DNA of 52,553 bases from Triparma columacea. Taxonomy: Eukaryota; Sar; Bolidophyceae; Parmales; Triparmaceae. Shown here piece after piece: positions 1-52,553 of this stretch. The notes under the pieces were generated by a model. It made no database searches and was not told where the DNA came from. It saw only the letters and a list, made by a program, of their open reading frames with translations. Where the stretch lies: contig BRYA01000382.1 of NCBI GenBank assembly GCA_030267965.1, forward strand, positions 1 through 52,553, read 5' to 3'. The position numbers and the translations under genes are program-made. Position 1 is the stretch's first letter. Each line of letters begins with the position of its first letter.

Positions 1-900
1 GAACATAACACCCGACCTTACGTTCCGCGTACCCCTAACTAAATAACTTAACTTTACATAACCCTAACCCTATTCTTACACACACTTTACTCACACACAC
101 CCTATCTTTACACACACCATTCCATCTTATACCCTCCTCTCTTCTACTCTCACTTTCTAATTTCTCTCTCTTCTCCACAACCACACTCACACTTTTATTC
201 ATCCTCATTCACATCTACTTCATTTACACACATCATACCACCTTATACCCTTCTCCCTTCTACTCTCACTATTTAACTACTCTCTTTTCTCCACAACCAC
301 ACTCACACTCCTTTTATTCATCCCCATACACATCTACTTCACTTACAATCATCATTCCACCTTATACCCTCCTCCCTTCTACTCTCACTATTTAACTTCT
401 CTTTCTCCTCTCCACAACTACACTCACCCTCCTTTAATTCAACTTCATGCACATCTTCTCCACATACACACATCATTTACCTTATACCCCTTTCTTCCAC
501 TCTCCCCCCTTAACTCCTCTCTCTTCTCCACAACCACACTCACTCTCAATTTATTCAACCCCATACACATAAAATTTACTTCCATTATACTCACAAACCA
601 CTATAACACTTCCACAACTCTCCAAAACTCAATACACATCTACACAACACATCCTCAATACTCACAAACCACTATAATATCCCCGCAATACATCTACTAC
701 ACTTCCACAATACTCACAAATCATTATTACACCTCCCACAATACATCTACTATACTTGCACAATACTTTAAAACTACTATAATTTTCCCACAATACCTAT
801 CATACATATAAACACTTTCAAAATAGTCACAATAATACCAAATCAAATCATTTTATACTACAAATGTTGCTGCCCTTTTAGTTACCCCCCATCCTCCTCT
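1..900. repeat. G-depleted subtelomere-like repeat region
   Basis: From about position 60 to 860 the + strand contains almost no G (isolated ones near 449, 682 and 757), an extreme strand asymmetry. Two adjacent CCCTAA-type hexamers sit at about 60-72. A block with a period of 116-120 bases repeats about four times: the CTTATACC landmark recurs at about 126, 242, 361 and 481, each followed by TTCTACTCTCAC- and CCACAAC-like tracts. A second, looser series with spacing 50-70 (CTCACAAA-CA-TAT-like landmark) runs from about 590 to 800. I see no gene. A degenerate left-end subtelomere, C-rich strand read 5' to 3', is an inference; no long telomeric array is present. Confidence 0.6.
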
Positions 901-936
901 TCTATTTCTTATCCTACACACTCCCCACCGTCTGCA

Positions 937-3900
937 TCACCCCCCTGCAAACGGCATGATCTTACTGCCCCCTCTCTTTTCCTCTTCCTTCATTTTACTG
1001 TTCATTGTTGCAAGTTTCGAAACTGTCTTTGCTATCCTCTCCTTAACAATCTCTTTCTCTGAAAGTTTATTTCCAAGCCTATCTACTTCAAATAAGCAAT
1101 GCATCATGCCTCCACTCACACAAAGAAGTTCCACATTGCCTAGAAGCTTCCACCCTTTCTTCTGTTCATATCTCTGAACAACTTCCTCATAATTCATTGC
1201 CTCGTCTACATCCCTATCTTCAACCTCAATCAAAATCTTGTCTAGATAATCCCTATCTTCATAGTACTTCTCACAAAAATCTTCAAAGAGTTCTATTTCT
1301 TCTCTTTCTTTTACCCTCAAAGTTCCCCTCTGGTAGTGCTTCTTAACGTATGACCACACGATTCTCTGTTTCTGGAACGGAGTAGATTCTTTAGTATACT
1401 TCTTATATTCTCCTTGCATCCTCAACAAAAGCTTCTCAAACTCCAGATACACCCTGTCTGTTTTCTCATCTATGTCCTTCTCCTCATAGTTGATCTTTCT
1501 CAGCTTTTCGTTCAAAGCCAATATTATTTGACTGAGCAAGAAAGGCAGGGACTTCACAAGATTGTCTTTTGTCTCTTTGTCATCAGCTGCTTCAATGAGG
1601 GCTCCCAGATCATCCCACTCTTTCTCAAGAGAGTGAACAGACACCCCAATGATCTTCTTTGTGCTTCCCCTTGTATCTGCAGTTTCTCTCTCAACGAAAA
1701 CCATTCCATTGCCGCCAGTAAGAGTGAATTTTCTTCCTGCATCCTTGAGGTCGGCAGTCCTCTGGATCTCTTCAGAGTAAGCATACGCAAAGGCAACAGC
1801 AAAGAGGGTATTTGTTGTTGTAAAGATCACTCCAATGATATTCATCAGCTTCAGGTTCATGTTAATAGCCCCAACAAAAGCTAACACTGAACCTAGAGTC
1901 GCAGCTGTAGCACCAAGACATTCAGAGAGAAAGAAGAGATTGACTTCCCCGTACTTCTTCAGTAGTGAGCAGGGGAAGAAGAAGAGAGGCCTGAGTTTCA
2001 CAAGGGTAATGAGGAAACACAAGTTGATGGCAATGTGTGCAGAACACTGCAAAAGAGGATCTTTTAGAAAAGACCCACTAGCAATCAGGAGCCCCCTTCT
2101 CATCAGGTGCACAGCCTCAAACCAAGGGGTTTCAGCATTGTACCACTTGAAGAGCGATGAGATGGGTGCATTAGCATCCAGTGCATTCATCTTCTGAAGC
2201 TGGCTGATTCTCAAGTAAATCCAAACAGGCAACCCAACTCCAACAAATGCAGAGATCAAAGCTCCATGCAGTCTCATGATCAACAAAGTTGTTGAATCAC
2301 ATGAAATACGTGGGTCTGCCACCAGAACCGATTGTCCCTCTTCACTTTCAGCACAATCTAGTATTTCAGAGCAAATCTTAAGAACTGGAGAATACCACAG
2401 AGTAACTAGGAAAGAAAGGGTGGTAAAAAGCTTGATCTTGTTTGGCGAATTCTTTGGTTGGAGTCTTGCAGCCAAAGTTAGTGCCCCAAACACAAAGAGA
2501 GGAACGTAAATGTAGGTGTAGAAGGTTGAGTCAAATCCCCAGCTTGTACCGCTGGCAGAGGCAAGACACTGGGAGTCAGCAATTGGCATCTGAAAGGGTA
2601 GTGTGAGGATGACAAAGTTTGGCCAAGAAATATCTATCATGGTTGTTAGTTCTGCAATCTGGAAGAAGGTAGACAGCACTTTGACACGAAGCATTTTAGT
2701 TCGTGACATGGAGATGTGCTTGACATATAAGCCAAGAGTGAGGAGTGAGACGAGACAGAAGCCTAGAACCAAGAAACTGAAGAAGTTGTTACACTCCTTG
2801 CAATCTCCATTGTCCTTGTATTCTCCTTCTTTGCAAACTGTGCCGTGAAAACAGTTGATACGGCTCTCAGAAAGTAATCCATCCGGGCATTCTGTGCAAG
2901 AAGTGGCTCCCTCTGCAACCTGAGGGGCACTAGTCTCTTTACAAGGAATGCAGAAGGTTTGGTCAGTAGCCCCTCCTATACCTGAATAAGTTCTCAGGGG
3001 ACAAGCATTGCAGCTACTCTCACTTACTTCACCTCGGTTGGAGTTGAACCTCCCTGCTGTACAGTTTGTACAGCTTGATGCACCTGCCATTTGGTTGAAA
3101 GTACCGCTTGGGCAGATGACGCAAGGTTCTCTGAATAGGTCTCCACCTAAGAATATTCTCGTTGCACCTGCTTCTTTGCTGAACTTTCCCGGCTGGCAAG
3201 CTTGGCAAGCAGTACTGCTATTTGCTGCCTCCAAGATGCCAAACTTTCCGGCATCACAAGCTTTGCACACGGTGTTATTTGTTGCTCCCATTCTAGTGCT
3301 GAATTTCCCAGCAACACACGCTTGGCATTTAATCGCTCCATTTGTAGAGACATATTTCCCTGCTTCACAAGGTAGACAAGCATTTCCACTTGTTGCTCCA
3401 GCAGAGGAGCTAGCCTTTCCAGCAAAGCATGGTTTGCAATAGGCTGCACTTGTTGCTGCAATGTTTGAGCTGTATTTTCCAGCGCCACACTTTGCACAAG
3501 AAGCAGAAGCGGCATTTGAGTAGGTTCCAGCCCCACAGTCTGTGCAGGCATCCTGGCGTGACGCTCCTGGATTAGGGTTGAACTTTCCAGAGGCGCAAGA
3601 CTTGCACTCTGTGGAACCGTGACTCTCCGAGTACTTGCCTGCTTCACAATCAAAACAGGTCTCCTCGCTCACGGCTGCAATCCGAGAACTGTACTTTCCT
3701 GGGTAGCAAGTATTGCATGAAGTGGCACTTAGAGATGCAGAGTACTTTCCAGCAGGGCAGTCATCACAGGCTGTTGCTCCTTCCGATGAGATGAACTTTC
3801 CCCTCTCACAGGAAGTGCAAGTCTTATCTCCTTCAGAACTGTAACTACCTTGGGGACACAACTCGCAGGAGGAGCTTGAGTCTCCAAGTGTTGGGTTGTG

Positions 3901-5794
3901 GGAACCAGCATCACAGAGGGCAAAGCAACTGTAGGAGAAGGGGGACCCTCCAACATTGTATATGTCCAAGGGAGACCCTTCCACTGGTACATTGGAAGAG
4001 TAGGGAGAGGGGCACGTATTGTGGATGGTGATGGTTCCATAATGGTAGTTAAAAATATCATCACCACTTCCTGAGTCTGCTGTGTTTCCAATGAAGGTTG
4101 AACCGTGGACATTCACAGTAGTTCCAATACCACTAACTTCAATTGCTCCACCTCCAAAACTACTACCTGTAGCTCTATTGTTGGAGAAGACTAAGAGCTC
4201 CAAGTCAACTGTGGCACCACTGTAAATGTAAACCCCTCCACCAGAACTAGCATATCCCTTGTCGAAGGTGAGAGCTCGGAGTACAAGTGTAGCACTCCCA
4301 GTTCCATCCACCAACATCACTCTTCTTTCATTCTCTCCATCCAACACACAGCTTGCATTGTCCTCCACACACTTTACCTCTCCATTCAAGTCATATGTGT
4401 ACAGCATCCTAGCACTATCTGCACAAGTCCCCCCTGAGCATTTATACGGCCCAACAGCTAGAATTGCAGTGTCACCATTCGCCATGATGGAGTTGCCAGT
4501 GTTAAGACTGACGTGTACATAATTACTGACTGTGTTGAACAGCCCGTCTATATCAACCACATTATGTGCTGTGAACTGACAATTATTACCATAAAACCCA
4601 GTGTTGCAAGAAGAGCAGGTGCAGGAGCCAGTAGTCCCGCCAATGTCCCCCCCATTGATGCAGTAGAAGTTACCGTCAGACCCATCGTCAGTAGAGGTTG
4701 ATGTGGCTAGACAAGGATCAGGAGCGCAATCATCAGGAGGTGATCCACTATAGCCTGTAGAGCAGGTAGCACAGTTTGGACCACCGAGGCCAGTGATGCA
4801 GGTGCAGGTGCAAGATGAGCCGTAAACACTCCACGAACCTCCAACATCTCCCCCATTAATGCAGTAGAAGTTTCCATCCGACCCATCATCAGATGGTGAG
4901 GTGGTGGCAACACAGGGATTGATACTAATACAATCTGTGAAGGAGTATTTACTGCCCTCAACGGTCCCAGCAGTGTCCAAAACGGAACCTGAGAAAGGAG
5001 AGAGGTAGGAATAGGAATAGAAATTGGTGCAGTGGTAACGTAAAGCGAGTGAGTTGTGGGGTTAGGAATGGTTCTACAGACTACACAATCCTCATTCTCG
5101 TCTTACCTTGGATTGGAGTGTTGGAGGAGTAGGGAGAAGGGCACCAATTGTGGATGGTGATGGTTCCGGCATACCTGTAAATATCATCACCATTTCCTGA
5201 GTCTGCTGTGTTTCCATTGAAGCTTGTCCCGTAGATATTGACAGTAGTTCCACTATGCTCAACATAAATTGCTCCACCTCCATAATAACTATCTGTAGCT
5301 CTATTGTTGGAGAAGATACAGAGCTTCAAGTCCACTATGGCACCACTGTAAATGTTAACCCCTCCACCAACGATAGAATCCCCCTTGTCGAAGGTGAGAG
5401 CTCGAAGAATAAGTGTACCACTCCCAGTTCCATCTACATACATCACTCTTCTTTCATTCTCTCCATCTAACACACAGCTTGCGTTGTCCTCCACACACTT
5501 TACCTCTCCATTCAAGTCTTCTGTCCACAGCATGATATAACTACCTGCACAAGTCCCCTCTGAGCATTTATACGACCCAACAGCTAGAGTCGTAGTGTCA
5601 CCATTTGCCATGATGGAGTTGCCAGTGTTGGTAGTGTACTCATTTTCATTACTGACCGTGTTGAACAGCCCGTTCATATTGACCACGTTCACCCCGCTCA
5701 CTCCTGCTATGAGCAAGAAAAGGAAGAAAGCTAGGTTGAATCCCCTAATTTTTGCTCTCCCTTTGAGAGGAGAGCCCACTTTTGGAGTTCTCAT
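937..5794 (-). CDS. Large multi-pass membrane protein: duplicated beta-helix, EGF-like and ephrin-receptor-like Cys repeats
   Basis: Two exons: 5794-5107 and 4988-937, about 1,579 residues. The donor (AAG|GTAAGA) and the acceptor (CTTTCTCAG) share phase 1. The join gives an IQG-SVLD junction resembling VEG-SPLD after the second beta-helix, which supports the splice. Order: signal peptide (hydrophobic FFLFLLIAGVSG near residue 25); beta-helix 1 (about 40-230); two EGF-like Cys modules (about 250-370); beta-helix 2 (about 370-590); about 14 Cys repeats of the CxxCxxGKYS type as in ephrin-A/B receptor-like GCC2/GCC3 domains (about 600-950); roughly eight membrane segments (about 955-1360); a charged cytosolic tail with coiled-coil tendency. 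Related stramenopile proteins resemble TRP/polycystin-like channels, so surface sensing or adhesion is an inference. The start at 5794 was chosen for its signal peptide. An in-frame ATG at 6097 would add 101 residues including another hydrophobic segment. Confidence 0.8.
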
Positions 5795-6387
5795 TCTGCT
5801 CCTCTGTTCTCCTCTTCTTCCCCACCTACCCTGCACTTTCTCCGCCTTGAAGACCTTCGCCGCAATCCCCAACAAAATCGCAGCGAAAAGAGTGTGCAGA
5901 GTGAGACAGAGGCAAATCGTCTCCACCCCTGAATTCCCCAGACCCTTGCTAGAACTGACCGCGCGCCTTGAATCGACGTTGAATACCACGTCCTTTGCCC
6001 CTGAGAGAAGGTATACCAAGCAACTCAGCAAAGTCTCGCTCCTCTGGCAGCATGTTCCCAAAATGGAGGTCGGAGAGGTGATTTTTCCCCATTTCAACAG
6101 ACTGTTCTTGTCTGCCCCTTCATCACTCGTCTCTGCCTTGTCCTTTTCGACTCCCCTAAAGCTAGTTCTGGCGCTCGCGTCGAAGGCGCAGCTAGAACCG
6201 TAAATGTGTGCCTCACCAGAGGAGCTGCTCCTTCCCGATAAGACTGGCGTCTCATCATCTTTACCACATACAGAGCCTGGGCTGCTGCTGCTGGTTGGGA
6301 GGGAGAGCGAGGCAACTACAATTGGGGCGTTAGAATCTATAGTTTCTTTGCATCGCTGTGCCGACCTTCCTTCCCTCTCACACCGCC

Positions 6388-8943
6388 CTATCTCTTACCT
6401 TCTGACCCTCCTTCGCAACGCCTGTCACGCTCGTGTGTCGACTCGCTTTTCAGAAGCTCATATCCCCTCTCCTTGTTAATGCTAAGGGGCTTAGGACTGA
6501 CACTTGTCGTCGATGGGGCCGTAGAAGCCTTGACAGTCCAACAACTTTGTCGGTCGGTCGGCATTTTCCCCTGCCCTAAGCTTATCTCGTCGTTGTAAAG
6601 TATTCTCTCCATGTCGGAAAGCCCTTCCTTTTCGTCGTCGTGGAGGTACGTTGAGGTATATTGGGAAGAGCACGTCGGCAGCATCGTTCTCGAAGGGGCA
6701 ATCACAGAACTTCTGAGTGAGGCGTTCACGTTCATCCCCTCGCGTCCGGTTGCTCGTGTACCCCTCGTTCCCAACGCCTGAGCGGAAGTGCCAAGAAGGC
6801 AAAGGACGATGAATAGCCTCGACAGGGTCGCCACGCCGCTAGAAAAGCGTGGAATCCTAAGTCCGCGGGTATCTCGAATGGCAACTCTTTTTAGGGCGCC
6901 CTTCAAAGAGCTCTCACCCTGGATAGTAAACGCCCCCAGCCTATGTGTACCCGCGTTGACTTCATTGGGGCCAGTGCCGGCGCTTTGGTGGCGAGGAGGA
7001 GGTTGAGGAAAGTCGGTCTTGACTCTAAAGTCAAGATAATATTCCTCGCGCACTTTGCAGAGGCAAGTGTTGACGGGAGTGGTCTCGTCATCTACGGTGG
7101 GGGGGGGAGCTGCTTTAGGGAGAGGGAGTGCCGAGAGGGGTGAGGGCGTTCGAAGGCGGGTGAGGAGATGAACATGGACGAGGACCTTGACGACAAATGT
7201 GAAGGCACAATCCCCTCCTCCTCCCTCCCCTGTCCTCACCTTCCTCCTCAAGCCCCTCGCCTACGATGCGCTCCGCCTTGTCCTTGTCAGCGTCGTCGAC
7301 GCCAGTCTGCTGCATGTCGGAGCTTCCATCCTCTCCTGACCCTCGTCGGTGTGCTCTACGGGGGGGTTGATCGAGAATGGCTTGGCAAGGAGGAACTGAG
7401 GCGTCCATGTTGACGACCTTAGCAGTGAGCTCGACGTTACCGAGGACGCCCTCCCTCCTCTCCTCGAAGTCGCCTGAGTCTCTGTTGAGTGGATTGTCGT
7501 TCTTGATTTGAAGGTCGAGAAGGTGTTTGCGGAGGCAAGCTTCGCTTGGGACAGCCTTATCGACGACGGGGGGGCTGAAGACTGTGGGTGGTTGGAGGGG
7601 GGTGAAAGGGGGCAGGGGGGGGGAGCAAAGGGGGTTAGATTATGGAGTTAAAGGCATGGACAAAAGGGACGGGGGGGTACAAAGGTCTGCTCCCCGCGTC
7701 CCCCCCCCCTTCTCCTCCCTCTCCTCTCCTCACCTTCCTCCTCAGCCTCCTTGCCTACGATAAGCTTTGCCTTGCCCACATCAACGTCGTCGACGTAAGT
7801 CTGCTCCACACCGAAGCTTCTATCTTCTCCTAACCCTCCTCGGTGTGCTCTATGTGGGGGTCGACCGAAATTCGCTTGACGAGGAGGAGCTGAGGCGTAC
7901 ATATTGACCTTGCCATTTCCAACCTCGTTGGCGGTAACGGGTGCCAAGTCGGCGCCTGTCATCGAGGGGGGCATAACAGCCTCGACAGTCGGGCCAATCT
8001 CTCCCTTCGACAGACCCCCGGACAGCTTATCCATCCGCCTGTCGTTGGGGTTCGTCCGCTCGCCTCCCCAGAGCTCCTCCCTCCCTTCCTTGTTGAGGTC
8101 AAGGTGGGCGGACTCGGTGCTTGTCATCGAGGGGGCCGTAATAGCCTCGACAGTCGGGCCAATCTCTCCCTTTGACAGACCCCCGGACAGCTTATCCATA
8201 CGCCCGTCGTTGGGGTTCGTCTTCTCGCCTCCCAAGAGCTCCTCCCTCCTTTCCTTATTGACGTCAAGGTGGGCGGACTCGGCGCCTGTCATTGAGGTGG
8301 GCGTAATGGCCTCGAAAGTCAGGCTAACCTCTCCCTTCGACAGACCACTGGACAGCTTATCCATAGGCCCGTCTTTGGGGTTTGTCTGCTTGCCTCCCAA
8401 GAGCTCCTCTCTCCCTTCCTTGTTGAGGTCAAGGGGGGCCGAATCTCCCTTGGGCTCACGCTTGCTTTCCTCGTTGACATCAGGCTGATTGGAACGGGCG
8501 CTTGTCGTCGACAGGGGCGTAATGGCCTCTACAGGCAGGCGACACTTCCCACTTGAAGACTGTCTTTTCTTCAACCCTATGCAACGTCCGCCGTCGCCAT
8601 GTACTCTATCCAGATCGAGAAGTTCGATCATCACGAATCCGTAGAGGCTCGCTGGAGTATATTGGGATGCGCACTTCAATAGCTCCTCAGGAGCCTCGAT
8701 GACCTTGTTTGACGCCTCGGTGGAATCTCCATTACGTCCGTACCCAGCAGCCTCGTCGAGATAAATTCGATGACGAGGCACCATCGGGGGGTTCCCATCT
8801 CGGTTGACGTGGCCTTCAAAGCCGTCCCGACGAGCTTTGAGGTCTTCGACGGAAGCAACTGCTGTTGGATGTCCTTGGGCTTGCTTGGCATGCGGTCCTG
8901 GAAGAGAACGATTACGAGATGCGACGGTCGAGGCCATGTTCAT
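6388..8943 (-). CDS. Hypothetical modular repeat protein
   Basis: Not a family I recognise. Three-exon model: 8943-7734, 7581-7240, 7109-6388, 757 residues, both introns in phase 1 with GTGAGG donors. Exon 1 holds a module ending in CASQYT, then repeats of 55 residues (landmarks EAITP, NKEGREELLGG, MDKLSGGLSKGE), then a VNMYASAPPRQ...EEE module. Exon 2 repeats that last module (VNMDASVPPCQ...EEE) after a PPVVDKAV segment. Exon 3 starts with a related PPTVDDE segment, has a hydrophobic stretch (RLFIVLCLLGTSAQALG) and ends with a second CASQYT-like module (CSSQYT). These duplications, on one strand and sharing exon phase, are the main argument that it is coding. The second half of exon 3 could instead begin a separate tandem copy. 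Exact ends are uncertain. Confidence 0.5.
7940..8440 (-). repeat. 165-bp in-frame tandem repeat, about three copies
   Basis: The landmark CAGACC..-..GGACAGCTTATCCAT recurs at 8011, 8176 and 8341, an exact spacing of 165 bases (55 codons). It lies inside exon 1 of the hypothetical gene on the minus strand, so the repeat keeps frame. A fourth, more degenerate copy lies upstream in the protein (around 8450-8530). Confidence 0.85.
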
Positions 8944-10005
8944 CGTCGTACTGCTTTTTATTCTCTTGATGCCTTCTTGTTACTGTAATGTCCTAGACAA
9001 GAACATAGAGAGGAAGGGGCGAAGGGCCAGGGGGGAGGGTTGGGTCAGTATTCGCTAATTATCTTCGTATTTGCATTGTGAAGGCAGGTAGTTCCTTCCC
9101 CCGTCGATGGCAGGTAGTTGGTATCGAAAAATGCACCCCAAAGGTCCTAACATCCAACTATGATAGCCATATCCTTCGGGGCCTTCTTTTCCCTCTCTCC
9201 TTGCTCATCACAGCCGCCTTGTGAATAACGTGAGCTCATTTTGCCCTGTCTACGGGTGTTAATAACCCCAAAGCTAACCGATCGATGATGCGTACCGTCT
9301 TCACTTCAGATTTCAATAATTATTAAGTCTAAAAGTTCGGGGTAAGAAACCCATGAATTCCTATTTTTCAACCCTCCAATAATTAATTCCCCTCCCCGTT
9401 TGTCCCCCCCTCTCCCTCCCCTCTCTTGCATCTTATCTCCCTCCCTCACCCCCCCTTGTCACCTCCTCTTTCCCTCCCTCCCTCCCTCCTCTTACCCTCC
9501 CTTTCTCCTTTTCCCTTTCCCCACCTCTTCATGTTCTCCTCCTACCACTCGCTATCGCTGTGATAAAACCTTCTCCCCCGTAACCGGGTCGTTCCTTTTC
9601 AAAACCACGCTCTTCTTTTGTACGTGACCATGGGAGGGGGGCTGAGCGAGAATCAGGGAGTGGTCCACCTCTCAATGTTCTCCTCCTACCACTCGCTATC
9701 GCTGCCAGTTTTGTTCGTCCCGATCCTGCTGATAACAACCTTCTCCCCCGTAACCGGGTCGTTCCTCTTCCACACAACGCTCTTCTCCTGCGCCGCGAAC
9801 TTCAAAGGTACCCGACGGGAGAGGGACCATGGGAGGGGCTGAGCGATCAGGGAGTGGGCGTGGAACGCGTGGGTGTCGGCGGATAGAGAACTCGCCGTGC
9901 CGGGGGAGATACCGTGCTGTGGAAGGTGGGAGGGTGGTGAGAATCAAAGAGTGATATATGCTGGCTTTGAATTTCATCTCAATCGTGTACTCTCTCTCCT
10001 ACACA
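8944..10005. other. Intergenic region with an imperfect direct duplication
   Basis: No convincing gene. A C/T-rich block covers about 9390-9530. Two direct copies begin at 9531 and 9675 with ATGTTCTCCTCCTACCACTC; both continue to TTCTCCCCCGTAACCGGGTC (about 9571 and 9741), CCATGGGAGGGG (about 9629 and 9828) and a CAGGGAGTGG tail. The second copy has two extra segments (about 9705-9735 and 9793-9820). A + strand frame in copy 2 reads as a short hydrophobic peptide but is broken in copy 1, so this may be a decayed, duplicated gene fragment. Confidence 0.55.
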
Positions 10006-11565
10006 TTAGTTACTCATCACAACACACTTCCCCCCTTTCCTTACCTTTTTCATAAGTCTCTCTTCAATCGTCTTGATATCCCCTTCACCTAGTCTCCCCT
10101 TAAAAGCTCCAACCTCAGCGATCGCTCCTCTACCTTCCCCGTTGTCTAGTTGCATCCCCGCCCCCCCATCACAAAGGCTCATATTAAAGAAGTGATCACT
10201 CCCGATAGTCATCCCCCCCAACATCCCTTCCCCCACGCTAACCCCATCCCCCCCAGTACCCTCAACCTGACCGTCGACTCTGAGGGTGCTTGATTCCCCG
10301 TCGAATACGCATGTATAAACGTGCCATCTCCCAGGTCTAGATTTCCCCTTAACCATATGTTCCTCAGGTGGGTTGCTCGCCACGCTTAGCTCGCTCTCAC
10401 CGGTGCTGCTGCTAGCTGAGGAAGAGTCCTCGGAGTCCGAGTTTGAAGAGGAGGTGAAACGGAGACCGTTTATTGAGGAGGATACGTTGCGGTGGACGGA
10501 GGAGGGACGGAAGGAGGCTGACATTACGACGGGGGACATGTCCATCTGTATTTGTTTAGGACGGAGATAATGGTTAGAGTTAAGTTTAGACACCTTTTTT
10601 TACCTCGTCCTCCTTCTCTCCCCCTCATCCTCCCCCCACTCCCCCTCTGTCTTCCTCACCTGTTCGCTAAGTCTATCATCAGGGTACATATGTCCGATTT
10701 CAAACCTCCCTCTAAGTCCACTAACAAAGCATCCATCTTCACTAGCTATCCCAACCACGAATACCGTAACAGGCTGGGGGACGGGACCGCAAAGGAACTC
10801 GGAGGTACGCATACGGACGGCGGAGGATGAATCCCAGTTTAGGAACTGGACGCAGGGGAGGGATGGGACAGCGTTGGTGTTAAGGAGGACTTGGGGCTGA
10901 GGAGGGGGGGGAGGGGAGGTGGGGGGTTGGGGGGGGGGGCGTAGTTGGAGTGAGTGATTTACACGAAACTGAGAACTTATTTTGCAACAACATCGCAACA
11001 CCCTGTCCTCACTACCAAATCGATTTACCCCCCCTCTCATTCTCACCTGATCAGCTTTACTCATAACATGCGCCCTCTTACTCCCCACAACCATCCCATC
11101 CTCCCCCTCCCCCAATTTCTCCCTAACCCTATTTCTAAACCTCTCATCAAACCCCATAATCTCCATAACCTCATCAACCCCATCCCAACCCCGCCAACCT
11201 GTACATAAAGTAATGAGATCTTTCCCACCTCTCTTACCACCACGACGTACGCTTACTGAACGGGCTTCTATACCACGTTCATCGAACCAGCATAAACACT
11301 TTGTAAGTTTAGGGTTCAGCCGGTAGGTCGGGGAACCATGGGGGCTGGAGGTGGTGGGGAGTACGAATGCTGAGAGAACACAGTCGGACCACTCTTGGGA
11401 TACCTTTGATAGTGTTGCAAGCTCTGTGTAACTTACGGGATTTAGGTTTGCATCGGAGGTTGAGGTTGAGGGTGTGGGAGCTTGGACAGTGAGTTCAGGA
11501 GGAGCGGGGGGGAGTGGTGATTCTGATGGTAGGAAGAAGTTAAGTACGGATGGTGATAATGACAT
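10006..11565 (-). CDS. F-box-like protein with concanavalin A/LamG-like domain
   Basis: Two exons, 11565-10660 and 10545-10006, phase 0 (donor CAG|GTGAGG, acceptor AATACAG), 481 residues. The N-terminus has LNFFLPSE followed by a YTELATLSKVSQEW segment that resembles an F-box helix. After a Pro-rich linker (translation of a C-run near 10930) comes a probable concanavalin A-like jelly-roll: FLNWDSSSAVRMRTSEF, TVFVVGIASEDG, then in exon 2 GRWHVYTCVFDGESSTLRVD, the usual strand pattern with a bound-ligand loop, and an AEVGAFKGRLGEGDIKTIEE ending typical of such lectin folds. An F-box would link it to SCF ubiquitin ligases, with the jelly-roll as substrate or glycan reader; that role is inferred. 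The F-box call is the weaker one. The protein ends just before the duplicated non-coding block. Confidence 0.65.
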
Positions 11566-12059
11566 TATATTTTTGTTTCTATTTACGTTGGATGAGAGTG
11601 AGGTGGGGGAGAAGAGAGAAGAGATTAGAGAATGAGGAAAGAGAGAGGAAAAGAGAAATGGACAGCACGTCGGTAGATTGATATTTTAGCTACTTGGAAG
11701 CGTTTGGAGCTATTTTGGAGCAATTTGTGGGTATATAGTGAATATGTGTGTGTATAGATGTGTGTATGTATATATACGTTGGTATGGTAAAAAGTGGATT
11801 TATTTCTAAATTTATTCACACGCATCCTGACTTCACTCATGTTCCACACTTAATTTACATACAAAGGAATAGGAACCTTTCAGTGTACGGTGAATACTTA
11901 GGCGAAATCGTAGGCGAAAACTTGGGCGAAAACATAGCAAGAACGAATCAAAATTCCATATCAACAACGTGTCAATGTCCCTTCCTATCAATGTCAATTC
12001 CCTCCAACATCGTCTCCTTCCTCCCTCCTCCCTCCTCCCTCCTCCCCCCTCCCCAAATT
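11566..12059. other. Intergenic region with small repeats
   Basis: Holds a TG/TA-rich microsatellite tract (about 11743-11780) and three close copies of an AGGCGAAA-like motif (about 11899-11935). C/T-rich runs lie at 12000-12060. It is the upstream region of the 11565 start on the minus strand and the downstream flank of the GLG1-like gene. No gene seen. Confidence 0.5.
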
Positions 12060-12921
12060 TCAAAGTTCCTTCTCAACCTTAATCCCCCTTCTCTTTCTCT
12101 TCCTATCCTTCTTCTCTTCCTTATTCTTCTCCCTATTCTTTTGTTCCCTCGCCATACCCGCAGCTTTATTCCTCCTCCTTCTCCTAGCATTAGCTCTCCT
12201 TTCATCTTCCTCACTTCTCTCAACCTCCTTATCACTCTCTTTATAAGGTGTTAACGAAGATAAACAAGACGATGAAAGCTTGGAGGGGGAAGTCCAGTTT
12301 AAGAGACATACTATCACCTCACCAGTGAACTCAAGATTGGGACAGTGAGCGGTTATGTCGGACTTGCAAACGGACATGGCGTTCAGGTAGGACTTGCAGG
12401 TATCGGAGAGACTAGGGGTAGGAGAGAGGGAGGGGGGGGGGTTAGTGGAATAACTTAACAAACCCACCCTGTTGTTTTATTGCAGGCATCAGGGCAATAA
12501 CATATCATCGCTTGTGTCTCCTTAACCTTCACTTCTCGTATCATTAAGTTGTCAAAGGACAACGTGGTCACCTCTCTTCCCCACCATTTTCCAATTGAAA
12601 CTCTCTCTCACCTGTCCATCCCAACCTTCTCCTTGATGCACTCCCCAACTTCCCAGCTTGACTTATCTGGGCAATGCAACCCGTATTCTTCGTCGCTGTG
12701 TTGATGCGTGTGTTTGTGGTGATGTGTATGTGTCAAAATGTGGCAATGAGGAGAGATTATACAGAAGATGTCGGTGCTTTGGGAATCCACAATCTCCATT
12801 TCTCCCTCTCTTTGTAATATACGATGCAATTTACAACACAATTCAGCACTTTATCTCACCATGGTATTTGTGCACCAATTAAGCTGAAGAAACTAAGCGC
12901 TACAATCAATTTTAAAATCAT
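12060..12921 (-). CDS. Secreted GLG1-type cysteine-rich repeat protein
   Basis: Three exons: 12921-12860, 12776-12612, 12411-12060; 192 residues; both introns in phase 2. The first exon encodes only a clean signal peptide (MILKLIVALSFFSLIGAQIP). The mature part carries Cys spacing of Golgi-glycoprotein-1 repeats: GLHCPDKSSWEVGECI, then CKSYLNAMSVCKSDITAHC, then GEVIVCLL-W and LSSSCLSSL. A His-rich patch (THTHHHKHTHQH) precedes the repeats and might bind metal (inference). The C-terminus is very basic and charged (RRRRR, KKDRKRKRR) instead of the transmembrane anchor of animal GLG1, so it is predicted to be luminal or secreted. Exon 1 was assigned because it supplies the missing signal peptide in the right phase; the second acceptor (CCCAAAG) is weak. 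Its start lies 8 bases from the first possible ATG of the divergent FAN1 gene. Confidence 0.7.
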
Positions 12922-12929
12922 CCTAAAAA

Positions 12930-15900
12930 ATGGTCTTCTGCTCATCATTTTTTCCTGGTCATAGGGATTCTCTACGTCCTACGGATCTCATACGTAGCTT
13001 ATCTCCTATGATGGCATCAAATATGTCCACAAATAGTCCTACTCCCTCATCTCCTTCATCTCCTTCATCTCCCTCATCATATTCTCTACCCCTCCCTCCA
13101 TCATTTCTCGTTCCTCCTTATCTTCCTCCTTCATCAATAACAACATCAGCACAATATCGTCACATACTATTAATCTTACCACTAATAGCATCATCACCAT
13201 ATCCACCAATACCATCATTAATGTTATCATACATAATCAATCTCCCAAACCTAGCCGATGAAGAGGAAAGGATATTACAGATTAAGGCACTTGACTTATA
13301 CGCTAGACTAATACATAGGAAAGGGGACGTGTTTAGGATTGACGATATACACAAGCGCTATTATACGTCACCAACTGAGGTAAGAAAGAGAGACTAAACA
13401 AAGACAAGGAGAGGAGAAGACGATGTAGAAAGGAGATGAACATTTTGGACACAGGCTATTGCGCGCAGGCTGAGGATTGGATAGTGAGATAGTGTGACTA
13501 CACATGACAATGACTACGACCATGACTACTACCACGACCACTCCCACACCACTACCACTACCACGACCACTTCCACCACCACAAACATACACCAAACACC
13601 AACCTAACTAATAACCTCCCCCCACCACGCCTTCCCTCCTCCCTCCCAACCTCCCCCCCAAACAGTTGAATAAAGTCCTCGAAACCCTCCGTACCCTAAA
13701 CCTCCTCCATCCTCTCCCCTCCTCATTATACATCAACCTAACAAAAAAATCCTCTCGTATATTAACCACCCCCGAGCTCTCAAGGCTGCGATCACACTTA
13801 CGCCTACCAGCAATGAATAAGGATAAAAGGTCAATAGAAAACCTCCTGAAAACACAGTCAACATTCACCAATAAATCCATATCAATCTCTACATTCATTG
13901 ATAACATAACAGGTGGGATTGTTAAGGTTAAAGGGAAAGGTTATATATGGGCGTTGTTAAGGGTTTTATGTATCGCTAATAACCCAGGTGGTCTACGTGA
14001 AGGTGCTTGGTTTAAAATCGGACTTTGGAATAATAACAAGCAAGGGTCCAGGGGGGGTGGAGAATCGGGTGTTGAGGGTACGAATGATGTACCACTTATG
14101 GGCATGATGGAGATATTTCAAAAGATTAAAAGGAGGGAGAAATGGGTAACACCACACAACGACAAGCTGTTCTTTGGGAGTAAGATGGAATTCAGAAAAT
14201 GGAATACACTTGCAGATATTCGTTGGGGTATAGATACGTGTTTACGGAACCGTGATGAGTTAGCGAGTAGGTTAAGAACGTATAAAAAATCTAACCCAGG
14301 TAGTACAGTAGGTTCTGTACGTTCTGTTGATGATTCGGTGGATTTAGTAAAAGAGAACCTCCTCCCACCTCTCCAACCTGATTTACTAACCTCCAATGGT
14401 AGACATCTTATAGTAACATCATTACTACAAGGTACCCCATCGTCTAACATACACGATGTACTTAACAGTGTAGAGTGTATACTTAAAAAATACTTCCAAG
14501 AAGGCGACGAATTTAAAGACGATAACGAAAGGTGGATTGTCGTTGCCGGTATCGTATGCTCGGCTACTAGGAAATTCGTAACGAGAAGGAAAGAGGACGA
14601 GGTTAAAGTTATTAAAATTAGAGCGTTCGATTCTGTTGCGACTGCTTCTTTGATAGCGTATGACTCTACGACGGTTATGGAACGTAGAGGGTACCATGAT
14701 TTAGCTGCTTATATACTCGGTGGTATAGTTGAGGATGGTGGGGGGGGAATGAAAAGGAGGACGGTTGGGAAGGTCTGCGAGAGATTCTTGGTTGACTGGA
14801 AACACGATTATAATAAAAGAGGCAAGGAGGGAAAGGAAAGAGGGAAGGAAAGGGGTATACTAGAGGAGGGGAATGAGGGACAAGGTGAGAAGGAGTATGA
14901 AAGAAAGAGGAGGAAAAAGTCAAAGTGACGATGATTGGTTTTAACTCACACGAACGTAAATAATACACTAACACATACATCCTACCCTAACAAACGCAAA
15001 GAATACGACCACTCGGTCTTGTCTCTAGATGCTTGTCCCCCTCCCACCTTCAAAGTCCTTACCTACACCTTCCAATCAGTCCAAGCTAATCTCGTAAACC
15101 TCCTCACGACCCTTAGACCAGATTCTAAACCCGCACTACCGTACTCATCGTACTTAACACTAACATCACGCTTGAAAATACCAACGGAAAGTAACGAGGA
15201 GAGTATGCACTTGGGAATCGATGCGGAATACAATGTTAAAACCGACTACTGTACTGCTAACGCTATTAGAAAGACTAACTGCGTAGAAAACGGTTTCGAA
15301 ACAACCGGACAGCCAACTGTGAATTATTCGGGTGATGTTATTATGAACGATGTAGATTGCAACAAAGGTAAAAGTACCTTCGTCGTCCGTTCATCCGATT
15401 CCTCCTCTTCTTCCCATCCCTATCTTCGTGGTACAGTTGAGAATCTCGCATTATCTGAGCATAGTTTAGGACACGTCGGTACCTTAGGTTCAAATTGGTT
15501 CGGTTGGCACGATGAGGGTATGTTTGTTAAACGTTTATTCCGTCTCATCGTTAAGAAGATTGTTCCAGGTATGACTACCTTGACACCATGGACGTACGAG
15601 ACTTTGGAACTTAACGACGATACTGGGGGAGGGGGGGGTATGGAAGAGGAGATTGAAATTATAAACGAACTCAATACACCAGAGTCTGTTATCGACTACG
15701 TGGACGCACTCGTCCGGGATTTCGGCACGGATAATGACTACGATAACATCCGTACCCTCTCCATGTTAGCCTCCGGTATGGGTGGCTCGGGTTTGGCTTC
15801 TGTTATTCGTGCCCTGGCGTACGACCTTAGGCATTACGGTGCGGGCATGCCTGACTTGACGTTGGTTAGAGTTAGCTATGAAGGGGAGGAGGGTATGGGT

Positions 15901-17772
15901 GGGGTTGATCTGGGGAGGTGGATAGGGGAGGAGTTTGGGGAGGTTAGGAGAGGGGAGAGGAATTTTATTAGGAATAAGGGGATGATTAGGGATAAGGATG
16001 AGGGGAACTTACTGGAAATTGAAGGTGAGGGGGGGGGGGAGAGGAGGAGGAGGAAGACGAGGAGGAGGAGGAAGGTGGTGGAGGAGGAGGGGGGGGAAGG
16101 AGTTTTAGGGGATGATAAGGTGGAGGTTAAAGAGAAGGAGAAGGAGATAGAGAAGGTGGGGAAAGAGGGTAAGGATGTTGAGAGGTTGGTGGGAGGGACT
16201 GACGCCTCGAAAGCAGTCCCCGTCGCTGCAACGGCGATGTCCACGCCCCCCCCTACTCCACCCCGCGTACCCCAACCATTGGATTTCTCGCCGCTAAGGC
16301 CGAAGCAATCGTTCCTTGGCTTCACGTCGGTTAAGGGGAAGAAGAAGACGCCGAGGGTAACGAATGGGAGCATCAGCTGCGAGATCCCTGAGGGGGGCTG
16401 GGAGACCGGGCCCAAAGGCCGGAAGGAGGAAAGGGTGCTGGTGTACAAGCATGATTGGGACGCCTTGGATCTAACGACGGGTGAAACGGTCAGAGTTGTA
16501 GGGCTGGACTTTGACGATACGCTGGTAGTAAGCAACAGAGGGAGCACTGATTGGAAGCTTAGGTTCCCACATGTTATTGAGGCATTGAGGAGGATCGTCA
16601 AGTTGGGGGGAGGGGAAAGAGAGGGTGAGGAGGAAGTGCAGGGTGAGGGGGAAATTCACGGTGAGGGTGGAGTGGAGGGCGAGAGGGAGGCGAGGAATGA
16701 CGAAGGGAGCAAATGCGAAGGAGGCGCAACTTCATCCGAGTCCAGCGAATCGCCCGCCCGCAAAGAGAGAGTGGTCCTAGCAATCGTGACAAATGAGTCC
16801 CTCGGGAAGTTCAAGAAGGAGCCAGCGCTCCGCAAGGCGCTCCACACGAAGGCCGCCAAGGTGGTCGAGTTCTGCAAGAAGCTCGACCTCCCCGTCATCA
16901 CCGTTATGCCGACCGCCAAGGACGGGTACAGGAAGGGGAATGGGAGGGGGGCCTGGGACATGCTCACGAGAGTGATTGAAGAAGATAAGGGGGCCAAGGT
17001 CAACTTGGAGACTAGTTGCTTTGTCGGGGATGCAGGTGGGGGCATGATTGGAGTTTATGATAGGGAGTTCGCCAAAGCTGCGGGGATTAAGTATTTTAGG
17101 GAGAAGGAGTTTTTTGGCTGGAAGGGGGAGGGGAGTAGGGATGGGGGCGGGGGTGGGACTGGGGAGAGTGGAGGGGGGGAAGAAGGGATAGGCGAGGAGG
17201 AAGAGGAGGAAGTGACTGAAAAGCTGAAGCTGGAATTCGAGGGTAGGAAGGTCAAGGTGGAGGTTTTGTTTAGTGAGGTCAAGAGCGCGAACGACACTTT
17301 AGACAAGAGGCAGGAGACGTGGCTCAACATTTTGGAGAGCGCGGGGATTATGACGAGAGTTTGTAAGTTCAAGGAGAGTTTGAAGAAGAAGGAGAAAAAG
17401 CGGGCGTCGCCCACCGGCGAAGAGAAAAAGGCTGGTGGGAAAAAGAAGAAGAAGGGGGAGAAGAAGGGCGGTAGCGTCGAGAAGAAATTCGAGGGTGTCG
17501 AAGATGGGGAGTATGGGGTGAGGAGGATTACTCAGACAAAGAGTGTCGAGCTTGAAGACGACGGAAAGGTTGTTGAGAGTGTTGGGGTCGAAAAGGTGGC
17601 GATGAAGACGTACAAGGATGGAAAAGAGGCTAACAGAGAATTTGAGCTGGAAGTAAAGAATGCAAAACGCATGAAGGAGAAGAATAGGAGAGGGAAGAGC
17701 GAGAGCTCAATCGTGGTGGAGCTGTGGACGGGGAAGGACCGTTTGCTAAGGGAGGAATTGGGGAGAAAGTAA
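12930..17772 (+). CDS. FAN1-type structure-specific nuclease with a nested polynucleotide 3'-phosphatase domain
   Basis: Exons 12930-13379, 13666-14884 and 15029-17772 (phases 0 and 1) give 1,470 residues. FAN1 is a nuclear 5'-flap endonuclease/exonuclease of interstrand crosslink and repeat-instability repair. Visible parts: a SAP-like helix pair (TTPELSRLRSHLRLP, about 183-215); the helical FAN1 middle (ending RRTVGKVCERFLVDWKHDYN); VRR-NUC first half with TVENLALSEH (about 693) and GWHDEG (about 715); catalytic GMPDL (Asp 832). The rest of the VRR-NUC core, LFSEVKSANDTLDKRQETWL with Glu and Lys 1306/1308, appears about 475 residues later. In between sits a PNKP-type phosphatase (motifs DFDDTL 1050, IVTNE 1143, CFVGDAGG 1220). 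No UBZ zinc finger and no PNKP kinase domain were seen. The tail is Lys-rich. The true start may be the ATG at 13008. Confidence 0.85.
16205..17130 (+). other. PNKP-like 3'-phosphatase domain inserted in the FAN1 VRR-NUC domain
   Basis: HAD-fold polynucleotide 3'-phosphatase signature within the same reading frame as FAN1. Motif I is LDFDDTLVVS (both Asp present), followed by DWKLRFPHVIEAL as in PNKP (W/P-V). Motif II is AIVTNESLGKFKKEP. A Lys/Trp region (YRKGNGRGAWDML) parallels the KP..G.W segment of PNKP. Motif IV is CFVGDAGG followed by a conserved D and EFAKAAGIKYF and EFFGW. A low-complexity Glu/Gly loop separates motifs I and II. PNKP-type enzymes remove 3'-phosphates to restore 3'-OH ends; activity here is inferred from the retained motifs. 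Confidence 0.85.
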
Positions 17773-17897
17773 AAAATCGTTGTTGAAACCAACAGTCAGA
17801 GTTCACGTTTGATTACTTGGTCTCATTACCCTAATCACCTCTCGGTTGGTAGCATGGCACTGATTTCACGCCACGGTGTGTGATCGCGGGGGCAAGT

Positions 17898-18838
17898 TTA
17901 GAAGAGGTGGTAGTGGGCGGTGAAGGGCGCCATGACATCTCCATCGTAGGGGATGGCAATGCCGTTGAGGGCGGGCACAGATCCGGGGACCTTGTCGGCT
18001 GCCAGGAATCCCATGATTCCAATCTGGGCGAGGCGACCGTTGTTGAGCTCGGTGATGAGGCCCTTCTCCTTCTTCTCGGCGGACCTGTTCTTGGAGAGTC
18101 CGAAGGGGTCGTAGAGGTTGAAAGGGACAGGGTGGACGGTCTGCCTGAAGAGATCGAAGGAAGGGAACACTCCGGGCTGCGAGGAAGGAGAGATGGGAGG
18201 GAGGGGGGGATGGGATGCGTTAGCGAACGTGTCGCAAAAGTAAAATTCGTTTTTGTATTTTTCCATCCTCACCTTTCCTCCGCGCATGTAGTGCTTGACT
18301 CCGTCGGCCCCGGCCTGCTCTCCCCAGAGCTCGAGGAAGGAGATGACAATGAGGATCTGCCACTTGGCAGCCTCAGGGATGGCGTCCCACTGGGCCTCAG
18401 GGGAGAGGTCAGTGGAGGGGAAGGATTCGCCAGCGGTGGTCATGGGCCAAGGCCAGTGAACGTTGGACTGGACGCAGTATCCAACGAAGGCAAACATGGC
18501 AACGCGGCCGTGCTTGATCTCAGCGTGGCGGAGAAAACCGATCGTGGCCTCGTTGGAGTCTAGGGGGGAGGAAGGCGACGGGTAGTTAGAGGGATAGGAG
18601 GGAAGATCGGTCATTCCAACCTTTCTTATATATATTTGTTGTTTATGTTCTCACCTCCCCAGAACTCAGCATCACTAAGGGAGAGGGGGTCGTAAAACTT
18701 CACGATGGGGTTCGACTTCTCAGCAATAGTCTTGAGGTCGGCCTTGGTCTCATGGAGAGCAGTGGAGGCCTTGGGGGCGGCGTTGGGAGCGAACGCAGAG
18801 GCAGCAGCGAGGAGAGTGGAGAAAAGAGCGAGCTTCAT
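17898..18838 (-). CDS. Fucoxanthin chlorophyll a/c-binding protein (FCP/LHC family)
   Basis: Three exons: 18838-18655, 18559-18273, 18176-17898; 249 residues; phases 1 and 0. A light-harvesting antenna protein of the thylakoid membrane. The precursor begins MKLALFSTLLAAASAFAP: a signal peptide followed by the ASAFAP motif, with Phe after the cleavage site, which directs import into plastids with four membranes. The mature part shows helix 1 EIKHGRVAMFAFVGY (chlorophyll-ligating Glu/His and Arg of the E..HGR pair), helix 2 with LIVISFLELWGEQ, and helix 3 ELNNGRLAQIGIMGFLAAD, the matching E..NGR motif. Length is normal for an FCP. The start at 18838 was preferred to the ATG at 18889, which would add 17 residues before the signal peptide. 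It is tail-to-tail with FAN1, 125 bases apart. The exact Lhc subgroup is not decided here. Confidence 0.95.
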
Positions 18839-19822
18839 TATTAGTGCTGAGGAGAGAGAAGGAGAGCGAGGGTAAGGAAAGTTGAACAACCATCGAAAAA
18901 TGATGCACTGGATATTTTTTGTTTATGGGGCCTATCTGGGGCAATATAATATACGCCTCGGGTCTCTTATTTGCTTGAGTGCAAGTCAAACTCAAGACAT
19001 CCAATTGACAGGAACAGAGTTCCCAAAACAAGGCTGAAGCCCACTCATGGTCATCGTGTATATTGGTGGACAACCCTATGGAGGACGCATCAGGACTCAA
19101 TATTGTATTCATCGCACTAAAGGTGCATAGGGAAGCGGAAGGTTGCACCGAAAAAGGAGAAATGGAGGACTGACGGCTTACCAAGAGGAGGATTTGATGG
19201 TACAGCAAAAGCGTGTCTAGGTTGTTGCACTCAGATCTTGTGAAAAAAAGACCACTAACCAGTGATTAAAATGCGGTAATTTTTTGTGGAACCTCACGCG
19301 CATACAAAAAACAGAGCCGACAAAGTATTAAAAATTGAGTAACACTACACGCTTCCAACTTGTTTTATATTTTGGGTCAAATCTCGCTTCAAATTGCTTT
19401 GTTTGCGCGGATCATCGAGGAATCTGGCACTCGCGTTCCATTCAAATACTGTCTACCCTTTTTCCTACTAATTGTAGCGTTTTCGCTGCCTCTCCTGACC
19501 AAAATAAGACGAGAACAAAGCAGAAAAAAAGACGCCCTTCATTATTTATCAACTTTGCCTGATTTATCTTCCCGTGTTCTGAACTACCCCTATCTCACTC
19601 CCTTTACCCAATTCATCTCTCTCTACCACATCATTCCTTCTTTCCTTGACCCATTAGCTTGAGAATTGGTCTAAGCAACCCTGACGTTCCGCTAACTCTG
19701 ATCCCTTATTCTGCCTCTCCTGTTCCTTATTCTCGCCATCCTGGCATCACGACCCCCTCGTTCCGTCTTGTTACTTCCGTATACTTTCATTTAACCCTAA
19801 TAAACCCTACATTACCAGAAAT
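18839..19822. other. Intergenic region
   Basis: Divergent spacer between the FCP gene (-) and the TFIIS-N/RRM gene (+), so both promoters should lie here. I see no confident TATA box or conserved element. Overlapping + strand frames at 19335-19662 look non-coding: the overlapping frames share no recognizable motif and have no splice partners. A pyrimidine-rich stretch precedes the 19823 start. Confidence 0.5.
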
Positions 19823-22800
19823 ATGAGTGGCACTGATGAGTCCCTCCTACGAGCTCATCTCTTCCCCTCCATCCCTCCTTCTCTGCGCCCTAGCGCCCCC
19901 CTCGCCAAGTCATTTCTCTCCTCTGTTAACAAGATTCTCTCCGATCCTACCTCTCCTATGTCAAATGTCGCCTTCTACAGGATCATGAAGGACTCTGCAA
20001 CTCCCCAGCCCCCCATCTACACTGCCCATGCCAATGCAATCAACAAGATGGATGCACGCGGGGCAGAGGTCGTGATACTTTGTGCCCTGATGGCAAAGTA
20101 CCCCGCGGCCCTTAGCTTGAGCGGCCAGGAGCAGGGGCTCAAAATTGTGAAATACTGGCTGAAGGAGGCTTCATTCATCGACGGTGGCGGGAGTATTGAG
20201 GTTCTAATTTTCATTCTGCGCTCGGTCAGGGACTTGAAAGTCACAGGTGAGCTTGTTTCTGTGTGGCGGCGATGGGGGGGGGATGTTAATAACGAACGGT
20301 TTGTTCCGATAATAGATTATCTACAAGTGTCAACCTCGAATGATATGCGACGTGCATTATGGAGAAACGTGTAATGATTCTACTGTGCGACCATGTAGTG
20401 ACTTCCAAATAAGCACTTTACGGAACAAACATAAATAAATAAAACAAAAAAAACATTCCATTTCCCCTCCCCCCCCCATCCATTCATCACCCAAAGAAAC
20501 CAAACCTAACCATACATTTCCTTTCCTTTTTCGCGCTTAAAGAGGACGGGGTCGCCCGCACAGGGATCGGAAAGGCGCTCATGAGCATCAAGAAACTCGA
20601 GGTGAGAGCTTACCAGCACCCCCCCTCCCCCCACCCCAATCCCCAATCTCACCCTATCCCCAAACCTCACCGCAGCTCGCTAACGGAGGAGAGGGTACTA
20701 ATGGCTTGATTGTAACGAAACTAGTTGAGGAGGTAAAGAACCAGTGGCTTTCCACCAGTAAGGACGCCAAGAACAACCAGATAGAGTCTAAAAGTGCATC
20801 ATCTTCACTTAATTCTTCTTCTACTTCACCCCCCGCAAACTCTGCCCACCCTAATACCGCCCCCCCTTCAACTGCCCTTACTGCCGCCGAGAAAGCAAAG
20901 CTAAGAGCGCAGGAGAGGGCTCAGGAGAGGATGAAGAAACGCCAAGCGGGCAACAGCTCCGCCAGCGCTACCGCCACTACGTCAACTTCCACTGTTTCGC
21001 CCCATGCTAACGATCCCCCCGCGAAGCGCCCCAAAATATCCTTCTCCGATAACCTCACGCAAGTGAAACAGTTCACCCCCCCCCCGAATCACTCCTCCCC
21101 TCCAACCCCTCCTTCTTCGAATCCCGTACCCGGCCCCGATCCTGAATCCAAGGAAGTCGCAAACAACGCCCTCAATAATATGCTCAAGGAACTCTTTGCG
21201 GACGCCAAGTACAGGCCCCCCAAGCCTCTCCCCGGAGCCGTCCCAGCCAAGGTCAACTCAGTGTGCTACACTGAGTGGGACAAATCCACCCCCAAGTCGT
21301 CCAGGAATTGGGTCCAATACCTCAGCGAAAACGACATCCCTAGGCAGCCGGAGCCGCTTGGATTGGAAGGAGTTGAGAGAGACGAGGCGGAGATCCAAAG
21401 GACCAACACCAATACTATTGACTGGGGGATTGGAGGTGGAGTTGGATCGGCAGTGGCTCAGGCCGCTGTGCAGCAGGTGAGGATCACGCGACAAAGAGAA
21501 ACCTGACGTCGCACTATTCTTACCCAATTCAATTCGCTCCTCCCCTTCAGCAATCACCCCCTTCAGCCTCCCCCCCACACTTCGAACAGCTCCCGCAACA
21601 ATCGTCCTTCCCCCCCCCCCCCACCATGATGCAACCCCCCCCTCCCCACTTCCCACCCCCCCCAATGCAAAACCCCAACAACATCGCCCCCCCTCCCACA
21701 CTCGGTCCTCCCCCACCCCCGAACGTCCCCGCTTTCCTTCATTCTGAGAACCCTGAGGCCCTCAAGGCCCTTTCTGCCAACCCCGAGCTAATGAACGGTT
21801 TCCGTGGCTCGGACGGGAAATTCAACGAAGAGGGTTTGAGGGCTCTCTGCAAGACCCTCGGGGCGACAAGCGAGGCGAGCAAGACGGCTGCAAACTTTCA
21901 CACGGCACCGAGCGGACAGGTCATGGCGAGCAATGTCCACGTTAGCGGTTACGGCTCAGGCACGACAACGGCGGAGATTGATGCCCTCTTCAGTCAGTAC
22001 GTTCAAGTGAACAACATAGGTGAGGATGTAGAAATGGCGATATTGCTTTTGCGGCAAGGGAGGTTCGAGCGTCGTTCTAATAACTGTGCAAAACGACGTT
22101 TCTAACACCACAATCCCAACCCTCAATCGCTTCGCTCATCATTTCTCAGTATGGAAGGACAACTTCTGCTTCATAAACACGAACGACCCCTTTGGAATTT
22201 CCCGCGCTCGAGCTGCCCTCCAAGGGTGGTTGGTCAACGGCAGTCCTCTGAAGATAAACGACGCCATCAAGAGGGGAGACAACATGCCTACCAACAACCC
22301 TGGCGAGATCATGCAGATAAGCGAGAGGATCAAGTCGAGTAAGGCACCCCTTCCAATGCTACCATCCGGGGGGGTGGACTATACGGCCATACGTGACGAC
22401 AAAAACAACCCCGTTTCCGCAAACCTCTGGGTCGGGGGCTTCAACAACAGGTGAGGCTGAGCATAGCGTTGTCAAGGATATTTGATATTACACCATCACC
22501 ACTCTGCTGATCGCTTCTTTTTCTGTCCTTGACTTCCCTAGTTCTGACCCTCTTCACGACTTGCTTCACTCGTCCTCGCATCGTAGCACCCCCCCCACCG
22601 AAAGAGACCTCCGCCAACTCTTTGGGCCGCACTGCGAGGTCCTCTCGACCGTGATCAAAACTGGATTCTGCTTCGTCAATACTTCAGATATCGCTGGAGC
22701 GGTCCTCGCCCGTCACGAGCTTCAGGGGGAGGCGGCCTGGGGGGGGGTGCTCAAGGTGAACTTTGCAAAGCACACCAATTCGGGGGGGGGAGGGGGGAGG

Positions 22801-22953
22801 ATGAACATGAACCAATATGGTGGTGGTGGGATGGGAGGTGGCAACCGGGGGATGTACGGCCAGCAGATGCCAATGCAGAACTTCCCTCCGCCGCCACCAC
22901 CTCCGCCACAGATGAACATGGCCGATCTGCCGAGCTTTGTGAGGCGAGGGTGA
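19823..22953 (+). CDS. Protein with TFIIS N-terminal (LW) domain and two RRM RNA-binding domains
   Basis: Six exons: 19823-20246, 20543-20601, 20676-21476, 21551-22019, 22150-22450, 22542-22953; all phases agree; 821 residues. Residues about 115-185 form a TFIIS-N/LW four-helix domain: VLIFILRSVRDLKVT, then ARTGIGKALMSIKKLE (the conserved TGIGK), then IVTKLVEEVKNQW. A low-complexity Ser/Pro linker with AEKAKLRAQERAQERMKKRQ follows. RRM1 begins SNVHVSGYGS and ends DNFCFINTNDPFGISRARAA; RRM2 begins ANLWVGGF and ends TGFCFVNTSDIAGAVLARHE; both have RNP1-like F-F cores. The tail is Gly, Met and Pro-rich. Together this suggests a nuclear cotranscriptional RNA-processing or elongation factor (inference). 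Intron 1 contains ATAAATAAATAAAAC near 20433, and reading through the exon-1 donor would give a 183-residue short form. Confidence 0.8.
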
Positions 22954-23029
22954 AGTGTGGGAACGCTAGCGGGCGATTATAACGAAATTGTTTTGAGAGT
23001 ATGGAGGAGAATGTACGCTGCATTTTTAT

Positions 23030-26000
23030 TTGAAGTGGCGCGTTGAAGGAATGTTTGAGTATTCCCCCTTTCAAATTCTGGCCTTCGTCGGACTCAATCA
23101 GATTCAAGGAAGAAAATTTGGCCCGTTCTCCCTCATGATGAGGATGGGAGATTCACTTTCAATATTGGGGTTTTCGCTTACGGTACTAGCTTATATCCTT
23201 CCCTCCCACTTTGTTGCGACGTTTACGCATCAGATCAGCAATTTCCACCGCCCCTCCCTGCCCCCCCCTTCTTCTCCAACACAATTCTCCCTCCCTCGTT
23301 CTCCATCACACGTTTCGTCTTCCACTCGTATGAGTTACAAAGGAGATGACTTCCTTGACTTCGTCAGGTCAACCTGCGGTGACGATGTGAGAATAAATTC
23401 ACCTGATCTTTCCGCTTATGCTGCTAATGCTGCTGTTAAGACACTAGTGTGGGAGGGACGCGCAACCAAGCGCGTCTATGTTACCGTGCTTCGTCAGGAT
23501 TCTCAAGTAGACTTGCGTAGCGTTAAGGAAGCTGTCGGAGAGAGTGTTTCCATGGTGAAGGTGGAAAGTTTGAGGGATGTGACCATGTGCGGCAGGGGCT
23601 TCGTGCCGCCGTGCGTAGGGAGATGGATGGAAGGGAGTAGAACGATCGTTGATGAGGGAGTGGGGGAATGGGCGGGCAGTAGATTAGAGACTGGAGAATA
23701 CATCGAGTATGACCTCTCCTCTTACCCCCGAACCTCCATAGCCGTGGGTTCCCCTACACACACATCCACCATCACCTCTACTCTATTCTCTGACGCCCGC
23801 AAAAAACAGCCCGCCCCTTACGATCCTACATACCCCCCCAAGACCACCAAAATGTACGAGAAGCCAGTTGATTACGTGCTCCACCACCCGAACCACGTGT
23901 TGTTTGAGGAGGCGTTCAAGGAGCTTGAGGGAATGACGAGGGAGGAAATCAAAGAGAAGTTAACATACGCAGACAAATGGGGCAAAAACTCCCTCCACCG
24001 AATCTGCTGGAAGGGTTCAGTGCCTGTCGTAACCTCCCTCCTCGCCCTCCTTCGTGATCGCTCCCTTCTCCCCCTCCTCGATACCATCTCCACCGGTCGC
24101 GGTAACTTTGGGAAGACGTGCATATTCTATGCGCTCACACAGGGAAGGGAGGAGGTTGTGGAAATGCTGGTTAGGGAGGGTGTGAAAGTAGAAGTGGTCA
24201 ATAACAAGGGACAAACCCCGAGAAGCTTGGCGGTTGGGCATGTCAGCGCAGAGCTGACGAACCTGATCGAATCCAAGGAACCCAAATCCCCCTCCTCCTG
24301 GCTAAATTACCGTCTCACCAACCCTGACCTCGAACGCACATACGGCGACCTCGACCCACGGTTCGGCCTCGATTCTCTTAATGACCCCGGCGGCAAGCTG
24401 CGTGAGGTAGTGGCGAAGGCGGAGAGGCAGGGAAGGAAGATAAGGGTTGTCAAACAGACAACTTGGGAGAGCAGGAAAACTTGCAATATGAAGGTCGTTG
24501 AGGGAAGCAACGTGAAGTGGTGGGGTGGAGGCGACGCCAAGAGGGAGAAGGTCGTGAACAGGAATGTGGGGGTCAGGAATAAGGGCAGGGCGAAAAAAGA
24601 GGACGCAAAAGTGCACAAGCATCGTAACCAAAATGTACCTGAGTACGAATTCGCTTCGCTCCATCGTCTGGGTTACAAATCTGTCGTCATCGACACTCTC
24701 TCTGGTTTGATGAAGTTGGTTCCCCCCACCGTCCCTTCAGGTGGTAACATCATTGTAGGGGTAGACTGCGAGTGGAGACCGGCCTGGGAGAAAGGCGTAG
24801 AGAACCCTGTCGCCGTCCTGCAGATCGCGCACGAAGGGACTGCGTACGTGCTGGATATGACGAAGCTTGGAAAAGAGGGGCCTGAGAGTAAGCACGTGTC
24901 TGAGGTTCTTTGCGGGGTTTTCAAGAACCCTAAAACCGTCATAGTGGGCTTTGGGGTGCAGGGGGATTTGCTCAAGCTAGCGGCCTCGTTCCCTCATATG
25001 AGTTGCTTCGCCTCTGTTTACAACGTTGTCGATCTCGCCTCTCTCGGCCGTGTCGCCAACTCCAACCTCAGTCCTTCTGAGATGACGAGCCTCTCGAAGA
25101 CCACCCAAGTCGAGCTGAAGATGAACCTCAACAAGGGGCAGCAGATGAGCGTGTGGGACAGGAGACCCCTCACTGAGGCGCAGGTGGAGTACGCGGCGAT
25201 CGACGCTGCGGTCTGCGTGAGACTGTTCGAGAGCATGAAAGAGAAGATAGAGGGCTTCGACTCATTAGTAGAAGAGCCAAGAGGAGGATGGCTGAAGTCG
25301 AATTTCAGATTTACCCCCCTCGGCAGTCCCTCTGCCTCCCCTTCCACCCCTTCTCAGCCTAATTTCCTCTGCCCCACCGCTTGGGGTTGGAAGACTCCCT
25401 GTGGCACCACGAAGACTAGCGTGGGCATGCTGATGGCTACGCAGCAGTGGGACTCGAGAATCTTGGATATCCCAGCCGCGCCCAGCTTTGACCCGGAGAT
25501 ATACAAGGTCAGGGAGATGCGTGAGGCCGACAGGATACGTCAGAGGGAGCATAGTAAAAAGGTAGCCCTCGAGAGGAAGGCCCGTCGCGAGAGGGTCGAG
25601 AAGGAAGGGCGGAGCGGTAAGAGGGTCCAACTTAAGGACGTTTTCGTAAGCGAGAGGCACGGCATCAAGGTAGGAGGACCGTGCGGGATGACGAAGAGGG
25701 ACGTTATCGAAAACTTGGTCAACCCAGAAGGGGAGTACGGGAATTGCATCGCTTACAGTTTAAAGAGCGGTATCATTCAGCTTGCAGATGCGACGCTGCT
25801 ATTCGTTAACCTAGGTGGTACGAGGAATAAGAAGTATAGGAATGACATCATGGAGGGTGGGAGGAAGATTACTTTCGACTGGGGTAAGGGTGGTGACGGC
25901 TCACATAAGAAGATCCTCTTCTTTGCAAGGTTTGAGAAGGAGGATTTCCTCTACCTCGGAAAAGCATGCGAGTGCGGGGTAAGGCTTGGGGCGGGGGGTA

Positions 26001-26116
26001 AGGAGACGGTGGTTTTGGAGCTTGAGAAATTTGACAAGATGGAAGAAACTGATAGGGTTAGGTGGGAACAGATTTGTCAAATGCACCAAGAGCATATGGG
26101 CGGAGGGGAGGTGTAG
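23030..26116 (+). CDS. DEDDy 3'-5' exonuclease with YbaK-like and ankyrin domains
   Basis: Uninterrupted 1,028-codon frame. After the N-terminus, residues about 101-205 resemble a YbaK/prolyl-tRNA deacylase-like fold (VSMVKVESLRDVTMCGRGFV). Two ankyrin-like repeats follow (NSLHRICWKGSVPVVTSLL; GKTCIFYALTQGREEVVEML), then a basic linker. The WRN/RNase D-type exonuclease is clear: Exo I VDCEW (D579, E581), Exo II FGVQGDL (D646), Exo III YAAID (Y721, D725), the DEDDy set. The C-terminus has a possible PUA-like or DUF3427-like fold (RNDIMEGGRKITFDWGKG, FFARFEKEDFLYLGKA). The ATG at 23330 (MSYKGDDFL) starts the conserved part and may be the real start. The upstream frame has a hydrophobic stretch (LSILGFSLTVLAYILPSHF) and a Ser/Pro-rich region that could be an organelle presequence. 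Substrate (tRNA, structured RNA or DNA) cannot be told. Confidence 0.8.
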   Translation: MKWRVEGMFEYSPFQILAFVGLNQIQGRKFGPFSLMMRMGDSLSILGFSLTVLAYILPSHFVATFTHQISNFHRPSLPPPSSPTQFSLPRSPSHVSSSTRMSYKGDDFLDFVRSTCGDDVRINSPDLSAYAANAAVKTLVWEGRATKRVYVTVLRQDSQVDLRSVKEAVGESVSMVKVESLRDVTMCGRGFVPPCVGRWMEGSRTIVDEGVGEWAGSRLETGEYIEYDLSSYPRTSIAVGSPTHTSTITSTLFSDARKKQPAPYDPTYPPKTTKMYEKPVDYVLHHPNHVLFEEAFKELEGMTREEIKEKLTYADKWGKNSLHRICWKGSVPVVTSLLALLRDRSLLPLLDTISTGRGNFGKTCIFYALTQGREEVVEMLVREGVKVEVVNNKGQTPRSLAVGHVSAELTNLIESKEPKSPSSWLNYRLTNPDLERTYGDLDPRFGLDSLNDPGGKLREVVAKAERQGRKIRVVKQTTWESRKTCNMKVVEGSNVKWWGGGDAKREKVVNRNVGVRNKGRAKKEDAKVHKHRNQNVPEYEFASLHRLGYKSVVIDTLSGLMKLVPPTVPSGGNIIVGVDCEWRPAWEKGVENPVAVLQIAHEGTAYVLDMTKLGKEGPESKHVSEVLCGVFKNPKTVIVGFGVQGDLLKLAASFPHMSCFASVYNVVDLASLGRVANSNLSPSEMTSLSKTTQVELKMNLNKGQQMSVWDRRPLTEAQVEYAAIDAAVCVRLFESMKEKIEGFDSLVEEPRGGWLKSNFRFTPLGSPSASPSTPSQPNFLCPTAWGWKTPCGTTKTSVGMLMATQQWDSRILDIPAAPSFDPEIYKVREMREADRIRQREHSKKVALERKARRERVEKEGRSGKRVQLKDVFVSERHGIKVGGPCGMTKRDVIENLVNPEGEYGNCIAYSLKSGIIQLADATLLFVNLGGTRNKKYRNDIMEGGRKITFDWGKGGDGSHKKILFFARFEKEDFLYLGKACECGVRLGAGGKETVVLELEKFDKMEETDRVRWEQICQMHQEHMGGGEV

Positions 26117-26428
26117 ATAAGGGGGGTATCAAGGGGATGAAATGGATGTGTTAGTTTGTGTAGAAAGTAACCTCTTTTCAACTTGTTGTTGAAGCTTTTG
26201 AAAATTCGGGGGTGGTTGGTGTTAGGGTGGTCACGAACTTACAGGCCCGTGGAGCTCTCAGCAAACCATTTTAGGGGGGAATGCGCTTTGGGGTTAAGGT
26301 TAAAAGAAAAGGCAACCTCAAAAATTGAAATATTGAAGCACACACCCATGGCTCATGTCACACGTCTCCCTCATTCTTGAAAAGTGACCCAATTCTCAAG
26401 TTCAAAGGGGACAAAATATTTGTTGAAT
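26117..26428. other. Intergenic spacer
   Basis: About 310 bases between the exonuclease stop and the probable RING-gene start. An overlapping + frame at 26183-26380 has no recognisable motif. I see no RNA gene or repeat; the promoter of the downstream gene is presumably here. Confidence 0.45.
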
Positions 26429-28153
26429 ATGAGCGTAAATCGTCGCTCACCATATCTCGGGTGAGTGAATTTCATAATGGATCCGAATGGGTAGCTAGAA
26501 TGCCTCAATTAGCGTCCTAAGTTGGTCATTTTGACCAACAGAATTCCCCGGCACCATTTTCATAATTGACCCCTTGTTCTCTCTTTTTCTCCTCTCTCAG
26601 ATACTTTAATGCCGCTCCACCACAACTTATTCATGTTCTACATGATGGTATTACCAATCCCTACATACCATACTTTCGTCATGCTCCAAATCAGTTAAAA
26701 TCACCAATTAAGCGACCAAAAGACCTTGTTCTTCCAACTCTTGCTCAATTCAACGTCGACAACGAAGATGCACACAACAATGTGCACAACAATGCACAAA
26801 ACAATGATGACGAACTACTGCAACGCCCTCAAACTCCTACCTGGCTTGACTCCACTGTGTCCAACCTTGTTGAAGCAAGAGAGAGACACAACGACCTCTC
26901 CTCCTCTCAGACATCAATAGCGTCCTCCACCACCCAGTACTCAGACTACGACTACTCTGCGTCCTACATTATTACCTCTCTAAGTATCCGTCGCTACACT
27001 ACCATGGGCAGTAAATGGAACACCCTCCTCGGTCTCTTTGAAGCTGTCTCTGAGGCCCCTCAGTGTACCCGCCCTGCCTCCTTCACCTCTCAAATAGACC
27101 GTTTGATGTACGAGCAGTACTCCGAGCGTCACTTGCCCCTACCCAAGGAGAGCGACGTGGGTAACATGCTCAGGGTCGCAAGCGATGACAGCATTTCGGA
27201 GGCACCGACCCCGCCGCCACTCAGCTCGTTCGACGCTGACCCGACCCTACACAAGGAGATGATGGAAGCGGAGGACGGAGAACTCGCAGAGGTGAGGTGC
27301 TGAGGGAGCGATGAGCTAACCTTGTCAAGGGCATCAATGTTTGACAGTTTGACAGCGCGTTTTGCTCTACCACCATGGACTCTCACCCCCGACTATCACC
27401 CCCCCCCTCCCCCCCCCCCCTCCCTCGTAGAGCTGGGAGATTGTCCCTGATGATCTTGCCCTGTGCACGATATGTCTTTCGTGTCTCTCCCCCCCCTGTT
27501 CCTCCCACGAGAACCTGACCCTCCCATGCGGTCATTCCTTCCACCGCGGTTGTATCTCGACTTGGCTCGGAGGTACCAGGAGTTCGAAGGAGTGCTGGAC
27601 GAACAGGTGCCCGACCTGCAACGTTACCCTAGAGCTCGACAGCAGGGGGGAGGAGAAGGGGGGGGAGGGAGGGGAGAATGATGGAGGAGATGGGGAAGAT
27701 AAAGGAAACGAACTACTGGAGGAAAGCGTCGACCCAAACGACATTATAGACGGAATGCAGAACGAGGTGGGTCTTATTGAATCTCAGCAACTTTGCTCTA
27801 CCCCTTCGTCTAACCTCTTCCCTTCCACCATATAGATGCTTTCTCTCGCCCTGGAGCTCGACGGCCCTTTGTGCAGCCCCATGGGCATGGGAAGTTCCTC
27901 CGGTCAGATGATCTGCTCTGGTTTAATAACTCCCCCCCCCAGTCCCGTCCACAGCTTCCTCCCCCACACCCAAGGGAACGCGGTGTTCGGGGGCGCCTTC
28001 TCGTTCGACGACGACGACGTTGGTAACCCGCTTGAAAAGAGCTCGACGATGCCTATCAGCGTATTCAGGGCGGTGGAGGAGTACAGGAGACTAAGGGAGG
28101 AAGACGAAGCGAGCGAGAGCGAACTGAGCGAAGTCAGCGACGACTACTCTTGA
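26429..28153 (+). CDS. RING-H2 zinc finger protein, probable E3 ubiquitin ligase
   Basis: Four exons: 26429-26460, 26601-27291, 27431-27766, 27836-28153; 458 residues. The 32-base first exon (MSVNRRSPYLG) was found because exon 2 lacks a start; its donor (CGG|GTGAGT) and the CTCTCTCAG acceptor match in phase 2. The RING lies in exon 3: CTICLSCL, a Cys-rich loop, LPCGHSFHRGCISTWL, then NRCPTC, that is C-x2-C...C-G-H-x2-H-x2-C...C-P-x-C, binding two zincs and recruiting an E2. The longest frame over exon 3 in another phase is a shadow; the RING frame has no early ATG. Upstream are Asn/His-rich and Ser-rich low-complexity parts; downstream an acidic tail. Intron 1 contains a perfect 8-base inverted repeat (26521-26539). 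Substrate unknown. Confidence 0.8.
26521..26539. repeat. Perfect inverted repeat, 8-base arms with 3-base loop
   Basis: GTTGGTCA-TTT-TGACCAAC. It lies within intron 1 of the RING-gene model (26461-26600), or upstream of the gene if that first exon is wrong. It could be a protein-binding dyad or an RNA hairpin; nothing else supports a role. Confidence 0.6.
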
Positions 28154-28350
28154 AACTATTGAGAGAGAGAGAGGAGAGGGGAAATACGAAATAAACGAAA
28201 GGACCTGATTGGAGTTGTTATCCTTAAGCAACACCATAACTAACAGATCGAAACATTGAAGAGAAAAAAATGGAATCGTTTTTTTGTGTTCATCGTTTTC
28301 TTCTCCCTTACGAAGTTATAAAACACGTCCCCTCCCTCCCCCTCCCCAAA

Positions 28351-29639
28351 TTACAGTGCAAGCGCCTTCTCGATGGCTTGCCAGACGTCCATGTTCTTCT
28401 CTTCCTCCGCCAGTGTCCTAACCGTCTTCCCCTCCCCGTCCTTCTTCTCAATGTCCTCCTTCCCCAACCCCCCAATCTCGCAGAGCACCTTCGCCGCCGT
28501 CGCGTTCCCGTGGAACGCCGTCCAGTGCAGCGGCGTCCACCCGTCCTTGTCTGCCGCCTTAACGTCCGCCCCGAGCTCGACGCACTTCCTGATGCCGTCC
28601 TCGAAACCTGGGGCACCGCTGAGACCGCAAAGGACCATGAGGGGAGTCCAGGACTGCTCTGAGGTGGTCCACTTTACGCTGCTTACGGTGAGCTGAGAGA
28701 GAAGAGGGGAGAGGTCAGCCTCGCTGGCCTGGTCCCAGGTGTCGAGGAGGAGCTCCTCAAAGGCTGACTTGCTAAGCTTCTTGTCCTTCTTCTTGGTGTC
28801 ATTCTTTTCCTTGTCCTCGATGGCTGGGGCTTTGCTTTCCCCCTTTCCCTTGCCTAGGACATTCTCGGTTCCGTCGGGGAGGAGCTCTATGATGAGGTCG
28901 TCCTTGGTCAAGTCAGCCTCGAGCTTCTCCCCCATGTCCTCGGCCCCAAAGAGGGCGAACTTTACGATCTTGTTCTCGTAGGCGTTGAAGGGAGCCATCA
29001 CGCACTGCATGCAAAGGCCCATGACCATGCCCTTGTAATAGTGCAGGCCCACGGTCATGCAGATTCCCATGACGGTGGAATTGCGAAATTCTGTCATTTT
29101 GTTTGAGTAGCAAGCCCCACGGGTGGACTTGATGTACTTTTTGGGGGCGTTCGGGTCGTCCATGAATCCCTTGGCCTTCTCGGTGTATACGGCCGTGGTG
29201 TCTGCGGCCTTGGATGAGACCTTTTGCATGCAGATGAGGATGAGAACAATCATGCACACCTGGACGACACCATAAGCAACACGGAGGTATAGGACCACTT
29301 GGGGGTCCTCAGAGTCGAGCTTACGGGCGTACAACATTACGGGGAGCATGACGGCAAGCTGCAATTGTGTGAGGGAATGGGTGCAGAATGGGTGAGAAGG
29401 GCGAGGAGTCGAGGAGCAGGTGAGAAAAGTGTATGTATTGATGATTTGGGTAATTTAGATGATATTTGGACATGATCCATTATATAATTGACCGTAATAC
29501 ACGTCTACTCAACCACAATATGTACATTGTGGCGATAAAATGTCATCTTCCGCACAGGTTCGTGTGGAACCGTTTTCACTTTACTGCCCATACAATCATA
29601 CTGCGGCAAAAGCAAGTGTTCCCTACGCACCTTCCCCAT
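28351..29639 (-). CDS. PHO88/SND3-family ER membrane protein fused to ankyrin repeats
   Basis: Main exon 29358-28351. A tiny first exon (29639-29631, MGK, donor GTGCGT) fits phase 0 and is tentative, giving 338 residues. The N-terminal half matches PHO88/SND3: LPVMLYARKLDSEDPQVVLY, a long hydrophobic helix (VQVCMIVLILICMQKV), TEFRNSTVMGICMTVGLHYY, then MAPFNAYENKIVKFALFG. In yeast this ER protein acts in the SRP-independent (SND) targeting route. The second half has a Lys-rich linker and two to three ankyrin repeats (SWTPLMVLCGLSGAPGFEDG; DGWTPLHWTAFHGNATAAKV; DGEGKTVRTLAEEE) that should face the cytosol. The usual family length is near 190 residues, so the ankyrin part is an addition. It is tail-to-tail with the RING gene and head-to-head with the giant gene. 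Confidence 0.85.
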
Positions 29640-29946
29640 GCCAGCTGCCCCCCCCCCTTCTCCTGATGGTGGCATCATCTTATGATTTGAGAATTTTAAG
29701 TGGGATAATTGAGGTGAATTTATCGAATCGAAGGGAATCGAAGGGGAGAAAGGAGAGCAGAATGAGGAGCTGCCTCGGCTCAAAACTTGTTGACCCTTCC
29801 TACCTCACTTCCCCTAACGAACCTGTATTTACCCCCATTTTCCCTTCCCGCATCCACCTTTATATCCCCCGACAACCCTAAATCTCTCATTCCTACACCC
29901 CCCCTCCCCACAACCCAAACCCCCTCGAGTTAACAGCCCCTCCCTC
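29640..29946. promoter_or_regulatory. Probable bidirectional promoter region (PHO88-ankyrin / giant gene)
   Basis: A 307-base spacer between two divergent start codons (29639 minus, 29947 plus), assuming the tentative MGK first exon. It includes a C-run (about 29647-29656) and C/T-rich DNA just before 29947. No specific motif recognised. Confidence 0.4.
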
Positions 29947-32900
29947 ATGGCTCCCTCCCCTCCCCTGCTTATCTTTCCGCACTCTCCTTTGTTCCTGTCA
30001 CCCCAGCCTATACTTTCGTCCCTTTACTCTCCTAGTCAAGATCTGCTGGTGGCTTATGATGGGAAGGAGGTTCACTTTGGAGCTTTCGAGGAGGGGACTA
30101 AGGATGGGGTTGTCATAATAGACTCGCAAAAGGGTAAGTGTGTGAAGTAAGAGGGAGATGCAGAAGGGGCAAGCGCGTTTCTTACGGATACACTTCGAAA
30201 CTAACCACCATTCCCCCCCATAACCCCCACCTCCACCTCCACCTCAACCCCCCTCAGCACCTAAACCTAAAGACTCCACCCTCGTATCCCTCCACTCCTC
30301 GACCCTCCACTCCCCCTTCCTCCTCGTCTATTCTAGTCCTTCCTCGACCTCTATCCTCCTCGTTTCCCCCCACGCACCCCCCCGCACTCTCCTAACCCTC
30401 CCCATTCAAGTTGCTGCATCCGCCTTCTGTGACGCTACCTCTGAGCTCCACCTCACCACCCCCGAAGGCAAGACAGCCACTTACAACCTCCGCCCCCTAA
30501 CCACAACCTTCACCCTAACGCGGCGCGGGACCTTGAAGGCGACCCTGCCGGACAACGAGGTCGTGGTAGACTCAGCGGTAACCTCTACCGGCAAGCACCT
30601 GTACATCCTGACCCCCACCACGGTGGTGATAACCTTCCCCTCGATGCAGGACGTGCTTTACACCCTCTCCCCGATCCCCTCTATCGTGTCGGCTTCCCAG
30701 ATAATGATAATACCCAACACCCCCCTCCTCTCGATTTCCGGCGTTGCGGCAGGAGCGAAGCACGGGCTTACCATTTACAACCTCACAGGCGAGGACCCCC
30801 TTAACCCGCCCTCGAAGCCAGTCGGTCTGGTGCCGCCGGACGCCCTACCGAGGACGGCGGCGTTCTCGATAACGAGCGCCGTGGAGGTTGTTAGCATCAC
30901 CAAGGTTAAGGAAGGGTTGATTGCCACCGTTGATAGGGTGAGAGAGAGAGAGAGGTGGATGGAAGGGAGGGAAAATGGCAAGAGCGCAAGTTTTGTCGGG
31001 GTTGTCGGGTCGACACGGACTAACGCAACCTTTCGCTTCCCTCTTGCCTTCGCCCCCCACCCCACCTCGCAGAAACTGAGGGTGAGAATGATCAGCTACT
31101 CCGACAGGGGAGGCGGCGTGTCTTTGCTCTTCACCCTCCCTAGTCCCTCCGCTCTCGGTCGTCCCGTAAAGGGGTGCGGCGTCATGCCTTTGAGAATAAC
31201 CTCAGCCATAAAGAGCGGGGCAATGTGGACGAGGGGGCAGGAGTGCTGGTTCGTTATTGGGACCAGCGTCACGAGGTGCAAGGGGTGGTTCGACTGCCTG
31301 CCGGGAGGGAAGAGGATCAAGGACGTGGAGTGGACGGGGGACTTGGGGGCGCTACCACTCATGCAGGGATTCGAGGTGAGGTGTGGGAGTGGTGGGGGGG
31401 AGAAGAAGGGAATGCAGCGGTTTTATGAAAGTCCCAACAAAACTTATCACGCGCTCGTACCCCGCAGCTGATGCCATGGGGCCTAGGCGTCCCCGGTGCC
31501 ACAAGCGTGGTGAAGATAGCAGGCGAAACCAGCACCAAGCACAAGGGGAAGTGGATTGTGATGGGGACCAAGAGAGGAACAGTCTTCGTTTATGATAAGA
31601 CCACGATGGAACTCATTCATACTGTAGAAGTCGTCGAGGAGAACGGGACAGGACCATCTGTGACGGCTGTGGAGATCATACCCGTGCCGAAGGAAGGTGA
31701 GAGCGAAATATAGACGCGAAGCGAGATATACAACAGCATCGCGGGTTAAAAGTAAGCCACACACAACTAATGCAAGCCCAACCTCTCTCCCCCCGTGCAG
31801 CGCTCGCTGGGATGGAAGGTTTGGATTTGAACAAGATTGAGCTCCTTCTTGTCGCTCGGAAGGGCAAGTATAACCTAGAATGCTGGCTCCTCAATGGACC
31901 TAAGAAGGAGAGGATCTCCGATGTTCAAGGCGTCGAGGATCTCAAGTTCATCAAGAAGTACGGACAGGGGGTCGTCATGGGAGGAAGGGATGAGGCCAGG
32001 GTTGTTGTTTGGGAAAACGGGGACTGGAAACTTAAGAGCGTGGTGAAGTGGGCGCACGGGAGCTACCCCTCGAGCGCCTGTATCACCAGCAAGTGCCTAA
32101 TCGTCGGTTTCAACGATGGAGCGGTCGGAGCTTACGTCCTCCCTGACACCGAGGCAGTACGGGAGGGGATGGAGGTTAAAAATGGCCCCATCTTCTTGGG
32201 GAATGCTCACGGGACGGAATGCGAGGGGGTTAAAGTATCGGTGTTTGACCCTGTTACCAGCGATGACGACAACGAGGGAAAGGGAATGATCAAGTGCACC
32301 TGCATCGTCAGCACTGACGCCAAGGGGAGGTGAGAACATACTAGCAAAAGCGAAGCGACAATCCGAAGATCACAGCGATTGTTAAGATGAGAGAAAACAT
32401 ATTAACCTCACCGCCCGTTTGTTTCACTTTCTCTTCCTATGCTACGCTCGTTGCAGGTTCGTTAGGTGGGGGCTGACCCACAGCGGGCTTGACGTCCGCG
32501 GCGTCGTCGTCGCGACAGAGGCTGTCCGAGGAGTGAGGCTCGACAAGGCGGAGGGCGGCTTCAGGCTACTAGGGGGGGTCGGAGGGAGAGAGAGAAGCAT
32601 ATGGAGCGGAAGCTGGAAAGAACTCTGGGGAGACTGCACAACCCTTGTGACGTTCTCGAGACCGGCGTGCGGAATTTGGGACGGATTGAAAGATTACGGA
32701 GCTATTGGCCTTATTGGAGACCAAGGGAAGGGAAAAGTTTGGGAGGAGTGGCTTGGGAGAGTCGTCGGAAAGAGCAAGGAGAGAAAACCCAACAGGTGAG
32801 AGCGGACAAGGCAGAAGTGCAAAGGCACCGCGAATGTAAAACTCGCACCATTCTTCATTTTTATTGTTCGCCCACCTTACCTCGGCGCCACACTTCGCTC

Positions 32901-35900
32901 ATTGCAGTTTGGTCAAGGTCGTGGAGGACGAAGTATACGCGGAAGACACTCTTGGGCACAAAGCGGGCAACATGGCTTTGGGAGACCAAGAGACTGACGG
33001 CGAGGAGGAGGTAAGAAGGAGAACCGCCAAAGAAGTGTGGTGGTGATGATACTACTTGTCGCGACTTTGTTTGTTTTATTTCAATACTTACCCGTCGACA
33101 CCACCTCGATCGTTACTCGTTTGCTCCTCTACAGGAGGGAAAGGAAGGGGGAATGGGTCTCAATATGACTGGAAAGTTGGCAAAGGGTACTAATAAACGC
33201 CCTTCGACCACCACCATGGCCTCCATCGTGAGAAAAAATCGTAATCTTACCTCGGCTGGATCCAACTTGCCACCGAAGTCGATCGTTGTGACCAGTAGTG
33301 ACAGCATGTACGCTCGAACTGACTTTATGGCCAAGTCACTGTCGGCACCTCGCCCAAACACCGCCAAGCTAACAATGGAGTTCGGGGGTGGGGCGTCAAG
33401 AGGTGAGGTCGTAACCGAAACAAGAGACGACATAGCATGGAATACAAACGACCAGATGAAGAGATTTTCGATAAGGCTCAAAAAGACCGCAAACGATGAG
33501 TCGAGGCCTTTGACCACAACTGCAATGGGTGGGAAGAAAAGGGGGCAGAGCAGGGGGCGCCCTATCAGCACCGGTCGCCCTGTCACTAGTCCCGTCAGGT
33601 CAAAGCCGATCATGACAAGGCCTAGTACCACTGCTTCGACCGGGCACCAAAACGACACCTCAGTCGTGAGCGCTGCGGCGAACTCAGTTTGGAGCGGGAC
33701 CGGACCCAGCGGGAAGACCTTGCCGAAGGGGGTCAGCAGCGACACGTTTAGGCCTGTTACCGCCGGAAGCGCGACGAAGCCACTCATCGTTGACGCCAAA
33801 AGGGAAGCTAAAGCGATCAAAAAGGGTGCGAAGAGAATTCAATTCCACGCTGATCGAGCAATGTATAGTAGCACCGGCGTAGCCGGGGTTGATGGGGTTG
33901 GCTTCGGGCAGCCAGTCAGCTACGGTGAGCAGAGAAAGAAGGCAGCCTACAATAGGTGGAGGATGGAGGATAACCAGATGCAAAAGAACAGAAACAAGGT
34001 GCTTGGAAAGAAGGAGTGGGAGAGCGTTGCAATGGGAAATATCGAAGGGGTGATGGAGACGGATGGCACGATCATGTTGGGATCCATTGAAAGTACTGCG
34101 ACTGGAAGGGGGAGAATGGACTCCACAGGAAGCGGCTCCATGCGCTATGATGATTATGCCGAAGGAGGGGATTACTACGACTCGGACGACGAGAATTGGA
34201 ACATAGACGAAGATGAGATTAACTACCATGAGGGTGACGGTGCAGAAGCTTTAAGGGCCTTTGCGGAGCTCGCTGGAATTGAAGTTGAGAGTGCGCATGA
34301 GCAACTGATGGATGTGGAGCCTGAGCCAGAACATGAACGAGCTCCAAGGGTCAGCTTCGGAGGGCCTCAGGTTGAAGAGCCAGCGCAGGAGAGCAAGGTT
34401 GAGAATGCGAGAGTCAGCTTCGTAGAGCCTCAAGTGGAAGAGCCAGCGCAGGAGAGCAAGGTTGAGAATGCGAGGGTCAGCTTCGTGGAGCCTCAGATTA
34501 TCGAGCCCGCACAGGAGAGCAAGGTTGAGAATGCGAGGGTCAGCTTCGTGGAGCCTCAGATTGTCGAGCCCGCACAGGAGAGCAAGGTTGAGAATGCGAG
34601 GGTCAGTTTCGTGGAGCCTCAGATTGTCGAGCCCGCACAGGAGAGCAAGGTTGAGAATGCGAGGGTCAGCTTCGTGGAGCCTCAGATTGTCGAGCCTCAA
34701 CCCAAGCCAAGTCCGCTAGAATCAAGTCAGTCTGAACCTGACCCTGGATCTGCTGAACCTGCGTCGGCACCCTCGCCTGCTCCCGCACCTGCGGCAAATA
34801 CTGCGCCGGTTGTGGTTTCAGAAGAGGCTGGACCAAAGAAAGTGCTCGAACAAGCCGTTGTACCTGATTCACTTGCGGAACCTATTGCAGCACCTCTTGC
34901 TGCAGCACCTCTTGCTGCAGCACCCGCACCTATAGAAGCACCTCCCCCGAATGCGGACACACCTCATCCCTCAAAGGCAATCCAGCCATTGAGGAAGAAG
35001 TCCGTGGCCAAAAGCCAACCTGAGCATTTGTCACTTGAGGGCCAGAAGCTTGAGACTTCTAAATGTGCGCGCGTTTCTACCTCTGCTCCTGCTCCTGCAC
35101 CTGCCCCTGCTCCTGCTCCTCTATCTCCACATGGCTCTGATGTCTCTGAGTTTTCTGACGCGCAATCTGCCAGGACTGACGAGACCTCGAAGTCCACGAA
35201 AATCTATCGTGAGGCAACCAAGTCTTCCACTGCCATAAGGCTGGACAAACTTCGTTCCTGGATTGTCTTGAGCCAGGCCATTGCGAGGAGGGAGATCAAC
35301 GATTCTCAGATTATGTCCATGCTTAAGACTATTCAACGCGACATACCATTTCACAAGAGTAAGCCCAAGCTGCGTCCAAAGAATAAGATCTCCTTCCCTC
35401 AGTTTTGCAGGTTCAGAGTTGTCGTTGCAGCTCACTTGAAGGAGGTCAGGAAGCCGCCTGAGTGCTTGGCGGACCTGCTTGATGTCTTCTCGGACAAAGT
35501 TTCGTTGATTGTTAACGTTTCCAGGGCAGGCAAGGCTGCGGTTATTGTCAAGAAGGCCGGTTCCGAGCCCCCCACGTCAATGGACTTTCTGGGGCTTACG
35601 ACATCCGGCTCGGTCCCTCCGCGAAGTGCCGGCTACTCCATCATGGACACCACGGTAGACGATGACGTTGCAATTGAGGTTACTGGCTTAAAACCCAAGA
35701 CCAACTACGAAGCGTTCACGTACGCAGAGCATCCTCACGGCGCCCCTCTCGGTGACACTTTAGACTCTATGCCCTCAGGGTCTACTGATGAAGACATCAT
35801 TGTCCAAATGGTGACTTTCACTACACTCAAACCCGCGGAGCCCGACATTGTCGTCCCCTGGGACGAGATGGACGCCGATGAGAAGACGACCGAGCTCCTC

Positions 35901-38900
35901 GCCGTAATCAAGGACAAAAAGGTCAAGGCGCTTGCGAAAGAAAGGCTCATCATCGTCCCGACCTCTACCGATGCCACCAGCCCTGAGGAGAGCTCTAAGC
36001 GCAGGTGGATCTTATTTCAAGACTGGTGGGCGTACGAACTGAAGGCCCGAAGAGCTTTCTGCCTGAGAGAGATGATGTTCGCTGCAAAGAACAAGGAAAT
36101 CAGGAAGGATGCTCTTGAAGATGGTGTGAGCATAATTGAGGACGACTGGCTCGCAGTGCACCCGAGCAACTACGACGGAACTACTCATCAATTCGACGAT
36201 GTTGACAACCAGGAAAGGTGGTTGAGGTGGAGAGCTTTCTGCCTCTGGTACAGAGGATACGACGAGGGTGATAATGACGATGAAGAGTCAAGCAGTGACG
36301 AAGAGTCAAGCAGTGACGAAGAAGATCATGGGAGTGAGGAGGAGGGTGCGGAGAGGGTGGAAGAGGAGTTTGTGAAGACGAAGGAGGAGAAGGAGGTGGT
36401 GGTGGAGAAACCTCAACCTGAGACGGCCAGCAAGGCGCTGTCAATGTTCGGGGGGATGAAAGTCGGCGGAGCAGTGAAAGCACCAGCGGATGTGCCGGCT
36501 AAGGAGGATATACCGGCTGAGGAGAAAGACCTGGTACCTGCCCTAGCTTCAACTACTCAGGCATCAGCTCCTGCCCCTCCTCCGCCTGCAGACACTCCCC
36601 ACCCTTCTCTAGCGATCTTCAAAAAGAAGTCGGTGCGGCCGGCAGTAGTCCCACCCTCCGAGGAGGAGGAGGAGGAGAAGGAGGAGCAACAAGCCGCTGT
36701 AGACCATGTGGGCGATGGTAAAGATATCCCGCCTGCTCCATCGGACGATACTCCCCACCCCTCGTTGGCTTTGCAGCCGACGAAGAAAACGCTAATTTCC
36801 TCCAAGTCGATTCCTCTCTCTGACTCCGCGCTTAATGTTGAAAGTGTGAAAGACGGAGAAGACGAGGCGCCCGCTACAATTGCCGAGGAGGCGAGGGAGC
36901 TGAAAGAAAGTGCTGAGAGGTCTGTTCGCGCTGCCAGTGAGGAGCTTCAAGAGGAGGGGGAGGAGAAAAAGGAAGAGTTCAGTGGCTTATCACTCCCTCC
37001 AACCAAAGCTATGGAGCGCATCATTCCGAACCCTCCCATGTCTCCGACTGGAACACCCCTCGATGACCCCGAGGCGGTCGGAGTTTCTGCGGCCGACACC
37101 CTTTCGGTGATATCTGGCTCGCTTGCATCTGGCTCGATTGAAGAACCTTCGGGGCCAACCCCCGCAGACATCTTCTCCTCGGCAAGTGAATTCCCAGAAG
37201 TGGCCAATGATAACTCCTCCGTTGAAGGTTCCATTGACTCCGGCAACATTGACCGCCGGGGGGAAACCAACTCCTCCCTCGTGGCTGCTGCTAGTATGAA
37301 GGCCGTGGAGTCTGCCAAGAAAGAGACGTCCAAGAAAGCTGATGCCAAGAAGAAGAAAAAGAAGGCCCACAAGGACAAGCTGAAAAAGGCTTCTAGAATG
37401 GCCTCCCGTGCCAAGTTTCTCGGCGGTAAAACTGCTGCCATCGATAAGGCCGTCGAGAAGGTGAACTCCATGATGAAGGTGACGTCTGATTTCGAGGCTC
37501 AAGAGAAGGGGCTCAAGCCCAAGCTCCGGGGCATGGCCCTTCTCAAGGCGAAGACGAAGGCGATGATGATGATGAAGAAGCTCGAGCAGCTGAAGGGTAG
37601 CATAAGGGCCGCGAACGCCGTGGAGGTTTCTGCCGAGGACCTCGCAGACGTTGACTTGTTCGAGGAGGTCGACATGACGAAGTTCGACCCTGAACCCGAG
37701 GACAAGCGGCCCGCGACCCCCCCCCCTCCGGCGTTCCCCTTCTTCACGGCGTGGAAGGACATGGACGAGGCCGAGAAGGTGAACGAGCTGAAGCTCGCGT
37801 GCATGGACCCGCAGGTCATGAGCTTGGCGGTTAACGACAACTTGGTACCCCCGGACCTCGAGGACTCGGTCGCCTCGTTCCCCAAAAGGGCGCAGGGATG
37901 GGACCAATTCAGAGCATGGTACACCGAGAACGAGGAGGCGGACGACAGGACTGAGGAGGAGAAGAAGAAGAAGGCGCCCAAGGTTGCTAAGGCGAGGAAG
38001 GTGTTTTCAAGGAATGAGGCAGAAGCCGCGCTGATGGACGAGACCGTAATGGGCGCAGGCTTCCCGGGAAAGGTTGCTGGTACCGAGGCGACGATTGAGT
38101 TCCGTAACTGGTACAACTCCAACAGGAGTGTTCGGAGCGGGTTCTTGGCAAGGGCTGCCAAGAGGCTCGAGATCGCTCGGAGGTCGACCATGGCAATGTC
38201 GAGCTACAATTTGCCTGAGGCCGCGTTCTTCCAGGAGGTACCCAGGCCGTTTAGGGAGGGGGCGCCGCCCCCGGAGCACAGGATCCGCCTGTACGGAAGC
38301 AGGTACCCAGAGACTTTCACGTGGGAGGAGGTCGGGAACTGGATGGAGGAGGACGAACTGGATATAGACGCTGTCAAGATGCGCGAGGCTGAGGAGGAGG
38401 CTAACGCGGAGAGGAGGAGGCTGCAGATGCTCGCGACGGAGAAGGAGAGGCAGAAACTCGAGACTGAAATTTGCATGTGGGAGGATCACAGGAGCTTCCT
38501 CTGGAGGACCGCGACTGAGGAGATGTTGAGGAAGAGGGACATGGTGGGCGACGAGGACGACTATTTGGGGGAGAGGTACGGCTACTTCGGGGCCTTGCCT
38601 AGCAACAAGGGGATATATGAGGGCATGAGAGGGCTGGCGTACACGACAGGTACGGGCCTGGACAATAGGGACGAGATGAGCGACGACAAGGAGAGAGCCG
38701 CTGCGGAGGCGGCGGCGAGGGCTAGGAGGAAGGAGGAGCTCGCACTGAGGGAGGCGAACGAGAAGAGGAGGCTGGAGTTGGAGGAGAAAAAGAGGAAGCA
38801 GGACGAGGAGAGGAGCAGGAGACTCAGGGAGACTGCGGCGGAAAGGAACAGAATTATTAAAGAACTGGCGGATATCAAGGAGGCGAGGAGGTTGGCGAAG

Positions 38901-40143
38901 ATTGAGAAGGAGAGGAGGGAGAAGGAGGAGGAGGAGGAGCGGTTGAAGGAGGAGAAGAGGAAGAGAGAAAGGGAGGAGATGGAGAGGAGGAGAGTTGAGG
39001 CTGCTGCGCTGCGGAAAGAGGAGGCGGTCAGGTGGAGAGAGCAAGAGATGAAGAAGCAGGAGGCGGATAGGGAGAGGGGGGAGGAAGAGCTTATGGGCGT
39101 GGAGGATATGAGCAGCAGGCTGGAGGGGAAGCAGTGGCTCAAGAGGCAGAACGAGATACAGATTAGGAGGGAAATACTCGCGTACGCGTACTTGAATGTA
39201 AGTAGGGGGGGAGGGGGGGGGAGGGAGGGCGAGCGGCAGCGGCGAGCGGCGAGCGGAGGCGTGGAGCGTGGAGCGGAGCGTATCGCCCCTGAAAGTATGT
39301 TCCCTTCTCGTCCCATTTCCCAAACACTAACATCCCCCTCCTTCCCCCCCCACCTAGCCAAGCGACTACGGTGACTCTGACGATTTAGCATCCAACATGA
39401 TATGGTCCGGTCCGTCCCACTACAAGTCCCGCGTCCGGCGTCGTCAGGTAGACCAATACTGCGTATCCTCCTCCGAGCACATACTCGATACCGTTGAGGT
39501 TGAGACTGTCGAAGTTGATAAAGGTGTTAGTAGGGAGTTTTTGAGGAGTGTGGGGATGCCTAATAAACTCGCGGAGATCGCGAGTGGGACGGGGGGGAAG
39601 AGGAAGGTTGATGTTACGAGACCGAAGACTATGGGGGGAGGGATGATGGAGGTCGTTAGAAACTTGAGAGGGATTAAAAGGACGCAAAGCTCGGGGGGAT
39701 TGGGGAGGGGTATAAGGGGAGATACGGGGGGGGTGAACGCGGACTTGGCCATGTCGCCGATTAAGAGGAGGGAGGGGGATGAGGAGGGGAAAACGGATGG
39801 GGTGGGGGAGGGGAGCCCTTTGGGGTCGCCAGGTGGTATGGCAGGGTTCAAACTTACAGCCGTGGAATCGGGAGGGAGCCCGTATGGCTTCAAACGGAGG
39901 GCACAGACAGCCGGGGGGGGGCGCTCGATTAGCAGGAGGAAAAGGAGACCTCTTCAACCGGCTGAGAAGATTGCTAGGAGGGCCATAAGGACCTTGGAGC
40001 GAAAGTTTGAGGAACAGAAGATGGATAATATGGCGTTCTTGAACAGGGATGTACTAGGGACGAGCGTAGGAGGGAAGAAGGCAAAGATCACACAGCCGTT
40101 CAAGAAGTGGGATAAGAGCATTGGGAAATACGTGGATGCGTGA
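29947..40143 (+). CDS. Giant WD-like, repeat-rich coiled-coil protein
   Basis: Eight exons: 29947-30133, 30258-31375, 31468-31696, 31801-32329, 32457-32795, 32908-33010, 33135-39197, 39358-40143; all phases agree; 3,117 residues. Residues about 60-830 look like a beta-propeller of degenerate WD-type blades (KGKWIVMGTKRGTVFVYD; GGRDEARVVVWENGDWKL; CLIVGFNDGAVGAYVLPD). The rest, encoded mainly by the 6-kb exon 7, has a basic Ser/Thr region, five to six 21-residue repeats, three DTPHPS motifs, a possible fibronectin III-like domain (AIEVTGLKPKTNYEAFTY), a degenerate repeated module ending near Trp-Tyr (four copies), Lys-rich segments, and a long charged coiled coil (EEKKRKQDEERSRRLRE...). A cytoskeletal or flagellar scaffold is one guess; I do not recognise the family. 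Exon 7 could be a separate gene starting at 33153, but the exon 6 to 7 splice is good (GAG|GTAAGA, CTCTACAG, phase 0). Confidence 0.75.
34345..34695 (+). repeat. 63-bp in-frame tandem repeat
   Basis: Encodes five to six copies of a 21-residue unit, ARVSFVEPQIVEPAQESKVEN, in the giant protein. The later copies are nearly identical at DNA level, the first two differ (GGPQVEE, VEPQVEE), suggesting recent expansion from the 3' side. Confidence 0.95.
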
Positions 40144-40314
40144 ATTTTTTTGGGTTGGACGGGGGTTGGTAATAATGACTTGTACTGTGTGAATACAATC
40201 TAATGGTTTATTGTGTATTACTTTTTAGAAGATTGTATGGTGATGGGGCGGGAGAGCTCGTGGTCACGTCAGATGTGGTTGGTGCGGGGGTGGTGGTTGA
40301 TTGCGCGTGTTTTT

Positions 40315-41037
40315 TCAATCTATGCTTGTCAGCTTCTCATATTGTTTTAGTGATGTGGAGATCCCGCTCGGTGGTGTTGAGGGTAGAGGATTTGATATGG
40401 AAGGGTAAAGGATAATGGGGACGCCGTAGAAGGACTCAATCCTATCACGGATCATGGTGAATGTGAAGGAACAGTCGAACTCCATGAAATTTTCCTCCAC
40501 GCAGGAGATGAGCGCAGTAGTCAGTTGGTTGCTTATCTGCCGCCGAGCCATCCTCGACTGGCTCCTGACTGTAAGCTCGTAGCACAACCTGTGCCTCTCA
40601 AGGAAATCCTCCAGCACCAGGTTGTCACCCCATATCAGCGTGTGGCAGATGGTGGTCCCGGAATCGCTAGAGAGCCGCCGACGTTGGAGCGCGGTGGGAG
40701 GGACGGTGAAGATGAAGGAGGAGGAGGGGGAGACTGTTTCGGGGGGAGGCTGAAAGCAGGGGCTCAGATGGTGGACGTGATCGCGGTGATATGCCTGGCA
40801 GTCGGCAATGGTTAACCTGGAGGATGGAAGGGTGGGGACTGGAAGAAGGTGCTGGGATGATTGTTGAAGGTATTCAATGTCATGAGAATGGGACAGAGGG
40901 GTTTCGGGAGTGATTTCAGGTGAGATGGAAGCATGGGGAAGGTAGTCGTGGGGGGAAATGCTTGTAACACCTTGGTATATCGCATTGTATATTGATTTTT
41001 TAGTTGTAGTTGTCGGTTGAGTGGTTGGGTAGAGCAT
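40315..41037 (-). CDS. Hypothetical protein, 240 residues
   Basis: Single uninterrupted frame with an ATG at 41037. Not recognised. The N-terminal half is Thr/Pro/Ser/His-rich and looks disordered. The C-terminal part (SDSGTTICHTLIWGDNLVLE, RRQISNQLTTALISCVEENF, TFTMIRDRIESFYGVPIILY) has a mixed alpha/beta, amphipathic pattern that looks folded and conserved, but I cannot name a domain. No signal peptide or membrane segment. It lies tail-to-tail with the giant gene, 171 bases apart, and the opposite strand has only short frames. Start and completeness are uncertain. Confidence 0.55.
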   Translation of the reverse strand: MLYPTTQPTTTTKKSIYNAIYQGVTSISPHDYLPHASISPEITPETPLSHSHDIEYLQQSSQHLLPVPTLPSSRLTIADCQAYHRDHVHHLSPCFQPPPETVSPSSSFIFTVPPTALQRRRLSSDSGTTICHTLIWGDNLVLEDFLERHRLCYELTVRSQSRMARRQISNQLTTALISCVEENFMEFDCSFTFTMIRDRIESFYGVPIILYPSISNPLPSTPPSGISTSLKQYEKLTSID

Positions 41038-41652
41038 CTTTTGTTGTAAGTTGGTGTTAGTGGCGTCGAATCAGCTTGAAATTGGCATGAAATTGGCATG
41101 AAATTGGAGTGAAGTTGGCGGAAGGAAATGAAAACTGAAACAAATGGGGTGTCAAGTCCATGCAGTCCCTTTTCCTCTATTAACCATAGCCATAATATTG
41201 CTGTATTAACAGCATTAACCAGTTGTTATAACGATATGTATGAATTAAAGGCCTCAACAGAGGCATATTGCAAGGACTCGAGAACGAGACATACTTGCAC
41301 CCAAATGCGACCAAATAAACACACTAACAACGCTAAAATACATTCATATGCCGTGTCTGAACCATATTACACGAGACAGAGGATTCTGCAACGTCATAAA
41401 CGTACCTGAGATATTGTTTGGACACTCTTCACAAAAATGAACAGCCCACACACCAGTCTCTCAAAATGTGCCCTGGGTGCAGTTGGATTTATTCCCAGTA
41501 AATATGTTTGCCCTCTTTTTGCTTAGATAACCAACCTAAAGTTTGCTCCTTTCTTAAATAGGAGTCCGTTCCAAGTATGAGCACCCCCCCGCTAGCTTAA
41601 AATGAATCAAAAAAACCCTTATAATTTTGTAATTAAAACATAAAAATCCTCT
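41038..41652. other. Intergenic region with an 11-bp short tandem repeat
   Basis: Immediately upstream of the 41037 start, at about 41076-41118, TGAAATTGGCA occurs about three to four times (last copies degenerate). The rest is A/T-richer with no convincing gene; a + frame at 41128-41409 has no recognisable motif or splice partner and looks non-coding. Confidence 0.5.
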
Positions 41653-42884
41653 CTACGACGCCATAATAAGTCCCACCGCCGCAATCCCCGCCACCATCGC
41701 TCCCCCCCATTTCGGTCCTCCCCCCCCCCCCCTCACCCCCTTCGAGTAGAACGTCACAAGTGTGTACTTGTTGCATTCAATCCCGCTCCCCTTCTCCGAC
41801 GGTCCCGGCGTGCACCCCCCAGCGTCCGGGGACGGGCTGTTGTCGTCGCACTGGAGGCCCGCGCATAGCTTAATCCAGTCCGGTCTGTTCGCGCACATGT
41901 TAGCGACCTCCGTGCAGAAGTCAAGGCACGGTGGGAGCACGGCTTCGGCAAAGTTACCGTCGAAGAGCAGGACTTTCTCCTTGCAGTTGTTGGTGTAGAC
42001 GCTGTTGTCGCTGCCCCACCAGTAGCAGGTGTAGTCGTATACTATCCTCCTGCATTCGGGGGTGTCGCGGAACGTCTTGGTTGGACCGAACACCTGCTTC
42101 CCAAGCCTCTCCGCACGGTACTCAAGGTTGGAACAAGAGTCGTCACCACCGACGCCGGCGCGGAGCTTGCCGTACTTGTCCTCGATCAAATTTCCACCGA
42201 GGACGGAACACTTCTTCATCTGCTCCTGGTTGCAGTTCGTGCAACAGAAGTTTGTACCTGTTGGACTACCATCAAGGGTACACGTGGACTGAGAGTTGGG
42301 GGCGCGAGGGGTGGGGGGTGGGGGGGGGGGGGGGGGGTGAGGCGGTGTTATATATATACATATATATATATATATTTGTGCAAGAAAGTTTTTCCTCCAC
42401 CCCTTCTCTGCTCCTTTTCACTCCTCGGGGAGTTGTGGTCGGGGGGTTGAAGTCCATGTGCGCGATGTGGCACCTCCCTCCGTCTGTAGTCCATGTGCGC
42501 AATGCCGCACCTCCCTCTGCCCCTATCTAACCTTCCCTCCGCCGCTCCTCGACCTCAATCCCTAACCCTGACCACCCCAATCCCCCTCGAAAAACTCACC
42601 TCTCCATCACCCCCATCATCAGGGTTCTCCGTGTAGTCATCCCCGTCCCCGTCGTCGTCCCCCGATGCCTGCATCCTCCTTCTCTTCCTCAGTCTCATGA
42701 GCTCAGCCTCCCTAAGGCTGTCATAGAACTCCTCCTCGAGGACCTCTTCGTGGGTCATGAAATGCTTGGGCGTTATCATACGAGGGTCGAAATAACCGTC
42801 GTCAGAGTACATTGCGACTACGTGCGATGAGGAAAGCACGATTGCTGACACAAAAGCCGGGTATATGAGGTGTAATGGAGCCAT
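41653..42884 (-). CDS. Secreted, probably GPI-anchored cysteine-rich protein (Frizzled/Mid1 CRD-like)
   Basis: Two exons, 42884-42600 and 42288-41653, phase 0 (donor GAG|GTGAGT, acceptor ACTCTCAG), 306 residues. The start at 42884 gives a signal peptide (MAPLHLIYPAFVSAIVLSSS). An acidic, Asp-rich linker follows, then about 16 Cys. The patterns CCTNCNQEQMKKC, ECRRIVYDYTCYWW and LPPCLDFCTEVANMC...LCAGLQC resemble the PPC..FC..V...C core of Frizzled-type or Mid1/FAM155-type Cys-rich domains. The C-terminus is a short Gly-rich spacer and a hydrophobic end (AMVAGIAAVGLIMAS) like a GPI-attachment signal. If Mid1-like it might assist a calcium channel, but that is speculation. The intron holds a G-run (about 42310-42338), a TA repeat and a duplicated CCATGTGCGC-ATG segment. 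Confidence 0.7.
42345..42376. repeat. TA microsatellite in an intron
   Basis: Alternating T/A run (about 30 bases) beside a long G-run in the intron of the Cys-rich protein gene. Confidence 0.85.
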
Positions 42885-43142
42885 TGTTTTGACAACATAC
42901 CGGCACCATTTTCCAATTCTGTCCTTCCTGTCCTTCCTTGGAGGACTTGGGCTTGGACAGTTCCCACATCTTCTCATTCCATTTCTCTTGGCTTAACTCT
43001 CGTGCAAACCCGCCCTCCCTCTCCTTACGCCCCCTTGTCCTCTCCCCTTCTCAGCCCCTGCCCCCTTCCCCCCTCCAAAGCCTCCCCCCCCCCCCCTCCC
43101 ATCTCCCCCCCCCACCCAACTCCTACCTTCTCTCCCGAAAGA
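42885..43142. promoter_or_regulatory. Probable bidirectional promoter region (Cys-rich protein / PI3K)
   Basis: 258 bases between divergent start codons. The half next to the PI3K start is a nearly pure C/T tract (about 43005-43130), a common feature upstream of + strand starts in this window. No named element identified. Confidence 0.45.
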
Positions 43143-43474
43143 ATGGGATGGGTGGAAATTCCCAACGGGACGTCCACGTACTATTTCAACGACGAGACCA
43201 ACGAATCAACATACCTACCGCCCAAGGAGATCATAGACCAGAAGCTCGAGGAGTGGACGGAGAAGATAGCAACAAGGCAAAAGGTGCGATAACCCAAATC
43301 TATATCCTTTGTTTCATATCAGCTTTTAGGGTGCTTCGGGTTTGTTTCGTGGGTGTAACGTGACGTATCCGAGTGACGGGGTCCGGGGGGGTGGGGAGGG
43401 AGGGAGGGAGGGAGGAGTGGGGGGGGCGTACCTTTCTGTACGCTGACCAGGGGGAGCACACAAAATGCACACAT

Positions 43475-43510
<36 letters not shown>

Positions 43511-46500
43511 TCACTCACTCACTCACTCACACTCACACACACACACACTCCGCCCCCAAACCCCACGCATCCACAAACACGCAGGCGGCAATCTCGACTG
43601 CTTCCTATGTGTCTAGCAAGGTGAGGGCGGGGTTGTTGTAGTGCGTGTGTGTGGCAAAGTGAGAGGCAGACAGAGGCAGACCAGAGATAGACAGACAGAC
43701 AGACAGAGACAGACAGAGACAGATAGTCAGATAATGCTCACTACCCTTATTATACTGTTTGGACTCTACGACTTGAAAATCTCAGAGCCTCCTCTTTCTA
43801 ACCACCTTCCCCCCCCCCCCCCCCACTCTTCCCCACTCGCTTAGACCTCGCCTAAGAATCGGTTCAACTCAATGGCATCAACTTCTGACCCCCTCTTCGA
43901 GAAGAGACAGGAGCAGAGACGGAGGTCCCTGATCGCCACTGATTGCTGGACCGTTCGGCTCCACCCTGATTCTGGCGTGAACTTTTACGAGAATTCCGAT
44001 TCGCACGAAATGTCCTGGACCGACCCCTTCTCCTCGGAGATCGAGACCACCATAGCTGACGCGGTCGACCAGGTCGAGAACATGGAGACGAACCTCGACG
44101 AGCACGAACGGCTCGCCGGGTTTTCCCTCGCCCCTCCCCACAATAACCTTGGCAATGACGAGTGCGAGTACTCCTCGGATAGGATCCTCAACTTCTTGGA
44201 GAAGGAAAAGATCGAAGTTACAGAGGAGGACAACATAAAGGTGGGTCCAGTAACGCAAACGCTTCCGAAGCGGTGCTCGTTCCATTGCCATTCCCTTCCT
44301 TACACCCCTTCCCCCCTCTCCCCCCCTCCCTCCCTCCCTCCCGCAGCTCAAGTTCCCCGAGTACGTCGACCTGAAGCGCGAGATAGATGAAAAGCAATCT
44401 ATCGTCGTTAACGTCATTATGCCTACTGATTTGGGGGGGACCCTCCCCAAGCTCACTGTGTCTTGCCTCCTCAAGCAGACAGTGAACGACCTGCTTCTCA
44501 CAACCTTCAAGAAGTACAAGACCATGATGTCGAAGGCTCTCGACGACAACGGGACGGGGCGTTACATCTTCAAGATCTGCGGATATTTGGACTACCTGCT
44601 CCACAATGACTTCAAAATCGGCTCCTTCGACCACATCCTCTTGTGCCAGAGGAAGGGCATGAAGATCGAGCTGGAGCTCGTCAGGCTCAGTCCCGCTGAC
44701 CAAATGGACCTTGGACCCATACTTGGGACGACTTTGCAGGAGGAAGAGAGGGACGAGGAAAAGAAGATGGAGGAGCACTCCGACCTTGTGACCCACCATA
44801 GGAACGAGCGTCTCAGGGCGATCAAGAATTTGCCGCAGCAGCTGTGGCAAAGGAACTCCAAGTGGCCCTTCCGCGCGCTCGTGCGCGGGATCCAGGGGTG
44901 CCCCGGGGAGGAGCTCAATGTTAAGTCGCTCTTTGTTGAGATTGGCCTCTACTACAATGGGACCCTCATTGGCCCGACTGAGGGAGGCCAGCGCGCCGCG
45001 GCCCCAAACACCCAGCCAGGTGAGAGTCGATAAGGAGAACAAGAATGGGCCCCATTTAGCAGGCCCACCAGCGCAGCTCTCACCCACTTACGTGAATCCA
45101 ACCATCAACGCAACACTTCCTTGCGGTCGTCTTCTCTCCCCCACCCCCCCGCAGTCGACCCCCTCAAAACCTCCCACGTCCCCTATAGCAACGAGCCGAC
45201 GTGGCCTGGTGCTTGGCTGTCCTCCACAAAACACGAGGTCTCCCTCCTGCCCCCCTCGACCCGCGTTGGGTTCATGCTTTACGGAGTGCAGCCTGGCGGC
45301 AAGACCGTTCCAGTCGCTGGCGTCTGCGTGACCTTGGTGGATTTTCAGAACATCGTCTTGACTGGAGAGAAGGCCCTCAGGCTTTGGCCGCACCAAAAGC
45401 TCCAAGTCGCGAGGGACCCAGAGCTCGCCAATCCCAAATGTGAAAGGATGCCACACCTTGTCAACCTGGCTTCCGGGGTTGTCGGAGAGAACCCTGCCAA
45501 CGAAGCAGGAACTCTCCACGTCGTTTTCGACAGTTATAGGTGAGGCGATGAGCGGAGCGAGTCGCAGAAGGCTGCGTTTGTTGGTTTGAATGTCATCAAA
45601 GGTTGGAGTCGGAATACGATGCAATGCACCACGTAGCTAACCTTCCCCTCCGCCCCCCACCCCCCACCCCCCACCCCCCACCCCCACTCAAGCACCCCCG
45701 TCTTTGCGGAGTTCCCCTGCCTTGACGACGTCCTCAATGCTAAGGAGGAGGAAGGAAAGAGCAAGATGCTTCAAATCAAACCAAATCCCAACGACAAGGA
45801 GAAAGACGACATCAACAGGCTCGTCCGCACGGACCCCCTACACCAACTGACGCCCACAGAGAGGCATCTCCTATGGCTTTACAGAGACTATTGCTCCGTG
45901 TGGCCTGAGCTCCTTCCCAAGTACCTCATGTCGGTGTCGTGGGGGAGCCAGGGGTCGGTGAAGGAGGCAAGGAGCTTGCTGTCAAAGTGGAGAAAGTACC
46001 CTCCTGGGAGGGAGGTCGAGTACCTGGAAATGCTGGGTAAGAAAGGGGGGGACGAGGTCGCGGGGGGGGAGGGGCGACTGACGAAGCACACAAGGAAGAA
46101 TGAAGGGAGAATAAAGGAAGAATGAAACGAATTATATCTAACCCCCTCCCCCTCGTGCAGACATTAGCTACAGCGATCCAGTGGTCCGAGAGTTCGTGGT
46201 GAGGCAGCTCAACAGGATGAACGACTACAACTTTGACCAGTACTTGCTGCAGATGGTCCAGTGCCTCAAGTATGAGCCCTACCACGATTCCCCCCTCTCA
46301 AGAATGCTGCTCCGGCGTGCCCTCCAGTCCCCCTACAAAATCGGACACAATTTGTACTGGCTCCTGAGGAGCGAGATGCACAACGGCGATATCGCTGGCA
46401 GGTACGGCGTGCTCCTGAAGCTGTACGTCTCGAGGTGCGGACCCCACAGGGTGCATCTGCGACGACAGATCCAGGTCAACGACACCGTCCAGGTCATTGC

Positions 46501-47551
46501 AGAGAAGGTCAAGCAGGTCCCCAAGGCGTCTCGAAGCAAGTTCGCGGCCGACGAGCTTCAGAAGGTCGCCCACACCCTCCCCTCAAAATTTCAGCTTTGT
46601 CTTTCGCCTAGGATCGAGTGCAAGGGCCTGAAGAGCCACAAGTGCAAGGTCATGAGCTCAAAGAAGATGCCCATATGGCTTGTGTTCGAGAACGCCGACT
46701 CGAACGGGGAGGACTACCTGGCGATATTCAAGGCAGGCGATGACCTAAGGCAGGACTTAATGACACTCCAGCTCCTGAGGATCATGGACTACTTCTGGAC
46801 GAAACAGGGGCTCGACTTGAGGCTCAATCCCTACATGTGCTGCGCCACGGGGCACGATCTCGGAATGATCGAGGTCGTCAAGAACAGCGACACGACGGCT
46901 AGAATCCAGGTGGCCTACGGAGGCAAGAACATGGGGGCCTGGAGGGATACCCCCATCGATATGTTCTTGAGGGAAAACAACAAGGACGCAAAGTACTACA
47001 CCGCAGTCGACAACTTCGTGCATACCTGCGCGGGGTACTGCGTCGCCACTTACGTCCTGGGCATCGGCGATAGGCACGCCGACAACATCATGATAACAAG
47101 GAGTGGACACCTGTTCCATATTGACTTTGGCCACTTCCTGGGGAACTTCAAGAGCAAGTTCGGATACAAAAGGGAGAGAGCCCCCTTCGTCTTCACCCCG
47201 GAGATGGCCTACGTGATGGGGAACAAGGATACCACCTTTGGCTTCCCTGACTGGATGATGAAGGGCAAGGACCCAAGGATTGGCTTCCCAGAGTTCGAGA
47301 AGATGTGCTGCCAGGCCTACAACGTCTTAAGGGAACACTCCAACCTGCTCATCAACCTCTTCATCCTCGTCACCCCGGCAGCCATGCCAGAGCTGCTGGA
47401 AAAGAATGATGTAGAGTACCTTAGGGATATGCTCAGCTGCGAGTTGACCTCGGCCCAGGCTGACAAGAAATTCAAGGGGGAAATCGCAAAGAGTTTGAGG
47501 ACCGTTAGCAGGAGGTTCGACAACTGGATACACAACATGAAGCACGGTTAG
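43143..47551 (+). CDS. Class I-type phosphatidylinositol 3-kinase with two N-terminal WW domains
   Basis: Seven exons: 43143-43283, 43585-43620, 43845-44240, 44347-45019, 45155-45539, 45693-46036, 46161-47551; all phases agree; 1,121 residues. WW1 is residues 3-28 (WVEIPNG..YYFND..ST..PP); WW2 about 92-121 (WTVRLHPDSGVNFYEN, W117, P120). A Ras-binding-like domain follows (192-310; GRYIFKICGYLDYLLHN), then C2 (about 325-500), helical domain (LTPTERHLLWLYRDY) and kinase. ATP-binding FKAGDDLRQD (Lys 849), catalytic GIGDRHADN (Asp 962), HIDFG (Asp 980). The activation loop KRERAPF has the basic residues of class I enzymes, which phosphorylate PtdIns(4,5)P2, unlike class III. There is no p85-binding domain; the WW pair takes its place and should bind Pro-rich partners. 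Exon 2 is a 36-base microexon. The kinase assignment is firm; the WW calls are fairly good. Confidence 0.92.
43480..43549. repeat. CA / CACT microsatellite in PI3K intron 1
   Basis: (CA)n from about 43480 to 43506, then (CACT)n to about 43530, then CA-rich again. It lies between exon 1 and the microexon. Confidence 0.95.
43660..43728. repeat. CAGA-type microsatellite in PI3K intron 2
   Basis: Runs of CAGA and CAGAGA units between the microexon and exon 3. Confidence 0.9.
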
Positions 47552-48728
47552 AGGGTTGATGTGGCTGGGGGCATGAGTGGGTTAGGAACTTTCTGGGAGG
47601 GAAGGGGGGGGTGGGATTGGAAGCGGGGGGTGGATAACGCAGTAAGGTTGCATTGAAAAGAAACACGTTTTCTCGTTAGAAAAAGAAGAATAAAAGCGGG
47701 AGTTACGCTACTATCTCCTACGAAAACAAATCGCCTTTGCTCGCAACATTTTTCAAAAGTCTTCTAAATTCTTTACTGATATCTCAATATCTTTATGTTT
47801 GTATCAGACCTTCTAAATTGATTTCAAAATGTACAACAATCCATATAGCAAAATATTTTGCACCTGAGAAATTTCAAATAATTATTTAGGAACTATAAAC
47901 ATACGATAATATTCAAATCATAAAATATTTGAGATAATTGCATATATAAAGTTACATTTGAGACATTAATAAAATTATATTCTTGAGATATCAAAACAAG
48001 TTTTATATTATCATATATACCAAATTAGTTTATAATATTGATTGTTAATAACAATATATATTTTGTAGATATAAAATAGACAATTCAATTTTTCCGATTT
48101 TCGATTTGCAAGTGCACATCCTTAACCACAAAATTAATCTAGTGTACGACTACCTAACACCAAATAATAGGACTTCAGCTCATTTCGACATCAAACTCCA
48201 CACAAAACCTTCCTCGTTGAAGCAAAACTTCCCCGAGGCCATCCCCAACACTCCCCCCTCGCCGCAACTGGTTTTACTGGTTTTGTTGATCTCCCCCATT
48301 AGGACATCTCGCACCCCGTAACTCACCTTTTGCATTCATCTACGACTCCCACCAGAACCTCGTTGCATATTTGACTCCCCCGCTGTCCAACAACCACAAC
48401 ATTGTCCATCCTGACCTGAGCCCTCCTTCTCCAGGTTCATTCCTAAGCTTGCGGACAGCATATTTGTCAAGGTAAGTGAGGCTGGGGGGGGAGGAGGGGA
48501 ATATGAAGATGCTTCGACGCCTTCGCAAACCTTTTCATTGTGGAGATCAGTGGTTGAAGAACACAGCAGATGGCAAGACTGTTGGACACAATGGCGCCTT
48601 TTTGGCAATATCTTGGAACTGGTCGTAAATATCATATGAAGCTCGACTTACCTTTCACTAAGCTCACCGCACCTAGTTATCCGCCCTTGCACGCGTTAGA
48701 TACCAAGAAATCCAATTTTAGTGTAAAA
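47552..48728. other. Intergenic region with an A/T-rich island
   Basis: About 47735-48110 is strongly A/T-rich (rich in AATATT-, ATATAA- and TTTAAA-like strings), in contrast to the G/C-rich surroundings. From 48300 to 48640 a + strand frame reads NSPFAFIYDSHQNLVAYL and is bounded by a good donor (CAAG|GTAAGTG at 48472); it may be an exon remnant, but I cannot connect it to a gene. Confidence 0.45.
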
Positions 48729-51700
48729 ATGAGCACTAAAGACACCCCCCAGCAGGAGGACAAGCACATTGTAGCCAGCATCGACGTCGAGCATGGCCTC
48801 AAGGACCATGAAAAACCCATCGACATCGCCAGCGGGGCGAGTGAGGGGATATTTGGTGCTCCTGAAGATGTTATTAACTCTATCGATGACAATAATATGG
48901 ATAATGGACGGGTTTTTTGCGTGGACGATTCTCCTGACGGCCTTGGTGGCAACAAAAATTCGGTTGAGGAAAATGCCGAGGGAAACGAAGCGTCTCTCGT
49001 AGGCATCGGTGGAGCAACCCAGACTGATGAGGAGATTGACCAAGCTGCACTAGAGGCGCTCACCAACATAATTAGGAACGAGCCACAAGATTACACCGAA
49101 GATGAGAAGCAGGCAATCAGGAAGGGGATGGAGCTCTGTGAGAAGTGCGAGAAGGGAGAGAAGTTTCACGATTTGAGGAGTCCTGATGAGAGGGTCAAGA
49201 TGAAGCTAGTTCATGTCGATGGGGCAAGCAGTGGGACTGGTGTTGCCACTACTGTGGTTGATGCTAGTGTGGAGGAGTGTGCTGCAAATGAGTTCTATTT
49301 TGATTCAAGAGAATTCCGTAAAACTTCAAAGGAACGAGGAATCACAGAGTACCACATCAAAAACTCCAATGGTCACACCTGCTTCTTCATCTCTACAAGG
49401 GACCTTGATCTCCCTGGTTTTGCTCTTCGTGATGGGAGACTTAAAGTTACCTGGTTCAAGCAACAGGATGGCAAAGCTATTATTGATGTTGCAGACACAG
49501 ATGAGCTACAGGTAGACTTTCCAGTGAAGGCTGGGAATGCTTTAGTAAAGAGTCATATAGTATGGGTGTTTGAGCCGCTTGGCCCTATTGGAGGTGTGCC
49601 ACAAACATCAGTGACCTTCATTACAAAAGTAGACCTTGGTGGTGTATTCTTCTCCTCCATTGTGAATAAGCTTGCACCAAGGTTTCTTGCACAAGTCTCA
49701 GACTTGAGGAAGAAGTTTGACAAGAGCAGAGATATTGACGGCTTTAAGCTGCTCCAGACAGTGGATATCATCAACAATGAGATCCAGGAATACACTGACG
49801 AGGAAGACGCGCTAATTAGCGACGGCAAGAAGTTCTATATGGATTGCAAGACAAGTAAGAAATTCAAGAAATTGAAGAGTCCAGATCCCAGGGTGAAAAT
49901 GAAAGCTGTGCACCTTGAGGGCGAAAGCCTTGTTACAGGCATGTGCGAGGCTGTTGTCGATGCTTCACTTGCAGAATGTGTGGCTTACGAGTTCATCAAG
50001 GATTCAAGGCAGAGACAGGCCAAACTTGGGAAGAAGTACAAGGCAATCGAAACAAAGAAATTGAGTGGCCACTCACAACTCTATTTAAATAGGAGAAGTC
50101 TTGGGGTACGAGGGCTTTCTGATAGGGAGGGGAGAAGCTTTATTTGCTGGCAAAAGGAAGAAAGAGACAAGGTCTGTTGGACCGTGTACAAGGACACCGA
50201 CTTGCTTGATAAAGATTTCCCATTGAGCTCTCAAACTGTGCTTGCAACAGTCAGAACTACGTGGATGTTTGAAGCACTCACAGCCATTGGTGGCGTTCCC
50301 CAGACTAGAGTCACATTTGCTTCAAAGGTGGACATCAAGGGCTCTGTGCCAAGTTTTATCATGAATCGCTTGTCAACCGGGTATGCAAACAACATGATTG
50401 AATTGCAGAAGAAGTTTCACCAGAGTGATGACAAGATTGACAGGGCTGCGCTGGAATACCTTGCAAATATCATCAAGAATGAACCTCAAGATTACACAGA
50501 GGAGGAGGAGAAGGCAATTAGGAAGGGTAAGGAATTCTATGAGAAGTGTAAGGAGGGAAATAATTTCGATGATATGAAGAGTCCTGACGAGAGGGTCAAG
50601 ATGAAGCTAGTTCATGTCAATGGGGCAAGCAGTGGGACTGGTTTTGCCACTACTGTGGTTGATGCGAGTGTAGAGGAGTGTGCTGCAAGACAAGTATCCG
50701 TATTGAACAGCAGAGAGACCAGAAATGATGTAAATAAGAAATGGGGACTGACTTTCTTCAAAACCATCAATGTGAACCCCCACACTCTCTACTACATCTC
50801 AACAAGGGACCTTGGTCTCCCTGGAATTGCTCCTCGTGATGGGAGGAGTAAAATTACCTGGTTCAAGCAAGATGACGGCAAAGTCATCATTGATGTTGCA
50901 GACACAGACAAACTTCAGGTAGACTTTCCAGTGAAGGCCAGGAATATTTTAGTAAAGATTCACACAGTTTGGGTCTTTGAGCCACTTGACCCCATTGGAG
51001 GTGTGCCACAAACATCAGTGACATTCATAACAAAGGTAGATCTTGGTGGTGTCTTCTTCTCCTCTATTGTGAACAAGATTGCACCAAGGTTTCTCACGAT
51101 AGTCTCAGTTTTGAGGAAGAAGTTCGACAAGAGCAAAGTGATTGACGCCTTCAAGAGACAGCAGATCATTGAAAAGTTTGAGGAAATTGCAGTTGAGGGA
51201 GCATCAGGGATTGAAAGTCACTTTGACGAGATTGATGGAGCTAAAGAGATCAGTAGTGGGTTGACTGGGCAGACAAAGATAAAGGCAGAAAAGGGAATGG
51301 GTTGGGGGAACACTTCAATAACTGTGAGAGCATCCCACAAGGAAGTTGCAGCATTCTTCTGGGGCCTTAAAAGTGGAGTTGAATCCCAGCTTGTGATTCA
51401 CAGAGTTAACAACAGGACACTTGTAATTACAATTGAACACAAAGGGCATCTCACAGCTGTAAGGTTCTCTGACGCTGGCCAGATGAAGACAGAAGTAGAA
51501 ATGATGACTAGACATGAGGGTTTAGGAAAGGCTGCCACCAAACAGAGTGTAATTAAGCACCTGAGCATGGCAACTGATACTGCTTACTACTTCAACAATC
51601 TACTCAAGAGCACTGAAGCAGGGGAACAGGATGGGAGGAGATTTGGAGAGCAGCTAATGGAGCGAGTGAAGAAAAGGAGTGTTGGGGACAGTAAAGTAGA

Positions 51701-52553
51701 GGTTGTAAGGGACTTTATTGCTGCTAATAGAGCACTGAGAGAGATTACAGAGCAGCATGGTTTCATGAGAACTATGCTATATGCTGTGGTTATGAACAAA
51801 TTTAAAAGGAGAGCAACAAACGAGGGAGAAGTTAAGAGTGAGAAGGAAGCCAGGGGATGGGAGATGGGGAGTGCAATGACAGCAACAATGTTGACCACAG
51901 CAACTGCAGCACATGCAGTAGATGAATGGGCCCATCAATTCACTGAAGTGCGAGAAGTCATGAATGAACAACCTTGGTTAAGGCCCATGCTTGAGGAGAT
52001 TGTTATGCACCTATTTATGAAGTCTAACTTAGGCTTAAAGGCAAGGGTGACTGTTGGTGCTGCCACAAGCATGCTTGATTTGGTGACTGATGTGTATGTG
52101 ACGAACATGTTTTGGAGAGATAAGAAGTATGGGTACTTTAAGGCTTCTTTGGCAAGTTTGGTTGTGTCAATTGGGATTCAGATGTTTTTTGTTTGGTTGC
52201 AGAACAGAAAGTTGGGGATGTTGAGGGTGATTAGGGAGTGGTTTCCTATTTTAATTGGGTTTAAACCTGCTGTCGATGCTTACAGGGTTGCAAAGGGAGA
52301 AAATCAAGAGGCTGGCACTGCAGTTGACCCAATGGTTGAGATGACTTACATGAAAGCGATTGAGATGTTTGCTGAGGCAATCCCTGGAGTGATCATCCAA
52401 CTTATGGCTATAGCAACCAGTGACGGAGATGTTGGAACTTCAGCATGGCTTTCAGTTGCAGTGTCAGCAATTACAACAGGTTTTGCCTCAGCAACAATTA
52501 GTTATGACTGGGACACAGACCCTGGTAAGAGAGAAAAGGCACCAGACTTCTAT
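48729..52553 (+). CDS. START-repeat protein with XK-related-like membrane region (3' end outside window)
   Basis: Open from ATG 48729 through the last base: 1,275 codons without a stop, so the gene is truncated by the window. After an acidic N-terminus come three START/Bet v1-like lipid-binding modules at about residues 99-341, 343-571 and 571-813. Each has a helical leader (EPQDYTEDEKQAIRKG), VKMKLVHV, a TTVVDASVEECAA strand, ISTRD, and ...GGVPQTSVTFITKVD ending in the long C-terminal helix. A fourth, degenerate module (about 814-945) follows. From about residue 1100 a multi-pass region (LDLVTDVYVTNMFW, SLVVSIGIQMFFVWLQ, IEMFAEAIPGVIIQLMA) resembles XK-related scramblase-type proteins. Lipid binding and membrane lipid handling are inferred. 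Modules 1 and 3 are almost identical except for one patch. Mid-protein splice sites were not needed. Confidence 0.8.
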   Translation, partial: MSTKDTPQQEDKHIVASIDVEHGLKDHEKPIDIASGASEGIFGAPEDVINSIDDNNMDNGRVFCVDDSPDGLGGNKNSVEENAEGNEASLVGIGGATQTDEEIDQAALEALTNIIRNEPQDYTEDEKQAIRKGMELCEKCEKGEKFHDLRSPDERVKMKLVHVDGASSGTGVATTVVDASVEECAANEFYFDSREFRKTSKERGITEYHIKNSNGHTCFFISTRDLDLPGFALRDGRLKVTWFKQQDGKAIIDVADTDELQVDFPVKAGNALVKSHIVWVFEPLGPIGGVPQTSVTFITKVDLGGVFFSSIVNKLAPRFLAQVSDLRKKFDKSRDIDGFKLLQTVDIINNEIQEYTDEEDALISDGKKFYMDCKTSKKFKKLKSPDPRVKMKAVHLEGESLVTGMCEAVVDASLAECVAYEFIKDSRQRQAKLGKKYKAIETKKLSGHSQLYLNRRSLGVRGLSDREGRSFICWQKEERDKVCWTVYKDTDLLDKDFPLSSQTVLATVRTTWMFEALTAIGGVPQTRVTFASKVDIKGSVPSFIMNRLSTGYANNMIELQKKFHQSDDKIDRAALEYLANIIKNEPQDYTEEEEKAIRKGKEFYEKCKEGNNFDDMKSPDERVKMKLVHVNGASSGTGFATTVVDASVEECAARQVSVLNSRETRNDVNKKWGLTFFKTINVNPHTLYYISTRDLGLPGIAPRDGRSKITWFKQDDGKVIIDVADTDKLQVDFPVKARNILVKIHTVWVFEPLDPIGGVPQTSVTFITKVDLGGVFFSSIVNKIAPRFLTIVSVLRKKFDKSKVIDAFKRQQIIEKFEEIAVEGASGIESHFDEIDGAKEISSGLTGQTKIKAEKGMGWGNTSITVRASHKEVAAFFWGLKSGVESQLVIHRVNNRTLVITIEHKGHLTAVRFSDAGQMKTEVEMMTRHEGLGKAATKQSVIKHLSMATDTAYYFNNLLKSTEAGEQDGRRFGEQLMERVKKRSVGDSKVEVVRDFIAANRALREITEQHGFMRTMLYAVVMNKFKRRATNEGEVKSEKEARGWEMGSAMTATMLTTATAAHAVDEWAHQFTEVREVMNEQPWLRPMLEEIVMHLFMKSNLGLKARVTVGAATSMLDLVTDVYVTNMFWRDKKYGYFKASLASLVVSIGIQMFFVWLQNRKLGMLRVIREWFPILIGFKPAVDAYRVAKGENQEAGTAVDPMVEMTYMKAIEMFAEAIPGVIIQLMAIATSDGDVGTSAWLSVAVSAITTGFASATISYDWDTDPGKREKAPDFY

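Follow-up and report, generated by a model that had tools for sequence, protein, structure and literature searches.

The question raised by this locus in Triparma columacea, a marine alga of the Parmales, the sister group of the diatoms (PMC10328945), is whether the catalytic centre of a FAN1-type nuclease can be interrupted, within one protein, by a second repair enzyme. Within the window (the whole 52,553-nucleotide stretch of DNA that was analysed), the nuclease motif GMPDL lies at 15844-15858 and EVKSAND at 17275-17295, in a common frame with no stop between them, whether or not a deposited intron at 16025-16216 is removed. The original prediction had described just this order, with PD at about 15850, ExK at about 17275 and a HAD signature in between, and the motifs of the latter are indeed found starting at 16504, 16780, 16927 and 17017. 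We consider it likely that the locus encodes a single FAN1-type protein, with a PNK3P-type second enzyme nested between its PD and ExK strands.

The gene itself is less simple than the ‘1,470-residue translation’ in one unbroken frame that had been proposed: two introns (13381-13675 and 14885-15001, approximate) are needed, and with these spliced out the product is 1476 residues long. Its parts are as follows.

12930..13380, forward strand: exon 1 (inferred; start ATG uncertain), the N-terminus with a FAN1 HTH-like part
13381..13675, forward strand: intron 1 (inferred, GT-AG); the acceptor AG at 13675 keeps the frame, that at 13665 does not
13676..14884, forward strand: exon 2, SAP-like and putative TPR region of FAN1
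14885..15001, forward strand: intron 2 (GT-AG), with the same junction in the deposited protein
15002..17772, forward strand: exon 3, open throughout, with the VRR-NUC nuclease, the nested PNK3P domain and a lysine-rich C-terminal tail
16025..16216, forward strand: 192-nt GT-AG segment absent from the deposited protein (annotated intron; predicted, frame-keeping)

Splicing of intron 1 (for whose acceptor the scanned stretch offers two AGs) joins 12930-13380 in frame to exon 2, intron 2 removes two in-frame stops within 14926-14934, and the stop codon of exon 3 occupies 17770-17772. Omitting 16025-16216 shortens the N-linker, but keeps the frame and leaves the nesting unchanged. The deposited record (P0001, ‘hypothetical protein TrCOL_g12353 [Triparma columacea]’; named Fanconi-associated nuclease in UniRef, with precomputed domains PF08774 and PF08645) starts at 14677 and lacks everything upstream, including exon 1. 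It is probably truncated at its N-terminus, because a FAN1 profile of 29 sequences (Podospora FAN1, P0002, plus 28 from bacteria) aligns colinearly over the join of exons 1 and 2 (hhalign: E 2.7e-5, probability 74, residues 119-259 of the gene model). Pfam FAN1_HTH scores 12.6 bits on the N-terminal region (E 0.13), against a cut-off of 27; in exon 2 no Pfam family exceeds its cut-off and there is no FAN1_TPR match, and Pfam reports no UBZ zinc finger in the protein.

The nuclease falls into two halves, listed here with the linkers that flank the insert.

15502..15519, forward strand: GWHDEG motif, with a catalytic E
15778..15873, forward strand: first VRR_NUC piece, profile 41-72, 22.5 bits (below the 23.8 cut-off alone), GMPDL near its end
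15850..15855, forward strand: catalytic PD
15874..16437, forward strand: N-linker, charged and of low complexity, 188 codons, with a GAG repeat at 16041-16102
17134..17262, forward strand: C-linker, Gly/Glu-rich, 43 codons
17260..17367, forward strand: second VRR_NUC piece, profile 78-113, 24.9 bits
17275..17283, forward strand: catalytic ExK (EVK)
17311..17313, forward strand: conserved Q

Pfam recognises VRR_NUC (PF08774) across these two pieces (E 1.3e-10, 41.8 bits, over the 23.8 cut-off), and when they are joined without the insert a single match of 58.2 bits spans profile 41-113, as against 22.2 and 28.2 bits separately. Both pieces match human FAN1 in the right order and 10 residues apart (chain 553-592 and 603-634; PDB sequences), in a comparison that is weak overall (whole-sequence E 0.18), and match Podospora FAN1 better (E 2e-7 and 3e-8; two-sequence comparison); with the FAN1 profile set against the whole exon 3 frame, only the ExK half is reported (39 columns, probability 66, E 5.6e-5). 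In an alignment of 40 sequences the catalytic E, P, D, E, K and Q are invariant in every row, and the PDL aspartate aligns with that of human FAN1, D960 of the catalytically dead mutant (mapping by alignment). The domain can be classed as FAN1-type, rather than as an isolated VRR-NUC, and the protein would be expected to have nuclease activity (5'-flap endonuclease, exonuclease). The 5'-phosphate pocket appears to be partly kept at best, since R952 of the human enzyme is retained but R955 is replaced by G, at a column where 32 of the 40 rows have R, and K986 by R (R706 and H742 lie outside this mapping).

What sets the protein apart is the distance from PDL to ExK: 472 residues, or 408 if the deposited 16025-16216 intron is real, compared with 11-19 in the 38 bacterial rows of the alignment and 26 in the Podospora protein. 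As a control, genome contigs were scanned with the degenerate pattern EVKGP..D.L...Q..W, which gave at least 120 loci; their FAN1 identity is assumed, the three scanned with Pfam all giving VRR_NUC. The 38 rows were picked, at less than 62% mutual identity, from the 100 listed loci that have at least 450 residues, a PDL and a consistent translation. PDL lies within 120 residues upstream in 119 of the 120 matches listed, with a PDL-to-E gap of 11-25 residues; the remaining one lacks it over that distance, and a longer insertion at that locus would have escaped the scan.

That PD and ExK should belong to one nuclease fold, as originally predicted, agrees with the joined VRR_NUC match and with an AF2 model in which both halves co-fold into one domain, from an alignment built of FAN1 relatives that itself favours such co-folding. 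Because the halves come together in this model, the nuclease should retain a complete active site, from which the phosphatase would hang. Most of the insert falls below pLDDT 50, and the phosphatase modelled alone gave a mean pLDDT of 45 and no usable fold match.

The nested enzyme has the following parts.

16495..17115, forward strand: predicted PNK3P-type HAD 3'-phosphatase domain, nested (PF08645, 56 bits)
16504..16524, forward strand: HAD motif I, LDFDDTL (D171, D173 equivalents)
16612..16761, forward strand: low-complexity loop within the phosphatase, from the motif I helix to motif II
16780..16797, forward strand: HAD motif II, AIVTNE (T217, N218 equivalents)
16927..16956, forward strand: HAD motif III, YRKGNGRGAW (R259, K260 equivalents)
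17017..17043, forward strand: HAD motif IV, CFVGDAGGG (D289 equivalent)

The assignment to PNK3P (E 2.9e-13, 56 bits against a cut-off of 22), together with the two-piece VRR_NUC match, bears out both families and the nested order. With the loop omitted the score rises to 65.8 bits and the match covers positions 2-161 of the 161 in the profile, and the domain aligns to PNKP (1yj5) from motif I through motif IV (E 1.8e-5). For PNKP, PMC7746193 gives D171, D173, T217, N218, R259, K260 and D289 as predicted contacts of phosphate, DNA or Mg, and equivalents of all seven are kept (mapping by alignment). Two others from the same lists are not: opposite Q219 stands an E, and M220 is left unpaired. 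The mapping stops short of F306 and some further residues. We suggest that the nested domain may well have 3'-phosphatase activity.

The foremost alternative is that this domain is non-catalytic, and tunes the FAN1 nuclease either by binding DNA ends or as a spacer. Its motifs have diverged (TNQ to TNE, loss of the RKP proline, GDAAGR to GDAGGG with loss of the R), and at 66.6 bits it falls short of the 107.65-bit curated cut-off of NCBIfam TIGR01664, the DNA-3'-Pase equivalog, and for that reason is not filed as such; activity could moreover be supplied from elsewhere, by a canonical gene of the same genome:

L003:1483-2934, reverse strand: stand-alone PNK3P gene, 483 aa, PNK3P 128.8 bits, canonical motifs

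As both motif I aspartates, the T-N and R-K pairs and the motif IV aspartate are nevertheless retained, we regard a non-catalytic module as rather unlikely.

The stand-alone gene (on C716) and the nested copy are the PNK3P domains found in the searched genome, in which VRR_NUC occurs in the present gene only; both counts are lower bounds, as domain searches here give. The genome searched comprises 37.85 Mb in 789 contigs and may be incomplete, because PMC10328945 lists 43.0 Mb in 1,858 scaffolds. Given 43% identity over 69 residues between the two phosphatases, the nested one is a diverged second phosphatase domain and not a recent copy of the stand-alone gene, whose presence also means that the fusion would not be the sole source of 3'-phosphatase activity.

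A further possibility is that the phosphatase segment is optional, FAN1 being made with and without it through alternative splicing. The T. columacea genes were predicted by BRAKER2 with protein hints only and without RNA-seq (PMC10328945), so a transcript lacking the phosphatase is conceivable, and of the 805 GT..AG pairs that the scan covered, 348 would excise it with the frame kept; such counts are, however, largely at chance level. Of 35 scanned donors, the two at 16025 and 16169 fit the extended consensus, and the deposited model uses the former, yet that same model keeps the phosphatase. Among the 24 AGs at 17110-17275 the most pyrimidine-rich, at 17273 (TTTAG, 0.5), would break the frame with either donor (lengths of 1249 from 16025 and 1105 from 16169) and the remainder reach 0.4 at most. 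The criterion is a weak one here, because AGs across the window are preceded by a pyrimidine fraction of 0.41 on average and intron acceptors reach only 0.5-0.55. Optional splicing strikes us as quite improbable.

It could also be argued that an assembly or gene-model artefact has joined two loci, or that a same-strand phosphatase gene sits in a FAN1 intron: the architecture is seen in one species and on one contig, and GC3 climbs along the gene, from 0.26-0.56 before 15766 to 0.57-0.84 after it and through the ExK half (210-nt steps, of which one before 15766 is mostly intron 2). Against this, 15874-17262 has no in-frame stops, although the remaining forward frames contain 18 and 39; the N-linker has none (6 and 18 in the others), and its 188 codons stayed open in 0 of 2000 first-order Markov resamples, whereas shorter stretches are not significant alone (0.383 for a 54-codon internal one, 0.177 for the 43-codon C-linker). 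The ExK half is conserved, and since no stop follows the phosphatase until 17770, translation of the phosphatase from an unspliced transcript would continue into that half; we judge an artefact highly improbable. Two adjacent genes are ruled out, as the nuclease resumes in frame past the phosphatase. A prokaryotic origin of the window is likewise rejected, the deposited protein being one of Triparma columacea.

Synthesising these findings, we return to the single protein with a nested phosphatase, and propose a speculative model for how it might act, if expressed. The PNK3P-type 3'-phosphatase would be inserted in the hairpin that connects the PD strand to the ExK strand (beta2-beta3) of the VRR-NUC fold, carried on long, probably flexible linkers of low complexity. 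The FAN1 part might then grip a flap or nick via its 5'-phosphate end, and cut or resect, while the tethered phosphatase strips a 3'-phosphate from the neighbouring (upstream) strand end, leaving a 3'-OH that polymerase and ligase could use, ahead of synthesis and ligation. Whether this makes it a bifunctional enzyme of an unreported FAN1 branch, in which flap cutting and restoration of the neighbouring 3'-OH occur in one bound complex and crosslink or flap repair is tied to 3'-end cleaning, we put as an even call.

Were the model true, a PD-(D/E)XK nuclease would be seen to accommodate an entire enzyme in the turn that links its two catalytic strands, and FAN1 processing and 3'-end repair, which to our knowledge are otherwise performed by separate proteins, would be physically coupled. 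The protein would be a case of repair enzymes joined in nature, and would allow one to test directly whether blocked 3' ends are common on FAN1 substrates. Both domains are already known, and it is the nesting that is new. The original statement that no FAN1 with this insertion had been described stands in so far as we found no discussion of the architecture in the open-access literature (5.39 million papers, without most subscription journals), and the main text of PMC10328945 makes no mention of ‘DNA repair’; it does not stand for the databases, where the protein itself is already deposited with both domains.

Set beside FAN1 of human and Pseudomonas aeruginosa (FANCD2/FANCI-associated nuclease 1), and the relatives examined, the T. 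columacea protein departs in its PDL-to-ExK stretch, which holds a phosphatase where the relatives have 11-26 residues, in giving no Pfam match to a UBZ zinc finger, and in the G at the R955 position. With the phosphatase domain of PNKP it shares HAD motifs I-IV with active-site residues, and nearly the whole profile when the internal loop is omitted, but the nested copy is diverged, sub-threshold for TIGR01664, embedded in a nuclease and without a 5'-kinase domain (up to E 1, the deposited protein has no Pfam match besides PNK3P and VRR_NUC); the stand-alone enzyme of the same genome, from the same Pfam family, has canonical motifs and no nuclease fusion. A precedent is offered by FAN1 itself, in which a helical insertion sits between beta1 and beta2 of the VRR-NUC fold (PMC4103454), likewise within the fold and with the core left intact; that insertion, however, amounts to two helices, whereas the T. 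columacea insert would be a whole enzyme domain, placed between the PD and ExK strands.

A short tandem repeat is present in every linker or loop that flanks, or lies within, the nested phosphatase of the FAN1 gene, and this suggests that linkers have grown by repeat expansion:

16041-16102, repeat with a 3-bp unit
16622-16666, repeat with an 18-bp unit
17120-17173, repeat with a 19-bp unit

Within this gene, over 13666-17769, GC3 moves upward from 0.26-0.56 to 0.57-0.84, a rise that sets in slightly upstream of the insert and continues across the ExK half of the nuclease domain. At the 5' end, the deposited protein, TrCOL_g12353, starts at 14677 and seems to be truncated, since FAN1-like HTH/SAP sequence lies upstream of this start (12930-14676). 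The same genome also encodes a stand-alone PNK3P phosphatase of 483 residues (L003 1483-2934, on contig C716, minus strand), in which no kinase domain is found.

A chlorophyll a/b-binding (Chloroa_b-bind) protein gene (17898-18614, minus strand) neighbours FAN1 in a tail-to-tail arrangement, with a gap of ~125 bp between the two. Further along, a single ORF of 1028 residues (23030-26113, plus strand) has three domain matches:

residues 132-208, tRNA_edit
residues 322-404, ankyrin repeats
residues 576-741, DNA_pol_A_exo1 3'-5' exonuclease

This unusual set may reflect either a second fusion or an effect of the gene model. The contig end (1-1000) is C-rich, with a GC skew of -0.89 and a tandem repeat of ~116-bp units at 108-570, and is subtelomere-like.
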